Shown: in pieces, positions 1-64,000 of the stretch | How positions within the stretch are numbered: position 1 is the first letter of the stretch | Layout of the letters: each line of letters opens with the position of its first letter | Assembly (NCBI GenBank): GCA_013791855.1 | Contig: VMTA01000011.1 | Location: 62,001 to 126,000, forward strand | Direction: 5' to 3' | Length of the DNA: 64,000 nt | Origin: Sideroxydans sp. | GTDB lineage: Bacteria > Pseudomonadota > Gammaproteobacteria > Burkholderiales > Gallionellaceae | The notes under the pieces: generated by a model | What the model was told of the DNA's origin: nothing | The model's input: the letters and a program-made list of their open reading frames with translations, nothing else | Database searches by the model: none | Made by a program: the position numbers and the translations under genes

Positions 1-896
1 TCATACAGCACGCCTTCGCGCAACGCACCCAGCGCGGGACGCATCAGTTCGATGCCCAGTTCACAGAAGGCCGCGTACATGATGGAGAACCCGCCGGGGA
101 ATACCGCCACGCGATCCGCCTTCATGCCCAGCAGATCGAGCTTGCTCATGTCACCGGCCTCAAGCATCTTGGCGCGCAGCTTTTCCAGACCTTCGCGCGT
201 GATGCCGGATGCACTGAAACCGTTCTGCTCCAGCACGTCGCAGATCACCCGCGCGGTGCCAGATGAACCCAGTGCCAAACTCCAGTGCCCGTGCGCATAT
301 TCCGCGACGATGGCTTGCAGTTCGGTGCGCGCGGCAAGTTCGGCCTGCTTGAGATTGGACTTGGTGAGTTTGCCGTCGGCAAAGAAGCGCGCGCTGTAGC
401 TGACACAGCCCATGTACAGGCTTTCCAGGTGGATGGGCTGCAAGCCTTCGCCGATGATGAATTCGGTGGATCCTCCGCCGATGTCCATCACCAGACGGCG
501 TTCTGCATCTTGCGGCAAGCCCTGCGCGACACCCAGATAGATCAGTCGCGCTTCTTCGCGGCCGGCGATGACTTCGATGGGAAAGCCCAGTGCCGCTTCC
601 GCCAGCTTGAGGAATTCGGGGGCATTCTTGGCAACACGCAGGGAGTTGGTGCCGACGGCGCGCACCGCTTCGCGCGGCAGGTCGCGCAGTCGCTCGCCGA
701 AACGGTGCAGGCATTCGAGTGCGCGTTGCTGGGAGGGTTGGTCCAGACGTTTTTCCGGCGTGATGCCGGAGGCTAGTCGCACCGCTTCGCGCAGACCGTC
801 CAGCATGTAGAGCTGGTCGTTCTCGACGCGTGCGACCTGCAGTCTGAAACTATTGGAACCGAGGTCGACGGCGGCAAGGAGTGGCTGGCGGTGCAA
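1..896 (-). CDS. ppx: Exopolyphosphatase, Ppx/GppA family (3' end cut by window edge)
   Basis: Probably releases phosphate from the ends of polyphosphate, or acts on pppGpp as GppA does. The 298 visible residues form the actin-like ASKHA fold of this family. The first phosphate loop is AVDLGSNSFRL at residues 9-19 and the second is DIGGGSTEF. The frame opens just after the phoU stop. The only plausible initiator there is TTG at 896, which puts the family N-terminus about eight residues in. The visible part ends at ALREGVLYD, a conserved family segment, so a C-terminal extension may lie outside the window. Its place 15 bases behind phoU suggests a shared transcript for phosphate storage and sensing. 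Ppx and GppA cannot be separated from this part alone. Confidence 0.88.
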   Translation of the reverse strand, partial: MHRQPLLAAVDLGSNSFRLQVARVENDQLYMLDGLREAVRLASGITPEKRLDQPSQQRALECLHRFGERLRDLPREAVRAVGTNSLRVAKNAPEFLKLAEAALGFPIEVIAGREEARLIYLGVAQGLPQDAERRLVMDIGGGSTEFIIGEGLQPIHLESLYMGCVSYSARFFADGKLTKSNLKQAELAARTELQAIVAEYAHGHWSLALGSSGTARVICDVLEQNGFSASGITREGLEKLRAKMLEAGDMSKLDLLGMKADRVAVFPGGFSIMYAAFCELGIELMRPALGALREGVLY

Positions 897-911
897 AACT
901 CTGCTGGCAGC

Positions 912-1625
912 TTACTGCTGCACTTCCCGTTCGATCTCTTCGACGGTGACGTGACGCACGTCACGGCCTTTGACCATATAGACCACGTATTCGGACATGT
1001 TCTTGGCATGGTCGCCGATGCGCTCGATGGCCTTGGCAACGAACAGGATCTCCAGCGAAGTGGAGATGGTGCGCGGGTCTTCCATCATGAAGGTGATGAG
1101 GTAACGCATGATGGCGCGGAACTCCTCGTCCACCTGCTCGTCCTGGCGCACGACTTCGGCCGCAGCGGTGAGGTTGAGACGGGCGAAAGCGTCCAGCGAT
1201 TTGCGCAGCATGTCGAGCGCGATATCGCTGGCATGTTTGATCTCGTTGTAGCGCGGCAGATGCAGACGCTCTTTCTGCGACAGCAGCTTGGCCATGCGCG
1301 CGATCTTCTCGGCCTCATCGCCGATGCGCTCCAGATCGGTGATGGTCTTGATCACGGTCATCACCATGCGCAGGTCGCCCGCTGCAGGCTGACGACGCAC
1401 CAGGATGTGGTTGCAGCTCTCGTCGATCTCGACTTCCATCAGGTTCACACGGTGGTCGTCTTCGATCACCTGGTTCATCAGTGCGACATCACCCGTGATG
1501 AGCGATTCGATCGCCAGCTTGATCTGGTTCTCGACCAGCCCGCCCATCTGCAGTACGCGCGCGCGAACGGCTTCCAGTTCTGCGTCGAATTGTTTGGAGG
1601 TGTGTTCGGTACCGACCATGATCAT
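912..1625 (-). CDS. phoU: Phosphate signalling protein PhoU
   Basis: Negative regulator linking the Pst phosphate transporter to the PhoR/PhoB two-component system. The 237 residues form two PhoU repeats of three helices, with metal-binding E/D-rich segments such as ERIGDEAEK (first repeat) and ERIGDHAKN (second repeat), the signature of the family. The length is normal. It is followed by ppx on the same strand, a common pairing in betaproteobacteria. The start has two in-frame ATG codons two codons apart (1625 and 1619), and either could be used. The pst genes and phoRB are not in the window. Confidence 0.96.
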   Translation of the reverse strand: MIMVGTEHTSKQFDAELEAVRARVLQMGGLVENQIKLAIESLITGDVALMNQVIEDDHRVNLMEVEIDESCNHILVRRQPAAGDLRMVMTVIKTITDLERIGDEAEKIARMAKLLSQKERLHLPRYNEIKHASDIALDMLRKSLDAFARLNLTAAAEVVRQDEQVDEEFRAIMRYLITFMMEDPRTISTSLEILFVAKAIERIGDHAKNMSEYVVYMVKGRDVRHVTVEEIEREVQQ

Positions 1626-1680
1626 TCCTTAATGGATTAATACAAATTGCGAATGTTACTGATGCTCCGTTACGCTTATG

Positions 1681-2349
1681 TTACCGAGCCGTCATTGTCT
1701 GCACGCCGTCGGGTGTGCCCAGCAGCAGCACATCGGCCGGGCGCAAAGCGAACAGTCCATTGGTCACCACGCCGGGCAGATGGTTCAGTTTCGCCTCCAA
1801 CTCGGTCGGGTCTATGATGCTCAGTCCGTGTACGTCGAGGATGACGTTGCCGTTGTCGGTGGTGAAACCTTCGCGCAGCTTGGGCTGGCCGCCCAGCTTC
1901 ACCATCTCGCGTGCGATGTAACTTTGTGCCATCGGGATGACTTCGATCGGCAACGGGAACTTGCCCAGTACATCCACCAGTTTGCTCTGGTCGCAAACGC
2001 AGATGAACTTCGCGCTTGCTGCCGCCACGATCTTCTCGCGCGTCAGCGCGCCGCCGCCGCCTTTAACCATGTGCATATGTTTGGTGATCTCGTCCGCACC
2101 GTCGACATAGACCGGCAGATCGCCGGCATCGTTCAGCGACAGCACTTCGATGCCGTGGCCTTGCAGACGCTTGGCGGAAGCTTCTGAGCTGGCGACCGCG
2201 CCGCGGATCTTATGTTTGATCTTCGCCAGTTCATCGATGAAGAAGTTGGCGGTGGAGCCGGTGCCCACGCCGACGATGCAATCGTTGGGAACATAGGCGA
2301 TCGCCGCTTGGGCGACTGCGCGTTTCAGATCGTCTTGTGACATTGCCAT
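1681..2349 (-). CDS. rpiA: Ribose-5-phosphate isomerase A
   Basis: Interconverts ribose 5-phosphate and ribulose 5-phosphate in the pentose phosphate pathway. In an autotroph it also serves the regenerative part of the Calvin cycle, supplying substrate for the phosphoribulokinase encoded at 43.5-44.4 kb. The 222 residues match the family length. The phosphate-binding loop [11 protein letters not shown] lies near residue 26, DGADE near residue 83 and [11 protein letters not shown] near residue 95. It stands 55 bases upstream of phoU on the same strand, so co-transcription is possible but not shown. Confidence 0.97.
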
Positions 2350-2482
2350 ATCTATTCTCTTTGTAGTCTCTCTCGGTGCGCTGATTATTGCAGGAATTCG
2401 CGGAATAAGGAAACGGATGCCGCTGCAGAAGCGCTCGGTTGCTTTTCAAATCCGGCGTATGCGATTAGGATTTGACTGCCGT

Positions 2483-2558
2483 GGGGGTGTAGCTCAGTTG
2501 GGAGAGCGTCTGGTTCGCAATCAGAAGGTCGTCAGTTCGATCCTGATCACCTCCACCA
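2483..2558 (+). tRNA. tRNA-Ala (anticodon CGC)
   Basis: A complete 76-base cloverleaf can be folded by eye. The acceptor GGGGGTG pairs with CACCTCC, the D arm is GCTC/GAGC, the anticodon stem is TCTGG/TCAGA with loop TTCGCAA, and the T arm is GTCAG/CTGAT around TTCGATC. The discriminator is A and CCA is encoded. The anticodon is CGC, reading GCG codons. The third acceptor pair is G-T, the G3-U70 identity element recognised by alanyl-tRNA synthetase, which independently supports alanine. It is a lone tRNA gene with no rRNA operon nearby. Confidence 0.97.
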
Positions 2559-2571
2559 AACCGCTCCAACC

Positions 2572-2943
2572 TCATTTCCGACTTATCCCGTACATGGCCT
2601 GCAGGCGTATGCATTCCGGATTCTGCGAGCCGTCCTCCAAAAGCGCTGGGAATTCGCGACAGACGGAGGGGCGATTCTCGTAGATGGTGCACAACTTATC
2701 CTCGCCCAATGCGATGCAACGTCCCGGAGCCTGCTCGGTGCCCTTCATGCAGGCGCGGAACGGGGTCAGCGATACCGCCATATCCGACGGCACATAGCCG
2801 CCCGGCTGGCTATCCATCTCGCCCTGATAGAAGGAGACGCGATAGTGCATGCAGCAGACCGCACACCCTATACACGGATTGTCACCACCGGACATGTCGT
2901 AGAACGTACGACCATCGTCAGTCCGAATCGATTCTTGGCTCAT
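2572..2943 (-). CDS. YkgJ family cysteine-cluster protein
   Basis: A 123-residue soluble protein of the YkgJ/UPF0153 family, whose members carry a cysteine cluster thought to bind Zn or an Fe-S centre. No enzymatic role is established. Visible cysteines fall in the family pattern: CIGCAVCC near residues 24-31, C64 and C75 in the middle, then CTIYENRPSVCREFP, and a late C near residue 111. Four bases separate it from the xerD stop upstream on the same strand, so they probably share a transcript. It converges on the tRNA-Ala gene. Confidence 0.88.
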   Translation of the reverse strand: MSQESIRTDDGRTFYDMSGGDNPCIGCAVCCMHYRVSFYQGEMDSQPGGYVPSDMAVSLTPFRACMKGTEQAPGRCIALGEDKLCTIYENRPSVCREFPALLEDGSQNPECIRLQAMYGISRK

Positions 2944-2947
2944 TTGT

Positions 2948-3844
2948 TTAACCGCGTGGATGGTGCTGTGTATGCAACTGTTTCAGACGCTCGCGCGCCA
3001 CATGGGTGTAGATCTGCGTGGTCGATATGTCCGAATGTCCCAGCAGCATCTGCACCACGCGCAAGTCTGCGCCATGATTGAGCAGATGTGTGGCAAATGC
3101 GTGGCGCAGGGTGTGCGGCGACAAAGGTTTATGCAGGCCGCCCTGCTTGGCGTACTTCTTGATCAGATACCAGAACATCTGCCGCGTCATACCCTCGCCG
3201 CGCCCCGTTACAAACAGGTCATCGCCCAATTTGCCCGCAAGCAATACCGGGCGGGCTTCTGCGAGATAGCGCTTGATCCAATCCAGCGCCTCTTCGCCCA
3301 ACGGCACGAGTCGCTCCTTGCTGCCCTTGCCCATCACGCGCGCCACGCCCATATCCAGACTCACCTGCGCCACCTTCAAGGTCACCAGTTCCGATACGCG
3401 CAATCCGCTGGCGTACAACACTTCCAGCATGGTGCGGTCGCGCATGCCGAGTGGCGTGCCGGTATCCGGCGCATTCAACAGCGATTCGACATCCTCTTCG
3501 GTCAGGCTCTTGGGCAGACTGCGCGGCAGCTTGGGGGTGGCGATCTGCAAGGTGGGATCGACTGTTATCCGGTTCTGACGCAGCAGGTAGCGAAACAGGC
3601 GTTTCAGACTGGAGATGGCGCGCGAGGTCGAGGTCGCTCTGGCTTTCTGTTTGCTCACCAGATAGGCGAGGAATCCTTGAATATCGGCATGGGTCGTCGC
3701 CAGCAGTCCGCAACCGCGCTGTTCTGCCATCCATAGTGAGAATTTGTTCAGATCGCGGCGATAGCTTTCCAGCGTGTTGCGCGATAACCCGTCTTCCAGC
3801 CACAACGCATCACTGAATTCATCCAGCAGTTCAGCGTCGCTCAT
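2948..3844 (-). CDS. xerD: Site-specific tyrosine recombinase XerD
   Basis: Works with XerC at the dif site to resolve chromosome dimers at division, under FtsK control. The 298-residue length is standard. The N-terminal SAM-like domain spans about residues 5-90 and the catalytic domain 110-290. All catalytic positions are present: R149 in YASGLRVSEL, K173, H244 and R247 in HTLRH, H270 in LLGHSDI, and the nucleophile Y279 in TTQIYTHV. These features fit XerD rather than a phage integrase, and no att-like duplication or phage gene is next to it. The start overlaps the end of ogt by 14 bases, implying translational coupling. Confidence 0.96.
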   Translation of the reverse strand: MSDAELLDEFSDALWLEDGLSRNTLESYRRDLNKFSLWMAEQRGCGLLATTHADIQGFLAYLVSKQKARATSTSRAISSLKRLFRYLLRQNRITVDPTLQIATPKLPRSLPKSLTEEDVESLLNAPDTGTPLGMRDRTMLEVLYASGLRVSELVTLKVAQVSLDMGVARVMGKGSKERLVPLGEEALDWIKRYLAEARPVLLAGKLGDDLFVTGRGEGMTRQMFWYLIKKYAKQGGLHKPLSPHTLRHAFATHLLNHGADLRVVQMLLGHSDISTTQIYTHVARERLKQLHTQHHPRG

Positions 3845-4292
3845 GGGCTAGCAGCCACCGTTTGATGTCGAGCGCATCTTCATCTGCGCGATGCATGAAG
3901 CCCCCCAGCCCCGTCTTGCCCACCACACGATGACAAGGGATGACGAGCGGGATGGGATTGCTGCCGCATGCCTGGCCCACGGCCTGCGCACTAGAACCGA
4001 TCTTTGCTGCCAGTTCGCCATAGCTTTGCGTCTGTCCGGCGGGGATTTCCAGCATCGCCTGCCACACATTGCACTGGTGGTGGGTACCGTCGAGCTCGAA
4101 CGGCAGGTCGATCTCATGTTGCGGGTCGGCCAGATAGGCTTGCAGTTCGGCGCAGATCGTTTGCGCCATCGCGCCTACAGGGGCTTGCAGCTTAGTACTC
4201 TGCGGCAGGAATTCGATGCCCAGCAGATCCGTGTCGGAACAACGGATGCCGAGCTTGCCGAAGGGGGTGGAGATGATGGCTTGGTATTTCAT
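3831..4292 (-). CDS. ogt: Methylated-DNA--protein-cysteine methyltransferase
   Basis: Suicide repair protein that moves the alkyl group from O6-alkylguanine in DNA to its own cysteine. The 153 residues contain the acceptor motif IPCHRV with C120, the helix-turn-helix region around YGELAAKIG, and the conserved NPIPLVIPC. The length corresponds to a single-domain Ogt/AGT without the Ada N-terminal domain. It lies upstream of xerD with overlapping ends. There is no sign of adaptive-response regulation such as an ada gene. Confidence 0.95.
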   Translation of the reverse strand: MKYQAIISTPFGKLGIRCSDTDLLGIEFLPQSTKLQAPVGAMAQTICAELQAYLADPQHEIDLPFELDGTHHQCNVWQAMLEIPAGQTQSYGELAAKIGSSAQAVGQACGSNPIPLVIPCHRVVGKTGLGGFMHRADEDALDIKRWLLAHERR

Positions 4293-4364
4293 GCGCGCAT
4301 CATATCTGAAACGCAGGAATCTGCTTCGCTACCTGCATGACCGGTGCATACCCGAATTTTGGGC

Positions 4365-4393
4365 CAAAAAAAACGGGAGCCGAAGCTCCCGTT
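4365..4393 (-). terminator. Rho-independent terminator after rplS
   Basis: A 9-bp perfect stem, AACGGGAGC with GCTCCCGTT, closes a four-base loop. On the minus strand it is followed directly by eight T residues. It sits 25 bases past the rplS stop and ends the rpsP-rimM-trmD-rplS operon. Confidence 0.9.
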
Positions 4394-4417
4394 CTTTGGA
4401 TTGCCTGCAGTCGCAGC

Positions 4418-4789
4418 TTAAGCTTTGACTTTGCGTGCCGGCAATTTTTCCTTGATACGTGCCGACTTGCCGGAGCGGTCGCGCAGGTAGTACAGCTTGG
4501 CGCGACGCACATCGCCGCGACGCTTCATTTCGATGCTGGCGATCAGCGGGGAGTAGGTCTGGAAGGTACGCTCCACGCCCTCGCCGGAGGAGACCTTGCG
4601 CACGATGAAGCTGGAGTTCAGCCCCTTGTTGCGCTTGGCGATCACCACGCCTTCGAACAGCTGCACGCGCTTGCGCTCGCCTTCGATCACGTTCACGCCG
4701 ACCACAACGGTGTCACCGGGTGCAAATTCTGGGATGGTCTTGTTCAGACGCGCGATTTCTTCTTTTTCAAGAATGCCGATCAGATTCAT
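4418..4789 (-). CDS. rplS: 50S ribosomal protein L19
   Basis: Large-subunit protein at the 30S-50S interface. The 123 residues cover the L19 family from [11 protein letters not shown] to the basic tail. The core motifs [22 protein letters not shown] and [13 protein letters not shown] are recognisable. It is the last gene of the operon, its ATG overlaps the trmD stop by four bases, and a strong terminator follows. Confidence 0.98.
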
Positions 4790-5562
4790 TTTGTTTCCTT
4801 TTCTTGTACGGAAGCTTGTTCCTGCTGGTACTCAGCCAGTAGCCGAGCTTCCTGTTTAGTCAACTGGCGATCCGCCAGCAAATCCGGACGACGTTCCGCA
4901 GTCCTGCCTAATGACTGCTTCAATCGCCACTTCTCTATCTCGGCGTGGTGCCCGGACATCAACACGTCCGGAACCGCCTCGCCGTTATAAACCTCGGGCC
5001 GCGTGTAGTGGGGGCAATCCAGCAAGCCCTCCACGAAGGAATCCTGCTGCGCCGATGCATCGTCGCCCAATACGCCGGGGATCTGTCGCACCACGCTGTC
5101 CATCACCACCATCGCTGCCAACTCGCCACCGGACAATACATAGTCTCCGATGGAAAGCTCTTCATCCACCTGGCTGCGCAACAGGCGTTCATCCACGCCC
5201 TCATAACGACTCGCCAGCAATATCAATCCTTCATCCCGCGCCAGCAGTTCCATCACCACTTCGTGGCTGAGCGTCCTGCCCTGTGGCGAGAGGTGGATCA
5301 CACGACTCTTCGCCTTGCCGCTTGCGGCCTGCGCTGCTTTCGCTGCGCTGATCGCTTTTTCCAGCGGCTCCGCCAACATCACCATGCCGGGACCGCCGCC
5401 GTAGGGGCGATCGTCGATGGTGCGGTAGTTGTCGGTCGTGAAGTCCCTGGGATTCCACGTCTGCAGCGCAAACTTGCCCTGCTCTACCGCCCGTCGCGTC
5501 ACACCATATTGGGTGATCGCTTCGAACATCTCGGGGAACAACGTGACGACGTCGAACCTCAT
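4786..5562 (-). CDS. trmD: tRNA (guanine-N1)-methyltransferase
   Basis: Methylates G37 of tRNAs that read CCN, CUN and CGG codons, which prevents +1 frameshifting. It belongs to the SPOUT superfamily and acts as a dimer. RPYGGGPGM at residues 52-60, YEGVDER at 120-126 and the trefoil-knot segment [10 protein letters not shown] at 141-150 are all present. The catalytic Asp is D174 in QQDSF. The length of 258 is normal. It overlaps rimM upstream and rplS downstream by four bases each, a compact translationally coupled order. Confidence 0.98.
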
Positions 5563-6056
5563 TTAAGGTAATCCGCCTGCCAATCCACCCGGATCATCTT
5601 GTTGGCCAGATCAACATCCCGCGCGACGCTTTCGATGAAGGGGATCAGCAATTGGCCATGTTGGCCTTGCACCACCAGCACATCGTTGGCGCCCGTCTCC
5701 AGCAGATTGTCGACTGTGCCCAGCACTTCGTCCTGCAGATTCTGTACCGTCATGCCGATCAGGTCGGACCAGTAGTACTCGTCCCCCTCCTGCTCGGGCA
5801 ACTCCGCGCGCGGCACAGCGATCAACTGGCCTTTCAGCTTTTCAGCTGCCGTACGGTCGGGCACACCTTCCAGCTTGGCGACCAGCACCTTGCCGTGCAC
5901 CTTGGCCTCCAGCACCTTCGTGGACTGCCAGGCGGCCTCGCTTCCCAAGTACCAAACGTCGTAATCAAGCAGGCTGTCCAGATATTCGGTGAAAGTCTGC
6001 ACCTTCACCCAGCCCTGAATGCCTTGCGCGCCTACGATCCTCCCCATGACGACCAT
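5559..6056 (-). CDS. rimM: 16S rRNA processing protein RimM
   Basis: Assembly factor that binds ribosomal protein S19 and helps mature the 30S head. The N-terminal RimM domain begins at [16 protein letters not shown], and a PRC-barrel follows around [12 protein letters not shown] choose ATG at 6056 (165 residues) because GATGAGG lies eight bases upstream. A GTG at 6089 would add 11 residues inside rpsP but has no Shine-Dalgarno sequence. Coupling to trmD by a four-base overlap supports the assignment. Confidence 0.94.
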
Positions 6057-6069
6057 GGGGCTTGCCTCA

Positions 6070-6324
6070 TCAGGCAGTTGCAGTTGCACCGGCTTTTTTA
6101 ACCAGACGGCTTACAGTCTCGCTCAACTGCGCGCCCTTGTCTTTCCAGTGCGCAACGCGATCCAGCGCGATACGCAGACTCTCTGTGCCTTCGACAGCCA
6201 GAGGATTGTAGAAGCCGACGCGCTCGATGAAACGGCCGTCGCGACGGTTGCGAGAATCAGCAACAACCACGTTGTAGAACGGACGATTCTTGGAACCGCC
6301 GCGAGAAAGACGAATGACTACCAT
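6070..6324 (-). CDS. rpsP: 30S ribosomal protein S16
   Basis: Small-subunit assembly protein. The 84-residue chain begins [17 protein letters not shown] and contains [15 protein letters not shown] and GFYNPLA, diagnostic of S16. It is the first gene of the rpsP-rimM-trmD-rplS operon, and its stop lies 14 bases before the preferred rimM start. The short C-terminal tail rich in Ala and Thr is the variable part of the family. Confidence 0.98.
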
Positions 6325-6424
6325 AATGATTTCCGATATAAAAAGTTGATCTGGCCCGTGCCAAAGGGCGCGAATTCTACGACACCTTGCCGAAGTAAGG
6401 CAAGGACAGAATTTTTCAGGGAAA

Positions 6425-7237
6425 TCAGCGCTGGAGGATGACCTGCAGGACGAATTGGGTGCCCAGATAAGCGAGCAGCAGAAAAGCGAACCCGCTCAGG
6501 GTCAAACGCACCGCGGTATGGCCGCGCCATCCGTAGAAGTGATGACCCACCAACAGTCCGCCGAAAACGAACCAGGAGATCAATCCGAACAACACCTTAT
6601 GCGAAAACTGGAAGGGCTGCCCGAACACCTGCTCCGAAAACAGGATGCCCGAGACCACGGTGACCGTCAGAATCACGAAACCGATGCCGATGACACGGAA
6701 CAGCAAGGATTCCATGGTCATCAGCGGCGGCATACTCTTCAATATCTTGGGCAGCCTGGCATGATGCAGGCGCTTTTCGACCAGCGAGATCAACCCGGCA
6801 TGCAAAGCGGCGATGGTGAACAAGCTGTATGCCAGCATCGCCATCAGCACATGCGTATCGAACAGCCCGGACGGCGGCTGGGACAGGATGTGTCCGACCG
6901 GGAACAGTGCGGGCAACAGCACGCTGATCGCCGCCAGCGGCAACACCAGCGCCAGCAAGCCGGAAAGCGGGTAGAACAGTCGGGCCACCCAGTAGATCAG
7001 TACGGTCAGCCACAAGATCAGCGACGGGGCATAGGTCACGCCCAGATTCAGCGCGCCCCATACGAACAGGGTCTGATACAACAAGCCGGCATGCAGCAGC
7101 AGTGGCAGGATCACCGCGAATCCGAGCGCGCCACGATTCTTCTGCTCGGCTGTGCCGGCGGCTTGGGCGCGCCAGAACAGGAATGCCAATACAGCGTACA
7201 GGGCGAAAGTCAGCAGAGGCAGAGCTTGGTTCGACAT
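6425..7237 (-). CDS. Cytochrome c assembly protein CcsA/YpjD family (inner membrane)
   Basis: A 270-residue polytopic inner-membrane protein with about eight hydrophobic spans, of the CcmC/CcsA-like superfamily that handles haem. Family landmarks include [17 protein letters not shown] with its histidine in the middle, and later [17 protein letters not shown] and GWRGHTAVR with periplasm- or membrane-edge histidines. The tryptophan-rich WWD segment of true CcsA is not obvious, which is typical of the YpjD branch. It lies divergent to ffh, as ypjD does in many proteobacteria. The exact role is unproven. Confidence 0.85.
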
Positions 7238-7292
7238 GAAGAGTGCGGATGTTTTAGACTGTGCGGATTCTACACCAAGTCACTCAGGCCTC

Positions 7293-8648
7293 ATGCTCGA
7301 CAATCTCACACAACGTTTCACCGGCATCGTCAAGAACCTGCGCGGACAGGGACGCCTGACCGAAAGCAACATCCAGGACGCACTGCGCGAAGTACGCCTT
7401 GCCCTGCTGGAAGCCGACGTGGCCCTACCGGTGGTGAAGGAATTCATCGCCAAAGTCAAAGAAGCCGCGCTGGGTGAAGAAGTCATCGCCAGCCTGACAC
7501 CGGGGCAGGCGCTGATCGGCGTGGTGAATCGCGAACTGACCAAGCTGATGGGCGAAGCCAACGTCGGCATCAACCTCGCCACCGTGCCGCCTGCCGTGAT
7601 CCTGATGGCCGGCCTGCAAGGTGCGGGCAAGACCACCAGCAGCGGCAAGTTAGCCAAGCTGCTCAGCGAGCAGCACAAGAAGAAAGTGCTGCTGGTCAGT
7701 TGCGACGTGTACCGCCCCGCCGCCATCGAGCAACTGCGCACACTGGCCGACCAGCTGAAGATCGATTTCTTCCCATCCGATAACTTGCAGAAGCCGCAGG
7801 CCATCGCACTGGCCGCGCACGACTGGGCGAAGAAGCATCACCACGACGTGCTGATCGTCGACACCGCCGGCCGCCTCGCCGTGGACGAAGCGATGATGGC
7901 CGAGATCAAGGATCTACACACCGCGCTTAAGCCGATCGAGACCCTGTTCGTGGTCGATGCGATGACCGGACAGGACGCCGTGAACACCGCCAAGGCATTC
8001 GGCGAGACCTTGCCGCTCACCGGCGTGATCCTCACCAAACTGGATGGTGACGCACGCGGCGGCGCGGCACTGTCGGTGCGGCAGATCACCGGCAAACCGA
8101 TCAAATTCGTCGGTGTCAGCGAGAAACCGAACGGCCTGGAAGCCTTCCACCCGGAACGCATGGCACAGCGCATCCTCGGTATGGGCGATGTGCTGTCGCT
8201 ACTGGAAGAAGCGCAACGCAATGTGGATATCGGCGCAGCAGAGAAGCTTGCCAAGAAGATGCAGAGCGGCAAGGGCTTCGACCTCAACGACTTCAAGATG
8301 CAGATCGTGCAGATGAAACAGATGGGCGGCATGGCCGCGTTGATGGACAAACTGCCCGCCCAACTGGCCAATGCCGCAGCAGGCGCCAAGGTCGACGAAC
8401 GTCAGATCAACCGCACCGAAGGCATCATCAACTCCATGACCCCCTGGGAGCGCAGCCACCCGGAGCTGATCAAAGCTTCGCGCAAGAAGCGCATCGCGGC
8501 TGGTTCCGGCGTGCAAGTGATGCATGTGAACCAGCTGCTGAACCAGTTCGAGCAATCGCAGAAGATGATGAAGATGTTCAGCGGCAAGGGCATGATGAGC
8601 AAGATGATGAAGTCCATGGCAGGCAAGAAATTGCCCGGAATGCGATAA
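7293..8648 (+). CDS. ffh: Signal recognition particle protein Ffh (SRP54)
   Basis: GTPase that with 4.5S RNA targets nascent membrane proteins to FtsY and SecYEG. I start it at MLDNLTQRFTG, the family N-terminus, giving 451 residues. The N domain covers 1-100. The G domain has the P-loop GLQGAGKTT at 108-116, CDVYRPAAIEQL, DTAGR and TKLDGDARGG. The methionine-rich M domain runs from about 325, with MQIVQMKQMGGM and a C-terminus crowded with Met-Met pairs that grip signal peptides. It is divergent from the ypjD-like gene with 55 bases between them. Confidence 0.98.
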   Translation: MLDNLTQRFTGIVKNLRGQGRLTESNIQDALREVRLALLEADVALPVVKEFIAKVKEAALGEEVIASLTPGQALIGVVNRELTKLMGEANVGINLATVPPAVILMAGLQGAGKTTSSGKLAKLLSEQHKKKVLLVSCDVYRPAAIEQLRTLADQLKIDFFPSDNLQKPQAIALAAHDWAKKHHHDVLIVDTAGRLAVDEAMMAEIKDLHTALKPIETLFVVDAMTGQDAVNTAKAFGETLPLTGVILTKLDGDARGGAALSVRQITGKPIKFVGVSEKPNGLEAFHPERMAQRILGMGDVLSLLEEAQRNVDIGAAEKLAKKMQSGKGFDLNDFKMQIVQMKQMGGMAALMDKLPAQLANAAAGAKVDERQINRTEGIINSMTPWERSHPELIKASRKKRIAAGSGVQVMHVNQLLNQFEQSQKMMKMFSGKGMMSKMMKSMAGKKLPGMR

Positions 8649-8661
8649 CAAAGGAAAACCA

Positions 8662-9366
8662 ATGAGCATCAAAGCAATCATTTTCGACGTGGACGGCACA
8701 CTGGCGGATACCGAGGACGGCCACCGCAAATCGTTCAACAAGGCATTCGCCGAGAATGGACTGGACTGGAACTGGGATGTCGCGCTGTATGACAAGCTGC
8801 TGAAAGTCACCGGCGGCAAAGAGCGCATCAAGTATTTCGTTTCGGATTTCCTGCAGGGCTATACCAAGCCCGACAACTTCGACGACTTCGTCAAACATCT
8901 GCATGCCGTGAAGACCGGTCACTACACCGCCATGCTGCGCGAAGGCGCGATCCCGCTGCGCCCCGGCATCAAGCAACTCATCCATGACGCGCGCGCTGCC
9001 GGCATCACGCTGGCCATCGCCACCACCACCACAGCAGAGAACGTGAGTGCCTTGCTGGAGGTCGGACTCGGCAAGGACTGGGCAAGTTATTTCGCCGCCA
9101 ACGGCTGCGGAGACATCGTGCCCAAAAAGAAACCCGCTCCGGATATCTACGACTGGGTGCTGGATAAACTCGCACTGCAGTCCGGCGAGTGCATCGCGCT
9201 CGAGGATTCCTATAATGGTCTGCACTCTGCGCTGGCGGCCGGCATCAAGACCTACATCACCACCAACCCGTACACGCACACGCAGGACTTCACCGGTGCC
9301 GCAGCCGTGCTGAAAGACCTGAGCGACCTGCCCGCTTTCTACCAAATGAGCGGCCTGCGTATTTAG
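8662..9366 (+). CDS. HAD-superfamily phosphatase, CbbY-like
   Basis: A 234-residue haloacid-dehalogenase hydrolase. Motif I is FDVDGTLADTE with nucleophile D9 and acid D11, motif II is the Thr run near residue 116, and motif III/IV is KKKPAPDIY followed by LEDSYNG. An alpha-helical cap lies between residues 15 and 85. This matches CbbY-type enzymes, some of which remove xylulose 1,5-bisphosphate, an inhibitor of Rubisco. That would suit the autotrophic lifestyle inferred from the phosphoribulokinase, but no cbb genes are next to it and the substrate is not proven. It follows ffh by 13 bases. Confidence 0.87.
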   Translation: MSIKAIIFDVDGTLADTEDGHRKSFNKAFAENGLDWNWDVALYDKLLKVTGGKERIKYFVSDFLQGYTKPDNFDDFVKHLHAVKTGHYTAMLREGAIPLRPGIKQLIHDARAAGITLAIATTTTAENVSALLEVGLGKDWASYFAANGCGDIVPKKKPAPDIYDWVLDKLALQSGECIALEDSYNGLHSALAAGIKTYITTNPYTHTQDFTGAAAVLKDLSDLPAFYQMSGLRI

Positions 9367-9423
9367 GCAATCGGCGGGATTCCTGCTAATCTTGCGGACA
9401 CCATCAATCGTCCGTGAATCACC

Positions 9424-10941
9424 ATGCAAGGTTATCTGAAACGCATCCTGACCGCCCGCGTCTACGACGTGGCCGTTGAAACACCGCTCGAACTCGCGCC
9501 CGACCTGTCGGCGCGCACCGGCAACACCATCCTGTTCAAACGCGAGGACATGCAGCCCGTGTTCTCGTTCAAGCTGCGCGGCGCTTATAACAAGATGGCG
9601 CAGCTCACCCCCGAACAACTGAAGCGCGGCGTGATCGCCGCCTCGGCCGGCAATCACGCGCAGGGTGTGGCGATGTCCGCGCACCGCCTCGGCTGCAAAG
9701 CCATCATCGTGATGCCCACCACCACCCCGCAGGTGAAGATAGAAGCGGTCAAACATTTCGGCCAGCGTTCGGTGGAGATCGTGCTGCACGGTGACAGCTA
9801 CAGCGATGCCTGCACCTACGCCTATGCGCTGGAAAAGGAAAAGAAGCTCACCTTCGTGCACCCCTTTGACGATCCGGACGTGATCGCCGGACAGGGTACC
9901 GTCGCGATGGAGATCTTGCGTCAGCGTCAGGCCCCCATCCACGCCATCTTCTGCGCCATCGGCGGCGGCGGACTGATCGCGGGTGTGGCGGCCTACGTCA
10001 AGCAGGTGCGTCCGGATATCAAGGTGATCGGCGTGCAGACTACCGATTCGGATGCGATGGCACGTTCGCTGAAATCGAAGAAACGCGTCACGCTCAACGA
10101 TGTCGGCCTGTTCTCGGACGGCACAGCGGTCAAGCTGGCGGGCGAAGAGACCTTCCGTATCTGCAAGAAGTATGTGGACGAGGTGGTGCTGGTGAATACC
10201 GACGAGGTATGCGCCGCGATCAAGGACGTGTTCCAGGACACGCGCTCCATCCTTGAACCGGCCGGTGCGCTCGCAGTCGCCGGTGCCAAGGCGTATGCCA
10301 AGCGCGAACAACTCAAAGGCGAGACCTTGGTCACCGTGTGCAGCGGCGCGAACATGAACTTCGACCGCCTGCGCTTCGTGGCCGAGCGCGCCGAGATCGG
10401 CGAGAAGCGCGAAGCCATCCTGGCCGTGAGCATCCCCGAGACGCCGGGCAGCTTCCGCAAGTTTTGCTCATTGCTGGGCAAGCGCAACATCACTGAGTTC
10501 AATTACCGCTACGCCGACCCGGCAGCGGCGCAGGTGTTCGTCGGCATCCAGGTCAAGGATCAATCGGAAACTTCGGATCTGATCGACAAACTCCAGCGCA
10601 ACAAGTTGCCCGCGCTGGACCTGTCCGACAACGAGATGGCCAAACTGCATCTGCGTCACTTGGTGGGCGGCCATGCGCCGGAAGCCAAAGACGAGATCAT
10701 GTTCCGTTTTGAATTCCCGGAACGCCCTGGCGCGCTGATGAACTTCCTCAACAGCATGAGCCATAACTGGAACATCAGCCTGTTCCACTATCGCAACCAC
10801 GGCGCGGACTACGGCCGTGTGCTGGTCGGCATGCAAGTGCCGCGTCAGGACAAGAAGGCACTCAAGACTTTCCTCGACACCTTGGGCTACCGCTATTGGG
10901 ACGAGAGCGACAATCCGGCATATCGCCTGTTTTTGGGGTGA
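9424..10941 (+). CDS. ilvA: Threonine ammonia-lyase, biosynthetic
   Basis: PLP enzyme converting threonine to 2-oxobutanoate, the first step to isoleucine. The 505 residues comprise a catalytic domain with PLP lysine K50 in FSFKLRGAY, AASAGNHAQGV and the phosphate-binding GGGGLIAG loop. Two ACT-like regulatory domains follow, about residues 330-415 and 425-505. The double ACT tail marks the isoleucine-inhibited biosynthetic form rather than the short catabolic TdcB. Start and length agree with the family. Confidence 0.97.
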   Translation: MQGYLKRILTARVYDVAVETPLELAPDLSARTGNTILFKREDMQPVFSFKLRGAYNKMAQLTPEQLKRGVIAASAGNHAQGVAMSAHRLGCKAIIVMPTTTPQVKIEAVKHFGQRSVEIVLHGDSYSDACTYAYALEKEKKLTFVHPFDDPDVIAGQGTVAMEILRQRQAPIHAIFCAIGGGGLIAGVAAYVKQVRPDIKVIGVQTTDSDAMARSLKSKKRVTLNDVGLFSDGTAVKLAGEETFRICKKYVDEVVLVNTDEVCAAIKDVFQDTRSILEPAGALAVAGAKAYAKREQLKGETLVTVCSGANMNFDRLRFVAERAEIGEKREAILAVSIPETPGSFRKFCSLLGKRNITEFNYRYADPAAAQVFVGIQVKDQSETSDLIDKLQRNKLPALDLSDNEMAKLHLRHLVGGHAPEAKDEIMFRFEFPERPGALMNFLNSMSHNWNISLFHYRNHGADYGRVLVGMQVPRQDKKALKTFLDTLGYRYWDESDNPAYRLFLG

Positions 10942-11091
10942 TGCGGTGAGCACGGATCACTTCCGTGTCTTATCGAGTCCGCGACACTTCGCCGCCACTA
11001 TCCGGATTTGCGTGGATTACCGCGAAGTTAAGCCCCGTTCTATTGGCAATGTTGCGCGTTGCTCGCTTTGTTGGAAATTGAATAGGGGCTT
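10942..11091 (+). other. Structured intergenic region between ilvA and 5-formyl-THF cyclo-ligase
   Basis: 150 bases without a gene but rich in pairing. CACGGA/TCCGTG forms a hairpin near 10951-10968, which may end ilvA transcription, although no T tract follows. A longer arm pairs ACTTCGC (10986-10992) with GCGAAGT (11022-11028), enclosing CCAC/GTGG. AAGCCCC (about 11029) can pair with GGGGCTT just before the next ATG. Upstream of this cyclo-ligase gene is the usual place of 6S RNA in many gammaproteobacteria. I do not see the 6S end-to-end stem or bubble motifs, so I leave it unnamed. Confidence 0.4.
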
Positions 11092-11691
11092 ATGAACATC
11101 CAAGCTAGGAAGCTGACCCTCCGGCAACGTATAATCGCCGCCCGCGAAAATATGGCTGCGGCAGAACGGCTGCGTCTGAGTCATACCATTCTGGACGCAG
11201 TGAGCAGTTTGCCCGCGTATCGGCAAGCCGCGACCGTACTGGGCTACCTGAACTTCGGGGCCGAACTGGATACCGAGCATTGGATGGCGCAAGCACTGCG
11301 CGACGGCAAACGTGTGTTGCTGCCGCGTGCGAACAAGGCAAGCAAGCAACTGGATCTGTATCAGGTGCAGGATCTGCAGCTAGACGTGGCGCCCGGTTCG
11401 TGGGGCATACGCGAGCCGCTGATCGAGCGATGTATAAAAGAAGAAGCGTTGGGAACGATAGATCTCATATTGTTACCCGGCGTCGCGTTCACCCGGGACG
11501 GGGGACGCCTGGGTTATGGGGGCGGTTTCTACGACAGACTGCTGGCTCGCATGCCGCATCGACCGACTTTGGTCGCTGCCGCGTTCGGGCTGCAAGTGGT
11601 CGAAGACATCCCGCTGGAGGACACCGACCGCTCAGTGGAATGGTTGGTGACGGAAAACGAAATATTGCGTTGTAACCGAGAGAGAGAGTAA
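11092..11691 (+). CDS. 5-formyltetrahydrofolate cyclo-ligase
   Basis: ATP-dependent conversion of 5-formyl-THF to 5,10-methenyl-THF, returning stored folate to the one-carbon pool. The 199 residues include the N-terminal KLTLRQRIIAAR and the active-site loop GGRLGYGGGFYDRLL, the hallmark of the family, with LLPGVAFTRDG just before it. It also complements the glycine cleavage system at the end of the window, which feeds the same pool. It lies three bases from aceE, so the two may be co-transcribed. Confidence 0.95.
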   Translation: MNIQARKLTLRQRIIAARENMAAAERLRLSHTILDAVSSLPAYRQAATVLGYLNFGAELDTEHWMAQALRDGKRVLLPRANKASKQLDLYQVQDLQLDVAPGSWGIREPLIERCIKEEALGTIDLILLPGVAFTRDGGRLGYGGGFYDRLLARMPHRPTLVAAAFGLQVVEDIPLEDTDRSVEWLVTENEILRCNRERE

Positions 11692-11694
11692 GCG

Positions 11695-14349
11695 ATGGCG
11701 ACACAGATACCCGATCATGATCCGCAGGAAACACAGGAATGGCTGGAATCGCTCCAGTCCGTTCTGGAAAAGGAAGGCGCCCAGCGTGCCCACTTCCTGC
11801 TTGACCAACTGATCAACCATGCACGGCTGGCCGGCGACGATATGCCGATCAGCGCGACCACCCCCTACGTCAATAGCATCAAGGTGGAAAAGGAAGAGCG
11901 TTCCAGCGGCAACCATGAATTGGAACACCGCATCCGCGCACTGACGCGCTGGAACGCCATGGCGATCATCCTGAATGCAAACAAGGAATCCTCCGAGTTG
12001 GGCGGCCACATCGCCAGCTTCGCTTCGGCAGCCACTTTGTATGACGTCGGGTTCAACCATTTCTTCCGCGGTCACACCAAAGATCAAGGCGGCGACCTGG
12101 TTTATTTCCAAGGCCACTGCTCACCCGGCATCTATGCGCGCGCCTTCCTCGAAGGCCGCCTGTCGGAAGAACAATTGCGCAAGTTCCGCCAAGAAGTGGA
12201 CGGCGACGGTCTGTCTTCTTACCCACACCCGTGGTTGATGCCTAGCTTCTGGCAGTTCCCCACGGTATCGATGGGTCTCGGTCCGCTGATGGCAATTTAT
12301 CAAGCGCGTTTCATGCGCTACCTGCAGCATCGCAATCTGTCTCAGACCAACGGCCGCAAGGTATGGGCGTTCCTTGGCGACGGCGAGACGGACGAACCGG
12401 AATCGCTGGGCGCGATCTCCATGGCCGGCCGCGAAGGTCTGGACAACCTGATCTTCGTGATCAACTGCAACCTGCAACGACTGGATGGTCCGGTACGCGG
12501 CAACGGCAAGATCATTCAGGAACTGGAAGGTGTGTTCCGTGGTGCAGGCTGGAACGTGATCAAAGTGGTATGGGGTCGCTGGTGGGATCGTCTGTTGGCC
12601 AAAGACAAGAGCGGCCTGCTGGAAAAACGCATGATGGAAGTGGTGGATGGTGAGTACCAGACCTACAAATCCAAAGATGGCGCTTATGTGCGCGAACATT
12701 TCTTCGGCAAGTATCCTGAGTTGCTCGAACTGGTCGCTGACATGTCCGACGACGAGATCTGGCGCCTGAACCGCGGCGGCCATGATCCGTTCAAAGTGTT
12801 CGCAGCCTACTCGGCAGCGTCCAAGCACAAGGGACAACCGACCGTGATCCTAGCCAAGACCGTGAAAGGTTACGGCATGGGTTCCTCGGGCGAAGCGCAG
12901 AACCCGACTCACCAGCAGAAGAAGATGGACATCGGGTCGCTGCGTAACTTCCGCGACCGTTTCAATATCCCCGTGAGCGACGAGCAACTGCCCAACCTGC
13001 CCTTCGTGCGCCCCGCGCCCGACAGCCAGGAAGCCAAGTACCTCAAGGAACGCAGTGCCAAGATGGGCAACATCCCGGCACGCGAACCATTGGCGCATCC
13101 GCTCAACATCCCGACACTGGACGCTTTCGATGCACTGCTGAAATCCAGCGAAGAGCGCGAGTTCTCCACCACCATGGCCTTCGTGCGTATGCTCGGCATG
13201 CTGGTGAAAGACAAGGCTATCGGCAAGCAGATCGTCCCTATCGTGCCGGACGAATCACGCACCTTCGGCATGGAAGGCATGTTCCGCCAGCTGGGCATCT
13301 TCTCGCAGGTGGGTCAGTTGTACACACCGCAGGATGCCGACCAGCTGATGTTCTATAAAGAATCGGCGAGCGGCCAGATCCTGCAGGAGGGCATCAACGA
13401 AGCAGGCGGCATGGCCGACTGGATCGCGGCGGCCACCGCCTACGCCAACCACGGCGTGGCGATGATTCCGTTCTACATCTACTACTCCATGTTCGGCTTC
13501 CAGCGTATCGGCGATCTGGCTTATGCAGCGGGCGACCTGCGCGCACGCGGTTTCCTGGTCGGCGGCACAGCCGGTCGCACCACGCTGAACGGCGAAGGTC
13601 TGCAGCATCAGGACGGCCACAGCCATCTGATGGCCGCGACCATCCCCAACTGCGTGTCCTACGACCCTACGTTCGCCTACGAACTGGCCGTGATCGTGCA
13701 GGACGGCATGCGCCGCATGTATCAGGAACAGCAGGACGTGTTCTATTACCTCACGGTGATGAACGAGAACTACACCCACCCGGCCATGCCGAAAGGTGCC
13801 GAGCAGGGCATCATCAAGGGTATGTACAAGTTCAGCAGCAGCAAGGCCAAATCCAAAGCCAAAGTACAGTTGCTGGGCAGCGGCACCATCCTGCGTGAAG
13901 TCATCGCGGCAGCGGAACTGCTGGCACGCGACTTCGACATCTCTTCCGATGTGTGGAGCGTGACCAGCTTCAACGAGTTGCGCCGCGATGGTATCGACTG
14001 CGAACGCTGGAACATGCTGCATCCCGAAGCCAAGCCGCGCACAAGCTACGTCGAGCAGTGCCTGGATGCGAAGACACCTGTCGTCGCCGCAACCGACTAC
14101 ATCCGCGCTTACCCGGACCAGATCCGTCCTTATGTGAAAGCAGAGTACAAGACGCTGGGCACGGACGGCTTCGGCCGTTCCGACTTCCGTCGCAAGTTGC
14201 GTGAGTTCTTCGAGGTGGATCGCTACTTCATCGCCGTTGCCGCATTGAAGGCATTGGCCGACGAAGGCAGCATCGAAGCGAGTGTAGTCAGCCGCGCGAT
14301 CAAGCAATACCAGATCGACGCTGACAAACCGAATCCCACCACGGTGTAA
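11695..14349 (+). CDS. aceE: Pyruvate dehydrogenase E1 component (homodimeric type)
   Basis: Thiamine-diphosphate enzyme that decarboxylates pyruvate and acetylates the lipoyl group of E2. The 884 residues match the single-chain AceE type. The ThDP/Mg motif [10 protein letters not shown] continues to INCN around residues 225-260, and [21 protein letters not shown] near residue 102 and [19 protein letters not shown] in the pyrimidine-binding domain are visible. It is followed after 14 bases by aceF. The E3 gene (lpd) is not in the cluster and must lie elsewhere. Confidence 0.98.
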
Positions 14350-14363
14350 TCGAGGAGAACGAC

Positions 14364-15650
14364 GTGGCAGAAATCAAGAATGTATCGGTTCCGGACATCG
14401 GCGGATTCAAAGGTGTCGAAGTCATTGAAGTCGGCGTGAAGGCCGGCCAGCAGGTCACTGCCGAACAGACGCTGATCACCCTGGAGACCGACAAGGCGAC
14501 CATGGATGTGCCGGCACCGTTCGACGGCGTGCTGAAAGAGCTCAAGGTCAAGGTCGGTGACAAAGTATCGGAAGGCGATCTGATCGCGCTGATCGAAGCC
14601 AGTGCTGCTGCAGCACCGGCAGTCGCCGCACCGTCCGCACCCGCACCGCAGGCGGCACCTGTTGCGGCGGCACCTGTTGCAAAACCGGCACCGACTGCTG
14701 CGCCCGTTGCAGCAGCAGCGCCGGTCGCAATGGCTCCCGGCGGCAAGGCACACGCCAGCCCGTCCATCCGTCGCTTCGCCCGCGAACTCGGTGTCGATCT
14801 GACACAGGTGAAGGGCAGCGCGGATAAAGGTCGCATCACCAAGGACGACGTGCAGAACTTCGTCAAACAATCGCTGGCGCAGCCGCGCGGCGCGGCAGCC
14901 GGTGGTGCATTGCCGGGACTGCTACCGTGGCCGGATGTGGATTTCGCCAAGTTCGGCGCAGTCGAATCCAAGCCGCTGTCGCGCATCAAGAAGATCTCCG
15001 GCGCGAACCTGCACCGCAACTGGGTGATGATCCCGCATGTCACGCAGTTCGAGGATGCCGACATCAGCGAGCTGGAAGCTTTCCGCAAGCAGCTCAACGA
15101 CGAATACGCCAAGCAGAACATCAAGATCACCCCGCTGGCCTTCATGCTCAAGGCGGTCGCCACCACGCTGCGCCACTTCCCGGATTTCAACGCTTCGCTG
15201 GATACGAGCGGCGAGAACCTGATCGTGAAGAAATACATCCACATCGGCGTCGCGGTGGACACACCGGACGGCCTGATGGTGCCGGTGATCCGCGACGTCG
15301 ACCAGAAAGGCATCGTGCAGCTGGCGCAGGAATTGATGGAAGTCAGTGCGCGCGCACGCGACAAGAAGATCACCGCTGCCGACATGCAGGGCGGCTGCTT
15401 CACCATCTCCAGTCTGGGCGGTATCGGTGGCACGGCATTCACGCCGATCATCAATGCGCCTGAAGTGGCCATCCTGGGCGTGTCGCGTTCCAGCATGAAA
15501 CCGGTGTGGAAAGACGGCGAATTCGTGCCGCGCCTGATGCTTCCGCTGTCGCTGTCCTACGACCACCGTGTGATCGACGGCGCGATGGGCGCGCGCTTCA
15601 CCACCTATCTTGCGCACGTGCTCGCTGACGTGCGTCGTCTGGCCGTCTAA
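14364..15650 (+). CDS. aceF: Pyruvate dehydrogenase E2, dihydrolipoamide acetyltransferase
   Basis: Core of the pyruvate dehydrogenase complex, transferring acetyl from lipoamide to CoA. Residues 1-75 form one lipoyl domain with lipoyl-lysine K44 in ETDKATM. An Ala/Pro-rich swinging linker covers about 80-125, and a peripheral subunit-binding domain lies at about 131-172. The catalytic domain ends with DHRVIDG, H401 being the catalytic histidine. The length of 428 reflects a single lipoyl domain, fewer than the three of E. coli. GAGGAGAACG precedes the GTG start. Confidence 0.97.
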
Positions 15651-15653
15651 ACA

Positions 15654-16316
15654 GTGACACAACCGATCGGCATCCTCGGCGGTACGTTCGATCCCATCCA
15701 TCATGGGCATCTGCGTATCGCCCAGGAAGCGCTGGAGCAATGCGGCATGTCGCAGGTCCGTTTCATGCCCAGCGGCACACCGCCGCATCGCCCCGCTCCG
15801 TATGCACCCGCCAAGGTGCGCTGGGAGATGGTGCGACTGGCGGTGAACGGCCATCCGGATTTCATGGTCGACGTGCGCGAAGTGTTCCGCACCGATCCCT
15901 GCTACACCGTCGATTCGCTCTCCGCGCTGCGAGCCGAACTGGGTATGCAACAACCGCTGTGTTTGATCCTGGGCGGCGATGCCTTCCTTCAACTGCACAT
16001 CTGGCACGAATGGCAGCAGTTGTTCGCACTGGCGCACATCGTGGTGTTGCAACGCGCGGGCGGCTTGCCGCTGGGTAACGCGATGGCGCAGGCCGACGCG
16101 GCACTGCAGACCGAATACCGCGCCCGCCTCGCCCCCGGTGCGCAAGCCCTGCACGAATCACCTGCCGGCGCGATCTTCGTCGCCGACATGCCCGCACTGG
16201 AGATATCCTCCACCGACATCCGCCGCCGCTGTATGGACGGCAAGAGCATCCGCTATCTGGTGCCCGATGCCGTCACCCATCATATTCAAACCAATCAGAC
16301 CTACTCATCATGCTAA
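15654..16316 (+). CDS. nadD: Nicotinate-nucleotide adenylyltransferase
   Basis: Adenylates nicotinate mononucleotide to deamido-NAD. The 220 residues show the nucleotidyltransferase signature GGTFDPIHHGHL at 9-20, GGDAFLQLHIWHEW in the middle and the C-terminal ISSTDIRRR. It begins with GTG three bases after the aceF stop and overlaps rsfS by seven bases. The grouping nadD-rsfS-rlmH-maf-rng is a conserved betaproteobacterial gene string, which supports the call. Confidence 0.97.
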   Translation: MTQPIGILGGTFDPIHHGHLRIAQEALEQCGMSQVRFMPSGTPPHRPAPYAPAKVRWEMVRLAVNGHPDFMVDVREVFRTDPCYTVDSLSALRAELGMQQPLCLILGGDAFLQLHIWHEWQQLFALAHIVVLQRAGGLPLGNAMAQADAALQTEYRARLAPGAQALHESPAGAIFVADMPALEISSTDIRRRCMDGKSIRYLVPDAVTHHIQTNQTYSSC

Positions 16317-16663
16317 ACGTAAAAGACAAGACCGCCGCCGTCGTGGCTGCACTGGAAGACATCAAAGCGGTTGATATCGATGTCATCGATACCCGCAAAT
16401 TCAACTCGCTGTTCGAATCGATGGTGATCGCCAGCGCACAATCCACACGCCAGACCAAAGCGTTGGCTGACCATGTATCAAAGAAACTGAAAGAGATCGG
16501 CGAAGAAGTGGTCGGCATCGAAGGCGGTGACAGCGGCGAATGGGTGCTGGTCGATCTGGGCGATGTCATCGTCCACATCATGCAGCCCGCCGTGCGCGCG
16601 TATTACAACCTTGAAGAACTCTGGGGCGTCCAACCCAAGCTGCGCGCCCAAGCCGGCAAATGA
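16310..16663 (+). CDS. rsfS: Ribosome silencing factor RsfS
   Basis: Binds L14 on the 50S subunit and blocks subunit joining in stationary phase or starvation. The 117 residues carry the DUF143 core: [50 protein letters not shown] and the YYNLEELWG end. It overlaps nadD at its start and rlmH at its end by a few bases, so translation is probably coupled. Confidence 0.97.
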
Positions 16664-17130
16664 AACTGATGATCCTCGCGGTGGGCAACAAGATGCCCGC
16701 GTGGATCACCGAGGGCTTCAACGAATACGCCAAGCGCATGCCGCGCGAGGCGAGCATCTCGCTGGTAGAGATCAAACCCGAGCCGCGCACCACCGGCAAG
16801 ACCACCGCACAGATCATGGAGGCCGAGGCGCAGCGCATCCTCGCCGCCCTGCCCGCTTCCGCACACTGCATCGCGCTCGATGAACACGGCGCGACACCGA
16901 CCACCAAGCAACTGGCACAACAGCTGAAAGACTGGATGCAACAGGGCGGCGATGTCGCCTTCATCATCGGCGGTGCCGACGGCCTGCACGAATCGGTGAA
17001 ACAGCGCGCGCGCCAATTGATGGCCCTGTCCGCCTTCACCCTGCCGCACGGCATGGTACGCGTACTGCTGGCGGAACAGCTTTATCGCGCGCACTCGCTG
17101 ATGCACAATCACCCCTATCACAGAGAATGA
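16660..17130 (+). CDS. rlmH: 23S rRNA (pseudouridine1915-N3)-methyltransferase RlmH
   Basis: SPOUT methyltransferase acting on the assembled 70S ribosome at position 1915. The full family length of 156 is present, starting [15 protein letters not shown]. The SAM-binding knot includes [11 protein letters not shown] and [17 protein letters not shown], and the conserved C-terminal NHPYHRE closes the protein. The four-base overlap with rsfS matches the usual rsfS-rlmH pair. Confidence 0.98.
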
Positions 17131-17143
17131 ATCCGGGTCAGCC

Positions 17144-17764
17144 ATGAGCACCAACCACTCACGCATCTATCTCGCCTCGCAGAGTCCGCGTCGCCGCGAA
17201 CTGCTCAAACAGATCAGCGTGCGTTTCGATCCGCTGCTGCTGCGCAACGATCCGCGCCGCGAAGTGCATGTGGACGAGACACCGCTTGCGGGCGAGCTGC
17301 CGGTCGACTATGTGCAGCGCATCTGCCGCGCCAAGGCGGAGGCGGGCTGGGAAGCGCTGCTGTTGCGCAAGCTGCGGCCTTACCCGGTGCTGGCCGCCGA
17401 CACCACGGTCACTGTCAACGGCAAGATCATCGGCAAGCCGGACAACAACGAACATGCCCTGCAGATCCTGAGCGAACTTTCAGGCACACAGCACCAGGTG
17501 CTCACCGCAGTGGCCGTCGCTTTCGAAGGACGGCTGGAGATGCGTCTGTCGACCACCACCATCACCTTCGCCGAACTGAACGAAACACGCATACGCCGCT
17601 ACCTGCTGACCGGTGAAGCGCACGACAAGGCAGGTGCCTACGGCATCCAGGGCGCTGCCGGTGCATTCGTAAAACATATCGACGGCAGCTACACCGGCGT
17701 GATGGGGCTGCCATTGTTCGAGACGATAGAATTGCTGCAACATTTCGGAGTCTCCACCGCATGA
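17144..17764 (+). CDS. Maf family nucleoside-triphosphate pyrophosphatase
   Basis: House-cleaning pyrophosphatase that hydrolyses non-canonical or modified NTPs. The 206 residues begin with IYLASQSPRRRELL, the phosphate-binding SxSPRR motif. DTTVTVNGKIIGKP, with its catalytic Asp, and TAVAV follow. The C-terminal segment AGAYGIQGAAGAFVKHIDGSYTGVMGLPL is diagnostic of Maf. The YhdE subtype (dTTP/UTP) is likely from the position before rng, but the substrate residues were not aligned. The stop overlaps the rng start by four bases. Confidence 0.94.
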   Translation: MSTNHSRIYLASQSPRRRELLKQISVRFDPLLLRNDPRREVHVDETPLAGELPVDYVQRICRAKAEAGWEALLLRKLRPYPVLAADTTVTVNGKIIGKPDNNEHALQILSELSGTQHQVLTAVAVAFEGRLEMRLSTTTITFAELNETRIRRYLLTGEAHDKAGAYGIQGAAGAFVKHIDGSYTGVMGLPLFETIELLQHFGVSTA

Positions 17765-19215
17765 ATGAAGAGATACTGATCAACGTCACCCCGCAGGAGA
17801 CGCGCGTCGCCGTGATGCAGCAGGGCGTGGTGCAGGAACTGCACATCGAGCGCGGCAGCCAGCGCGGACTGGTCGGCAATGTCTACGTCGGCAAAGTGAA
17901 GCGTGTGTTGCCCGGCATGCAATCGGCCTTCATCGACATCGGATTGGAGCGTTCGGCCTTCCTGCATGTGGCCGATATCTGGGAGAACCGCATCAACGGC
18001 GATGCAGCCAAACCCATCGAGAAAGTATTGTTCGAAGGCCAGAGCGTACTGGCGCAGGTGATCAAGGACCCGATCGGCAGCAAGGGCGCACGTCTCTCCA
18101 CACAGTTGAGCTTCGCCGGCCGCCTGCTGGTCTACCTGCCGCAGGAAGCTCACATCGGCGTATCGCAACGCATCGAGAACGAAGAAGAGCGCGAGACCCT
18201 GCGCGTCCGCCTGCAGCAATTGCTGCCGCCCGAACACGGTGGCGGCTACATCATCCGCACCATGGCTGAAGGCTCGACAGACGAGGAGATGCGCACTGAC
18301 GTGGCCTATCTTGACAAGTTGTGGGGCAAGCTGCAGCAACAGGCGAAACAACTGGGCGCACCCGCCCTGCTGTACAAGGAGCTTGATATCAGCCTGCGCG
18401 TGCTGCGCGATTTCTTCGGCCAGGAGACTGCCCGCATCCTGGTGGATTCGCGCGACACCCACCAGCGCATGCAGGCATTCGCGGCAGACTTCAGCACGGC
18501 AGCAGTGGAAAAGTTAAGTCACTACATCGGCACACGCCCCTTGTTCGACCTGTACGGCATCGAGGACGAGATCGAGTCGGCGCTGTCCAAGCGCGTCAAT
18601 CTCAAATCGGGCGGCTACCTGATCATCGACCAGACCGAAGCGTTGACCACCATCGATGTGAACACCGGCGGTTTCGTCGGCGGCCGCAACTTCGACGACA
18701 CCATCTTCAAGACCAATCTGGAAGCGGCGCAGGTCATCGCCCGCCAACTGCGCCTGCGCAATCTGGGCGGCATCATCATTTGCGACTTCATCGACATGGA
18801 CAGCCAAGAGCACCGCGACGGCGTACTGGAAGAGTTCCGCAAGATGCTGGCGATGGACCGCACCCGCGTCAATGTGAACGGGTTCTCTGCGCTGGGACTT
18901 GTGGAGATGACGCGCAAGCGCACCCGCGAGAGCCTGGCGCATGTTCTGTGCGAGCCCTGCCCCACCTGCCAGGGACGCGGCGAAGTGAAGACCGCGCAGA
19001 CCGTGTGTTACCAGATCCTGCGCGAGATCCTGCGCGAAGCCCGCCAATTCAATGCCCGCGAGTACCGCATCCTCGCCTCGCAGCAGGTGATCGACCTGTT
19101 CCTCGATGAGGAATCGCAAAGTCTGGCCCAGTTATCCGACTTCATCGGCAAGCCGGTCTCGCTGCAGGTGGAGAATCTTTACAATCAAGAGCAATACGAT
19201 GTCATCCTGATGTAG
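17761..19215 (+). CDS. rng: Ribonuclease G
   Basis: Endoribonuclease that matures the 5' end of 16S rRNA and cuts A/U-rich single-stranded RNA. The 484 residues hold an S1-like domain at about 38-125 (GNVYVGKVKRVLPGMQSAFIDIG), then the catalytic DNase-I-like part with DVNTGGFVGG and the metal-binding DFIDMD. The Zn-link cysteines are in CEPCPTCQGRG. It lacks the long C-terminal scaffold of RNase E, so it is the G form. A strong terminator follows. Confidence 0.97.
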   Translation: MNEEILINVTPQETRVAVMQQGVVQELHIERGSQRGLVGNVYVGKVKRVLPGMQSAFIDIGLERSAFLHVADIWENRINGDAAKPIEKVLFEGQSVLAQVIKDPIGSKGARLSTQLSFAGRLLVYLPQEAHIGVSQRIENEEERETLRVRLQQLLPPEHGGGYIIRTMAEGSTDEEMRTDVAYLDKLWGKLQQQAKQLGAPALLYKELDISLRVLRDFFGQETARILVDSRDTHQRMQAFAADFSTAAVEKLSHYIGTRPLFDLYGIEDEIESALSKRVNLKSGGYLIIDQTEALTTIDVNTGGFVGGRNFDDTIFKTNLEAAQVIARQLRLRNLGGIIICDFIDMDSQEHRDGVLEEFRKMLAMDRTRVNVNGFSALGLVEMTRKRTRESLAHVLCEPCPTCQGRGEVKTAQTVCYQILREILREARQFNAREYRILASQQVIDLFLDEESQSLAQLSDFIGKPVSLQVENLYNQEQYDVILM

Positions 19216-19295
19216 AGGTCGCGCGTTAACTGCCAGCCTTCCGGTTTTTTGTTTACATGAACCCGGACTCAAGGCAACAGCAACAGTGCGATTTC

Positions 19296-19321
19296 AAGCC
19301 GACGCAAGTCGGCTTTTTTTT
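19296..19321 (+). terminator. Rho-independent terminator after rng
   Basis: The 8-bp stem AAGCCGAC/GTCGGCTT with loop GCAA is followed by a run of T residues. It is 80 bases past rng and ends the nadD-rsfS-rlmH-maf-rng string. The next gene begins only about 20 bases later. Confidence 0.9.
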
Positions 19322-19338
19322 ATGTGTATCATCTCTAT

Positions 19339-20319
19339 ATGCACCATCCGCGCCAGAATTCCATTCTCCATCATGCTTGCCTTTGGGCTGCACTATGCCT
19401 GCCTGCCGCGGCAGGGGCCGCTGTCGATAATCCTCTCCCCGCGCTGGGCAGCACCGGCATGCAACAGGCGGATGCGACAAGAGAATACGTATCGCAGCAT
19501 TTTGTCCGTCTGGTCACCGGACTGGATCGCTTCTTCGGTGATGAGCGCAATTTCCAGGAGAGCAATCGCAGCGTGCTCCAGATAGACCTTGACGAGCAGA
19601 TGACGGCCGGCGGCCAACGCGAGACCACGCTGTCCGGCCGCATCAAGCTGCACCTGCCTTCGACCGAACATCGCATGCATCTGCTACTGGAGAGTGATCC
19701 GGAACAGAACACCGCCGGCCCCGGTGCCGGCCAGAATCAGACACAACGTATCGGACCTTTCCGTGCGCCGGGGGAATACGGCTTGGCGTTGCGCGTGGAA
19801 GAGAGCGAAGAACAGGTCTGGCACACCAGCACCGACTTGGGTATCAAACTGCATGCGCCGCTGGAACCCTTCGCCCGGGCGCGCGCCAGCCTCGTCATAC
19901 CGATGGGTGAATGGCGCATGAAACCGGCACAATCGCTGTACTGGTTCAGCCAGTCCGGTCTGGGCGAGACCACGCAAATGGACTTCGATCGCCCGCTGGC
20001 GCCGCAGACACTGTTCCGCGCCACCAGCAGCGTGACGTGGCTGCATCTGCCGCAGCGCTTCGATTTGCAGCAGAACTTCACCGTCTTTCACACACTGGAC
20101 GAGAAACGCGCAGTGCAATACCAGCTCAGCCTGATCGGCGTCAGCAAACCTCAGTCACGCCTGGACGATGCCGTGATATCTGTACTGTATCGCCGTCAAT
20201 TGAACCGGCGCTGGCTGTACTTCGAATTCAATCCGCAATTGCATTTCCGGCATGCGCAAAGCTACGACATGGATCCGCTGCTCTGGCTGCGCCTGCAAAT
20301 GCTGTTCGACGAGGAATAA
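19339..20319 (+). CDS. Exported protein of unknown function
   Basis: I do not recognise this family. From ATG 19339 the protein has 326 residues. A hydrophobic segment near residues 10-27 ends in AAAGAA, consistent with a cleavable signal peptide. A GTG at 19324 would add five residues. After the leader come alternating hydrophilic and aromatic stretches such as LYWFSQSGLGETTQMDF and RWLYFEFNPQLHF. The last residues include LLWLRLQMLF, which resembles a beta-strand end. A periplasmic or outer-membrane beta-rich protein is plausible. It is followed by a secreted carbonic anhydrase with 83 bases between, and a functional link is only inferred. Confidence 0.75.
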   Translation: MHHPRQNSILHHACLWAALCLPAAAGAAVDNPLPALGSTGMQQADATREYVSQHFVRLVTGLDRFFGDERNFQESNRSVLQIDLDEQMTAGGQRETTLSGRIKLHLPSTEHRMHLLLESDPEQNTAGPGAGQNQTQRIGPFRAPGEYGLALRVEESEEQVWHTSTDLGIKLHAPLEPFARARASLVIPMGEWRMKPAQSLYWFSQSGLGETTQMDFDRPLAPQTLFRATSSVTWLHLPQRFDLQQNFTVFHTLDEKRAVQYQLSLIGVSKPQSRLDDAVISVLYRRQLNRRWLYFEFNPQLHFRHAQSYDMDPLLWLRLQMLFDEE

Positions 20320-20402
20320 GGCCGATAACAAGCGCTTTTCATCTGTTGGCACATCGGCAAAGCCGTATATCCTGCAGCCTCGAATATATGCACAGGTGTC
20401 CT

Positions 20403-21128
20403 ATGTTTAAGCGATTCGCCACACTGCTGGTTGCATGTTCAATCAGCCTCACCCCCCAGTCCTATGCACAGCCCGGCCCCGAACATACCAAGGCCGAATC
20501 GGCAGCCGTCACCGCATTCCTCAATGACCTGTCCGCCAACAACGGCATCTACATGTCGATACGACGCATCGAGTTCTTCTCCGACCTCGCGAAAGGGCAG
20601 CAACCCTTTGCCACCGTCGTGACCTGCTCCGACTCGCGCGTGCACACCAATATGTTCTCGCGCGCGCCCGAGGGCCAGTTGTTCATGATTCGCAACATCG
20701 GCAACCAGCTCACCACGGCGGAAGGATCGGTCGAGTACGGCGTGCACCACCTGCACACGCCGGTGCTGATGTTCGTGGGCCATTCCCGTTGCGGTGCCAT
20801 CGCGGCAGTCAGCGGCAACTATTCGAAGGAGTCGGAAGCCATCAAGCGCGAACTGGACACCATCAACATCTCTTCCAACCTCAACAATATGGATGGCGTG
20901 CAAGCCAACGTGCATAACCAGGTCAGTGCCGCCATGATCAAGTTCGCGGAAGAGATACGCAAAGGCGAGTTGGTGGTGATCGGCGGGGTGATGGATTTCG
21001 CCGACGATATGCATAACGGCGCAGGCAAGCTGCACATCATCAACGTGAACGGTGAAAGTGACCGCAGCAAACTGGGCAATGTGAAAGCGTTGCTATCCGA
21101 AAAGCGCCTGCGGACCGGCACGCACTGA
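20403..21128 (+). CDS. Beta-class carbonic anhydrase with signal peptide
   Basis: Zinc enzyme interconverting CO2 and bicarbonate. The mature domain has the beta-class ligands: C75 and D77-R79 in CSDSRV, and H127 and C130 in HSRCGA. The first 22 residues form a signal peptide ending SYA, so it probably acts in the periplasm, unlike most bacterial beta-CAs. ATG 20403 is chosen because it opens this leader; the open frame runs farther upstream only as overlap with the preceding gene. Total length is 241. In an autotroph it may help supply inorganic carbon or buffer the periplasm. Confidence 0.93.
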   Translation: MFKRFATLLVACSISLTPQSYAQPGPEHTKAESAAVTAFLNDLSANNGIYMSIRRIEFFSDLAKGQQPFATVVTCSDSRVHTNMFSRAPEGQLFMIRNIGNQLTTAEGSVEYGVHHLHTPVLMFVGHSRCGAIAAVSGNYSKESEAIKRELDTINISSNLNNMDGVQANVHNQVSAAMIKFAEEIRKGELVVIGGVMDFADDMHNGAGKLHIINVNGESDRSKLGNVKALLSEKRLRTGTH

Positions 21129-21136
21129 TACCCGGA

Positions 21137-21424
21137 TCAGGGTCGCAGGCAGCTTTCCGGATCGACGCTGCTGCCGGTGACAGCCACAACCTTGTGGCGC
21201 GACTGTGCGCCCTGCTTGAGCTCCACCTGCTTCAGCGCCACGCCGAAGGTATCGGCGATGAACCTGCATAACGCATCGTTGGCACGCCCCTCTATGGGCG
21301 GTGCGGCGAGGCGTATCTTCAATGCCTCGCCATGCAAGCCGGACACCTCGCTACGCTTGGCACCCGGTTGAACATGCAGCGTCAGCGTCAACACGTCGCC
21401 GTTGCGGCGATACCATTCGCTCAC
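21137..21424 (-). CDS. yggU: DUF167/YggU family protein
   Basis: A small 95-residue protein of unknown biochemical function. It has the family core: LTLHVQPGAKRSEVSGLHGEALKIRLAAPPIEGRAN, then FGVALKQVELKQGAQSRHKVV. It directly follows yggT with a four-base overlap in the order proC-yggT-yggU seen widely in proteobacteria. A second, more divergent DUF167 protein is at 31812-32144. Confidence 0.93.
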   Translation of the reverse strand: MSEWYRRNGDVLTLTLHVQPGAKRSEVSGLHGEALKIRLAAPPIEGRANDALCRFIADTFGVALKQVELKQGAQSRHKVVAVTGSSVDPESCLRP

Positions 21425-21984
21425 AGCAGGCGCGTCGCCTGTTCAAGCCTGCCAACCAGCACGAACAGCAACAGCTGGCACAACAACAGCAGCACCAGAA
21501 TGGACATATCCAGACCGCCAACGGACGGAATACGGCGGCGCAGGGGTTGTACGAACGGCTGATTAACCGCCGACAGCAAAGGTGCCAGCGGCGTGTGCGG
21601 ATTGACCCAGGACATGACCGCCTCCAGCAACAAACTCGCCATCAACAGATACAGACTCAGTTTCAGCAGCTTGACCAGCGTCCACAGCAGCAAGTCGATC
21701 AGCGGGAAAGGATCTAACGGATAGCTCTGCAAACCGATAAAAATCACTAGGTAGATGAATTCAAAGATGAAGGCCAGCAACAGCGTGGCGCTATCCATCC
21801 CGGCTATCGACGGCAGGCGGCGGCGCAGCGGCAGCACGATGAAATCGGTGATCGCCAGCACGAACTCGCCCAGTGGATTGCGCATCGGCACACGCAGCCA
21901 GACCGCATGAAAACGGAACAGCAACACGGCGGCAAACGGTTGCACCAGCGCATCTACCAGGAACAGCAAAGCTTCAGACAGCAT
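21421..21984 (-). CDS. yggT: YggT family membrane protein
   Basis: A 187-residue inner-membrane protein built of two similar YggT units, each with hydrophobic spans followed by an NP-x-LGEF-like or NPHTPLAP motif (MRNPLGEF in the first half, WVNPHTPLAPLLSAVNQPFVQPLRRRIP in the second). YggT proteins are linked to osmotic stress tolerance and to FtsZ/cell-envelope organisation in other bacteria, with no defined activity. The palindromic repeat fills the gap between this gene and proC upstream. Confidence 0.93.
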   Translation of the reverse strand: MLSEALLFLVDALVQPFAAVLLFRFHAVWLRVPMRNPLGEFVLAITDFIVLPLRRRLPSIAGMDSATLLLAFIFEFIYLVIFIGLQSYPLDPFPLIDLLLWTLVKLLKLSLYLLMASLLLEAVMSWVNPHTPLAPLLSAVNQPFVQPLRRRIPSVGGLDMSILVLLLLCQLLLFVLVGRLEQATRLL

Positions 21985-21991
21985 CTTCAGG

Positions 21992-22130
21992 GCACCTCTA
22001 ACTAATTCAAAATTCTAAGCAAGACAAGGCGCGAGTAAAAAATTGCGACGCGACATATGCCTGATATGTAAGGAGTGATTTTTTGTGAGCAACGCAGTAT
22101 TGCGACGAAGTTTGGATTAGTTAGAGGTGG
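21992..22130. repeat. MITE-like palindromic repeat filling the proC-yggT gap
   Basis: The ends are a perfect 14-bp inverted pair, CACCTCTAACTAAT (21993-22006) and its complement (22116-22129). The match continues inward imperfectly for about 18 more bases. The exact centre, near 22061, is a small hairpin ACATAT/ATATGT. The element is therefore symmetric over about 139 bp and carries A/T runs unlike its surroundings. It contains no gene and reaches within four bases of the proC stop. It has the look of a non-autonomous mobile repeat, and a transposase would have to act in trans. Confidence 0.8.
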
Positions 22131-22133
22131 CCT

Positions 22134-22943
22134 TCAATCCTTACCCAGTTCATCGCCCAGTTCCTTGGAACGCGCCGCTGCCGCATGGGCGGCGGCGACG
22201 ATATGCGCGCGCACATTGTTCGCCTCCAGACTCGATAGCGCACGCTCGGTCGTGCCGTTCTTCGAGGTCACATTGGCACGCAGCGTGGCGATATCCTGCT
22301 GGCTGCTCTCTGCCAGCTTGGCTGCGCCGATGAAGGTGTCCAGCACCAATTGCCGCGATTGGAATGCATCCAGCCCCAGCTCCTGTGCCGCCTGCTCCAT
22401 CGCTTCGATGAAATAGAACACATAGGCTGGGCCGCTGCCCGAGATGGCCGTCACGCTATCCAGCATGGATTCTTCCTCCACCCACAAACTGGTGCCGACC
22501 GCTTCGATGATCGCCTCGGCGCGCTCGCGGCTGGCGGCGCTCACCGCTTCCAGCGCGTACAGACCGGCCACGCCGTGCCGGATCAATGCCGGCGTGTTGG
22601 GCATGGCGCGCACGATGTTGCCGGTACCCAGCCAGCGGGCGATGTCATGCGCACGGATGCCGGCCGCGATGGAGATGACCATCTGCCCGGTCAGCAGCGG
22701 TGCCAGGTTGCGGCAGGTGCTCTGCATCTGCTGCGGCTTCACGGCCAGCAGAATGATCTCGCTGAACGGGACCGCATCACTCATGTCTGTCGTGGCGCGC
22801 ACCACGAAATCGTGATGCAGCTTCAAGCAACGCGCCTCATCCACCTCGACCACGCGGACCTTGGACGGGGAATAGCCGCGCTTGAGCATGCCACCGATCA
22901 GGGCCGTCGCCATATTGCCGCCACCGACAAAACAGATGTTCAT
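22134..22943 (-). CDS. proC: Pyrroline-5-carboxylate reductase
   Basis: Last step of proline synthesis, reducing pyrroline-5-carboxylate with NAD(P)H. The 269 residues open with the Rossmann loop CFVGGGNMATALIGG. VKPQQM, RAMPNTPALI and the C-terminal signature SGSGPAYVFYFIEAM are present. The start overlaps the yggS stop by four bases. The stop codon abuts the palindromic repeat, so the 3' end of its mRNA could fold into it. Confidence 0.97.
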   Translation of the reverse strand: MNICFVGGGNMATALIGGMLKRGYSPSKVRVVEVDEARCLKLHHDFVVRATTDMSDAVPFSEIILLAVKPQQMQSTCRNLAPLLTGQMVISIAAGIRAHDIARWLGTGNIVRAMPNTPALIRHGVAGLYALEAVSAASRERAEAIIEAVGTSLWVEEESMLDSVTAISGSGPAYVFYFIEAMEQAAQELGLDAFQSRQLVLDTFIGAAKLAESSQQDIATLRANVTSKNGTTERALSSLEANNVRAHIVAAAHAAAARSKELGDELGKD

Positions 22944-23638
22944 TGTTCGCCTCCGTAGTTTCTGGCACCGAAGATCGCGGTGCCCACGCGCACGATGGTT
23001 GCGCCTTCCTGTATCGCCACTGCAAAGTCATGCGACATGCCCATCGAGAGCGTGTCCATTTGCATGCCCTGCGCATTCAATACCGCCAGCAATTCGCGCA
23101 TCTGCACGAACGGTGCACGCTGCAACAACGGATCATCAACCGGCGCGGGGATCGCCATGAGACCACGCAACTTCAATCGAGGCAACCGTACGACCTCACC
23201 TGCCAGCTGCAAGACCTCTTGCGGTGCCACACCGCTCTTGCTCGCCTCGCCGCTCACATTGACCTGCAGGCAGATATTCAAAGGCGGCATGGATTCAGGG
23301 CGTTGCGCCGACAAGCGTTCGGCGACCTTCAGCCGGTCGACACCATGCACCCAGTCGAAATGCTCGGCGATAGCTCGTGTTTTGTTGCTCTGTATCGGTC
23401 CGATGAAATGCCATTCCAGTGGCAAGTCACGCAGCGCCCCGATCTTGTCCAGCGCTTCTTGCAGATAGTTCTCGCCGAAAGCGGTCTGTCCGGCCTGGTA
23501 TGCCTCGCGTACGGCTTCGGCCGGAAAAGTCTTGCTGACCGCCAGCAGATGCACCGCGTCGCGGGGACGACCTGCCGCTATCGAGGCTTCTGTTACAGCC
23601 CGCTTCACGGCTTGCAAGTTGGAAAGGATTGCAGTCAT
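22940..23638 (-). CDS. yggS: PLP homeostasis protein, YggS family
   Basis: Carries pyridoxal phosphate and buffers it and amino/keto-acid pools, with no catalytic turnover known. The 232 residues form the alanine-racemase-like barrel. The PLP lysine is in LLAVSKTFPAEAV near residue 36. GENYLQEALDKI, WHFIGPIQSNKT and the C-terminal LSMGMSHDFAVAIQEGATIVRVGTAIFG are all family landmarks. It is the first gene of the yggS-proC-(repeat)-yggT-yggU string and is divergent from pilT. Confidence 0.96.
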   Translation of the reverse strand: MTAILSNLQAVKRAVTEASIAAGRPRDAVHLLAVSKTFPAEAVREAYQAGQTAFGENYLQEALDKIGALRDLPLEWHFIGPIQSNKTRAIAEHFDWVHGVDRLKVAERLSAQRPESMPPLNICLQVNVSGEASKSGVAPQEVLQLAGEVVRLPRLKLRGLMAIPAPVDDPLLQRAPFVQMRELLAVLNAQGMQMDTLSMGMSHDFAVAIQEGATIVRVGTAIFGARNYGGEQ

Positions 23639-23691
23639 AATCCGGCGGCCTGCACGATATTGGCGGTTGTTTAACGACTGGGGAATTATAT

Positions 23692-24735
23692 ATGGATATC
23701 ACCGAACTGCTCGCCTTCGGCGTGAAGAACAAAGCTTCCGACTTGCACCTCTCTGCCGGTTTGCCTCCGATGATCCGCGTGCACGGCGATATGCGCCGTA
23801 TCAACCTGCCGGCCATGGAGCACAAGGAAGTGCACGCCATGATGTATGACATCATGAACGACGGGCAGCGCAAACATTACGAGGAGAACAAGGAAGTCGA
23901 CTTCTCCTTCGAAGTCCCCAATCTAGCCCGTTTCCGTGTCAACGCCTTCATCCAGAATCGCGGCGCCGGTGCGGTCATGCGTACCATTCCTTCCAAGATC
24001 CTGTCACTGGAAGACCTGAACGCGCCCCCCATCTTCAAGACCATCGCCGAGAACCCGCGCGGCATGGTGCTGGTCACCGGCCCGACCGGCTCGGGTAAAT
24101 CGACCACGCTGGCGGCGATGGTGAACCACATCAACGAGAGCGAGATGGGCCACATCCTGACCGTGGAAGATCCGATCGAATTCGTGCACGAATCCAAGAA
24201 ATGTCTGATCAACCAGCGCGAAGTCGGCCCACACACGCTGTCGTTCAACAACGCTTTGCGCAGCGCGCTGCGTGAAGACCCGGACGTGATCCTGGTCGGC
24301 GAGATGCGCGACTTGGAGACCATCCGCCTCGCCATGTCCGCTGCCGAGACCGGTCACTTGGTGTTCGGCACGCTGCATACCAGCTCCGCCGCCAAGACCA
24401 TCGACCGTATCATCGACGTGTTCCCCGCCGACGAGAAGGAGATGGTGCGCGCGATGCTGTCCGAATCACTGCGCGCCGTGATCTCGCAGACCCTGCTCAA
24501 GACCAAGGACGGCGCAGGCCGTGCTGCCGCGCACGAGATCATGATCTGCACCCCCGCCATCCGTAACCTGATCCGCGAAGCGAAAGTACCGCAGATGTAT
24601 TCCGCCATCCAGACCGGCGGCAACATCGGCATGCAGACGCTGGACCAGTGTCTGACCGATCTGGTCAAACGCGGTGTCGTCTCATCGGGCGAAGCACGCA
24701 GCAAGGCGGCCAACAAGGATCTGTTCCCCGCTTAA
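23692..24735 (+). CDS. pilT: Type IV pilus retraction ATPase PilT
   Basis: Hexameric cytoplasmic ATPase that drives pilus disassembly, giving twitching motility and DNA uptake. The 347 residues have a PAS-like N-domain, Walker A GPTGSGKST, Asp box DPIEFVHE, Walker B ILVGEMRDLETI and His box GHLVFGTLHT. The PilT-specific ending AIRNLIREAKVPQMYSAIQTG is intact. It is divergent from yggS and followed by pilU. Confidence 0.98.
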   Translation: MDITELLAFGVKNKASDLHLSAGLPPMIRVHGDMRRINLPAMEHKEVHAMMYDIMNDGQRKHYEENKEVDFSFEVPNLARFRVNAFIQNRGAGAVMRTIPSKILSLEDLNAPPIFKTIAENPRGMVLVTGPTGSGKSTTLAAMVNHINESEMGHILTVEDPIEFVHESKKCLINQREVGPHTLSFNNALRSALREDPDVILVGEMRDLETIRLAMSAAETGHLVFGTLHTSSAAKTIDRIIDVFPADEKEMVRAMLSESLRAVISQTLLKTKDGAGRAAAHEIMICTPAIRNLIREAKVPQMYSAIQTGGNIGMQTLDQCLTDLVKRGVVSSGEARSKAANKDLFPA

Positions 24736-24770
24736 GTCAGCGCAGAGCATCACCGAATCAGGAGAAGCAC

Positions 24771-25907
24771 ATGGAAAGAAGTCAGGCTACCGAACTCGTA
24801 CACAATCTGCTGAAAGGCATGATTTCGCAGAAAGCGTCCGACTTGTTCGTCACCGCCGGCTTCCCGCCGGCATTCAAGGTGGACGGCAAGATGACGCCGG
24901 TGTCCAATCAGATCCTGTCCCCGCAGCACACGCAGGAACTGGCGCGCAGCATCATGAACGACCGCCAGGCCGCCGAATTCGAAGCGACGCACGAATGCAA
25001 CTTCGCCATCAGCCCGCCCGGTATCGGGCGCTTCCGTGTCAACGTGTTCATGCAGCAGCAAAAGGTCGGCATGGTGTTGCGTACTATCACCACCAAGATC
25101 CCGACCTTCGAAGAATTGCGCCTGCCGGACGTGCTGAAAGAAGTCACGCTCACCAAACGCGGACTGGTGATCCTGGTCGGCGGCACCGGCTCCGGCAAAT
25201 CGTCCACGCTGGCAGCCATGATCGGCTACCGCAACTTCAACAGCCAGGGTCACATCATCACCATCGAAGACCCGGTCGAATACGTGCATGAACACCAGAA
25301 GTGCATCATCACCCACCGCGAAGTCGGGGTGGATACCGACAACTGGCACAATGCGCTGAAGAACACCCTGCGCCAGGCACCCGACGTGATCCTGATCGGC
25401 GAGATCCGTGACCGCGAAACGATGGAATACGCGGTGGCCTTCGCCGAGACCGGCCACCTGTGCATGGCCACGCTGCATGCCAACAGTGCCAACCAAGCGC
25501 TGGATCGCATCATCAACTTCTTCCCGGAAGAACGCCGCGAGCAATTGTTGATGGACCTGTCGCTCAACGTCAAAGCACTCATCTCGCAACGGCTGATCCC
25601 CAAAAAGGACAGCAAGGGCCGGGCCGCCGCGTTCGAGATCCTGCTCAACTCGCCGCTGATCTCCGACCTCATCTTCAAGGGCGAGGTGCACCAGATCAAG
25701 GAAGTGATGGGCAAGTCGCGCGAGATCGGCATGCAGACCTTCGACCAGGCGCTGTACGACCTGCACGAAGCCGGCATGATCAGCTACGAGGAAGCATTGA
25801 AGAACGCCGACTCGGTCAACGACCTGCGTCTGCGTATCAAACTGGAAAGCTCGGAGACCAAGGACCGCGACGTGATGAGCGGCACCGAACACATGAAACT
25901 GACCTGA
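24771..25907 (+). CDS. pilU: Type IV pilus ATPase PilU
   Basis: PilT paralogue that assists retraction, usually dependent on PilT. The start is ATG 24771, preceded by AGGAGAAGC, giving 378 residues. Walker A is GGTGSGKSS, the Asp box DPVEYVHEHQK, Walker B LIGEIRDRETM and the His box GHLCMATLHANS. The C-terminal tail beyond residue 350 is longer than in PilT, as in PilU. It lies 35 bases after pilT and ends at a terminator. Other pil genes are not in the window. Confidence 0.97.
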   Translation: MERSQATELVHNLLKGMISQKASDLFVTAGFPPAFKVDGKMTPVSNQILSPQHTQELARSIMNDRQAAEFEATHECNFAISPPGIGRFRVNVFMQQQKVGMVLRTITTKIPTFEELRLPDVLKEVTLTKRGLVILVGGTGSGKSSTLAAMIGYRNFNSQGHIITIEDPVEYVHEHQKCIITHREVGVDTDNWHNALKNTLRQAPDVILIGEIRDRETMEYAVAFAETGHLCMATLHANSANQALDRIINFFPEERREQLLMDLSLNVKALISQRLIPKKDSKGRAAAFEILLNSPLISDLIFKGEVHQIKEVMGKSREIGMQTFDQALYDLHEAGMISYEEALKNADSVNDLRLRIKLESSETKDRDVMSGTEHMKLT

Positions 25908-25922
25908 TGCTGCACGGCCCGG

Positions 25923-25951
25923 AAAAAAGCTGCCTTGAAGGCGGCTTTTTT
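25923..25951. terminator. Bidirectional terminator between pilU and rlmL
   Basis: A 12-bp stem, AAAAAAGCTGCC against GGCGGCTTTTTT with one G-T pair, encloses a five-base loop. A and T tracts lie on the two sides, so it can stop transcripts from both strands. It overlaps the rlmL stop codon by two bases. Confidence 0.88.
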
Positions 25952-27092
25952 ATTTGCGGTTGCTACCGCTGACGATCTTGTATTCGAACAAGCGGCACTC
26001 GATGGCACCGTTGAACAGCGGCGTGCGTTTGGATGGCGTCAATCGCATCAATTTGGCGATACGTAGATCGCCTGTGAACAAATAGGCGCTCCAACCGCCG
26101 AACTTCTTTTTCAACGCATCGCCCAGCTGCGGATACAACTCGGCCAGTTCGTCCTCGTCACCCATACGTTCGCCGTAGGGCAGATTGGCGACGAGGATGC
26201 CTTCCTTCTCCGGCGGGGATGCTTCCAACACATTGCACTGCTTCAGATCCACTGTCTCGCGTATGCCCGCTTCTTCCAGATTCTGATGGGCAGCCACCAA
26301 GGCATCACCGTACAGATCGCTGCCGTGCAGCGGCAACTCACATACCGGCTTCTGCGCCGCGATAGCGGCTTCGCGCATCGCTTGCCAGGTCTTGGCATCG
26401 AAGTTCTTCAGTTTTTCGAAAGCAAAATGGCGCGCGATGCCGGGCTGGATGTTGAGCGACATCTGCGCCGCCTCGATCAGGAAAGTGCCGCTGCCGCACA
26501 TCGGATCAAGCAAAGGGATACCCGGCTGCCAGCCGGTCATCTTCAAGATGCCCGCCGCCAGATTCTCGCGCAGCGGCGCGATGTTGGTATGGGTGCGCAC
26601 GCCGCGCTTGTACAGCGCCTCGCCCGAGGTATCCAGATACAGCGTGAACTTGTCGCCCTCGAAGAAAGCGTGGATGCGCATATCCGGTTCCAGCTTGGCC
26701 ACGCTGGGCCGCTCCTTCTTCTCGGCGCGGAACTTGTCGCACACTGCGTCCTTGATCTTGAGCGTGATGAACTCCAGGCTGGTCAGCGGACTCTTGATCG
26801 CCGTGACCTTAACCAGAATGGTGTGCTGCACATCGAACCAGCGCGTCCACGGCAGATCGTAGGCAGCCTGATACACATCCTGTTCGTTGCGGTACGTCGT
26901 TGGCGCCTGCACGCGCCACAGGATGCGCGACGCGAGACGGCTTTGCAGATTGATGCGATAGCAGGTCGGCCAGTCACCCGAGAAGCCGACGCCGCCGTCT
27001 GTCGATTTCACGGCGGTAGCACCGAACGAGCCCAGCTCTTCGGCGAGGAGTCTTTCCAGTCCGCGTGGACAGGTGGCAAAGAAATCAGGCAT
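25950..27092 (-). CDS. rlmL: THUMP-domain 23S rRNA guanine-N2 methyltransferase (RlmL-type)
   Basis: Predicted to methylate G2445 of 23S rRNA. An N-terminal ferredoxin-like plus THUMP region covers about residues 1-160, and a Rossmann methyltransferase domain follows. The SAM motif is LDPMCGSGTFLIEAA and the catalytic motif NLPYGER, the N-x-P-Y type used on exocyclic amines. At 380 residues it corresponds to the first half of the fused E. coli RlmKL, so the RlmK (m7G2069) half is absent here. It converges on pilU across a shared terminator. Confidence 0.92.
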   Translation of the reverse strand: MPDFFATCPRGLERLLAEELGSFGATAVKSTDGGVGFSGDWPTCYRINLQSRLASRILWRVQAPTTYRNEQDVYQAAYDLPWTRWFDVQHTILVKVTAIKSPLTSLEFITLKIKDAVCDKFRAEKKERPSVAKLEPDMRIHAFFEGDKFTLYLDTSGEALYKRGVRTHTNIAPLRENLAAGILKMTGWQPGIPLLDPMCGSGTFLIEAAQMSLNIQPGIARHFAFEKLKNFDAKTWQAMREAAIAAQKPVCELPLHGSDLYGDALVAAHQNLEEAGIRETVDLKQCNVLEASPPEKEGILVANLPYGERMGDEDELAELYPQLGDALKKKFGGWSAYLFTGDLRIAKLMRLTPSKRTPLFNGAIECRLFEYKIVSGSNRK

Positions 27093-27093
27093 G

Positions 27094-27504
27094 TTAGAAA
27101 GGCTTCACGACAACGAGGATGACGACCGCCAGCAACACCAGCACCGGCACTTCATTGAAGAAACGGAACCACACGTGACTGCGCACATTGCGGTCTTCCG
27201 CGAACACCTTCACCAGATGACCGCAGTAAAAATGATAGACGACCAGACCGACCACAAAGGCGGTCTTGGCATGCAACCAGCCGCCGGAAAAACCGTAACC
27301 GAACCACAACCACAGGCCGGTGATCACGGCCAGCGCACCGATGGGCGTGACGAACTTGTACAGCTTGCGCTCCATCAGCTTGAAGCGCTCCTTCACCGCC
27401 GCTTCTTCCGCCATCGCGTGGTTGACGAAAATGCGCGGCAGATAGAACAAGCCGGCGAACCAGCTGACCACGAAAAATATATGGAATGCTTTCAGCCACA
27501 ACAT
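27094..27504 (-). CDS. HemJ/CopD-family membrane protein, putative protoporphyrinogen oxidase
   Basis: A 136-residue inner-membrane protein with about four spans. The opening WLKAFHIFFVVSWFAGLFYLPRIFVNHA, with two histidines, is typical of HemJ (UPF0093), which oxidises protoporphyrinogen IX in bacteria without HemG or HemY. Conserved lysines and LW-LWFGYGF also fit. It sits one base before rlmL and six bases after the ABC permease stop, so it is part of a minus-strand run. CopD-like copper proteins share the fold, hence some caution. Confidence 0.8.
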   Translation of the reverse strand: MLWLKAFHIFFVVSWFAGLFYLPRIFVNHAMAEEAAVKERFKLMERKLYKFVTPIGALAVITGLWLWFGYGFSGGWLHAKTAFVVGLVVYHFYCGHLVKVFAEDRNVRSHVWFRFFNEVPVLVLLAVVILVVVKPF

Positions 27505-27509
27505 TTTGA

Positions 27510-28295
27510 TTACCTCGACAATCTACGTCTGAACAGAACCAGAGAAATATAGAACCCGACCAGCGCATAGGTCAGCAGCACGCCGATATGGAAAACCGCC
27601 TGCGCCGGCACCTCACCCTTCATCAAGGGACGCGCCAGATCCACCGCATGCGTCAACGGCAAGGCGGCGGCAAGCGCCTGCAATGCCTCCGGCAGCTGAG
27701 TGACCGGGAAAAAGACGCCGCATAGTAGCATCATCGGTGTGATGACCAGCGTGAAGTAGTACATGAAGAAGTCGTAGGCGGGTGCCAGCGCGGTCATGAT
27801 CAGACCGACCGCGGCGAAGGTCAGGCCAATGAGCAACACCAGCGGGATCATCCACAAAGACATCAGCGAATCCGACAGGCCGAGTATCCAGATGACGATG
27901 AGCACGGCCACGCCCGACATCAGGCTCTTGGTCGCCGACCAGAGAATCTCCGACAGCACGATGTCATCCAGCGTCACCGGCGTGTTCATAATCGCTTCCC
28001 AGGTGCGCTGCTCGTGCATACGGGCGAATGCGCCGTACAGTGATTCGAAACTGGCGCTGTTCATGCTGCTGTAGCACAGTGTGCCGGCCGCGAGGAAAGC
28101 GATGTAGGAAGTACCGCCCATCTCTGGCAACAGGCTGCCCAGACCGTAACCCAGACCCAGCATATAGATCACCGGATCGGCCAGATGCCCGAGGATGGCG
28201 GGCACGGCGACCTTGCGCCACACCAGCCATTGCCTGCGCCAGATGGGGAAGAAACGCAACGTCAAAGTCGGCAATGCAAAATGACTCATACTCAT
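27510..28295 (-). CDS. ABC-2 type exporter permease (NodJ-like)
   Basis: A 261-residue membrane protein with six hydrophobic spans of the ABC-2 family. Landmarks include [56 protein letters not shown], the coupling-helix region of NodJ-type permeases, and [21 protein letters not shown]. Its start overlaps the ATPase stop by four bases, so the two form an exporter. NodIJ homologues outside rhizobia are common in betaproteobacteria and the substrate is unknown. Lipid, polysaccharide or small-molecule export are all possible. Confidence 0.9.
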
Positions 28296-29206
28296 TCCCT
28301 CATCTCCCTGCCGGTCAATTTGAGGAACACGTCTTCCAGATTCGCCGGACGATGCAGATAGCGCAGCACGCTCTGCGCCTGCAAGTGCGCCACCAGCGGC
28401 TGCGCATCGTGCACGTAGCAGAACACCGACTCGCCACTGACTTCATGACGCTGCGCATACTTTGCGGTATGCTCGCTCGCCCATTGCCCGGCCGTCTCGC
28501 CGAACACCTCCACCACCTGCGGCTCGATGTTGCTTTCGATCAGTTCGCGCGGCGAGCCCTGGCTGATGAGCTTGCCGTTGTCCATCACTGCCAGGCGGTG
28601 ACACAGGCGCTCGGCTTCGTCCATGAAGTGAGTGGTGAGCAACAGCGTCTTGCCCTGTTGTGTCAGCGCATTAAGACGCTGCCAGATCAGGTGGCGCGCC
28701 TGCGGGTCGAGACCGGTGGTTGGCTCGTCGAGGAACACCACATCGGGATCGTTCACCAGTGCGCGCGCCAGCGTCAGGCGACGTTTCATGCCGCCTGACA
28801 GCGTCGGCACTTTCGCGTCGCGCTTGCTGGTGAGGCTGGCGAATTCGAGCAAGTCCGGGATGCGTGCCTCGATCTCGCTGTCCGGCATGCCGAAATAGCG
28901 CCCGTACACCAGCAGATTCTCCGCCACGGTGAAGTCCGGGTCGAGGTTGTCCATCTGCGGCACCACGCCCACTTTGATGCGCGCCTCGCGCGCGGCCTGC
29001 GGCACCGGCAGATCGAGCAGCGTGGCCGTGCCTGCATCCGGCGCGATCAGTCCCAGCAGGAGGCGCAGCGTGGTGGTCTTACCCGCGCCGTTGGGGCCGA
29101 GTAGCCCGAAACATTCGCCCTTGTGGATGGACAGATCGAGCCCGTCCACCACGCGGTGGCCGCCGTAGGATTTTTGCAGACCTTTGGCCTGTATGACTGG
29201 ATTCAC
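28292..29206 (-). CDS. ABC exporter ATP-binding protein (NodI-like)
   Basis: A 304-residue ATPase partner of the permease just downstream. Walker A is [13 protein letters not shown] near residue 36, the Q-loop is in [12 protein letters not shown], the signature is LSGGMKRRL, Walker B is [13 protein letters not shown] and the switch His is in [18 protein letters not shown] and the long C-terminal domain after residue 230 are typical of NodI/DrrA-type subunits. It overlaps the hydrolase upstream by four bases and the permease downstream. Confidence 0.94.
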
Positions 29207-29823
29207 AATTCAACTCCGGAAAAATGTTTCTTCACGATATCGCGCAATTGTGTCAGCCGACCGTGGAAGAAATGTTCTGCTGCCGGCAATACCACAATGG
29301 GCAGATGCTGCGGCCGCGCCCATTCCAGCGCATCAGCCAGCGGCACCACATCATCATGCTCACCGTGTACGACCAATGTGTCGGCCGATACGGCCGGCAT
29401 CGCGAAACGCCCGACGGCAGGCGCGGCCAGGATCAAGTGTCGCGGTTGCAAGCGCTGCGCGGCGCGCGCCGCGACATAGCCGCCGAAAGAAAAACCGGAC
29501 AACACCAGCGGCAGTTCGCCGCCGAATTGCTCCTGCGCATAGCGCACCACCGCGATCAGGTCTTCAGTCTCGCCGTCGCCGCCTGTGAATTCGCCGTCGC
29601 TCGCGCCGACACCGCGAAAGTTGAAGCGGAAGGATGCGCAGCCCATGTCGGCGAAGGTCTTGGCCAGCGTCATCGCCACCTTGTTCTCCATCGTGCCGCC
29701 CATAGTGGGTAAGGGATGCGCCACCACGGCGATCGCGCGCAGTTCACCCTCCGGCAGATGCGCCACGCCTTCGAGCCGCCCTGCCGGGCCCTGCAGATCA
29801 AAGCTTTTCAATACGACTGCCAT
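29203..29823 (-). CDS. Alpha/beta hydrolase
   Basis: A 206-residue serine hydrolase fold of the short YsgG/dienelactone-hydrolase-like type found across proteobacteria. The oxyanion region is [14 protein letters not shown], the nucleophile elbow is [11 protein letters not shown], the acid lies in [15 protein letters not shown] and the catalytic His is in [11 protein letters not shown] start at ATG 29823, which overlaps the ferredoxin stop as ATGA, because the upstream extension is a shadow of that gene. The substrate is unknown. It is probably co-transcribed with the ABC exporter. Confidence 0.88.
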
Positions 29824-30137
29824 CAGATCTTCAAACGCTCCACCACACGGCCATGCTGCAGATGCTCCTCGATGATCTCGTCCAGATCGCTCTCGTCGAC
29901 GAAGGTGTACCAGGTGCCTTCGGGATAGATCACCAGCACCGGACCATCGTCGCAACGGTCCAGACATCCGGCGGAATTGATGCGGATCTTGTTCTGTCGG
30001 TCCGAGATGCCCAACGCCTTGACCTTGTCCTTCACGTAGTCGCGCGCCTTCTGCGCACCGTGGTTGTTACAGCAGTCGCTGCCGTCCTCGCGCTGGTTGG
30101 TGCAGAAGAACACATGCTTGTCGAAATACTGCGTCAT
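29823..30137 (-). CDS. Thioredoxin-like [2Fe-2S] ferredoxin
   Basis: A 104-residue protein of the (2Fe-2S) ferredoxin-domain family seen next to hydrolases in many proteobacteria. It starts KHVFFCTNQREDGSDCC, giving the first cysteines, and ends with INSAGCLDRCDDGPVLVIYPEGTWY, giving the second pair in the C-x-x-x-C arrangement of thioredoxin-like ferredoxins. It is an electron carrier of unknown partner. It overlaps the hydrolase downstream (ATGA) and VanZ upstream by four bases. Confidence 0.9.
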   Translation of the reverse strand: MTQYFDKHVFFCTNQREDGSDCCNNHGAQKARDYVKDKVKALGISDRQNKIRINSAGCLDRCDDGPVLVIYPEGTWYTFVDESDLDEIIEEHLQHGRVVERLKI

Positions 30138-31225
30138 TTATCGCTCTCCTCCCCATTCATGATGCGGCGCCGTGCCCAAGCCAGATAGATCACCAGCAAC
30201 ACGGGGAACACCGCCGAAACGATCTGCGACATCCAGTTGAAGTTGCGCAGATGACCGTAGTGCCAATGATACAAGCGCATCGCGGCCGCAGGTGCCGCGC
30301 TGTCCAATACCCCTGCCGCCAATGCCAGATAAACGGCACTCGCCGCCGCCGCCGCCCACAGCAGTGCCGTGCGCGACAACCAGAAACTGACACCCGTCAG
30401 TGCCAGCCCTGCCAGCAGGCCGAGCACAGCCTCTCCGTTCAACCACAACATCAAGGCCCAGGACCGCAGCAGCACCGCCGCCGTGATGAACTTGCCCAGC
30501 GCCACCACGCTCAGCATCAACAACAATGCCGCCACCACGTGACGCCGGATGCGGAACAGGGTCTGCAACAGCAAGCCGATCAGCAACAGGTTGCAGGCCA
30601 CCGCAGCACTCGCCCACAGGCTGAATTGCGGCGGCGCGAACGCCGCGATGCGCCCCGCTTCTTCGGTGAGGAACACATTGCCCAGCATGGGTAGCGAAGG
30701 ATTGATCTGCGCGAACATCCACAGCATCACCAGCGCCAGACCGAAATCCACCCCGTCACCACGCTGGAACAGTTCGATACGCCACTGCGTGGCGCGCGCG
30801 AACCATGCCCGCGGCGCGATCCACACTGCCAGCACAGCCCCGCACAACGCCCCCAGTCCGTTGGTAAGCACATCCACACTGGCCGCAGCCCGCATCGGCA
30901 GATACGTCTGCAGATATTCCATCGCCATCGACAACAGCAATGCGGCCAATGTCGCGAGCAACACACTCTGCCCTGGCTTGAAACGCGTACCCAGATTGAG
31001 CGCCAGCAACATGCCCAGCGGCAGATAGGCCAACCAGTTGGCTGCCGCGTCGAACGCCGTGTAGGCTTGGCTCAGCGGCGAAGCGAGCACTTCCACAAAG
31101 GTCGGCGCCGACGCCTGCCAACCCGCAAAAGGGGACAGGCTGGCATACGCGATCATCAATACATATCCCGCCAGCAGATAGCGGCGCAGCAAGGAACGAT
31201 TGGTTCTAAATGACAGTGCGGTCAT
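30134..31225 (-). CDS. VanZ family membrane protein
   Basis: A 363-residue polytopic membrane protein with about nine hydrophobic segments. The N-terminal half is a VanZ domain: NWLAYLPLGMLLALNLG, then MAMEYLQTYLPMRAASVDVLTNGLGALCGA, with the conserved E/Q and R/D residues of the family. The C-terminal half is a further set of spans without a recognised domain. The start at ATG 31225 leaves out an upstream extension that is not hydrophobic and runs through the intergenic region. VanZ proteins affect teicoplanin sensitivity in Gram-positives; the role here is unknown. Confidence 0.84.
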   Translation of the reverse strand: MTALSFRTNRSLLRRYLLAGYVLMIAYASLSPFAGWQASAPTFVEVLASPLSQAYTAFDAAANWLAYLPLGMLLALNLGTRFKPGQSVLLATLAALLLSMAMEYLQTYLPMRAAASVDVLTNGLGALCGAVLAVWIAPRAWFARATQWRIELFQRGDGVDFGLALVMLWMFAQINPSLPMLGNVFLTEEAGRIAAFAPPQFSLWASAAVACNLLLIGLLLQTLFRIRRHVVAALLLMLSVVALGKFITAAVLLRSWALMLWLNGEAVLGLLAGLALTGVSFWLSRTALLWAAAAASAVYLALAAGVLDSAAPAAAMRLYHWHYGHLRNFNWMSQIVSAVFPVLLVIYLAWARRRIMNGEESDK

Positions 31226-31262
31226 CAGATATACCCGATGAAATAGGTCGGGCTCATTTTGG

Positions 31263-31291
31263 TTGACTCGGCAGTAGGGGTAGTAAAGAAT
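31263..31291 (+). promoter_or_regulatory. Possible sigma-70 promoter for the bacteriohemerythrin gene
   Basis: TTGACT at 31263-31268 and AAGAAT at 31286-31291 are separated by 17 bases. The first is close to consensus, the second weak. They lie in the divergent gap between the VanZ gene and the hemerythrin gene, about 55 bases before its ATG, which has the strong ribosome site GGGAGGAG. Confidence 0.4.
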
Positions 31292-31345
31292 GCGTCCCGC
31301 AGTTAAAAAAACTATTACGTTCGACAACATCGACGGGAGGAGATT

Positions 31346-31810
31346 ATGGCATACCTGCACTGGTCCAATGAGCTGGACACGGGTATCGAAGTCATCGACA
31401 AACAGCATCGGCGCATCGTCGATCTGATCAACGAATTGAATACCGCAAACGAAGGTGGAGACACCGCCGTGATCAACCACGTGCTGGGCGAACTGGTGGA
31501 CTACACCTTGTCACACTTCAGTTTCGAGGAAGAGCTGCAGGAGAAGGCGAACTATCCCTTCTTCAAAGCACATAAACGCGTGCACGAGATATTCACCAAG
31601 CGCGTCGGCGAATTCCAGCAGCGCGCCGCCAATGGCGAAAACGTCGCCCCCGAACTGCTCTCCATGCTGAAGATCTGGCTGGTCAACCACATCAAGGGCG
31701 ACGATGCCGACTATGTTGAAGCCGTGGTGAACTCGCTTGGCGTCGAGATCAAGAAATCCGACACCTCCGGCGGTTGGCTGGGCAACACCCTTAAGAAGAT
31801 CTTCGGCTGA
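31346..31810 (+). CDS. Bacteriohemerythrin
   Basis: Non-haem di-iron oxygen-binding protein. All seven iron ligands can be seen: H21 in DKQHRR, H57 and E61 in LSHFSFEEE, H76 and H80 in AHKRVH, H115 and D120 in VNHIKGDD. The 154 residues form a single-domain protein with a 24-residue Gly/Lys tail and no signalling domain. It stands alone between divergent and convergent neighbours. In microaerophiles such proteins are thought to deliver or sense O2, consistent with the lifestyle inferred here. Confidence 0.96.
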   Translation: MAYLHWSNELDTGIEVIDKQHRRIVDLINELNTANEGGDTAVINHVLGELVDYTLSHFSFEEELQEKANYPFFKAHKRVHEIFTKRVGEFQQRAANGENVAPELLSMLKIWLVNHIKGDDADYVEAVVNSLGVEIKKSDTSGGWLGNTLKKIFG

Positions 31811-31811
31811 T

Positions 31812-32144
31812 TCACTTCGAAGCGGCGTTCAGCCGCTTCGCAATCACCGCAGGCAGTTTATTCGGCGCCTTGATGCGCAACTGCTTGTTCACGCTGTACA
31901 CCCCGAACACCACCGTGATCGACTTCACAGGCACATCGAACTCACCCGCCAGAAACTTCACCAGATGTGCCGTGGCGCGTCCGCGCACCGGATTCTCAGC
32001 GACATGGATCTCCAGCTGATTGCCGATGCCTTTGCTCAATTTAGTCTGCTTTGCGCGCGGCCGGCCCAGGATGTTCAACACCAGCGTTTCGTCCTGCCAC
32101 TGACAGAACGTATCCATCTCCAGCCCGGATTTAGAACTTTTCAT
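31812..32144 (-). CDS. DUF167 family protein, divergent
   Basis: A 110-residue protein with the DUF167 core: LVLNILGRPRAKQTKLSKGIGNQLEIHVAENPVRGRATAHLVKFLAGEFDVPVKSITVVFG. It is more divergent than the yggU product at 21137-21424, and the Gly-Lys-Ala-Asn core is GRAT here. No function is known. It overlaps the RsuA-like gene upstream by 14 bases, so translation may be coupled. Its last codons form part of a GC-rich hairpin. Confidence 0.82.
   Translation of the reverse strand: MKSSKSGLEMDTFCQWQDETLVLNILGRPRAKQTKLSKGIGNQLEIHVAENPVRGRATAHLVKFLAGEFDVPVKSITVVFGVYSVNKQLRIKAPNKLPAVIAKRLNAASK
31818..31840. terminator. Hairpin at the hemerythrin/DUF167 convergence
   Basis: A 9-bp perfect stem, CGAAGCGGC/GCCGCTTCG, with a five-base loop starts eight bases after the hemerythrin stop, within the last codons of the opposing gene. 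No T tract follows, so intrinsic termination is uncertain. It may instead protect the 3' end of the mRNA. Confidence 0.4.
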
Positions 32145-32841
32145 ACGGTGCCAAATAACGCCATTGCTCCGCTGGCAGCTTGCCCATAGACAAACGCCCG
32201 ATGCGCAGACGGCGCAAACTCAACAATTCCAGACCGACGCTGTCGCACATGAACGCGATCTGCCCGTGCCGCACGCCCTTCAAGGCAAAGCGTAGCCGTG
32301 TCTCGCTCTGGCGGCTGACCTTGACCGGTGACAACGGTTTGCCGTTATACGTCAGCCCGTGATTCAACAGCTTCAGCCCTTCCTCAGACAACTCGCCCGA
32401 CACCTCGGCGACATACTCCTGCTCCACCGTCGCCGCACCATCCACCAGTTTGCGTGACACGCGGAAGTCCTGAGTAAACACTGACATACCGCCCGCATTC
32501 GGCTCCAGCGGCAGGCACGGCGTCATGCGCACGAAATGTTGTTGCAGCACACGGATATGGGAATGGTCATCCTCCGCCTGCGTATCCGCACGCAGCAGTG
32601 CCGTCACCGCCTCGTCACTCATACCGAGTGGCCGATGCAACATGATAGTCACCGGCTCCACCGGCACCGCCTTGGCCGCCGCATAGAGCTCCACCTTCTG
32701 ATCCGTCACCATGAACTGCGGCAACTCCACCACCTGCCCATCCACCTTCACCCAGCCACCCGCGATATACAGCTCCGCCTCGCGGCGCGAGCACGCAGTC
32801 AGTTCGGCAAGACGTTTGGCAAGGCGGATAGGTTCGGTCAT
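32131..32841 (-). CDS. RsuA/RluF-like protein with altered active site
   Basis: A 236-residue S4-domain protein (residues 4-55) followed by a domain that aligns with the RsuA/RluB/RluE/RluF pseudouridine synthases. Where those enzymes have the catalytic RLD, this protein reads PLEPNAGG, with E113 in place of Asp. The later RQIRRM loop is GQIAFM, yet EYVAEV and the C-terminal LRIGRLSMGKLPAEQWRYL match the family well. A catalytic Glu would be unusual, so it may be an RNA-binding protein without synthase activity. The reading frame is intact. Confidence 0.85.
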   Translation of the reverse strand: MTEPIRLAKRLAELTACSRREAELYIAGGWVKVDGQVVELPQFMVTDQKVELYAAAKAVPVEPVTIMLHRPLGMSDEAVTALLRADTQAEDDHSHIRVLQQHFVRMTPCLPLEPNAGGMSVFTQDFRVSRKLVDGAATVEQEYVAEVSGELSEEGLKLLNHGLTYNGKPLSPVKVSRQSETRLRFALKGVRHGQIAFMCDSVGLELLSLRRLRIGRLSMGKLPAEQWRYLAPYEKF

Positions 32842-32913
32842 GGGAGGTACTTGATAGAAACAGGGCTCGCATTGTAAACGCTAGCTCACGCCGTTCCCCT
32901 GTAAAATCCGCGC

Positions 32914-33147
32914 ATGACCACCCCACCCAAACCCGCGAACCGCCCCACATTGGAAGGCGTCACACTGGAAAAGATCGTCACGCAACTATCCGAAAGCATG
33001 GGATGGGAAGCGATGGCTGATGCTGTGCCCATCCGCTGTTTCACGCATGATCCGAGTGTGAAATCGAGTTTGAAGTTTTTGAGGAGGACGCCTTGGGCTA
33101 GGGCGAAGGTGGAGGAGTTGTATTTGCGGTCGCTTCGGTCGAAGTGA
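32914..33147 (+). CDS. VF530 family DNA-binding protein
   Basis: A 77-residue basic protein matching the VF530/DUF2132 family: LEGVTLEKIVTQLSESMGWEAM, then IRCFTHDPSVKSSLKFLRRTPWARAKVEELYL, which is nearly the entire conserved domain. VF530 proteins resemble HMG-like folds and bind DNA in structural studies, but their role is unknown. It is divergent from the RsuA-like gene with 72 bases between and is followed by the repeat island. Confidence 0.93.
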   Translation: MTTPPKPANRPTLEGVTLEKIVTQLSESMGWEAMADAVPIRCFTHDPSVKSSLKFLRRTPWARAKVEELYLRSLRSK

Positions 33148-33157
33148 CTTTCTCGTA

Positions 33158-33733
33158 ATTCAAAAACAACACCGTCGGGGGTGGCCCGACAGCCAGTCAC
33201 TTTTCTTGTCTTGCCAAGAAAAGTAACCAAAAGAAGTCGCCCCCGGTTTGCCGCCCCTATGGGGTTCCCTGCGTTGCTCGACTGGTCAGGCGGCTGCGGA
33301 ACTCGCGCTGCGCGCTCAGACAGTCCTCGCCGACTACCCCTGACCAGTCTCCGCTACTCGGCGGCGCACAGGGGAGGAAATTCAAAACCCTAAAACCATA
33401 ACCCCCAAAGCCAACCCCGATGCGGGCATGGCCCGCATCGCCAACCAAAAAGAAGCGTGCGCAAAGCGCACACAAAACCGCAGTGGATTTTCATTCCCTT
33501 GAGCGCCGCCGAGTAGCGCAGGACGGTCGGGGATAGTCCGACGAATATGTTTGAGCACGTGGCCGCGTAGCGGATCGTGCGAGTTTATGAGGAGGCCCGA
33601 CCGTTCGAGCAACGCAGGGAACCCACGAAGTGGGCGGCAAACCAGGGTCGCCTTTTCTTTGGTTACTTTCTTTAGGCGAAGCAAAAGAAAGTGACTTGCT
33701 GTCGGGCAACCCCCGACGGTTTTGACTTTGAAT
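33158..33733. repeat. Large imperfect palindromic repeat element
   Basis: About 575 bp without a convincing gene. Left and right halves are inverted copies. ATTCAAA and ACCGTCGGGGG at 33158-33181 are answered by their complements at 33710-33733. GTGCCGACAG-like, AAGTAACCAAA, GGTTTGCCGCCC, GGTTCCCTGCGTTGCTCGA and CGCTACTCGGCGGCGC segments then follow in the same order on both arms. The arms extend roughly 220 bp each to a central region with the hairpin GATGCGGG/CCCGCATC. Short frames inside it (for example 33491-33709, minus) are artefacts of the repeat. It resembles a dispersed betaproteobacterial repeat family, which I state from memory. Confidence 0.8.
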
Positions 33734-33739
33734 CCATTC

Positions 33740-33766
33740 GGCGCAATGCCCGTTGGTTATTGCGCC
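33740..33766. repeat. Short palindromic repeat at the edge of the island
   Basis: GGCGCAAT (33740-33747) pairs with ATTGCGCC (33759-33766) around an 11-base loop. It lies between the large palindrome and the 3' end of the A+T-rich membrane-protein gene. The sequence is like a short interspersed repeat common in several proteobacteria, and it could act as a weak terminator for that gene. Confidence 0.55.
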
Positions 33767-33775
33767 CTACGCCTG

Positions 33776-34375
33776 CTAATTTTGCGAAATTAATATTACT
33801 AAAGGAGCAAAGGCAAATAACAACGGGAAAAGGTAATCGGTAAATTCCGTGTCAAAAATAATAAAGTGGGGCAATTGAAATAGCACACATTCAATATATT
33901 CTTCGAGTGGCACGAGATATGTATAGCTCATGTCGTTTTTTCGCAAATAAATTTGGACACCTTCAGGTAGCAGATGTGGATATTCGACTTCAAATCCATC
34001 TTCAATATCGATCCAGGACTGCCTTAGAGTTCTCTCTACTGGCTGAAAGACGTTAATGGGGTGGTCTCTATAAAATAAGATTGCGGATCTTATAGCTAAT
34101 GGCTTACGTACTCTGTCGAATATCGCATATTTGACTTTGTCTACAGCCTTTTCTCTGCGGAAAAACTGAACATAGCGCACCAACCAATATGCCCAAAGCA
34201 ACCAAAGGGAGTAAACAAGAACCTCAGGTTTACCAACCGTAATAGATGCCCCTAATAAAGACAACGTTTCATTAATTCGGAAATGAGCAACTTGAGCAAC
34301 AATCAGCAATGCGCTTATTACAAAAAGATCCCTGCGTTGCCTAATGAATGAAAGTGCTGAATCAGAATCAGACAT
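33776..34375 (-). CDS. Orphan A+T-rich membrane protein of unknown function
   Basis: I do not recognise a family. From ATG 34375, supported by AGGAG ten bases upstream, the protein has 199 residues; ATG 34420 is an alternative without such a site. Two hydrophobic spans lie in the N-terminal half (VISALLIVAQVAHF and SLWLLWAYWLVRYVQFF). A soluble middle part is rich in charged residues, and a hydrophobic C-terminal span ends LFAFAPLVILISQN. Base composition is clearly richer in A and T than the neighbours, and it sits between the repeat island and polA. Both facts suggest acquisition by transfer. Confidence 0.75.
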   Translation of the reverse strand: MSDSDSALSFIRQRRDLFVISALLIVAQVAHFRINETLSLLGASITVGKPEVLVYSLWLLWAYWLVRYVQFFRREKAVDKVKYAIFDRVRKPLAIRSAILFYRDHPINVFQPVERTLRQSWIDIEDGFEVEYPHLLPEGVQIYLRKNDMSYTYLVPLEEYIECVLFQLPHFIIFDTEFTDYLFPLLFAFAPLVILISQN

Positions 34376-34425
34376 TGATTGCGTACTCCTAATAGTCTCG
34401 TAATCTCGAATGCTTCTCATTGAGG

Positions 34426-37161
34426 TCAATGCGCCTCATCCCAATTCATCCCCTCCCCCAATCCCACTTCAAGTGGAACCTTGAGGTCAGCCACCCCACA
34501 CATCAACTCCCGCACCTTCTCCTTCACACGCGAAAGTTCAGCATCAGGCACTTCCAACACCAATTCATCATGCACCTGCATGATCATCTTGGTTTCCAAC
34601 TTCTCTTGCTCCAGCCAATCCTGCACCGCGATCATCGCGAGCTTGATGAGGTCGGCCGCCGTGCCCTGCATCGGCGCATTGATCGCCGCGCGTTCAGCCG
34701 CCTGACGGCGCATACCGTTCGCGCCGTTGATCTCGGGTAGCCACAAACGACGCCCGAACCAGGTCTCAACAAAACCCTGCGCCTTGGCTTGTTCGCGCGT
34801 GTCGTCCATGTAGCGCTTCACGCCGGGGTAACGCGCGAAGTAGACGTCGATGTATTGCTTGGCGGCACTGTTCTCGATACCGAGCTGTGAGGCGAGGCCG
34901 TAGGCGGACATGCCGTAGATGAGGCCGAAGTTGATGACCTTGGCGTAGCGGCGCTGCTCGCTGCTCACATCATTCAGTGACACGCTGAACACTTCAGCGG
35001 CGGTGGCACGGTGGATGTCCTCACCGTTGGCGAAGGCTTTGAGCAGACCTTCGTCGCCGGAGAGGTGCGCCATGATGCGCAGTTCGATCTGCGAGTAGTC
35101 GGCGGATACGATGCGCGAATTCGGCGGGGCGATGAAGGCTTCGCGGATGCGACGGCCTTCGGGGGTGCGGATGGGAATGTTCTGCAGGTTGGGGTCGCTG
35201 GACGAGAGTCGTCCGGTGACGGCTACGGCTTGCGAGTAGCTGGTGTGCACGCGACCTGTCTTGGCGTTCACCATCAGCGGCAGTTTGTCGGTGTAGGTGG
35301 ATTTAAGTTTGGCCATGCCCCTATGCTCCAGCAGCAGTTTGGGCAACGGGTAGTCGAGCGCGAGTTCCTGCAACACTTCTTCGTCGGTGGAACGCGCACC
35401 GGTGGCGGTCTTCTTCTTGGAGGGGATGCCAAGTTTGTCGAACAGGATCTCTTGCAACTGTTTGGGTGAGGCGAGATTGAACGGCTGGCCTGCCAACTCG
35501 AATGCTTGTTTCTCGATCTCGTTCAAGCGCAGACCCAACTCGTGGCTTTGTCGTGACAGTTTTCCGCTGTCGATGAGCACGCCGTTGCGTTCCATCTTGA
35601 ACAGCACTTCACGCACCGGCATCTCAATGTCTCGATAGACCTCAGCCAATCTTCCTTGCAGTTGCGGCGACAGGGTCTGGTGCAATTGCAGGGTGATGTC
35701 GGCATCTTCTGCTGCGTACTTGGTGGCTGTTTCGATATCGACTTGATCGAAGCCAATCTGCTTCGCGCCCTTGCCCGCCACGTCGGTGTAGCTGATGGTG
35801 CTCATACCGAGATGACGCAATGCAAGATTGCCCATCTCGTGCGGCTTGTGTGATTCCAGCACGTAGGATTGCAACAGCGTGTCTTCGGCGATACCGCGCA
35901 GGGTGATGCCGTGGTTGGCGAAGATGTGCTGGTCGTATTTCAGGTTCTGTCCCAGCTTCTTGTGCGCGTCGCTTTCCAACCAAGGCTTGAGTATTTCCAA
36001 TGCGCGGTCGAAACCGATCTGATCCGGCGCACCGGGATAGTTGTGCGCCATCGGGATGTAAGCAGCTTCGTGGGGCGTTATCGACAGCGAGATACCAACC
36101 AGTTGCGCGACCATGGGGTCGAGGCCGGTGGTTTCGGTGTCCAGGCTCACCAAGGGGGCGACCAGCAGTTTTGCCAGCCAGACATCGAGTTGGGCTTCAG
36201 TGAGGATGGCTTGGTAATTTGAGGTGTCGTTCTGGAACAGGTCTTGCGGGGCTTCGGCTTGCGTGAAGTCGCGCTGCGCAACGCTGGGTGTGGTACGCGG
36301 CTTCGGAGCAGATGCTTCGCCGGTCAATTCGCGCATCAGGCTGCGGAAGCCGAAGTGCTCATACATGGCCTTCAGCTTTTCGGTGTCGGCGACGGGGGCG
36401 ACCAGCTCGTCGAAACGTTTGTCCAGCGCCACGTCGCATTTCACGGTGACCAGTTGCTTGCCCATCGGCAGCCATGCCAGTGCCTCGCGCAGGTTGTTGC
36501 CGACCGCGCCTTTCACTTCGTCAGCGTGCGCGATGAGTTTGTCCAGCGAGCCGTATTCTGTGAGCCATTTGACGGCGGTCTTGGGTCCGCACTTCGCAAC
36601 GCCGGGGACGTTATCCACCGTGTCGCCGACCAGCGCGAGGTAATCGATGATGCGTTCGGGCGGCACGCCGAACTTGGCGGTGACGCCGGCGATATCCAGT
36701 TTCTCCTCGCTCATGGTGTTGACCCACAGCGTGTTGTCGTCGACCAGTTGCGTGAGGTCCTTGTCGCCGGTGGAGATGATGCAGCGCGCGCCATTGCGCG
36801 AAGCCTCGCGTGCCAGCGTGCCGATCACGTCATCGGCTTCCACACCGTCCACCATCAGGATGTTCCAGCCGGCGGCGGCCACCACTTCGTGCAGCGGTTC
36901 GACCTGTGCGCGCAGGTCGTCCGGCATGGACGGGCGGTTTGCCTTGTATTCCGGGAACCAATCGTCGCGAAACGTCTTGCCCTTCGCGTCGAACACGCAG
37001 GCGCTATAATCCGCCGGGTAGTCGGCTCGCAGACGTCGCAGCATGTTGAGCACGCCCTGTATGGCACCGGTGGGTTCACCCTGCGGGCTACGCAGATCGG
37101 GCATGGCATGGAATGCGCGGTAGAGATAGGACGAGCCGTCCACCAACAACAGGGTTTTCAT
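34426..37161 (-). CDS. polA: DNA polymerase I
   Basis: Repair and Okazaki-fragment polymerase. The start is ATG 37161 (MKTLLLVDGSSYLYRAFHAM), giving 911 residues; a longer frame upstream is not family-like. The 5'-3' exonuclease covers about residues 1-290. The 3'-5' proofreading domain is intact, with LDTETTGLDPM. The polymerase domain has SADYSQIELRIMAHLSGD, RRYAKVINFGLIYGMSAYGLA and VHDELVLEVPD near the end. It is divergent from the LOG gene, with 15 bases between start codons. Confidence 0.98.
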   Translation of the reverse strand: MKTLLLVDGSSYLYRAFHAMPDLRSPQGEPTGAIQGVLNMLRRLRADYPADYSACVFDAKGKTFRDDWFPEYKANRPSMPDDLRAQVEPLHEVVAAAGWNILMVDGVEADDVIGTLAREASRNGARCIISTGDKDLTQLVDDNTLWVNTMSEEKLDIAGVTAKFGVPPERIIDYLALVGDTVDNVPGVAKCGPKTAVKWLTEYGSLDKLIAHADEVKGAVGNNLREALAWLPMGKQLVTVKCDVALDKRFDELVAPVADTEKLKAMYEHFGFRSLMRELTGEASAPKPRTTPSVAQRDFTQAEAPQDLFQNDTSNYQAILTEAQLDVWLAKLLVAPLVSLDTETTGLDPMVAQLVGISLSITPHEAAYIPMAHNYPGAPDQIGFDRALEILKPWLESDAHKKLGQNLKYDQHIFANHGITLRGIAEDTLLQSYVLESHKPHEMGNLALRHLGMSTISYTDVAGKGAKQIGFDQVDIETATKYAAEDADITLQLHQTLSPQLQGRLAEVYRDIEMPVREVLFKMERNGVLIDSGKLSRQSHELGLRLNEIEKQAFELAGQPFNLASPKQLQEILFDKLGIPSKKKTATGARSTDEEVLQELALDYPLPKLLLEHRGMAKLKSTYTDKLPLMVNAKTGRVHTSYSQAVAVTGRLSSSDPNLQNIPIRTPEGRRIREAFIAPPNSRIVSADYSQIELRIMAHLSGDEGLLKAFANGEDIHRATAAEVFSVSLNDVSSEQRRYAKVINFGLIYGMSAYGLASQLGIENSAAKQYIDVYFARYPGVKRYMDDTREQAKAQGFVETWFGRRLWLPEINGANGMRRQAAERAAINAPMQGTAADLIKLAMIAVQDWLEQEKLETKMIMQVHDELVLEVPDAELSRVKEKVRELMCGVADLKVPLEVGLGEGMNWDEAH

Positions 37162-37176
37162 AATTAGGGATCCGCA

Positions 37177-37893
37177 ATGAACAACGATATGAAACTGCCG
37201 CCGGCACAATCGCCCGAATTGATGCAATCGAAGGAGTCCTGGCGGGTGTTCGGCATTATGTCAGAATTCGTTTCAGCGACCGAACGCCTGAACAACATCC
37301 ATCCGGCGGTGAGCATCTTCGGCAGCGCGAGCACACCGCATGAGCATCCCTATTACCAATTGACCGAAGAGATCTCGCGCCTGCTGTCGGACGCCGGATT
37401 CTCGGTCATCTCAGGCGGCGGCCCCGGCATCATGGAAGCAGCCAACAAGGGCGCGTTCTACGGCAAGTCGCCCAGCGTCGGTCTCAACATCCAGTTGCCG
37501 CATGAGCAGCACAACAACCCCTACCAGAACATCAGCCAGACCTTCCACCACTTCTTCACGCGCAAGGTGATGTTCGTGAAGTTCGCCAGCGCCTATGTGG
37601 TGATGCCCGGCGGCTTCGGCACGCTGGACGAGCTGATGGAAGCGCTGACGCTGGTGCAGACCGGCAAGACGCGGCGCATGCCCATCATCCTGGTCGGCAG
37701 CAAGTTCTGGGGCGGTCTGGTGGAATGGTTCAGAACCACGCTGCTGGAAGAGAAGGTGATCGGCCCCGGCGACCTCGATCTGGTCCAGGTCATCGATGAA
37801 CCGGAACAGGTGGTGGCTGCCATCTTCAAGCATTACGAGACGCGCGGCTTCGAGCCTTCTCCCGCGGAACGCGAGATGCAGCTCAATCTTTAA
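37177..37893 (+). CDS. LOG family protein (TIGR00730 type)
   Basis: A 238-residue Rossmann-fold protein of the lysine-decarboxylase-like LOG family. It has VSIFGSAST, VISGGGPGIMEAANKGA and the diagnostic PGGFGTLDELMEALTLVQTGK. LOG enzymes release cytokinin bases from nucleotides in some organisms, and bacterial members are nucleotide phosphoribohydrolases or are uncharacterised. The substrate here is unknown. It is the first gene of a plus-strand run leading to thrB. Confidence 0.92.
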   Translation: MNNDMKLPPAQSPELMQSKESWRVFGIMSEFVSATERLNNIHPAVSIFGSASTPHEHPYYQLTEEISRLLSDAGFSVISGGGPGIMEAANKGAFYGKSPSVGLNIQLPHEQHNNPYQNISQTFHHFFTRKVMFVKFASAYVVMPGGFGTLDELMEALTLVQTGKTRRMPIILVGSKFWGGLVEWFRTTLLEEKVIGPGDLDLVQVIDEPEQVVAAIFKHYETRGFEPSPAEREMQLNL

Positions 37894-37929
37894 CGTAGAA
37901 TCGCACACCTCACTGAACGGACCCCCATC

Positions 37930-38199
37930 ATGCGCATCCTTACCCTGCTCATCCTGTTATGTATCGGCCTGAACGTCCACGCCGAGACCGACACCACGCC
38001 CGAGGTGACCATCACCCCGCAGTCCGATACGCTGATCGAGGAATATCGTTCGCACGGCAAGCTGTACATGATCAAGATCACCCCGAAGTACGGCCCGCCC
38101 TATTACCTGATCGACGAGCGCGGCGACGGCAAGTTCGCGCGCCAGGACAATCTGGATTCCGGCCTGCGCGTGCCGCAATGGATCATCAAGACCTTCTGA
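37930..38199 (+). CDS. DUF2782 protein, small secreted
   Basis: An 89-residue protein with a signal peptide (MRILTLLILLCIGLNVHA) followed by a short domain: TPQSDTLIEEYRSHGKLYMIKITPKYGPPYYLIDE. This is the DUF2782 family, found between polA and thrB in betaproteobacteria. No function is known. Its small size and place argue for a periplasmic accessory protein. It stands 12 bases before thrB. Confidence 0.88.
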   Translation: MRILTLLILLCIGLNVHAETDTTPEVTITPQSDTLIEEYRSHGKLYMIKITPKYGPPYYLIDERGDGKFARQDNLDSGLRVPQWIIKTF

Positions 38200-38211
38200 C
38201 AGGACACAGGC

Positions 38212-39153
38212 ATGGCAGTTTTCACCAGTGTCTCTGAAGCAGACATCACGCATTGGCTTTCCCATTATTCGCTGGGCACCCTGCAGGCACTGCAGGGTAT
38301 CCCGGCCGGCATCGAGAACACCAACTACTTCGTCACCACCGGCAACGGCCGCTTCGTGCTGACGCTGTTCGAGAAACTCACGCCCGACGAGCTGCCGTTC
38401 TATCTCAACCTGATGTCGCATCTGGCGCGGCACGGCATCCCCTGCCCGGCACCGGTGGCCGACCGCGACAACCGCTTCCTCGGAGAACTGAACGGCAAGC
38501 CGGCCTGCATCGTCAGCCGCCTGTCGGGCAAATCGGTCACGCAGCCGGGCGTCGCGCAATGCGCGGCCGTAGGCGCGATGCTGGGACAGATGCACATCGC
38601 CGGACAGAGTTTCGGCGAAGCGATGGAAAATCCGCGCGGCGCGGCCTGGCGCGCGGCTGCCTCGCAGCAAGTCGCAAGATTCCTGCCACAGGAGGCGGCA
38701 CAGTTGCTGGCGGATGAAGTCGCTTTGCATGCCGCACGCGAAAACGCCGATCTGCCGCGCGGTGTGATCCATGCCGACCTGTTCCGCGACAACGTGCTGA
38801 TGGAAGACGACCGCGTCGGCGGCCTCATCGATTTCTATTTCGCCTGCACGGATGTGCTGTTGTATGACGTGGCAATCACGCTCAACGATTGGTGCATGCA
38901 GACGGACGGGCATCTCGATGTCACACGCGCCGGAGAATTCCTGCGCGCCTACCATGCAGTGCGCCCGTTCACGACAGCCGAAGCCGGCGCATGGCCGATG
39001 ACCTTGCGTCTGGCCGCGCTGCGCTTCTGGATCTCGCGCCTGTACGACCTGCACCTGCCGCGTGATGGCGAGATGGTCAACGCGCATGATCCGGCCGTGT
39101 TCGAGCGCATCCTGCGCAATCACATCGCCACTGACCGTCCGGTCTGGCTATAG
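38212..39153 (+). CDS. thrB: Homoserine kinase (ThrB, APH-fold type)
   Basis: Phosphorylates homoserine for threonine synthesis. The 313 residues have the aminoglycoside-phosphotransferase fold, with the substrate segment GIENTNYFVTT, the catalytic GVIHADLFRDNVLMEDD and the metal DFYFACTD. This type replaces the GHMP-family ThrB in many betaproteobacteria. It lies in the run LOG-DUF2782-thrB-membrane proteins. The product of its pathway feeds ilvA elsewhere in the window. Confidence 0.95.
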   Translation: MAVFTSVSEADITHWLSHYSLGTLQALQGIPAGIENTNYFVTTGNGRFVLTLFEKLTPDELPFYLNLMSHLARHGIPCPAPVADRDNRFLGELNGKPACIVSRLSGKSVTQPGVAQCAAVGAMLGQMHIAGQSFGEAMENPRGAAWRAAASQQVARFLPQEAAQLLADEVALHAARENADLPRGVIHADLFRDNVLMEDDRVGGLIDFYFACTDVLLYDVAITLNDWCMQTDGHLDVTRAGEFLRAYHAVRPFTTAEAGAWPMTLRLAALRFWISRLYDLHLPRDGEMVNAHDPAVFERILRNHIATDRPVWL

Positions 39154-39162
39154 GAGACAACC

Positions 39163-39939
39163 ATGGAGATACGCAAACTCGAAGCCGCGCGCGGCTGGAC
39201 CTGGGTCAAACAGGGCTTTCAACTTCTGATGCGCAATCCGCTGCTCAGCATCAGCAGCGCTATCCTGTGTCTGCTGTCAGTGTTCGTAGCGCTGATGCTG
39301 CCGCTGATCGGGCCTTTGCTTGCGGTGGCGCTGATGCCCATCATGCTGGCCGGATACATGAACATCTGCCGCGCGCTGGAAGAGAACGAGAAGGTGGCAC
39401 CTGCCATGTTGCTGGCCGGTTTCAAAAAACACACTTCCAGTCTGGTCGCACTGGGTGCGTTCCTGATGCTGGGTATGTTGTTCGCCTCGACTGTGATGGT
39501 GACCGTGGGCGGCGAGTCGTTCGCCGCGCTGATGGAACAGATGCACAGTGCCGAGGACTCACAGAAGCTGATGCAGGCCATCGCGGGCGGCGACAGCCGT
39601 GTCTCGCTGGCCGTGCTGATCGGATTGACGCTCATGCTGGCACTGGTGGTGGCCTGGCAATACGCGCCCATCCTGGTGTTCTTCAGCGGCATCTCGCCAT
39701 GGCTCGCTTTAAAGGCCAGCTTCGCCGGCACACTGCGCAACATCATTCCTTACACCGTGTACAGCCTGATCATGCAGGTGCTCACCATGCTGCTCGGCAT
39801 CCTGCCGTTCGGCATCGGCATGCTGCTGTTGCTGCCGCTGGGCCTGACCTCGCTGTATGTCAGCTATCGCAACATCTTCCCATGGCTGGATGAGACCAAC
39901 CAAGCGGCCATCAAGGTCGAAACGGAGACGGTGCAATGA
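39163..39939 (+). CDS. BPSS1780-like membrane protein
   Basis: A 258-residue inner-membrane protein of the BPSS1780 family. Residues 1-22 are cytoplasmic (RGWTWVKQGFQLLMRNPL), followed by about six hydrophobic spans, including SAILCLLSVFVALMLPLIGPLLAVALMPIMLAGYM. The family is found beside thrB in betaproteobacteria and has no known function. It overlaps the next gene by four bases. Confidence 0.84.
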   Translation: MEIRKLEAARGWTWVKQGFQLLMRNPLLSISSAILCLLSVFVALMLPLIGPLLAVALMPIMLAGYMNICRALEENEKVAPAMLLAGFKKHTSSLVALGAFLMLGMLFASTVMVTVGGESFAALMEQMHSAEDSQKLMQAIAGGDSRVSLAVLIGLTLMLALVVAWQYAPILVFFSGISPWLALKASFAGTLRNIIPYTVYSLIMQVLTMLLGILPFGIGMLLLLPLGLTSLYVSYRNIFPWLDETNQAAIKVETETVQ

Positions 39940-40445
39940 ATTTCAATCCCAGCCCCGAAGCCAGACGGCTGGCGCAGAGCCCGCACAACGTGTTCATCGT
40001 CGGCCTGTTCGCCTTCGACCTGTTCATGACACCTGCCGTGCTGGGCATGAAGCTGGGCATGATCAGTCTGCTGATTCCGCTGTTCTGCTCGGGCGCACTG
40101 ATGGCCTACATCAACTGGCGCGGTAAACAGGATACGGTGTGGTTCGTGCAGATGCACTGGCGACTGGCGTGGACGCGCTGCCGCATATTGATCATCGGTT
40201 ATGCCGTCTCGGCCTCGCTGATCCTGATCGCCTGGCTGCTCAGCCAGATATCGAACGACCCACACATGGCGAGCATCATCTGGACGGCGCTCACCCGTAT
40301 CGCGCTGATGCCAACGCTGATCATCGTGCTGGTCACCTCGGTGATGGCGTTCTCCGCTTTTTCGATGGCGCAGAAAGGCGAACTGCCGGACAAGCTGGTG
40401 GCGAAGTTTCCGCCACCCGAAAATGTTGCCGCCGCTCAGGCTTGA
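39936..40445 (+). CDS. Membrane protein of unknown function
   Basis: A 169-residue protein with hydrophobic spans near residues 22-42, 46-60, 87-110 and 124-145 and a hydrophilic, Pro/Ala-rich tail. I do not recognise a domain. Overlap with the preceding gene suggests the two are made together and might interact. Its end overlaps the carboxymuconolactone-decarboxylase-like gene on the other strand by 10 bases. Confidence 0.75.
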   Translation: MNFNPSPEARRLAQSPHNVFIVGLFAFDLFMTPAVLGMKLGMISLLIPLFCSGALMAYINWRGKQDTVWFVQMHWRLAWTRCRILIIGYAVSASLILIAWLLSQISNDPHMASIIWTALTRIALMPTLIIVLVTSVMAFSAFSMAQKGELPDKLVAKFPPPENVAAAQA

Positions 40446-40786
40446 ATGAACTCTTCGTATGCGGCCAGCACTTCTGCCGCATACATCAAGGATGGGCCAC
40501 CGCCCATATACACCGCCACCGCCAGCATCTCATTGATCTGTTCACGTGTCGCGCCCAGCTTCACCAATCCCCTGACATGAAAGCCGATGCAGCCTTCGCA
40601 GCGTGTCGAAACAGCGATGGCGGTGGCGATCAATTCTTTCTGCAGCGCACTCAACACACCTTCCGCCATGGCGGATATTGCCATGGTGTCGAATCCTGCC
40701 ATCGGCGCCTGCGCTTCTTTGCGGAAGGTGGTCAATTCCTTGCTGATACCGCGCGTGATCTCTTTGTACGATTTACTCATCACCAC
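40436..40786 (-). CDS. Carboxymuconolactone decarboxylase / AhpD-like protein
   Basis: A 116-residue member of the CMD/AhpD-like family, probably a thiol redox protein. ATRCEGCIGFHVRGLVKLGAT holds the CxxC pair with the following His, the AhpD-type active site, and AVYMGGGPSLMYAAEVL is typical of the C-terminus. The substrate is unknown, and hydroperoxide reduction is possible. It lies four bases after the MEKHLA gene on the same strand, so they may be co-expressed. Confidence 0.9.
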   Translation of the reverse strand: MVMSKSYKEITRGISKELTTFRKEAQAPMAGFDTMAISAMAEGVLSALQKELIATAIAVSTRCEGCIGFHVRGLVKLGATREQINEMLAVAVYMGGGPSLMYAAEVLAAYEEFIQA

Positions 40787-40790
40787 TCTC

Positions 40791-41255
40791 CTAGGTTGTA
40801 ACCTTGTCCTGCACTATAAATATCGCCGCCTGCCCCTGATGCCCGCCCTGTGCATCAAGCAGATTCCAGATCGTGCAATCTGCGATGTGGAATCTGCGAC
40901 CGCTCTTTGCCACACGCACACCGGAATAGCCGTCGATGTAACCCTGTTGCGCGACCTTGGCCAATGCCTGCTCGCGCGCTTGCTGCGCCACAGCTTCAGC
41001 AGATAGACGTGAAGGCAGTTGTGCGAACTCCTCCGCACTCATCTCGAACTGCTGCAAGGCATAGCGGTTGCCATAGAAGAAGATGGGATCGGCCTCGGTG
41101 CCGTGGGCGACGATGGCGAACGGCGCTTCCCACAGCGCTTGCCGCAATGCCTCGGCTTCTTCCGGCAATGCCTGCAGCAGCTGCTTGCCTGTGAGTCGCT
41201 GATAGCTTTCCGCGATCAGACGCAGCCGCGCATCAGATGGGCGTGAGCTTGGCAT
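40791..41255 (-). CDS. MEKHLA domain protein
   Basis: A 154-residue soluble protein matching the MEKHLA domain, a PAS-like fold first named in plants and also found in bacteria. Landmarks are LIAESYQRLTG, APFAIVAHGTEADPIFFYGNRYALQQFEMSAEEFAQLPSRLSAE and GYIDGYSGVRVAKSGRRFHIADCTIWNLLD. Such proteins may sense small molecules or light, but nothing is proven. Its start overlaps the uvrD stop region by 23 bases. Confidence 0.88.
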   Translation of the reverse strand: MPSSRPSDARLRLIAESYQRLTGKQLLQALPEEAEALRQALWEAPFAIVAHGTEADPIFFYGNRYALQQFEMSAEEFAQLPSRLSAEAVAQQAREQALAKVAQQGYIDGYSGVRVAKSGRRFHIADCTIWNLLDAQGGHQGQAAIFIVQDKVTT

Positions 41256-43398
41256 ATTCGAGCGCCAGCCACTTGCTGCCGGCGCGTTTGAAGTTGACCT
41301 GCACGCGGCCTTCGTTGCCGCTGCCTTCGCTATCCGTCACCACGCCCTCGCCGAACTTCTGGTGGAACACCTGCTGGCCGATGCGCCATGCAGATTTGGG
41401 CGAAGGCGGCGCGGGGATGCTGGGCGCACCACCAAACGCGGACACATAGCTTTCCGTCTCGCGGCGACCGGAGTCGAAAGTCTTGCGCGCGGTGAAACGC
41501 GGCGTGATCCAGTGCAACAGTTCTTCCGGCAACTCGCGCAGGAAGCTGGACACCAGACCGTAGTGCGTCTTCCCGTGCAGCATGCGGCTCTGCGCGAAGG
41601 TGAGATACAAACGGCGACGTGCGCGCGTGATCGCCACATACATCAGTCGGCGCTCCTCGTCGAGGTCGCCGTTGTCGATGCTGTTCTGGTGCGGGAACAA
41701 TCCCTCTTCCAGGCCAGTGATGAACACGGTGTGGAACTCCAGCCCCTTGGCGGCATGCACCGTCATCAGATGCAGCGCGTCCTCGCTGTCGCCCGCCTGA
41801 TGCTCGCCCGATTCCAGCGTGGCATGGGTGAGGAAGGCCGTGAGACTGTCGTCCTCGTTCTCATGCACGAACAGCGCAGCCGAGCTGATCAGTTCGTTCA
41901 GGTTCTCCAGCCGCTCCTGCGCCTCACGCTTCTTGGCACCGGTCTCGTTCTGGTAGTGCGCCACCAGCCCGCTGTGTTCCAGCACGTGCTCCATGATCTC
42001 TGGCAGCGGCAGCCCCTTGGTCGCACTGCGCAGCGCTTCGATGATGCCGACGAAGGCCGTCACCTTGCCGCCCGCACGCGCCGCCGCATCCCACAAGGTT
42101 GTGTTGTATTGCTTGGCCGCTTCCTGCAACTGTTCGATGCTGCGCGCGCCGATGCCGCGCGTGGGGAAGTTGATGATGCGCAGCAGGGCGTTGTCGTCGT
42201 CGGTGTTCTCCATCAAGCGCAGGTAGGCCAGCGCGTGTTTGATCTCCTGCCGCTCGAAGAAGCGCAGGCCGCCATACACACGATACGACAAGCCCGCCGA
42301 CACCAGCGCATGTTCCAGCACGCGCGACTGCGCATTGGAGCGATACAGCAAAGCCATCTCGGTGAGGTGCACGCCCTCGCGGCTGAGTTGCTTGATCTCC
42401 TCGACGATGAAGGCGGCCTCGTCCACATCGGTGCCCGCTTCGTACACGCGGATCTGCTCACCCTTGTCGGCATCGGTCCACAGGTTCTTGCCGAGGCGCT
42501 CGCGGTTGTTGGCGATCAGCGCGTTGGCCGCGTCTAGGATGTTGCCGTGCGAGCGGTAGTTCTGCTCCAGCTTGATGACCGACTCCACATGGAAGTCACG
42601 CAACAGTTCCTGCATGTTGCCCACGTTGGCACCACGGAAAGCGTAGATGGATTGGTCGTCATCACCCACGGCAAAGAGCGCATTGCTCTGCCCCGCCAGT
42701 AACTTCAGCCAGCGGTACTGCAAGGGATTAGTGTCCTGGAACTCATCCACCAGAATATGTTTGAAACGATCCTGATAGTGCTCGCGCAGCGCCTGATTGC
42801 GCGCCAGCAACTCATAGCAGCGCAGCAGCAATTCGGAGAAATCCACCACGCCTTCGCGCTGGCATTGCGCGTCGTATTCTGCGAACACTTCCACCTTTCG
42901 GCGTGTGTAGGGATCGTAGGCTTCCACCTCGTGTGCGCGCAGGCCCTGCTCCTTGTTGCCGCTGATGAAGTGCTGCATCTCGCGCGGCGGATATTTCTCG
43001 TCGTCCACATTCATCGCCTTCATCAGGCGCTTGATGGCGGAGAGCTGGTCGCCCGAGTCGAGGATCTGGAAGGTCTGCGGCAGATTCGCTTCGCGATGGT
43101 GCGCGCGTAGCATGCGGTTGCACAGGCCGTGGAAGGTGCCTATCCACATGCCTCGCGTATTGATAGGCAGCATCGCAGACAAACGCGTCACCATCTCCTT
43201 GGCCGCCTTGTTGGTGAAGGTCACTGCCAACAGACCCGACGGCGACACCTGGCTGGTGCTGATGAGATAGGCGATGCGCGTGGTCAGCACGCGCGTCTTG
43301 CCGCTGCCCGCACCGGCCAGTATCAGGGCGGACTGGGCGGGGAGTTCGACGGCGGCGCGTTGTTCGGGATTGAGGCCGGCAAGCAGAGAAGAATTCAT
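41233..43398 (-). CDS. uvrD: DNA helicase II
   Basis: 3'-5' superfamily 1A helicase for excision and mismatch repair. The start is ATG 43398 (MNSSLLAGLNPEQRAAVELP), giving 721 residues. Motif I is AGAGSGKTRVLT, II VDEFQDTN, III GDDDQSIYAFRGA, V MTVHAAKGLEF and VI YVAITRARRRLYL. The C-terminal tail with VFHQKFGEGVV is the UvrD/PcrA Tudor-like end. It heads a minus-strand run with the MEKHLA and AhpD-like genes. Confidence 0.97.
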   Translation of the reverse strand: MNSSLLAGLNPEQRAAVELPAQSALILAGAGSGKTRVLTTRIAYLISTSQVSPSGLLAVTFTNKAAKEMVTRLSAMLPINTRGMWIGTFHGLCNRMLRAHHREANLPQTFQILDSGDQLSAIKRLMKAMNVDDEKYPPREMQHFISGNKEQGLRAHEVEAYDPYTRRKVEVFAEYDAQCQREGVVDFSELLLRCYELLARNQALREHYQDRFKHILVDEFQDTNPLQYRWLKLLAGQSNALFAVGDDDQSIYAFRGANVGNMQELLRDFHVESVIKLEQNYRSHGNILDAANALIANNRERLGKNLWTDADKGEQIRVYEAGTDVDEAAFIVEEIKQLSREGVHLTEMALLYRSNAQSRVLEHALVSAGLSYRVYGGLRFFERQEIKHALAYLRLMENTDDDNALLRIINFPTRGIGARSIEQLQEAAKQYNTTLWDAAARAGGKVTAFVGIIEALRSATKGLPLPEIMEHVLEHSGLVAHYQNETGAKKREAQERLENLNELISSAALFVHENEDDSLTAFLTHATLESGEHQAGDSEDALHLMTVHAAKGLEFHTVFITGLEEGLFPHQNSIDNGDLDEERRLMYVAITRARRRLYLTFAQSRMLHGKTHYGLVSSFLRELPEELLHWITPRFTARKTFDSGRRETESYVSAFGGAPSIPAPPSPKSAWRIGQQVFHQKFGEGVVTDSEGSGNEGRVQVNFKRAGSKWLALEYAKLTPI

Positions 43399-43435
43399 CG
43401 CTGGATTATCCCACAGGCAAGCACACGATTTCCCC

Positions 43436-43467
43436 CAAACAAAACGGGGAAGCATTTCTGCTTCCCC
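43436..43467 (-). terminator. Rho-independent terminator after phosphoribulokinase
   Basis: An 8-bp stem, GGGGAAGC/GCTTCCCC, with a six-base loop is followed on the minus strand by GTTTTGTTT. It sits 29 bases past the prk stop and separates it from uvrD. Confidence 0.82.
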
Positions 43468-43495
43468 GCCTTGGTGATGCTTAGAACAATGTTGC

Positions 43496-44392
43496 TTACT
43501 TGTTCTTCTTCTCGATCATCTCGTGCATGATCGGCGAGAGGATGATCTCCATCGCGTGGCTCATCTTGCCGCCGGGTACCACCATGGTGTTGGCACGGGA
43601 CATGGAGGAGTTCGGGATCATGGACAGGTAGTAAGGGAAGTCCACGCCTTTCGGATTGCGGAAACGGATGACCACGAAGCTTTCGTCCGGTGTCGGGATG
43701 TCGCGCGCGATGAAAGGATTGGATGTGTCCACGGTCGCCACACGCTGGAAGTTGATGTCAGTGTGTGTGAACTGCGGGGTGATGTATTTGATGTAGTCCG
43801 GCATGCGACGCATGATGGTGTCCACGGTCGCTTCGGCGGAATAGCCTCGCTCGGCCTTGTCGCGATGGATCTTCTGGATCCACTCGAGGTTGACCACCGG
43901 CACCACGCCGATGCCGAGGTCGACATACTTACCCGCGTCGACGCCCTTGGCTTCATTCTTGACCAGACCGTGCAGACCTTCGTAGAACAACAGGTCAGAG
44001 CCGGCTTCGATGTCTTCCCAGGGTGTGAACACGCCGGGTGTCAGGTCGGTCAGGCCGAAGTGCTTGTTGTGCTCGACGGCTTCCGGCTCGCTGTGCACGT
44101 AGTAGCGACGCTTGCACATGCCGGTATCGCCGTATTGCTTGAACATCTCTTCGATCTTGTCGAAGTGATTGGCCTCGGGGCCGAAATGGCTGAAGCTGTT
44201 GTTGCCCGCCTTGGTGGCTTCGGCTGCCGCTGCGCGGAAGGCCATGCGGTCCAGGCTATGCAGGCTGTCGCCTTCGATCACGGCGGCCTTGATCTTTTCT
44301 CTGCGGAAAATGTTCTCGAACGCGCGTTTGACGGTGGTGGTGCCTGCGCCGGACGAACCGGTTACGGCGATGACGGGGTGCTTGACGGACAT
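43496..44392 (-). CDS. prk: Phosphoribulokinase (class I)
   Basis: ATP-dependent formation of ribulose 1,5-bisphosphate, the step that commits carbon to Rubisco. The 298 residues have the P-loop GSSGAGTT at 12-19, EGDSLHSLDR near residue 40, the catalytic YYVHSEPEAVEHNKHFG region, and LLFYEGLHGL with the Walker B. The length fits the proteobacterial octameric class. The ribosome site AGGAG precedes it. No Rubisco or other cbb gene flanks it here, so the Calvin genes are scattered. It is divergent from leuS. Confidence 0.97.
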   Translation of the reverse strand: MSVKHPVIAVTGSSGAGTTTVKRAFENIFRREKIKAAVIEGDSLHSLDRMAFRAAAAEATKAGNNSFSHFGPEANHFDKIEEMFKQYGDTGMCKRRYYVHSEPEAVEHNKHFGLTDLTPGVFTPWEDIEAGSDLLFYEGLHGLVKNEAKGVDAGKYVDLGIGVVPVVNLEWIQKIHRDKAERGYSAEATVDTIMRRMPDYIKYITPQFTHTDINFQRVATVDTSNPFIARDIPTPDESFVVIRFRNPKGVDFPYYLSMIPNSSMSRANTMVVPGGKMSHAMEIILSPIMHEMIEKKNK

Positions 44393-44495
44393 AGGTTCTC
44401 TCTCCTGAAAACGATATGGATAAAATTTTTGGAGCGCGATTCTACCTTGTTTCGGTTCCGGTAGCGAGGTGCGGGCGGCGCACCTGCGATGTCGC

Positions 44496-47134
<2,639 letters not shown>

Positions 47135-47135
47135 T

Positions 47136-47645
47136 ATGACATCCCTGCGCAACATCCTGCTGTCCCTCTCGCTGCTGACGCTGGCCGCGTGCGGTTTCCA
47201 TCTACGCGGCAGTGACCTGCAGGATGTGCGCTTCAGTTTCAACTCGCTCTATATCAAATCGCAAGGGGAGACACCCTTCGTCGCCGAACTGCGCCGCACC
47301 CTGAGCCGGAGCAAGATGGAGCCGGTCGCGACGTCAGACCAGGCTGAACTGATCCTGGAGATCGTTTCAGAGAATGTCGGCAAGCAGATCCTGTCACTGT
47401 CCGGCAGCGGTCGTGTGCGCGAGTACCAGTTGAGCTATCGCGTCTCCATGCGCGCCTATGATCTGCAACAAGTCGAGTGGCTGCCGCCGGACGATGTGCA
47501 ACTGAACCGTGTGTTGTCTTATGACGACGCGCTAATCCTGGCCAAGGAGCAGGAAGAGGCGCAGTTGTACAAGGACATGCGCGCCGATGCCGTGGCGCAG
47601 ACCGTGCGCCGCCTGATGCGGGCCAAACCGCAGCCGCTGGAATAG
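47136..47645 (+). CDS. lptE: LPS-assembly lipoprotein LptE
   Basis: Outer-membrane lipoprotein that plugs the LptD barrel and helps insert lipopolysaccharide. The lipobox LAAC puts the lipidated cysteine at C19, followed by GFHLRGSDLQDVRFSFNSLYI, the family opening. The 169 residues have the expected size. leuS-lptE-holA is the standard neighbourhood. It lies one base after leuS. Confidence 0.95.
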   Translation: MTSLRNILLSLSLLTLAACGFHLRGSDLQDVRFSFNSLYIKSQGETPFVAELRRTLSRSKMEPVATSDQAELILEIVSENVGKQILSLSGSGRVREYQLSYRVSMRAYDLQQVEWLPPDDVQLNRVLSYDDALILAKEQEEAQLYKDMRADAVAQTVRRLMRAKPQPLE

Positions 47646-47656
47646 ACCTACGGCCC

Positions 47657-48670
47657 ATGAACATCTCCAGCGAAGATTTGCCGCGTCATCTGGCCAAGGG
47701 CTTGGGTTCGCTGTATGTGATCCACGGTGAAGCTTTGTTGCTCGCCATCGAGGCGGCCGATGCGATACGCGCAGCCGCGCGCGCAGCCGGCTACGATGAA
47801 CGCGAGGTGTTGATCGCCGACCAGGGCTTCAAATGGTCGGCACTGCGCAATAGCGCGCAGAGCATGTCGCTGTTCTCGGCGCGCAAGGTAATCGACCTGC
47901 GCATCCCGGGCGGTAAGCCCGGCGTGGAAGGCGCGCAAGCCTTGCAGGAACACTGCGGGAATCTGAACGCCGACACCTTGACGCTGATCTCGCTGCCCAA
48001 ACTCGACGGCACGGCGATGAAGAGCAAATGGTTCACAGCGCTGGCGCAGCATGCCACCGTGATCAGCGCGGATGAGGTGTCCATCAATGCGCTGCCCATA
48101 TGGATCGCCGGGCGATTGAAGCGTCAGGAGCAAAGTGCGGATGCAGACACCCTGGCCTTTCTGGCACAGAAGGTGGAAGGTAACCTGCTCGCTGCCTTCC
48201 AGGAGATACAGAAACTTGCCTTGTTGTTCCCGGCCGGGCCGCTCAGCTTCGAGCAGGTGAAGGACTCGGTGATGGATGTGGCACGTTACGACGTGTTCAA
48301 ACTGTCAGAAGCGATGCTGGCGGGCGATGCGGAACGTTATGTGCGCATCCTCGAAGGTCTGCGCGCCGAAGGTACGGCGACAGTCCTGATCCTGTGGGCC
48401 GTGGCAGAGGATATCCGCGCGCTGGCCAAAGTGTCGCGCGCGGTGCAGCAGGGCGGCAATCTGTCCGGTGCCTTGCGCGATGCGCGTGTGTGGGGCATCC
48501 GCCAAAAACTGGTGGAACGCGCGGCACGCCGTTTCAATCCGACCTTCGCCGAACGCGCATTGAAACAGGCAGCACAGATCGATCGTCTGGTTAAAGGTTT
48601 GCGCCAGGGCGATGTATGGGACGAGCTACTGCAGCTGGGAGTGCGCTGCGCGCGGGCGGGTGCGCGATGA
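47657..48670 (+). CDS. holA: DNA polymerase III delta subunit
   Basis: Clamp-loader subunit that opens the beta sliding clamp. The 337 residues include LYVIHGEALLLAIEAADAIR near the start, then the AAA+ core with no Walker activity as in all delta subunits, and the C-terminal RFNPTFAERALKQAAQIDRLVKGL collar domain. It overlaps cutA by four bases. Confidence 0.95.
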   Translation: MNISSEDLPRHLAKGLGSLYVIHGEALLLAIEAADAIRAAARAAGYDEREVLIADQGFKWSALRNSAQSMSLFSARKVIDLRIPGGKPGVEGAQALQEHCGNLNADTLTLISLPKLDGTAMKSKWFTALAQHATVISADEVSINALPIWIAGRLKRQEQSADADTLAFLAQKVEGNLLAAFQEIQKLALLFPAGPLSFEQVKDSVMDVARYDVFKLSEAMLAGDAERYVRILEGLRAEGTATVLILWAVAEDIRALAKVSRAVQQGGNLSGALRDARVWGIRQKLVERAARRFNPTFAERALKQAAQIDRLVKGLRQGDVWDELLQLGVRCARAGAR

Positions 48671-48999
48671 GCGAAGTCTTGCTGGTGGTCACCACCTTGC
48701 CGGATCGCGCCACCGCGGAACGTATCGCTGAAGCGCTGGTCACAGCCCGCGTCGCTGCCTGCGTGAATGTACTGGCCGAATGTACGTCGGTCTATCGCTG
48801 GCAAGGCAAAGTAGAGCGTGCGGGTGAAGTGCCCCTGCTGATCAAGACCACCCGTGAAGCTTATGCGCGACTGGAAGCGACTTTACGCACCATGCATCCC
48901 TATGATGTGCCGGAGATCGTTGCCTTGCCGGTGACGGCTGGATTGCCAGCCTATCTGGATTGGGTGACACAGGAAACCAAGGATAACGGGAGCCTCTAA
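48667..48999 (+). CDS. cutA: Divalent-cation tolerance protein CutA
   Basis: Trimeric signal-protein-like fold linked to copper and other divalent-ion tolerance. The start is ATG 48667 overlapping the holA stop (ATGA); the longer frame adds residues of no family value. The 110 residues contain VTTLPDRATAERIAEALVTARVAACVNVL, YRWQGKVERAGEVPLLIKTT and HPYDVPEIVALPV. It is followed two bases later by dsbD, the usual cutA-dsbD pair. Confidence 0.95.
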   Translation: MSEVLLVVTTLPDRATAERIAEALVTARVAACVNVLAECTSVYRWQGKVERAGEVPLLIKTTREAYARLEATLRTMHPYDVPEIVALPVTAGLPAYLDWVTQETKDNGSL

Positions 49000-49001
49000 G
49001 A

Positions 49002-50783
49002 ATGATACGTCGTCTGTTATTGATCGCATTGTTAAGCATCACACCGTTGGCGCAAGCCGAGCTGCTCTCCTTCGGCAGCAAGCCCAAGTTCCTGCCACCC
49101 GACCAAGCCTTCTCGCTGGAAGTGCGGTCGCTCGATCAAAGCACCCTGATCGCCAGCTTCAACATCACCCCCGGTTATTACCTATATCGCGACAAGACCA
49201 CCTTCAGTCTGGGCGAAGGATCTGCCAGGATCGCGCAGGTGTCACTGCCGGAGGGCGAAGCCAAGAACGACCCTAACTTCGGCGTGTTGCAAGTGTTCCA
49301 CAATAGTTTCCAGGCTGAGATCGCACTGCAAGGAGTCGATCCAAAACTGCCGCTGGTGCTGAACGCCAGTTATCAGGGATGCAGCGATGATGGCCTGTGC
49401 TATCCGCCCATCGAGAAGACCCTCACGCTCGATCTGGTGACGACCGTCAGCAACCCCGCGTCGGCCGTTTCCCCGCCAACCGAGGATGAGAACTCGCAGA
49501 TCGCACGCCTGTTCAAGGACGGCAACTTCTGGCTGATCGTGGTCAGCTTCCTGGGGTTCGGCCTGCTGCTCTCGCTCACCCCCTGCGTGTTCCCGATGAT
49601 CCCCATCCTGTCCGGCATCATCGTCGGGCGCGGCCACAAGATCACCCACACACACGCATTCCTGCTGTCGCTGGCCTATGTGCTGGGCATGGCCATCACC
49701 TATGCGGTGGCGGGTGTGGCGGCCGGTTATTCCGGCGCGCTGATCTCCAATGCTTTGCAGACGCCCTGGGTGCTGGGCAGTTTCGCCGCCATCTTTGTCG
49801 TGCTGTCGCTGTCCATGTTCGGCCTGTACGAGCTGCAACTGCCCGCCGCACTGCAAAGCAGACTGACCGACACCAGCAACAAGCTGCATGGCGGCCACCT
49901 CACCGGCGTGTTCGCCATGGGTGCCTTGTCCGCCATCATCATGGGGCCCTGTGTCGCCGCGCCTCTGGCAGGCGCCCTGCTCTACATCAGCCAGACGCAC
50001 GATGCTGTGCTGGGTGGCAGCGCCCTGTTCGCGATGGGCCTGGGTATGGGCGTGCCATTGCTGATCATCGGTACTTCGGCAGGCACCTTGCTGCCCAAGG
50101 CCGGGCCGTGGATGGAATCGGTGAAGCGCTTCTTCGGCGTGCTGATGCTGGCACTGGCGATCTGGATCGTGTCGCCGGTCATCCCGCTCGCCGCGCAGAT
50201 GCTGGCCTGGGCGGTACTGCTGATCTTCTGCGCCATCCATCTGCATGCGCTCGACCCGCTGCCCAGCAATGCGCGTGGCATCAAGAAACTGGGCAAAGCA
50301 CTCGGCATTCTCTCTTTGCTGCTGGGCGTGGCCTATCTGATCGGCGCACTGTCCGGCGCGCGCGACATCCTGCGCCCGCTGGGCACACTGCCAAACACGG
50401 CCGGGGTTGCCGCACCCGCCGAGGCCAAGCTTTTCGAGCGCGTGAAAAGCCTCGCCGCGCTCGAAGCACGCCTGGCGCAAACTCAGGGCAAGGTGGTGAT
50501 GCTGGACTTCTATGCCGACTGGTGTATCTCGTGCAAGGAGATGGAGCGATTCACCTTCAGTGACCCGGCCATCCATGCGCGCATGAGCAAAGCGCTGCTG
50601 TTGCAAGCCGACGTCACCGCCAATGACGCGGACGACAAAGCCCTGCTACAGCGCTTCCAGCTGTTCGGCCCGCCCGCCATCCTGTTCTTCGACAAGCAAG
50701 GTCGCGAGCAAGCCGATCTGCGCGTGATCGGCTATCAGGATGCGCAGCAGTTCGGCGCGTCGCTCGCCCGGGCTGGTCTATGA
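49002..50783 (+). CDS. dsbD: Thiol:disulfide interchange protein DsbD
   Basis: Carries electrons from cytoplasmic thioredoxin to periplasmic DsbC, DsbG and CcmG, and so supports cytochrome c maturation. The 593 residues comprise a signal peptide, an N-terminal periplasmic domain with [10 protein letters not shown], about eight spans including [14 protein letters not shown] and [11 protein letters not shown] (the paired membrane cysteines), and a C-terminal thioredoxin domain with [10 protein letters not shown]. The cytochrome-porin and the many c-type cytochromes expected in such an organism would need this pathway. Confidence 0.97.
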
Positions 50784-50850
50784 CTATGATTCCGCTCAAC
50801 TTCACCGAAATGATGGACAAAGTTCCCCATTTTGCGGCAAACTGCGCGCC

Positions 50851-51294
50851 ATGAAACACATCCTCGTCCTTCACGGCCCCAACCTGAACCTGCTCGGCAC
50901 GCGCGAGCCAGAGGTGTATGGTCGCGTCACGTTGGATGAAATTAACATCAAATTGGCGGCACAAGCTGAAAAGAGCGGCGCCAAACTGGACTACTTCCAG
51001 AGCAATACCGAAGGCATGCTGGTCGACCGCGTGCAGCAGGCGCGTGTCGACGGCACCGACTTCATCATCATCAACCCGGCCGCATTCACCCACACCAGCG
51101 TCGCCTTGCGCGATGCGCTGGCGGCGGTCGCCATCCCTTTCGTCGAGGTGCACCTTTCCAACGTGTTCGCCCGCGAGGCGTTCCGCAAGGAATCGTACTT
51201 CTCGGACATCGCGGTCGGCGTCATCAGCGGCTTGGGGGCAACCGGTTACGAACTCGCTTTGCAATTCGCACTACAACATTCTGTAAGGAGCTAA
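50851..51294 (+). CDS. aroQ: 3-dehydroquinate dehydratase, type II
   Basis: Third step of the shikimate pathway, forming 3-dehydroshikimate. The start is ATG 50851, giving 147 residues. [18 protein letters not shown] near the start and [14 protein letters not shown] with its catalytic His are characteristic of the dodecameric type II family. aroQ-accB-accC is a common neighbourhood. The longer frame upstream overlaps dsbD and has no conserved residues. Confidence 0.97.
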
Positions 51295-51297
51295 AAA

Positions 51298-51750
51298 ATG
51301 GATCTGCGCAAACTGAAGACACTGATCGAACTGGTGGAGAACTCGGGCATCGCCGAGCTGGAACTGACCGAAGGCGAAGAGCATGTGCGCATCTCGCGCG
51401 CCAGCTCCGTTGCCGCGCCCATGCAACATCATATGTATGCCGCCGCGCCGCAGCACGCACCCGCACCGGCCGCCGCGCCAGTGGCTGCCGCACCCGCTGA
51501 GCCCGCCCAGCCTGAAGGACACGTGGTCAAGTCGCCGATGGTCGGCACTTTCTACCGCGCCCCTTCCCCTGGCGCCAAGTCTTTCGTCGATATCGGCTCC
51601 ACCGTGAATGCCGGCGACACCTTGTGCATCATCGAAGCGATGAAACTGTTGAACGAGATCGATACCGACAAGGGCGGCGTCATCAAAGCAGTGCTGGTCG
51701 AGAATGGTCAGCCGGTCGAATTCGGCCAGCCGCTGTTCATCGTCGGTTAA
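51298..51750 (+). CDS. accB: Biotin carboxyl carrier protein of acetyl-CoA carboxylase
   Basis: Carries carboxybiotin between AccC and AccAD, starting fatty-acid synthesis. The 150 residues have a dimerisation head, an Ala/Pro linker at about 48-72, and the biotinyl domain with biotin-lysine K116 in [10 protein letters not shown]. It starts three bases after aroQ, with AAGGAGC before the ATG. Confidence 0.98.
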
Positions 51751-51807
51751 CGCATCATGGCCGTGTTCGAACGCAAACCCAGAACGTCCGCGCCGGAGAA
51801 ACCCGTT

Positions 51808-53163
51808 ATGTTTGAAAAGATCCTTATCGCCAATCGCGGCGAGATCGCGCTGCGTATCCAGCGCGCGTGCCGCGAGATGGGCATCAAGACCGTCGCCGTG
51901 CACTCCGAGGCGGACGCCGAAGCGAAATACGTGAAACTGGCCGACGAGTCGGTATGTATCGGTCCGGCTTCTTCCAGCCTGAGTTATCTGAGTGTCCCCG
52001 CCATCATCAGCGCGGCGGAAGTCACCGACGCGCAGGCCATCCATCCCGGCTACGGCTTCCTGTCCGAGAACGCCGACTTCTCCGAGCGTTGCGAGAAATC
52101 CGGCTTCGTGTTCATCGGTCCGCGCGCCGAGACAATCCGCCTGATGGGCGACAAGGTCTCCGCCAAGAACGCCATGAAGAAAGCCGGCGTGCCCTGCGTA
52201 CCCGGCGTGGACGGCGCACTACCTGATGACCCGGCCGAAATCATCAAGATCGCCAAGTTCATCGGTTATCCGGTGATCATCAAAGCCTCCGGTGGCGGCG
52301 GCGGGCGCGGCATGCGCGTGGTGCACACCGAGGCTGCGCTGCTCAATGCCGTGACCATGACCAAGACCGAAGCACAGGCGGCCTTCAACAATCCCATGGT
52401 GTACATGGAGAAGTTCCTGGAGAACCCGCGCCACATCGAGATCCAGGTGCTGGCCGACCAGCACGGCTGTGCGGTATACCTTGGCGAGCGCGACTGCTCC
52501 ATGCAGCGCCGCCACCAGAAGGTGATCGAAGAAGCGCCCGCACCGGGCGTCGACCGCAAGCTGATCGCCAAGATCGGCGAGCGTTGTGCCGAAGCCTGCC
52601 GCAAGATCAACTACCGCGGCGCGGGCACGTTCGAATTCCTGTACGAGAACGGCGAGTTCTTCTTCATCGAGATGAACACCCGTGTGCAGGTGGAGCATCC
52701 GGTCACCGAGATGATCACCGGGATCGACATCGTGCAACAGCAGATCCGTATCGCGGCCGGCGAGAAGCTGCCGTTCCGCCAGAAGGACATCCTGTTCCGC
52801 GGCCACTCGATTGAGTGCCGCATCAACGCGGAACATCCTTACACCTTCGTGCCGTCGCCGGGCCGCATCAGCAACTGGCACGTACCCGGCGGTCCCGGCA
52901 TCCGCGTCGATTCGCACGTGTACAACAACTATTTCATCCCGCCGCATTACGACTCGATGATCGGCAAGTTGATCTCCTATGGCGACACGCGCGATCAGGC
53001 TATCGCCCGCATGCGCACCGCCTTGTCCGAGATGGTGGTGGAAGGCATCAACACCAACATCCCGCTGCACCAGGAGTTGATGAACGATGCCGCCTTCGTG
53101 CGTGGCGGTACCAGCATCCATTATCTGGAACACAAGCTGGCGGAACGTACCAAAGGTAAATAA
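51808..53163 (+). CDS. accC: Biotin carboxylase subunit of acetyl-CoA carboxylase
   Basis: ATP-dependent carboxylation of biotin on AccB. I start at ATG 51808 ([20 protein letters not shown]), the family N-terminus, giving 451 residues; an ATG at 51757 would add 17. The glycine-rich ATP loop [14 protein letters not shown] is at about 160-175, and [20 protein letters not shown] holds the catalytic Arg. It lies 57 bases after accB and three bases before prmA. Confidence 0.98.
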
Positions 53164-53166
53164 CAC

Positions 53167-54057
53167 ATGTCCTGGCTAACGCTGTCGGTCCGGGCGGAAG
53201 CCAGTCATGCCGAGGCATTGAGCGAATCACTACTGGCGCATGGCGCATTGTCGGTGGATATGCTCGATGCCGATGCCGACACGCCGGATGAGCAGGCCAT
53301 CTTCGGCGAACCCGGCGAACCCACCTCCAGCGTGTGGCAGCACAACTTGATCAATGCCCTGTTCGAAGCGGACGCCGACGTCGAGTCCATCCTGCGCACC
53401 TGCTACGACGAACTGGGCATCACTGCTCCTGCCGAACATCATATCGAGACACTGGAAGAGAACGACTGGGTACGCCTCACCCAGTCACAGTTCGAACCCA
53501 TCCGCATCAGTGATCGCCTGTGGATCGTGCCGACCTGGCATGAAGCCAGCGACCCCTCCGCCATCAATATCGCCCTCGACCCCGGCCTCGCTTTCGGTAC
53601 CGGCAGCCATCCCACCACGCGTTTGTGTCTGCGCTGGCTGGATGCCCATATCCGGGGGGGCGAGACGGTGCTGGATTACGGTTGCGGTTCCGGCATCCTC
53701 GCCATCGCCGCGATGAAGCTGGGGGCGAGCAGCACCGTCGGCGTGGACATCGATCCGCAGGCGGTGATCGCCAGCCGCGACAATGCTCAGGCGAACCATG
53801 TCGAAGCGGATTTCTTCATCCCGGATGGCGTCAAGCTCACCCAATACGATGTAGTGGTCGCAAACATCCTCACCAATCCGCTACGCGCACTGGCACCGTT
53901 GCTGTCGAACGCCGCCAAGTCGGGCGGCCGCATCGTGCTGTCGGGCATCCTCGCTGATCAGGCGGATGAAGTGATGCGCATCTATTCGCAATGGTTCGAC
54001 TTCGCCCCGGCGGTGATCGAAGATGGCTGGTGTTGCCTGTCCGGAGTGAAACGATGA
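53167..54057 (+). CDS. prmA: Ribosomal protein L11 methyltransferase
   Basis: Trimethylates L11 at several amino groups. The 296 residues have an N-terminal substrate domain (MSWLTLSVRAEASHAEALSESL) and the SAM core with LDPGLAFGTGSHPTTRLCL and VLDYGCGSGILAIAAMKLGA. NILTNPL is the N-x-x-x-x-P motif near the substrate. Its stop overlaps the next start as ATGA. Confidence 0.97.
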   Translation: MSWLTLSVRAEASHAEALSESLLAHGALSVDMLDADADTPDEQAIFGEPGEPTSSVWQHNLINALFEADADVESILRTCYDELGITAPAEHHIETLEENDWVRLTQSQFEPIRISDRLWIVPTWHEASDPSAINIALDPGLAFGTGSHPTTRLCLRWLDAHIRGGETVLDYGCGSGILAIAAMKLGASSTVGVDIDPQAVIASRDNAQANHVEADFFIPDGVKLTQYDVVVANILTNPLRALAPLLSNAAKSGGRIVLSGILADQADEVMRIYSQWFDFAPAVIEDGWCCLSGVKR

Positions 54058-55019
54058 GCGACACCACGCTCTGCCCGCAATGCGCCACCCGTTTCAAGGT
54101 CAGCGAGGAACAGCTCGAAGCCCATGACGGCATGGTGCGTTGTGGTCGTTGCCAGAACGTGTTCAATGCACGCGAACATCTGCAGGAAGAAGAGCCCAGC
54201 CCGCAATTGAGCTTGCTGATCGATGAGGAGCCCACTGCCGTGGCAGAGGACTCCGGTGACGACACCGTCAAATTACCCGTCGCTGAGACCCCACCCGATA
54301 GCGAAGCAGAAGCCGTCGATGGAAAAATCGATGGCGCGCCCTTGGCAACGGAAGGAGCCGTTACGCTGGATGAGACCAGCGACAGCTCCGTGGACGTGGC
54401 GCCTGAAGAACAGTCCAGCCATCCCGACCTCACGCCCATCCCAAATCTGGCCGGACTGGAAGACGAGCCCGCCACGCTGGCGCAGCAAGTGCAGTTCGTG
54501 GACGATCCGGTCGAAGCGGATGAAGCCGCCACCCGCAAACCCAAGCGTTATCTGACCACTTTTTTCGGCGTGACCCTGTTCCTGCTACTGACCGCCCAAG
54601 CCACTTATCACTTCCGCGACGCACTGGCAGTGAAGCTGCCCGGACTCAAGCCCTTGCTGGTGCAGCTCTGCAACCAACTCGAGTGCACCGTCGAATTGCC
54701 GCGCGAGGCGGAACTGCTGTCCATCGAATCTTCCGAACTGGAAGCGCATGCCAAGTTGATGAATGTCATCACCCTGCACGCACTGCTGCATAACCGCGCC
54801 AGATACGCACAAGCCTGGCCCAGCCTGGAACTCACCCTCACCGACTCGCGCGACGAAGTCATCGCCCGCCGCAGTTTCCACCCTGCCGACTACCTCAATA
54901 GCGATGAAGAGATGGAACAGGGCATCGGTCACAACCGCGAGCGGGAGATCGCCTTGCGACTGGATACAACCGACCTTCGTCCGAGCGGTTACCGGCTTTT
55001 GCTGTTCTATCCGCAATAA
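54054..55019 (+). CDS. DUF3426 zinc-ribbon membrane protein
   Basis: A 321-residue membrane-anchored protein. Residues 7-33 form a zinc ribbon, CPQC and CGRC, of the MJ0042 type. A long acidic, Ser/Pro-rich linker runs from 45 to 160, a single transmembrane span lies at about 167-185, and the DUF3426 domain follows outside with LFDLPGLKPL-like and HALLHNRARYAQAWPSLELTLTDSRDEV segments. The family is common after prmA in betaproteobacteria and its function is unknown. The start at 54054 overlaps prmA; a longer frame is not conserved. Confidence 0.9.
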   Translation: MSDTTLCPQCATRFKVSEEQLEAHDGMVRCGRCQNVFNAREHLQEEEPSPQLSLLIDEEPTAVAEDSGDDTVKLPVAETPPDSEAEAVDGKIDGAPLATEGAVTLDETSDSSVDVAPEEQSSHPDLTPIPNLAGLEDEPATLAQQVQFVDDPVEADEAATRKPKRYLTTFFGVTLFLLLTAQATYHFRDALAVKLPGLKPLLVQLCNQLECTVELPREAELLSIESSELEAHAKLMNVITLHALLHNRARYAQAWPSLELTLTDSRDEVIARRSFHPADYLNSDEEMEQGIGHNREREIALRLDTTDLRPSGYRLLLFYPQ

Positions 55020-55229
55020 GCCACGAACCTGAATTGGCTGGAAGAGACGCCAAACACTGCTACGTCAAGCCACCTCACACCGAAGCCCCTCAACAAGTAA
55101 GGGAAGCAAAAACTCTCCCTCATGCCGCTGCATGCCGGCAGCGGCACGCTTGTTTAGCATACGTCTCAGGACAGGCAACGGCGTATCCTTGAACCGACCA
55201 AAAGCAAGGAGGCTTCCTCGGCAGACAAA
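55020..55229. other. Intergenic region without a gene; one hairpin
   Basis: Lies between the DUF3426 gene and the terminator of the cytochrome-porin gene. The one structure seen is TGCCGCTG/CAGCGGCA with an eight-base loop at 55123-55146, followed by GCTTGTTT, which could end the leuS-DUF3426 run weakly. Short frames here have no coding character. Confidence 0.5.
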
Positions 55230-55259
55230 AAACAGGGGAGACCGAAGTCTCCCCTGTTT
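55230..55259 (-). terminator. Rho-independent terminator after the cytochrome-porin gene
   Basis: A 13-bp perfect stem, AAACAGGGGAGAC with GTCTCCCCTGTTT, has a four-base loop and continues into TTTTTT on the minus strand. It lies 60 bases past the stop of the Cyc2-like gene. The A-rich opposite side may let it act on plus-strand transcripts as well. Confidence 0.92.
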
Positions 55260-55319
55260 CATTGGTGCTTGTGCCTGGTTCGGATCCCGGCGAACCGGAA
55301 CCCTTATATCAGCTCAAAC

Positions 55320-56573
55320 TTACCAGGCGGACTCAAGCATCAGGGTCAGCAGGTTCTTGCCTGTGGAACCAACCACTGTCGCATCACTTGCACCGCCTGC
55401 ATTGAATGCAGTACCGGAACCGATAGAGTAGTTGGCAACTACAGCCACGTTTTGCATCAGGTCATACACGCCAGTGAAGGTGATGTACTTCTCCGATTCG
55501 CCAGCGCCGTTCGTGCCGCTCAGGTAGTTGGCACCAACCGACAGCGTATGCGGGATCACAGTGAAATCCGCACCGATCTGAGTAGCTTTTACGTCGTTAG
55601 TAGTGCTGGCGTTGAACTGACTCGCCACAGTTCCATTGCCCTTGGCCGCTTTGGAATATGCGAAGTACAAGCCGGTTTCCATGCCGGCCAGTTCACCATG
55701 AGCCTGTGCAGTCAGACCGTTGCCCTTGGTGGCGACCTTGGTTGCAGCAGTTGTTCCAGTGTAGCTTTCGCCAGTCACGAATTCAGCACTGATCACCGTT
55801 GCGAAGTCAGCGATAGTCGGCGTAGCAGCGATATGCACTGCAGTCGAAGACATCTGGGTTGCTGCCACAAATTGGGGTGCAAAGCGTGACACGTTGATGT
55901 AGCCCATGTCGGAACGCACTACCGCAGCGATACCGGTGGATGCGCCTTGACCGATGCCTGTGTACTGGTGCGCGAACACTTGCGTGCGGTTCTCAGCCCA
56001 ACGGATCGCACGGTTCAGCGCGTTGCTGGATTCTGTGTAGCCGTAGAATGCGCCCAAAGAGTCGGTTGTGAACGGAATCACGGAGACCGATGCGGAGTCC
56101 AGTTCAACTACGACCGGCACGCGCAGGCCAGCAGCAAAAGCACCGGCAGCCTTCAGGTTGTTCTCCATCATCATGCCGACCTTGAGTGCGCCGCTGTCCG
56201 CCACGCGACCGCCGAAGAACAAGGAATATTCGTCAGGGAACTGCCACTGACCACCATTAGTTGAAGAACCAGAAATGGCACCCGCTGCATCAGAGCCGTT
56301 GGTCTTCTGATAACGAACCTTCAACAGTACAGCCGCGTTCAGAGAAGCCGGGATAGACAGGTTCTCGTCTTCAACCTTTTCTTGTGCGCCCATCATGGTG
56401 AAGCCTGCTGCCTTGAATGCACGACCAAAACCGTTCAGAACGGGGAAGTGTTGTGCGTGGCAAGCAGCACAAGCCATGCCGGTCTGGCGTGAGAATGCCG
56501 GGATGGCGGATGCTTCCGGTGCGAAGGCCACAGCGGCCATGACGCCTGCCAATGACAGTACGATTTTCTTCAT
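55320..56573 (-). CDS. Cyc2-like outer-membrane monoheme cytochrome-porin
   Basis: Predicted outer-membrane protein that takes electrons from extracellular Fe(II), by resemblance to Cyc2. I start at ATG 56573, which has a perfect GGAGG nine bases upstream and opens a signal peptide ending ASA at residue 23. Directly after it comes AIPAFSRQTGMACAACH, a single c-haem site (C35, C38, H39), then FPVLNGFGRAFKAAGFT, the conserved segment that follows haem in Cyc2. The remaining 350 residues alternate as beta strands with Gly/Ser/Thr-rich loops and end in aromatic W417, as outer-membrane barrels do. The 417-residue length is right for Cyc2. True iron oxidase activity is inferred, and related cytochrome-porins of other roles exist. 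Confidence 0.85.
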   Translation of the reverse strand: MKKIVLSLAGVMAAVAFAPEASAIPAFSRQTGMACAACHAQHFPVLNGFGRAFKAAGFTMMGAQEKVEDENLSIPASLNAAVLLKVRYQKTNGSDAAGAISGSSTNGGQWQFPDEYSLFFGGRVADSGALKVGMMMENNLKAAGAFAAGLRVPVVVELDSASVSVIPFTTDSLGAFYGYTESSNALNRAIRWAENRTQVFAHQYTGIGQGASTGIAAVVRSDMGYINVSRFAPQFVAATQMSSTAVHIAATPTIADFATVISAEFVTGESYTGTTAATKVATKGNGLTAQAHGELAGMETGLYFAYSKAAKGNGTVASQFNASTTNDVKATQIGADFTVIPHTLSVGANYLSGTNGAGESEKYITFTGVYDLMQNVAVVANYSIGSGTAFNAGGASDATVVGSTGKNLLTLMLESAW

Positions 56574-56604
56574 TGCGTAATTCCTCCAGAACAATTTGTT
56601 CAAG

Positions 56605-56635
56605 TTGCCCAATGATTCCTTGTGCGATTGGGTAA
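56605..56635 (-). promoter_or_regulatory. Inverted repeat in the leader of the cytochrome-porin gene
   Basis: TTGCCCAAT (56605-56613) and ATTGGGTAA (56627-56635) are an inverted pair with one mismatch and a 13-base spacer. It lies 32-62 bases before the start codon. The spacing of about two helical turns between half-site centres fits a dimeric regulator such as an OmpR-type protein or a leader hairpin. No data distinguish these. Confidence 0.5.
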
Positions 56636-56765
56636 CTGACTGATGCACAAGCCGGCGGCGATGCTAGCAACGCCCCCGTAAGTGCCCCGTCAAGGGGATG
56701 TGAAAGGAATGTGAAGTCGGGATTTTTGCAACACCCATGCTTGCGCGTGGGCACAACAGGAGGGA

Positions 56766-58040
56766 TCAGATGGGCGCTTCGGGGATGAAAGTCACTGTCA
56801 CAGTCGTCCCTTGCCCGGCGATGCTGTCTATCACGATGTGCCAGCCGTACCGTTCGCAGATGCGTTTGACCAAAGACAGTCCGACCCCGAACCCGGCACT
56901 CTGCCGGCCCTTGTAGTGCCGTTCGAATACGCGCGTCCGTTCTTCACCGTCCATACCGACGCCGGTGTCGCTGACGACTAGACTATCCCTGTTCAGAACG
57001 AGCCGAACGATGCCTGCCTGTGTGTGGAACATCGCGTTGCGCAACAGGTTGCTCACCACGATCTCAAGCAGTGCTTGCTCGACGGGCAGCGACGGCTCCG
57101 CTTGCAGCTCCAGCATCAATTCCACCGGTCGTTCGGCGAGCAGATGGCGGTGTTTCTCTACCGCATCTTTCACGATAGTCGCCACGGGGCACAGCGGCTC
57201 GTCCGCACCGGGCTGGCGCTCGCGCGACATCAATAACAAAGCGCGGGTCATCTCGGTCATGTCCTGCACGGCACGCTTGATGCGAATCAGCCGCTCGCGT
57301 TGCTTGCCGGACAGGGATGCATCCTGCTCCAGCACCTCCACCGCCCCCATGATCACCGCCAAAGGTGTACGCAACTCATGGCTGACATCACCGGTAAAGT
57401 TCTTCTCCCGCTCCACGAATTCACCCAGCCGCTGCACATAGTGCTCGAACGTGCGCGCCAGTTCACCGACCTCGTCATCTTGCACCAGCTTGGTCAGCGG
57501 AAGGTTCGACATGCCGGGGTCAGCTTGCCGGACCTGATCCGCCAGACGCGTGACCGGCGCCACGACACGGATAGCCAGCCAGAAGCCGCCGCCAGCCGAT
57601 GCCAAAGTCATGAACAAGGTGAAGGCGACCAAAATACCGGCAAACTCAGCTTCATGCTGAAGCTGCGTATCGATATCGAACAACATGAAGTAGCTAATCC
57701 CCTCACGTTCTGCGACCAAGACCCGGTAGTGGTGCTCCTCTATACTCACATCGTGAATGCCGGGCGACAGCCCTCTGACTTCATCAGGGATGTTTCGACT
57801 GGGTTCCTTTTCGGAATAGACAAACCCCTTTATGGACATGGTGTTCGGTGGCGTGTAGGAAGGATGCCCATAGCGTGCGACCGCGTCCTGCAGTTCGTCC
57901 TGCAAGGTCTCATCGATCAATTGGTTGCCCAGATGCTGGGCAAAAACGAACAGTGCGCTGGAGAGCAGCAGACTCAGCAGCACCCCAAAGCTTGCAAATA
58001 CGAATGCGACCCTGAAGCGGAGACTATGCCTGCGACTCAT
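56766..58040 (-). CDS. Two-component sensor histidine kinase
   Basis: A 424-residue membrane kinase. Spans at about 13-34 and 135-160 enclose a periplasmic domain of about 100 residues of unknown ligand. A HAMP-like segment follows, then the H-box FTGDVSHELRTPLAV with phospho-acceptor H221, the N-box NLLRNAMFH, G1 VSDTGVGM and G2 GFGVGLSLVK. It starts inside the end of its response regulator (17-base overlap) and stops 193 bases before the cytochrome-porin start. The order suggests it controls that gene, but this is inferred. Confidence 0.93.
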   Translation of the reverse strand: MSRRHSLRFRVAFVFASFGVLLSLLLSSALFVFAQHLGNQLIDETLQDELQDAVARYGHPSYTPPNTMSIKGFVYSEKEPSRNIPDEVRGLSPGIHDVSIEEHHYRVLVAEREGISYFMLFDIDTQLQHEAEFAGILVAFTLFMTLASAGGGFWLAIRVVAPVTRLADQVRQADPGMSNLPLTKLVQDDEVGELARTFEHYVQRLGEFVEREKNFTGDVSHELRTPLAVIMGAVEVLEQDASLSGKQRERLIRIKRAVQDMTEMTRALLLMSRERQPGADEPLCPVATIVKDAVEKHRHLLAERPVELMLELQAEPSLPVEQALLEIVVSNLLRNAMFHTQAGIVRLVLNRDSLVVSDTGVGMDGEERTRVFERHYKGRQSAGFGVGLSLVKRICERYGWHIVIDSIAGQGTTVTVTFIPEAPI

Positions 58041-58713
58041 CTTCGACCTTTAACTGATAGCCGAAACCGCGCACGGTATGCAGCAATTTGCTCTGAAACG
58101 GCTTGTCGACCAGTTCGCGCAGCAAATACCAGTGTGCGCGCAAGGAATCGCTATCCGGCCGTGCCTCGCCCCAAATTGCCCGTTCGATATCACCTCTGGC
58201 AACGACCTGCGGCGATCTGGCCATCAGCAGTTCCAATATCTTGTACGGGATCGGCGGCAGTAGTATCTGGGTGCCTGCGCGTTTGACCGTAATGGTGAGC
58301 GGATCAAGGCTGAGGTCGGCCACAGCCATACCCCGTTTTTGAGTCAACCCGCTGCCGCGCCGCTGCAAAACGCGTAAACGCAACTCCACTTCCCGCAGTT
58401 CCGCCGGCTTGACCAGATAATCGTCCGCCCCGGCCTCCAGCCCTCGGATCTTGTCCTCAAGCTCATCGCGAGCGGTGATCATCAGGATAGGCGTGTGCTT
58501 GCCGGCTTCCGTCCGTAATTTTTTGCACAGGGTGATGCCATCCATACCCGGCAGCATCAGATCGAGCACGATGGCGTCGTAATCGTTGACCACTGCCAGA
58601 TGCAGCCCGGTGATGCCATCCCCCGCCGCATCCACCACATGACCTTTCGCCTCCATGAAGTCGAACATATTGGAGGCCAGATCGCGATTGTCTTCGATGA
58701 TCAATACATGCAT
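58024..58713 (-). CDS. OmpR-family response regulator
   Basis: A 229-residue transcription factor starting MHVLIIEDNRDLASNMF. The receiver domain has acidic D8/D11, phospho-acceptor D51 in LDLMLPGMDG, T in MITARD and K in LVKPAE. The C-terminal winged helix ends LLHTVRGFGYQL. I use ATG 58713; a longer frame upstream runs through the glycine riboswitch region and is not real. It overlaps the kinase and is divergent from the gcv operon. Confidence 0.94.
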   Translation of the reverse strand: MHVLIIEDNRDLASNMFDFMEAKGHVVDAAGDGITGLHLAVVNDYDAIVLDLMLPGMDGITLCKKLRTEAGKHTPILMITARDELEDKIRGLEAGADDYLVKPAELREVELRLRVLQRRGSGLTQKRGMAVADLSLDPLTITVKRAGTQILLPPIPYKILELLMARSPQVVARGDIERAIWGEARPDSDSLRAHWYLLRELVDKPFQSKLLHTVRGFGYQLKVEDESQA

Positions 58714-58820
58714 GGTGGTCCGTCCTGACAAGGTAATAGCTGTGAAGCCGAGGCGCGCACCATACCACCACAAATAATGTGAGAGCCAGCGGGCTTGCCA
58801 TTGCATGACAAAACTTCCGG

Positions 58821-58826
58821 TATAAT
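58821..58826 (+). promoter_or_regulatory. Candidate -10 box for the gcv riboswitch transcript
   Basis: A perfect TATAAT lies about 20 bases before the first glycine aptamer, where the transcript should begin. Possible -35 boxes (TTGCAT, TTGCCA) are at spacings of 14 and 20, both unusual, so the -35 is uncertain. Confidence 0.5.
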
Positions 58827-58842
58827 CCGCCCGCCGTTCAAA

Positions 58843-59006
58843 CCGATGGGAGAGTGTGCTGTCATCAGCACCGCCGAAGGCGTAACACCCGCAACCGCTC
58901 AGGCACCATGTACTATCGGGACAGGCAAATCTGGAGAGCGCTGTTAAGTCAGCCACCGAAGGGGCACGCGGATATTCCGTAATCTCTCAGGTACCAAGGA
59001 CAGATG
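58843..59006 (+). ncRNA. Tandem glycine riboswitch
   Basis: Two glycine aptamers in a row upstream of gcvT. The first has GATGGGAGAG, GCCGAAGG, CTCAGGCA and GGGACAGG at about 58843-58925. The second repeats the set as CTGGAGAG, ACCGAAGG, TCTCAGGTA and AAGGACAGA at about 58930-59006. They are joined by a short linker. This is the textbook arrangement in which glycine binding raises expression of the glycine cleavage system, here through the following terminator. Confidence 0.95.
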
Positions 59007-59007
59007 G

Positions 59008-59037
59008 GGGCGAGGCTATGTGGCCTCGCCCTTTTTT
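59008..59037 (+). terminator. Riboswitch expression platform (terminator) before gcvT
   Basis: A 9-bp stem, GGGCGAGGC/GCCTCGCCC, with a six-base loop is followed by six T residues and lies immediately after the second aptamer. It ends 18 bases before the gcvT start. Glycine binding would be expected to keep it from forming, making an ON switch, as in other such riboswitches. Confidence 0.88.
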
Positions 59038-59055
59038 ATCGCCCGGAAAACATAC

Positions 59056-60138
59056 ATGACGCTCAAGACGACTCCTTTGAATGCAGCCCACCGCGCCATG
59101 GGCGCCAAGATGGTGGATTTCGGCGGCTGGGATATGCCGGTGAACTACGGTTCGCAGATCGACGAACACCATCAGGTGCGCAACGATGTCGGCATGTTCG
59201 ACGTGTGCCACATGCGCGTTGTGGATGCCAAAGGCGACGGCGTGCGCGCCTTCCTGCGCTACCTGTTGGCTAACAACGCCGACAAGATCACCGTGCCCGG
59301 CAAAGCGTTGTATTCCGCCATGCTGCGCCCCGAAGGTGGTGTGATCGACGACCTCATCATCTACTTCATGACCGAGCAGTGGTTCCGCATCGTGGTCAAC
59401 GCGGGCACGGCGGACAAGGACATCGCGTGGATGAAGGAGCAGGCTGCAGTACACGCGCCGAACCTCACCATCACGTCGCGCGACGACCTCGCCATGGTCG
59501 CGGTGCAGGGCCCGAATGCACGTGCCAAGGCATGGCAAGTGCTGCCGCAGACCAAGGACGCGACCGAGCATCTGGTGAATTTCCAGGCCGCCGACTGCGG
59601 TGAATACTTCATTGCCCGCACCGGCTACACCGGCGAAGACGGTTTCGAAGTGATGCTACCGAAAGAAAAAGTGGAAGCGTTCTGGTATGACCTGAACAAG
59701 GCGGGCGTGAAACCTATCGGCCTCGGCGCGCGCGACACGCTGCGTCTGGAGGCAGGTATGAACCTGTACGGTCAGGACATGGACGAGACGGTCGGCCCGC
59801 TGGAATCCGGTCTGGCGTGGACGGTGGATCTGAAGAGCGAGCGTGACTTCATCGGCAAGGCAGCACTGCTGGCCAACCCGCCGAGCAAGAAGCTGGTTGG
59901 CCTGCTGTTGCTGGATCGCGGCGTGTTGCGCGGCCACCAAAAGGTCGTCACCCCGCATGGCGACGGTGAGATCACCAGCGGCACCTTCTCGCCCACACTG
60001 GAGAAATCCATCGCGCTGGCGCGCGTGCCGAACGGCGTTGCCGTCGGCGACACCGTGCAAGTCGTTATCCGCGATAAGATGCTGGCTGCGCAAGTCGTGA
60101 AATACCCATTCGCCCGCAACGGCAAGGGCCTGATTTAA
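59056..60138 (+). CDS. gcvT: Glycine cleavage system T protein (aminomethyltransferase)
   Basis: Moves the one-carbon unit from the lipoyl-bound intermediate on GcvH to tetrahydrofolate and releases ammonia. The start is ATG 59056, giving 360 residues; the longer frame runs into the terminator. [45 protein letters not shown] and [15 protein letters not shown] mark the family. It is the first gene of gcvT-gcvH-gcvP. Confidence 0.97.
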
Positions 60139-60158
60139 TTTTCTTTGAGGACTAGACC

Positions 60159-60548
60159 ATGAGCAATCCGACCGACCTGAGATACACCGCCTCCCACGAA
60201 TGGGTGAAGACTGAAACCGACGGCAGCATCACCGTCGGCATCACTGACCACGCGCAGGAACTGCTGGGCGACATGGTGTTCGTTGAGGCACCCGCTGCCG
60301 GCCGCAAGCTGAAAGCCGGCGAAGAGTGCGCCGTGGTGGAATCTGTGAAGGCTGCCGCCGACGTGTACGCACCGGTCGCCGGTGAAGTGACCGCCGCCAA
60401 CGCCGATCTGGATAACGCACCGGAAGCCATCAATAACGAACCGTACGGCGCCTGGATCTTCAAGATGAAGCCGGACAATGCCGCCGACGTTGCCGCGCTG
60501 ATGGATGCCGCAGCCTATCAGGCGCATGTAGACAGCGAAGCGCACTAA
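60159..60548 (+). CDS. gcvH: Glycine cleavage system H protein
   Basis: Lipoyl carrier shuttling the aminomethyl group between P, T and L proteins. The 129 residues have lipoyl-lysine K64 in [12 protein letters not shown], the opening [12 protein letters not shown] and the C-terminal [13 protein letters not shown]. It lies 20 bases after gcvT and 82 bases before gcvP, with a hairpin in the gap. Confidence 0.98.
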
Positions 60549-60559
60549 ACCAGAACCAT

Positions 60560-60602
60560 CGCCACTGGGGACACAGGACACCTGTGCTCGCAGTGGCGTT
60601 TT
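60560..60602 (+). terminator. Internal hairpin between gcvH and gcvP
   Basis: CGCCACTG (60560-60567) pairs with CAGTGGCG (60591-60598), and CACAGG/CCTGTG forms an inner stem. TTTT follows. It resembles a weak intrinsic terminator or a processing hairpin that could set a lower level of gcvP, which is needed in smaller amount than gcvH. Confidence 0.6.
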
Positions 60603-60630
60603 CAATTACTCCTGACATCCCGAGCTCACC

Positions 60631-63483
60631 ATGAACACCGACCATTTCGTCACACGCCACAACGGTTCCAACGCACAAGACGTGCAAGCCATGCTGGACA
60701 AGATCAACGCGCCTACGCTGGATGCACTGATCGATCAGACCGTGCCTGCTGCCATCCGTTTGCAGCAGCCGTTGAAACTGGCGGACGGGATGTCGGAACA
60801 TGAGTTCCTCGATCATCTGCGTGGTATCGCGGCAAAGAACAAGTTGTACAAGAGCTACATCGGCCTGGGCTATTACGGCACCGTGTTGCCCGCCGTGATC
60901 CAGCGCAACGTTCTGGAGAACCCGGGCTGGTACACCGCCTACACACCCTACCAGGCCGAGATCGCGCAGGGACGGCTGGAAGCGTTGCTGAACTACCAGA
61001 CCATGGTGATCGACCTGACCGGCATGGAGATCGCCAACGCCTCGCTGCTGGATGAAGCCACTGCTGCTGCCGAAGCGATGACCATGTTGCACGGCCTGCG
61101 TTCGCGCGACGATGTGGCCGCAGGCAAGAACAGCTTCTTCGTATCGCACGAATGCTATCCGCAGACCATCGAGTTGCTGAAGACACGAGCCAAGCCGCTG
61201 GGCATCGAACTGGTGATCGGCGACTTCAAGACCGTCACGCTGAATGACCAGCTATACGGCGCATTGCTGCAATACCCGAGCGCAGACGGCACGGTGCATG
61301 ACTATGCCGACTTCGTGACACGCGCGAAAGACAATGGCATGAGCATCGCGGTGGCGGCTGACATCCTCAGTCTGGTTCTGCTCACACCGCCGGGCGAGTG
61401 GGGTGCGGACGTGGTGTTCGGTTCCACCCAGCGCTTCGGCGTGCCGATGGGTTACGGCGGCCCGCACGCCGCATTCTTCGCCTGCCGCGATGCACACAAG
61501 CGTTCCATGCCGGGCCGCATCATCGGCGTATCGGTGGATGCCGACGGTAACCCTGCCTTGCGTATGGCGCTGCAGACACGCGAACAACATATCCGCCGCG
61601 AGAAGGCCACTTCCAACATCTGCACCGCGCAGGCACTGCTGGCGATCATGGCCGGTATGTACGCGGTGTATCACGGTGCGGAAGGGCTGCGCGGCATCGC
61701 ACGCCGCGTGCATCAAGCGACTGCCGTACTCGCGGGTGAATTGAAAAAACTGGGCTACCAGCTCGCCGACGGCACGTTCTTCGACACGCTGCATCTGCTG
61801 AACACCGACAACGTGAAGATCCACGCACTGGCCGAAGCCGCGCAGATCAACTTCCGCTACACCGCCGACGGCCTCACGCTGTCGCTGGACGAGACGGCAT
61901 CTGTCGCCGACCTGAATGCCATCCTCGCCGTGTTTGCGCAGGCTGCGGAAAAAACCGCACCATCTGTGTCCCGCGAACAAGTGATCGCCCAAGCGCTGAT
62001 GTTCACGCCGCGCAGCTCGACCGTCCTCACGCACGCGGTGTTCAACGCATATCACACCGAAACCGAGATGATGCGTTACATCAAGCGTCTGGAGAACAAG
62101 GACCTGTCGCTGACGCACTCCATGATCTCGCTCGGTTCCTGCACCATGAAGCTTAATGCGGCCTCCGAGATGCTGGGCCTGACCTGGCCCGCATTCGCCA
62201 ACCTGCATCCCTTCGTGCCGCTGGAACAGGCAGAAGGTTATGCCGAATTGATCGCCGGCCTAGATGCAGACCTGTCCGAGATCACTGGTTTCGCCAAGAT
62301 GAGCTTCCAGCCAAACAGCGGCGCGTCCGGCGAATACGCAGGCTTGCTGGTCATTCAGGCTTATCACCGTTCGCGCGGTGAAGCACAGCGAAACGTGGTG
62401 CTGATCCCCTCTTCTGCGCACGGCACCAACCCGGCCAGCGCCGCGATGTGCGGCATGAAGATCGTGATCGTGAAGTGCGATGCACGCGGCAACATCGACG
62501 TGGACGATCTGCGCACCAAAGCGGAAGAACACAAGGACGACTTGTCCTGCCTGATGGTGACCTACCCTAGCACGCACGGCGTGTACGAGGAATCCATCAA
62601 GGACATCACCGCCATCATCCACGCCAACGGCGGTCAGGTGTACATGGACGGTGCGAACATGAACGCGCAGGTCGGCCTCACCAGCCCCGGCAACATCGGC
62701 GCAGACGTGTGCCACCTCAACCTTCACAAGACCTTCGCCATCCCGCACGGCGGCGGCGGACCGGGCGCAGGCCCGATCGGTGTGGCTGCACATCTCGCAC
62801 CGTTCCTGCCTTCGCACCCAGTGGTGAAAGTCGGCGGCACGCAAGGCATCCATGCGGTATCCGCCGCGCCTTACGGCAGCGCGCTGATCCTGCTGATCTC
62901 CTACGGCTACATCAAGATGATGGGCGGCAAGGGACTCACCGAAGCGACCAGGATGGCGATCCTGAACGCGAACTACATCAAGGAAACGCTGAAGGATCAC
63001 TACGCGACCCTGTACAGCGGTAGCAACGGCCGCTGCGCGCACGAGATGATCCTCGACTGCCGCGAGTGGAAGAAGGAAGGCGTGGAAGTGGCGGATATCG
63101 CCAAGCGCCTTATGGACTTCGGCTTCCATGCGCCGACCACCTCCTTCCCGGTAGTGGACACGCTGATGGTGGAACCGACCGAGAGCGAATCCAAAGCCGA
63201 GCTAGATCGTTTCTGCGACGCGATGATCGCCATCCGCAAAGAGATCGAAGAAGTCGTCGCTGGCCGCGTCGACAAGAAGGACAACATCCTCAAGCACGCA
63301 CCGCATACCGCAAGATCTGTCTGCGCCAACGAGTGGGCACGTCCTTACACGCGCGAACAGGCTGCCTATCCGCTGCCCTATGTGCGTGAGAATAAGTTCT
63401 GGCCGGCCGTGGCGCGGGTGGATAATGTGTACGGCGACAAGAACCTCATCTGTACTTGCCCGCCAGTATCCAGTTACATTTGA
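60631..63483 (+). CDS. gcvP: Glycine dehydrogenase (decarboxylating), P protein
   Basis: PLP enzyme that decarboxylates glycine and loads the aminomethyl group on GcvH. At 950 residues it is the fused single-chain form. The N-terminal half is catalytically silent in this family. The C-terminal half has the PLP lysine in [17 protein letters not shown], and [10 protein letters not shown] is also present. FVTRHNG at the start and the C-terminal PPVSSYI are family ends. The L protein gene (lpd) is not nearby, as for pyruvate dehydrogenase. Confidence 0.98.
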
Positions 63484-63489
63484 TTCACT

Positions 63490-63518
63490 CCGTCATTCCC
63501 CCTTCGCGGGAATGACGG
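63490..63518. repeat. Palindrome between gcvP and tpx
   Basis: CCGTCATTCCC (63490-63500) and GGGAATGACGG (63508-63518) form an 11-bp perfect inverted pair. It begins six bases past the gcvP stop. It resembles a short CGTCATTCCC-type palindromic repeat seen dispersed in many genomes, or a terminator; its T tract is absent. Confidence 0.6.
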
Positions 63519-63537
63519 AAATATAAGGAGCATCATC

Positions 63538-64000
63538 ATGGCCAAAGACCCCAGCAACAAGACCGCAGTCACCCTGGATGGCGCACCCCTCACCCTGTTC
63601 GGCAGTTTCCCTGTCGTGGGCCAGCTCGCTCCGGACTTCACGCTGGTGGACAAGGACCTGAAGGATGTTTCGCTGAAGGATTTCGCGGGCAAGCGCAAGG
63701 TACTGAATATCGTGCCCAGCCTGGACACCGCTGTGTGCGCCACTTCCACACGCAAGTTCAACGAGGCCGCAGGCCAGCTGAACAACACCGTGGTACTGGT
63801 GATCTCGGCCGACCTGCCGTTCGCCATGAGCCGCTTCTGCGTGGCGGAAGGTTTGGAGAACGTGGTCACGCTGTCGCTGATGCGTGGTCGCGACTTCATG
63901 CGCAACTACGGTGTGAAGATCGCCGACACCGCATTGGCCGGATTGACTGCACGCGCGGTGCTGGTACTGGACGACCATGACAAGATCATCCACGCCGAAC
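63538..64000 (+). CDS. tpx: Thiol peroxidase Tpx (3' end cut by window edge)
   Basis: Atypical 2-Cys peroxiredoxin reducing hydroperoxides, probably in the periplasm or cytoplasm depending on species. The 154 visible residues show the peroxidatic cysteine C67 in [11 protein letters not shown] and the resolving C101 in SRFCVAEG, the Tpx spacing. AAGGAGC lies before the ATG. In an organism making Fe(II) and O2 products, such a peroxidase would be useful. The last residues are outside the window. Confidence 0.95.

Follow-up and report, generated by a model that had tools for sequence, protein, structure and literature searches.

Does the two-component system that adjoins a cyc2 gene in Sideroxydans sp., a freshwater bacterium, control that gene, and does the gene encode a genuine Cyc2? 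The question is raised by the window, the whole stretch of 64,000 nucleotides analysed here, in which a cytochrome-porin gene follows a regulator gene and a kinase gene on the same strand. In the portions of the published work on neutrophilic iron oxidisers that bear on this point, cyc2 transcripts are decoupled from activity, and Fe(II)-responsive genes are listed without a regulator. With a candidate regulator, a defined operator-like set of 11-bp repeats and a short list of putative targets, the control of neutrophilic iron oxidation would become directly testable.

Identification of Cyc2

The following features were assigned to the cytochrome-porin gene.

55320..56573, minus strand: cyc2, fused monoheme cytochrome-porin of 417 aa (ORF, start ATG at 56573)
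56505..56573, minus strand: signal-peptide-like N-terminus, residues 1-23 (judged by eye)
56436..56507, minus strand: Cyc2 signature AIPAFSRQTGMACAACHAQHFPVL, residues 23-46, containing CAACH, the single heme site, and PVL four residues on (compared with the motif in PMC8406198)
55326..56339, minus strand: predicted beta-barrel part, residues 79-416, about 16 strands in the model (predicted structure, mean pLDDT 58.4, pTM 0.61)
55237..55254, minus strand: terminator-like hairpin 3' of cyc2 (sequence)

The product exhibits a single CXXCH, CAACH at residues 35-39, followed by AQHF and then PVL. The published motif AXPXFAR[Q/K][T/Y] (PMC8406198) is found as AIPAFSRQT at residues 23-31, with one change, S28 for A, a position at which the nine other rows of our alignment exhibit A. 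The length of 417 aa compares with a minimum of at least 365 aa for Cyc2. The first-pass annotation had proposed the Cyc2 architecture from a signal peptide, the CXXCH at 35-39 in an AxPxFxRQTG context, an FGRAFKxxGFT segment and a terminal Trp. The ORF contains AIPAFSRQTG at residues 23-32, FGRAFKAAGFT at 49-59 and Trp417 as its last residue, and its hydrophobic N-terminus looks signal-peptide-like by eye; each defining feature that could be tested supports the proposal, apart from the one substitution. The barrel prediction that had been suggested as a check yielded a porin-type AlphaFold model with 16 strands if the short neighbours 146-151 and 154-158 are taken as one; this model is shallow (10 sequences) and of low confidence, and supports the barrel type only. 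Its top Foldseek matches are general porins (E 2.3e-10), with OprP (2o4v) at E 1.7e-7. General porins have 16 strands.

The window protein gave no match to Pfam or NCBIfam at E<=1, and phmmer found no relative among PDB sequences (best E 0.04). Homologues are present at E<=1e-5 in 115 of the 150 Gallionellaceae genomes, so the gene is not a chance ORF, and Cyc2 is common in this family. The hairpin shares a near-identical core of ~30 bp with many further cyc2 loci in Gallionellaceae. Taken from motif, single heme, length and 16-strand porin model, the assignment of 55320-56573(-) as a genuine Cyc2, by homology a putative outer-membrane Fe(II) oxidase, is supported.

A homologue serving as a sensor or accepting another electron donor is an unlikely reading, although expression of cyc2 in Sideroxydans CL21 does not follow iron-oxidising activity and the authors suggest Cyc2 as an Fe(II) sensor in the part of that report concerned (PMC12442390), and although the motif exhibits S for A at one position. 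The window protein belongs among Gallionellaceae Cyc2, for whose Cluster 1 the relevant part of a pangenome study infers iron oxidation (PMC10734462), and the ES-1 homologues are described as abundant on iron in the corresponding part of PMC12016527.

The source genome comprises a second cyc2 copy (G000:C38), 65 % identical to that of the window and devoid of the regulator pair; it exhibits no array of the kind described below (score -10.8), and we rejected it as a gene under the same control.

The sensor-regulator pair

Two genes precede cyc2, and all of their domains exceed the Pfam cut-offs.

56766..58040, minus strand: sensor histidine kinase, 424 aa; HAMP, HisKA, HATPase_c (Pfam)
58024..58713, minus strand: OmpR/PhoB-type response regulator, 229 aa; Response_reg, Trans_reg_C (Pfam)

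The two ORFs overlap by 17 bp and the pair ends 192 bp ahead of cyc2 on the same strand, which bears out the OmpR/HisKA pair first noticed there. Known iron-sensing kinases, PmrB and BqsS, exhibit an ExxE/RExxE motif. In the window kinase, a loop of ~95 residues lies between two hydrophobic stretches (by eye), so the periplasmic signal that had been proposed is possible, but the loop gives no pointer to Fe(II): among 25 aligned orthologues it has neither a conserved ExxE/RExxE or Cys nor a clear metal-binding cluster, and the only residues acidic in at least 85 % are E49 and E130 (D43 and D111 at 84 %). Nothing therefore points to Fe(II) itself as the signal, and a PmrB/BqsS-like iron sensor is unsupported. 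The pair reached neither the PmrB nor the PmrA NCBIfam cut-off, nor any curated cut-off among the 25 NCBIfam families listed (best 184 of 279 bits).

RegA of Acidithiobacillus, a genus whose rus operon holds cyc2, belongs to another regulator family. The window regulator is not of the RegA type, as it carries Trans_reg_C, which RegA is not known to contain.

A repeat array between the kinase gene and cyc2

The gap between kinase and cyc2 comprises four 11-bp direct repeats (TTnAC) at 56661-56716(-), phased onto a -10 box and without the usual -35. The register was found by side-by-side reading of upstream regions.

56706..56716, minus strand: array repeat 1, CTTCACATTCC (upstream-region comparison)
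56695..56705, minus strand: array repeat 2, TTTCACATCCC (upstream-region comparison)
56684..56694, minus strand: array repeat 3, CTTGACGGGGC (upstream-region comparison)
56673..56683, minus strand: array repeat 4, degenerate in the window, ACTTACGGGGG (upstream-region comparison)
56661..56666, minus strand: -10 box TAGCAT with TGC ahead of it, i.e. an extended -10 (upstream-region comparison)

This tandem-repeat array is new: the first-pass annotation did not describe it, and the region upstream of 56573 in which it proposed footprinting coincides with the operator-like array. Gap-free alignment of 26 promoters, selected for a score above 25, spans 64 bp, of which 19 columns are invariant. A scan of 55020-56800 revealed no sigma-70 -35/-10 pair, which is weak evidence because shuffles average 1.0. 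The two-repeat pattern TTCACAT-N4-TTCACAT was rejected as a hallmark of the window, since with at most 2 mismatches it lies upstream of only 4 of 86 cyc2 genes.

Direct repeats of 11 bp just before the -10 are general for regulators of the OmpR/PhoB family, the pho box lying about 10 bp ahead of it. Judged by its layout, in which direct repeats of 11 bp lie some 10 bp ahead of the -10 and the -35 is weak or absent, the array looks like such an operator, its own sequence being TTnAC in four repeats. This generality also favours another reading, in which a different member of the family, e.g. PhoB, binds the array while the adjacent pair controls something else; the further OmpR/PhoB-family regulators of the genome are candidates for that role.

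Distribution of the array in Gallionellaceae

The fetched loci, hand-chosen and in some cases chosen for holding the kinase, contain 96 cyc2 genes, and the array is present at 28 of the 30 with the pair upstream and at 1 of the 66 without it. In leave-one-out scoring with a position weight matrix (PWM), which omits the scored row and retains its close relatives, these 28 linked genes score 12.1-74.2 and the remaining two -1.1 and -1.6; one unlinked gene scores 72.7 and the next 1.9. A cut-off of 20 separates 26/30 from 1/66 and a cut-off of 0 separates 28/30 from 3/66, and the maximum among 430 shuffles of 86 upstream regions is -4.4. Both linked misses are the third cyc2 of their loci (L061 and L071), where the four repeats are present and the distance to the -10 is 8 bp greater; profile R1 detects them (E 9.7e-7 and 6.6e-5).

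Across the 150 family genomes, R1 sites occur in 25/25 with an orthologous kinase (>430 bits) and in 6/125 others; because PWM and R1 were trained on the same promoters that they score, the 25/25 and, less so, the 28/30 are partly circular. Four R1-positive genomes have no kinase match (G089, G101, G109 and G113) and are 64-82 % complete. In an order-wide control, for which 200 genomes were drawn without excluding Gallionellaceae, matches at E<=1e-3 appeared in six genomes from outside the family, three of these from a single family, and all at 21.1-24.9 bits; sites within Gallionellaceae that score below about 26 bits are therefore uncertain.

Descent of cyc2 is not the explanation, since the linkage label requires 16 changes on the cyc2 tree and 13 independent pairs that contrast in linkage give 12 in agreement and 0 in opposition (p 0.0005). 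Nor does the array only hitch-hike with the kinase: it stands beside cyc2 where the two ORFs are 1.0 and 2.4 kb apart (L095 and L099), second cyc2 copies carry arrays of their own, and in G087 the pair lies on one contig and cyc2 with its array on another. At paralogous pairs, weaker TTnAC arrays (PWM 6-22) were found in 11 of 15 fetched cases, 9 of them immediately following the kinase gene, which is what one would expect of a regulator subfamily that reads such repeats. The array of L065 retains the last two repeats only, and the cyc2 genes that precede the pair, in L065 and L111, have none.

The earlier suggestion that the adjacent pair could regulate cyc2 thus gains strong comparative support, the array occurring almost only where the pair exists. 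A general regulator such as PhoB is unlikely because the distribution is so patchy and tied to this pair, by genes, by genomes and by independent pairs, and paralogues of the pair have weaker arrays of the same kind. Likewise unlikely is that the pair is a mere neighbour and the array a strong constitutive promoter element travelling with the chromosomal slot, as might be thought from cyc2_1 of ES-1 being among the most expressed genes in every condition in the parts of PMC8788666 and PMC12016527 concerned, and from the slot retaining the pair and its array around a changing cyc2 body (in L107 the kinase reaches 745 bits and cyc2 only 195 bits): arrays also stand at second and third cyc2 copies, persist across 1.0-2.4 kb or different contigs, and precede distant genes mostly in pair-bearing genomes.

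Proposed mechanism and possible regulon

We consider it likely that the locus combines a genuine Cyc2 with a two-component system dedicated to it, which activates cyc2 directly through the array. The kinase would respond to an envelope signal and phosphorylate the regulator, two dimers of which may bind the four repeats. As the last repeat lies about 10 bp ahead of the extended -10, the bound regulator could replace the missing -35 and recruit RNA polymerase. The array would then offer a sequence rule for metagenomes, by which cyc2 copies under the control of the pair could be told apart from copies with ordinary promoters.

In relatives, the array recurs at distant sites: ahead of monoheme c cytochromes, ahead of a PAS-GGDEF-EAL protein, which is a c-di-GMP enzyme, and ahead of a possible non-coding RNA. 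The same regulator may also act on these. The putative RNA lies beside ppc; it has a weak consensus fold (covariation term +0.19) and no Rfam match at gathering scores in the window, L071, L099, L116 and L124. The two array-bearing cytochromes of ES-1 are, by position, probably those reported as Fe(II)-responsive: one is probably Slit_1353, since counting onward from hsp33 (Slit_1325, at 1.3165 Mb in G050) reaches it at 28.6 kb, or about 29 crude ORFs where 28 would be exact, and the other probably Slit_2042, a tag assigned solely because no second family match falls between 1.8 and 2.5 Mb. None of the ten R1 sites listed for G050 at E<=1 belongs to the Fe(II)-responsive irc genes (Slit_1321-1325), which were rejected as regulon members. 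The source genome has one R1 site at E<=1, that of cyc2, and none at its three monoheme cytochrome homologues.

In the expression data given for ES-1 in part of PMC8788666, cyc2_1 stands high in every condition, its level in long-term Fe(II)-citrate being below that in thiosulfate, while cyc2_2 and cyc2_3 rise. This mixed response, the irc genes without a site and cyc2 as sole target in the source genome argue against a simple Fe(II) switch. A broader reading, which we hold as readily as we doubt it, is that in many Gallionellaceae the chain of iron oxidation is organised by an undescribed two-component regulon: through four-repeat TTnAC operators the regulator would drive Cyc2, the periplasmic monoheme cytochromes that take up its electrons (probably Slit_1353 and Slit_2042 in ES-1), the c-di-GMP enzyme and the RNA beside ppc, and the window lineage would have reduced this regulon to cyc2 alone. 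If true, this regulator would be the first assigned to neutrophilic iron oxidation.

Comparison with known systems

The window protein resembles the Cyc2 described in the relevant part of Keffer et al. 2021 (PMC8406198) in its signal-peptide-like start, one CXXCH, A-x-P-x-F-x-R-Q-T, PxL four residues past the heme site, length above 365 aa and predicted 16-strand porin, and differs in having S where the published FAR has A.

Cyc2 genes with a dedicated regulator had been called rarely described, which is partly right: regulators ahead of cyc2 were already known in ES-1, and RegB/RegA in Acidithiobacillus. According to Zhou et al. 2022 (PMC8788666), all three cyc2 genes in Sideroxydans ES-1 are 'preceded by transcriptional regulators'; the passage gives neither the identity of these regulators nor an operator. 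The Sideroxydans lithotrophicus ES-1 cluster Slit_0263-0265 of that source corresponds to G050/L071 by exact 604- and 437-bp spacers. Orthologues of the window pair lie ahead of it (kinase 470 bits, 55 % identity), and arrays precede all three cyc2 genes, the third with a -10 displaced by 8 bp (24.5 bits), whereas in the window a single cyc2 follows the pair.

The redox system RegB/RegA of Acidithiobacillus ferrooxidans is alike in that a two-component system acts on the rus operon, upstream of which it binds according to the part of PMC5506826 concerned. There, RegA mostly binds upstream of the -35, whereas the window array takes the place of the -35 and the window regulator, unlike RegA, is of the winged-helix OmpR type.

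Locus organization and identity of the Cyc2 protein

The first-pass annotation had placed an OmpR/HisKA pair directly upstream of cyc2 on the same strand, and this arrangement holds in the window, whose genome comprises 2.55 Mb in 47 contigs. Its eight relatives in named genomes are mostly Sideroxydans and Gallionella MAGs.

Features of the cyc2 locus (window positions)
58713-58024, minus strand: OmpR/PhoB-type response regulator, first in transcription order
58040-56766, minus strand: HAMP-HisKA-HATPase_c kinase, overlapping the regulator gene by 17 bp
192 bp: gap from kinase to cyc2
56573-55320, minus strand: cyc2, encoding a 417-aa protein
55254-55237, minus strand: terminator-like hairpin closing cyc2
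58921-59013, plus strand: glycine riboswitch ahead of a gcvT-like gene

The gcvT-like gene (named by eye) lies just upstream of the regulator gene and is divergent to it. The core of the terminator hairpin (~30 bp) is near-identical at many family cyc2 loci, despite widely differing cyc2 coding sequences.

The available text of PMC8406198 defines Cyc2 by an AXPXFAR[Q/K][T/Y] motif, described as unique to it, together with a single CXXCH, PXL four residues after that, a length of 365 aa or more and a porin of 16 strands. The window protein shows these features with one motif substitution (AIPAFSRQT). The barrel was predicted with AlphaFold from 10 sequences, giving ~16 strands in a weak model (pLDDT 58.4, pTM 0.61), and Foldseek returned general porins as top matches (E 2.3e-10), OprP ranking 27th. 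The Cyc2 architecture initially claimed is thus borne out by motif, single CXXCH, length and model, and the protein is confirmed as an ordinary Cyc2. Cyc2 matches at E<=1e-5 occur in 115 of the 150 sampled genomes of the family (Gallionellaceae); in the part of PMC10734462 available, every cyc2-bearing Gallionellaceae iron oxidiser is said to have one or more Cluster 1 copies.

Pairing of kinase and cyc2 across the family

An orthologous kinase (>430 bits) is present in 25 of the 150 genomes, and cyc2 follows it within ~2.5 kb in 24 of them, counting G093, where a contig end falls inside the start of cyc2. In G087, an unrelated gene follows the kinase and cyc2 is on a different contig. Fourteen genomes hold more distant paralogous pairs (kinase 238-389 bits), in G041 alongside the orthologue; the stretches fetched around these pairs showed no cyc2. 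SulP-like transporters adjoin three of the five pairs with inspected neighbours (L139, L140 and L147; Pfam-confirmed in L139 only). These pairs probably form a related family of regulators that act on a different target. Weaker 11-bp TTnAC arrays, scoring 6-22 with the weight matrix (PWM) of array promoters, are found at 11 of the 15 paralogous pairs in L139-L153, mostly directly behind the kinase gene.

An operator-like array ahead of cyc2

The kinase-cyc2 gap carries four direct repeats followed by a -10 box (56716-56661, minus strand): CTTCACATTCC TTTCACATCCC CTTGACGGGGC ACTTACGGGGG CGTTGC TAGCAT. Upstream regions of relatives show the same four-repeat register, both when read side by side and when anchored on the -10, and 26 array promoters, chosen by PWM score, form a gap-free alignment of 64 bp in which 19 columns are invariant. 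Activator-dependent OmpR/PhoB-type promoters have repeats ~10 bp before the -10, without a -35/-10 pair. As the fourth repeat lies ~10 bp from the extended -10 of the window cyc2 promoter, and a sigma-70 scan found no -35/-10 pair there, the layout corresponds to this promoter type.

The second cyc2 of the genome (L045 5599-7341, plus strand) also lies behind a histidine-kinase-like gene, of another type, with HATPase_c under the Pfam cut-off; its upstream region exhibits TTGACA and TTTATT hexamers instead of the array.

Specificity of the array

We compared 96 distinct cyc2 genes from 82 fetched loci (L045-L126, L135-L154); entries without the relaxed motif, below 300 aa or duplicating another were excluded. 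Fifteen promoters (14 pair-linked plus L103) served to train the PWM, the scored one being left out. The array is present in 28 of the 30 cyc2 genes with an orthologous pair at most 6 kb upstream (scores 12.1-74.2), versus one of the 66 without (L103, in G087). A cut-off of 0 retains 28/30 linked versus 3/66 unlinked genes, and one of 20 retains 26/30 versus 1/66, a separation flattered by close relatives remaining in the leave-one-out PWM; 430 shuffles never scored above -4.4. The two linked genes missed are third copies with all four repeats and a -10 located 8 bp further away, and both are recovered by R1, a profile built from the 26 array promoters. L065 has the last two repeats only.

Mapping array presence onto the cyc2 tree takes 16 changes. 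Of 13 independent pairs with unlike linkage, 12 show the array following linkage and none shows the opposite. By this distribution, the pair-plus-operator slot is conserved and cyc2 bodies appear to have been swapped in front of it, L107 (kinase 745 bits, cyc2 195 bits) being a plain example. The predicted regulator-operator link is well supported by these comparisons.

Other sites in family genomes

The cyc2 promoter is the single R1 site at E<=1 found in the window's genome (E 1.2e-14 in the window). Across the 150 genomes, R1 yielded 58 matches at E<=1e-3, spread over 31 genomes, under tighter filtering at the cost of weak matches; in genomes of other families, six of which had matches, it reached at most 24.9 bits. 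The positive genomes include all 25 with the orthologous kinase, G038 and G143, whose sites directly follow paralogous kinases, and G089, G101, G109 and G113 (82, 69, 73 and 64 % complete), which gave no kinase match at E<=1e-60.

Targets were assigned by reading the loci. Thirty-two matches lie ahead of cyc2, 11 ahead of small monoheme c cytochromes (Pfam Cytochrom_C in the one tested), eight beside ppc, facing a gap without a long ORF, and four 0.5-1.2 kb ahead of a PAS-GGDEF-EAL-like gene (two of the four genes tested; in G050 another ORF intervenes). Two more follow paralogous kinases and one has no assigned target. All 15 non-cyc2 sites above 26 bits, none of them used in training, belong to one of three settings that recur (7 cytochromes, 6 ppc-side, 2 PAS-GGDEF-EAL). 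Of the 15 genomes whose distant sites in these settings pass E<=1e-3, a count that leaves out G089 and the two paralogue sites, 12 carry the orthologous kinase; the exceptions are G101, G109 and G113.

The ppc-side sites precede a conserved intergenic stretch of ~300 nt without a long ORF, ending in a terminator-like hairpin. It is possibly a non-coding RNA, found in eight genomes; its consensus fold is weak.

Conserved ppc-side stretches (strand where recorded)
L070 4330-4675, minus strand
L099 12480-12835
L069 12020-12370
L192 7930-8200
L193 7915-8195, minus strand
L209 near 6386, minus strand
L210 5600-5890, minus strand
L211 5790-6165, minus strand

Related pieces sit behind cyc2 in L116 and L124. 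Behind cyc2, L070 and L099 carry same-strand two-heme c cytochromes and a NapC/NirT-type cytochrome (Pfam-confirmed in L070), and L069 a c-type cytochrome; a search of the window's genome for a NapC/NirT-type homologue was negative.

Expression in S. lithotrophicus ES-1 and the kinase signal

G050, taken as ES-1, has the same cyc2 spacers as that strain (604 and 437 bp). Its R1 sites score 52.8 bits for cyc2_1, 50.8 for cyc2_2 and 24.5, under the 26-bit line, for cyc2_3, with further sites ahead of two monoheme cytochromes (30.7 and 33.1 bits). One of these cytochromes fits Slit_1353, since it lies 28.6 kb and ~29 crude ORFs after hsp33 (Slit_1325); the other, with no second family match in the 1.8-2.5 Mb interval, may be Slit_2042. 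In the available part of Zhou et al. (PMC8788666), both are highly expressed monoheme cytochromes, proposed as candidate periplasmic carrier and each raised by Fe(II) in one experiment, the experiments being different. Slit_2657 and the irc cytochromes, which also appear in that listing, have no assignable R1 site in G050. According to the same text, cyc2_1 is high everywhere, with long-term Fe(II)-citrate below thiosulfate. This pattern, the separate responses of the cytochromes and the irc cluster, with no site among the ten R1 matches listed for G050 at E<=1, argue against a simple Fe(II) switch; cyc2 likewise does not track activity in the part of PMC12442390 available. The proposal that the adjacent pair regulates cyc2 gains comparative support from the array, present in 28/30 linked versus 1/66 unlinked genes, and the mixed ES-1 expression speaks against its simplest, Fe(II)-switched form.

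The kinase loop is conserved, with P65, P85, L91 and G94 in 25/25 aligned orthologues, but most conserved residues are common to the 15 paralogues, and neither a Cys nor an acidic cluster is prominent. Nothing in the sequence indicates iron as the signal, which may be redox state, oxygen, CO2/bicarbonate or envelope state.

Comparison with known systems

The literature searched, with supplements and most subscription journals outside its scope, reports neither an operator nor a named pair or regulon for cyc2 in a neutrophile; for the ES-1 cyc2 genes, the available text of PMC8788666 has a sentence on the regulators preceding them. Judged from sequence comparison, this two-component system is conserved, probably dedicated to cyc2 and equipped with a putative operator of its own; it is a real and unusual addition to Cyc2.
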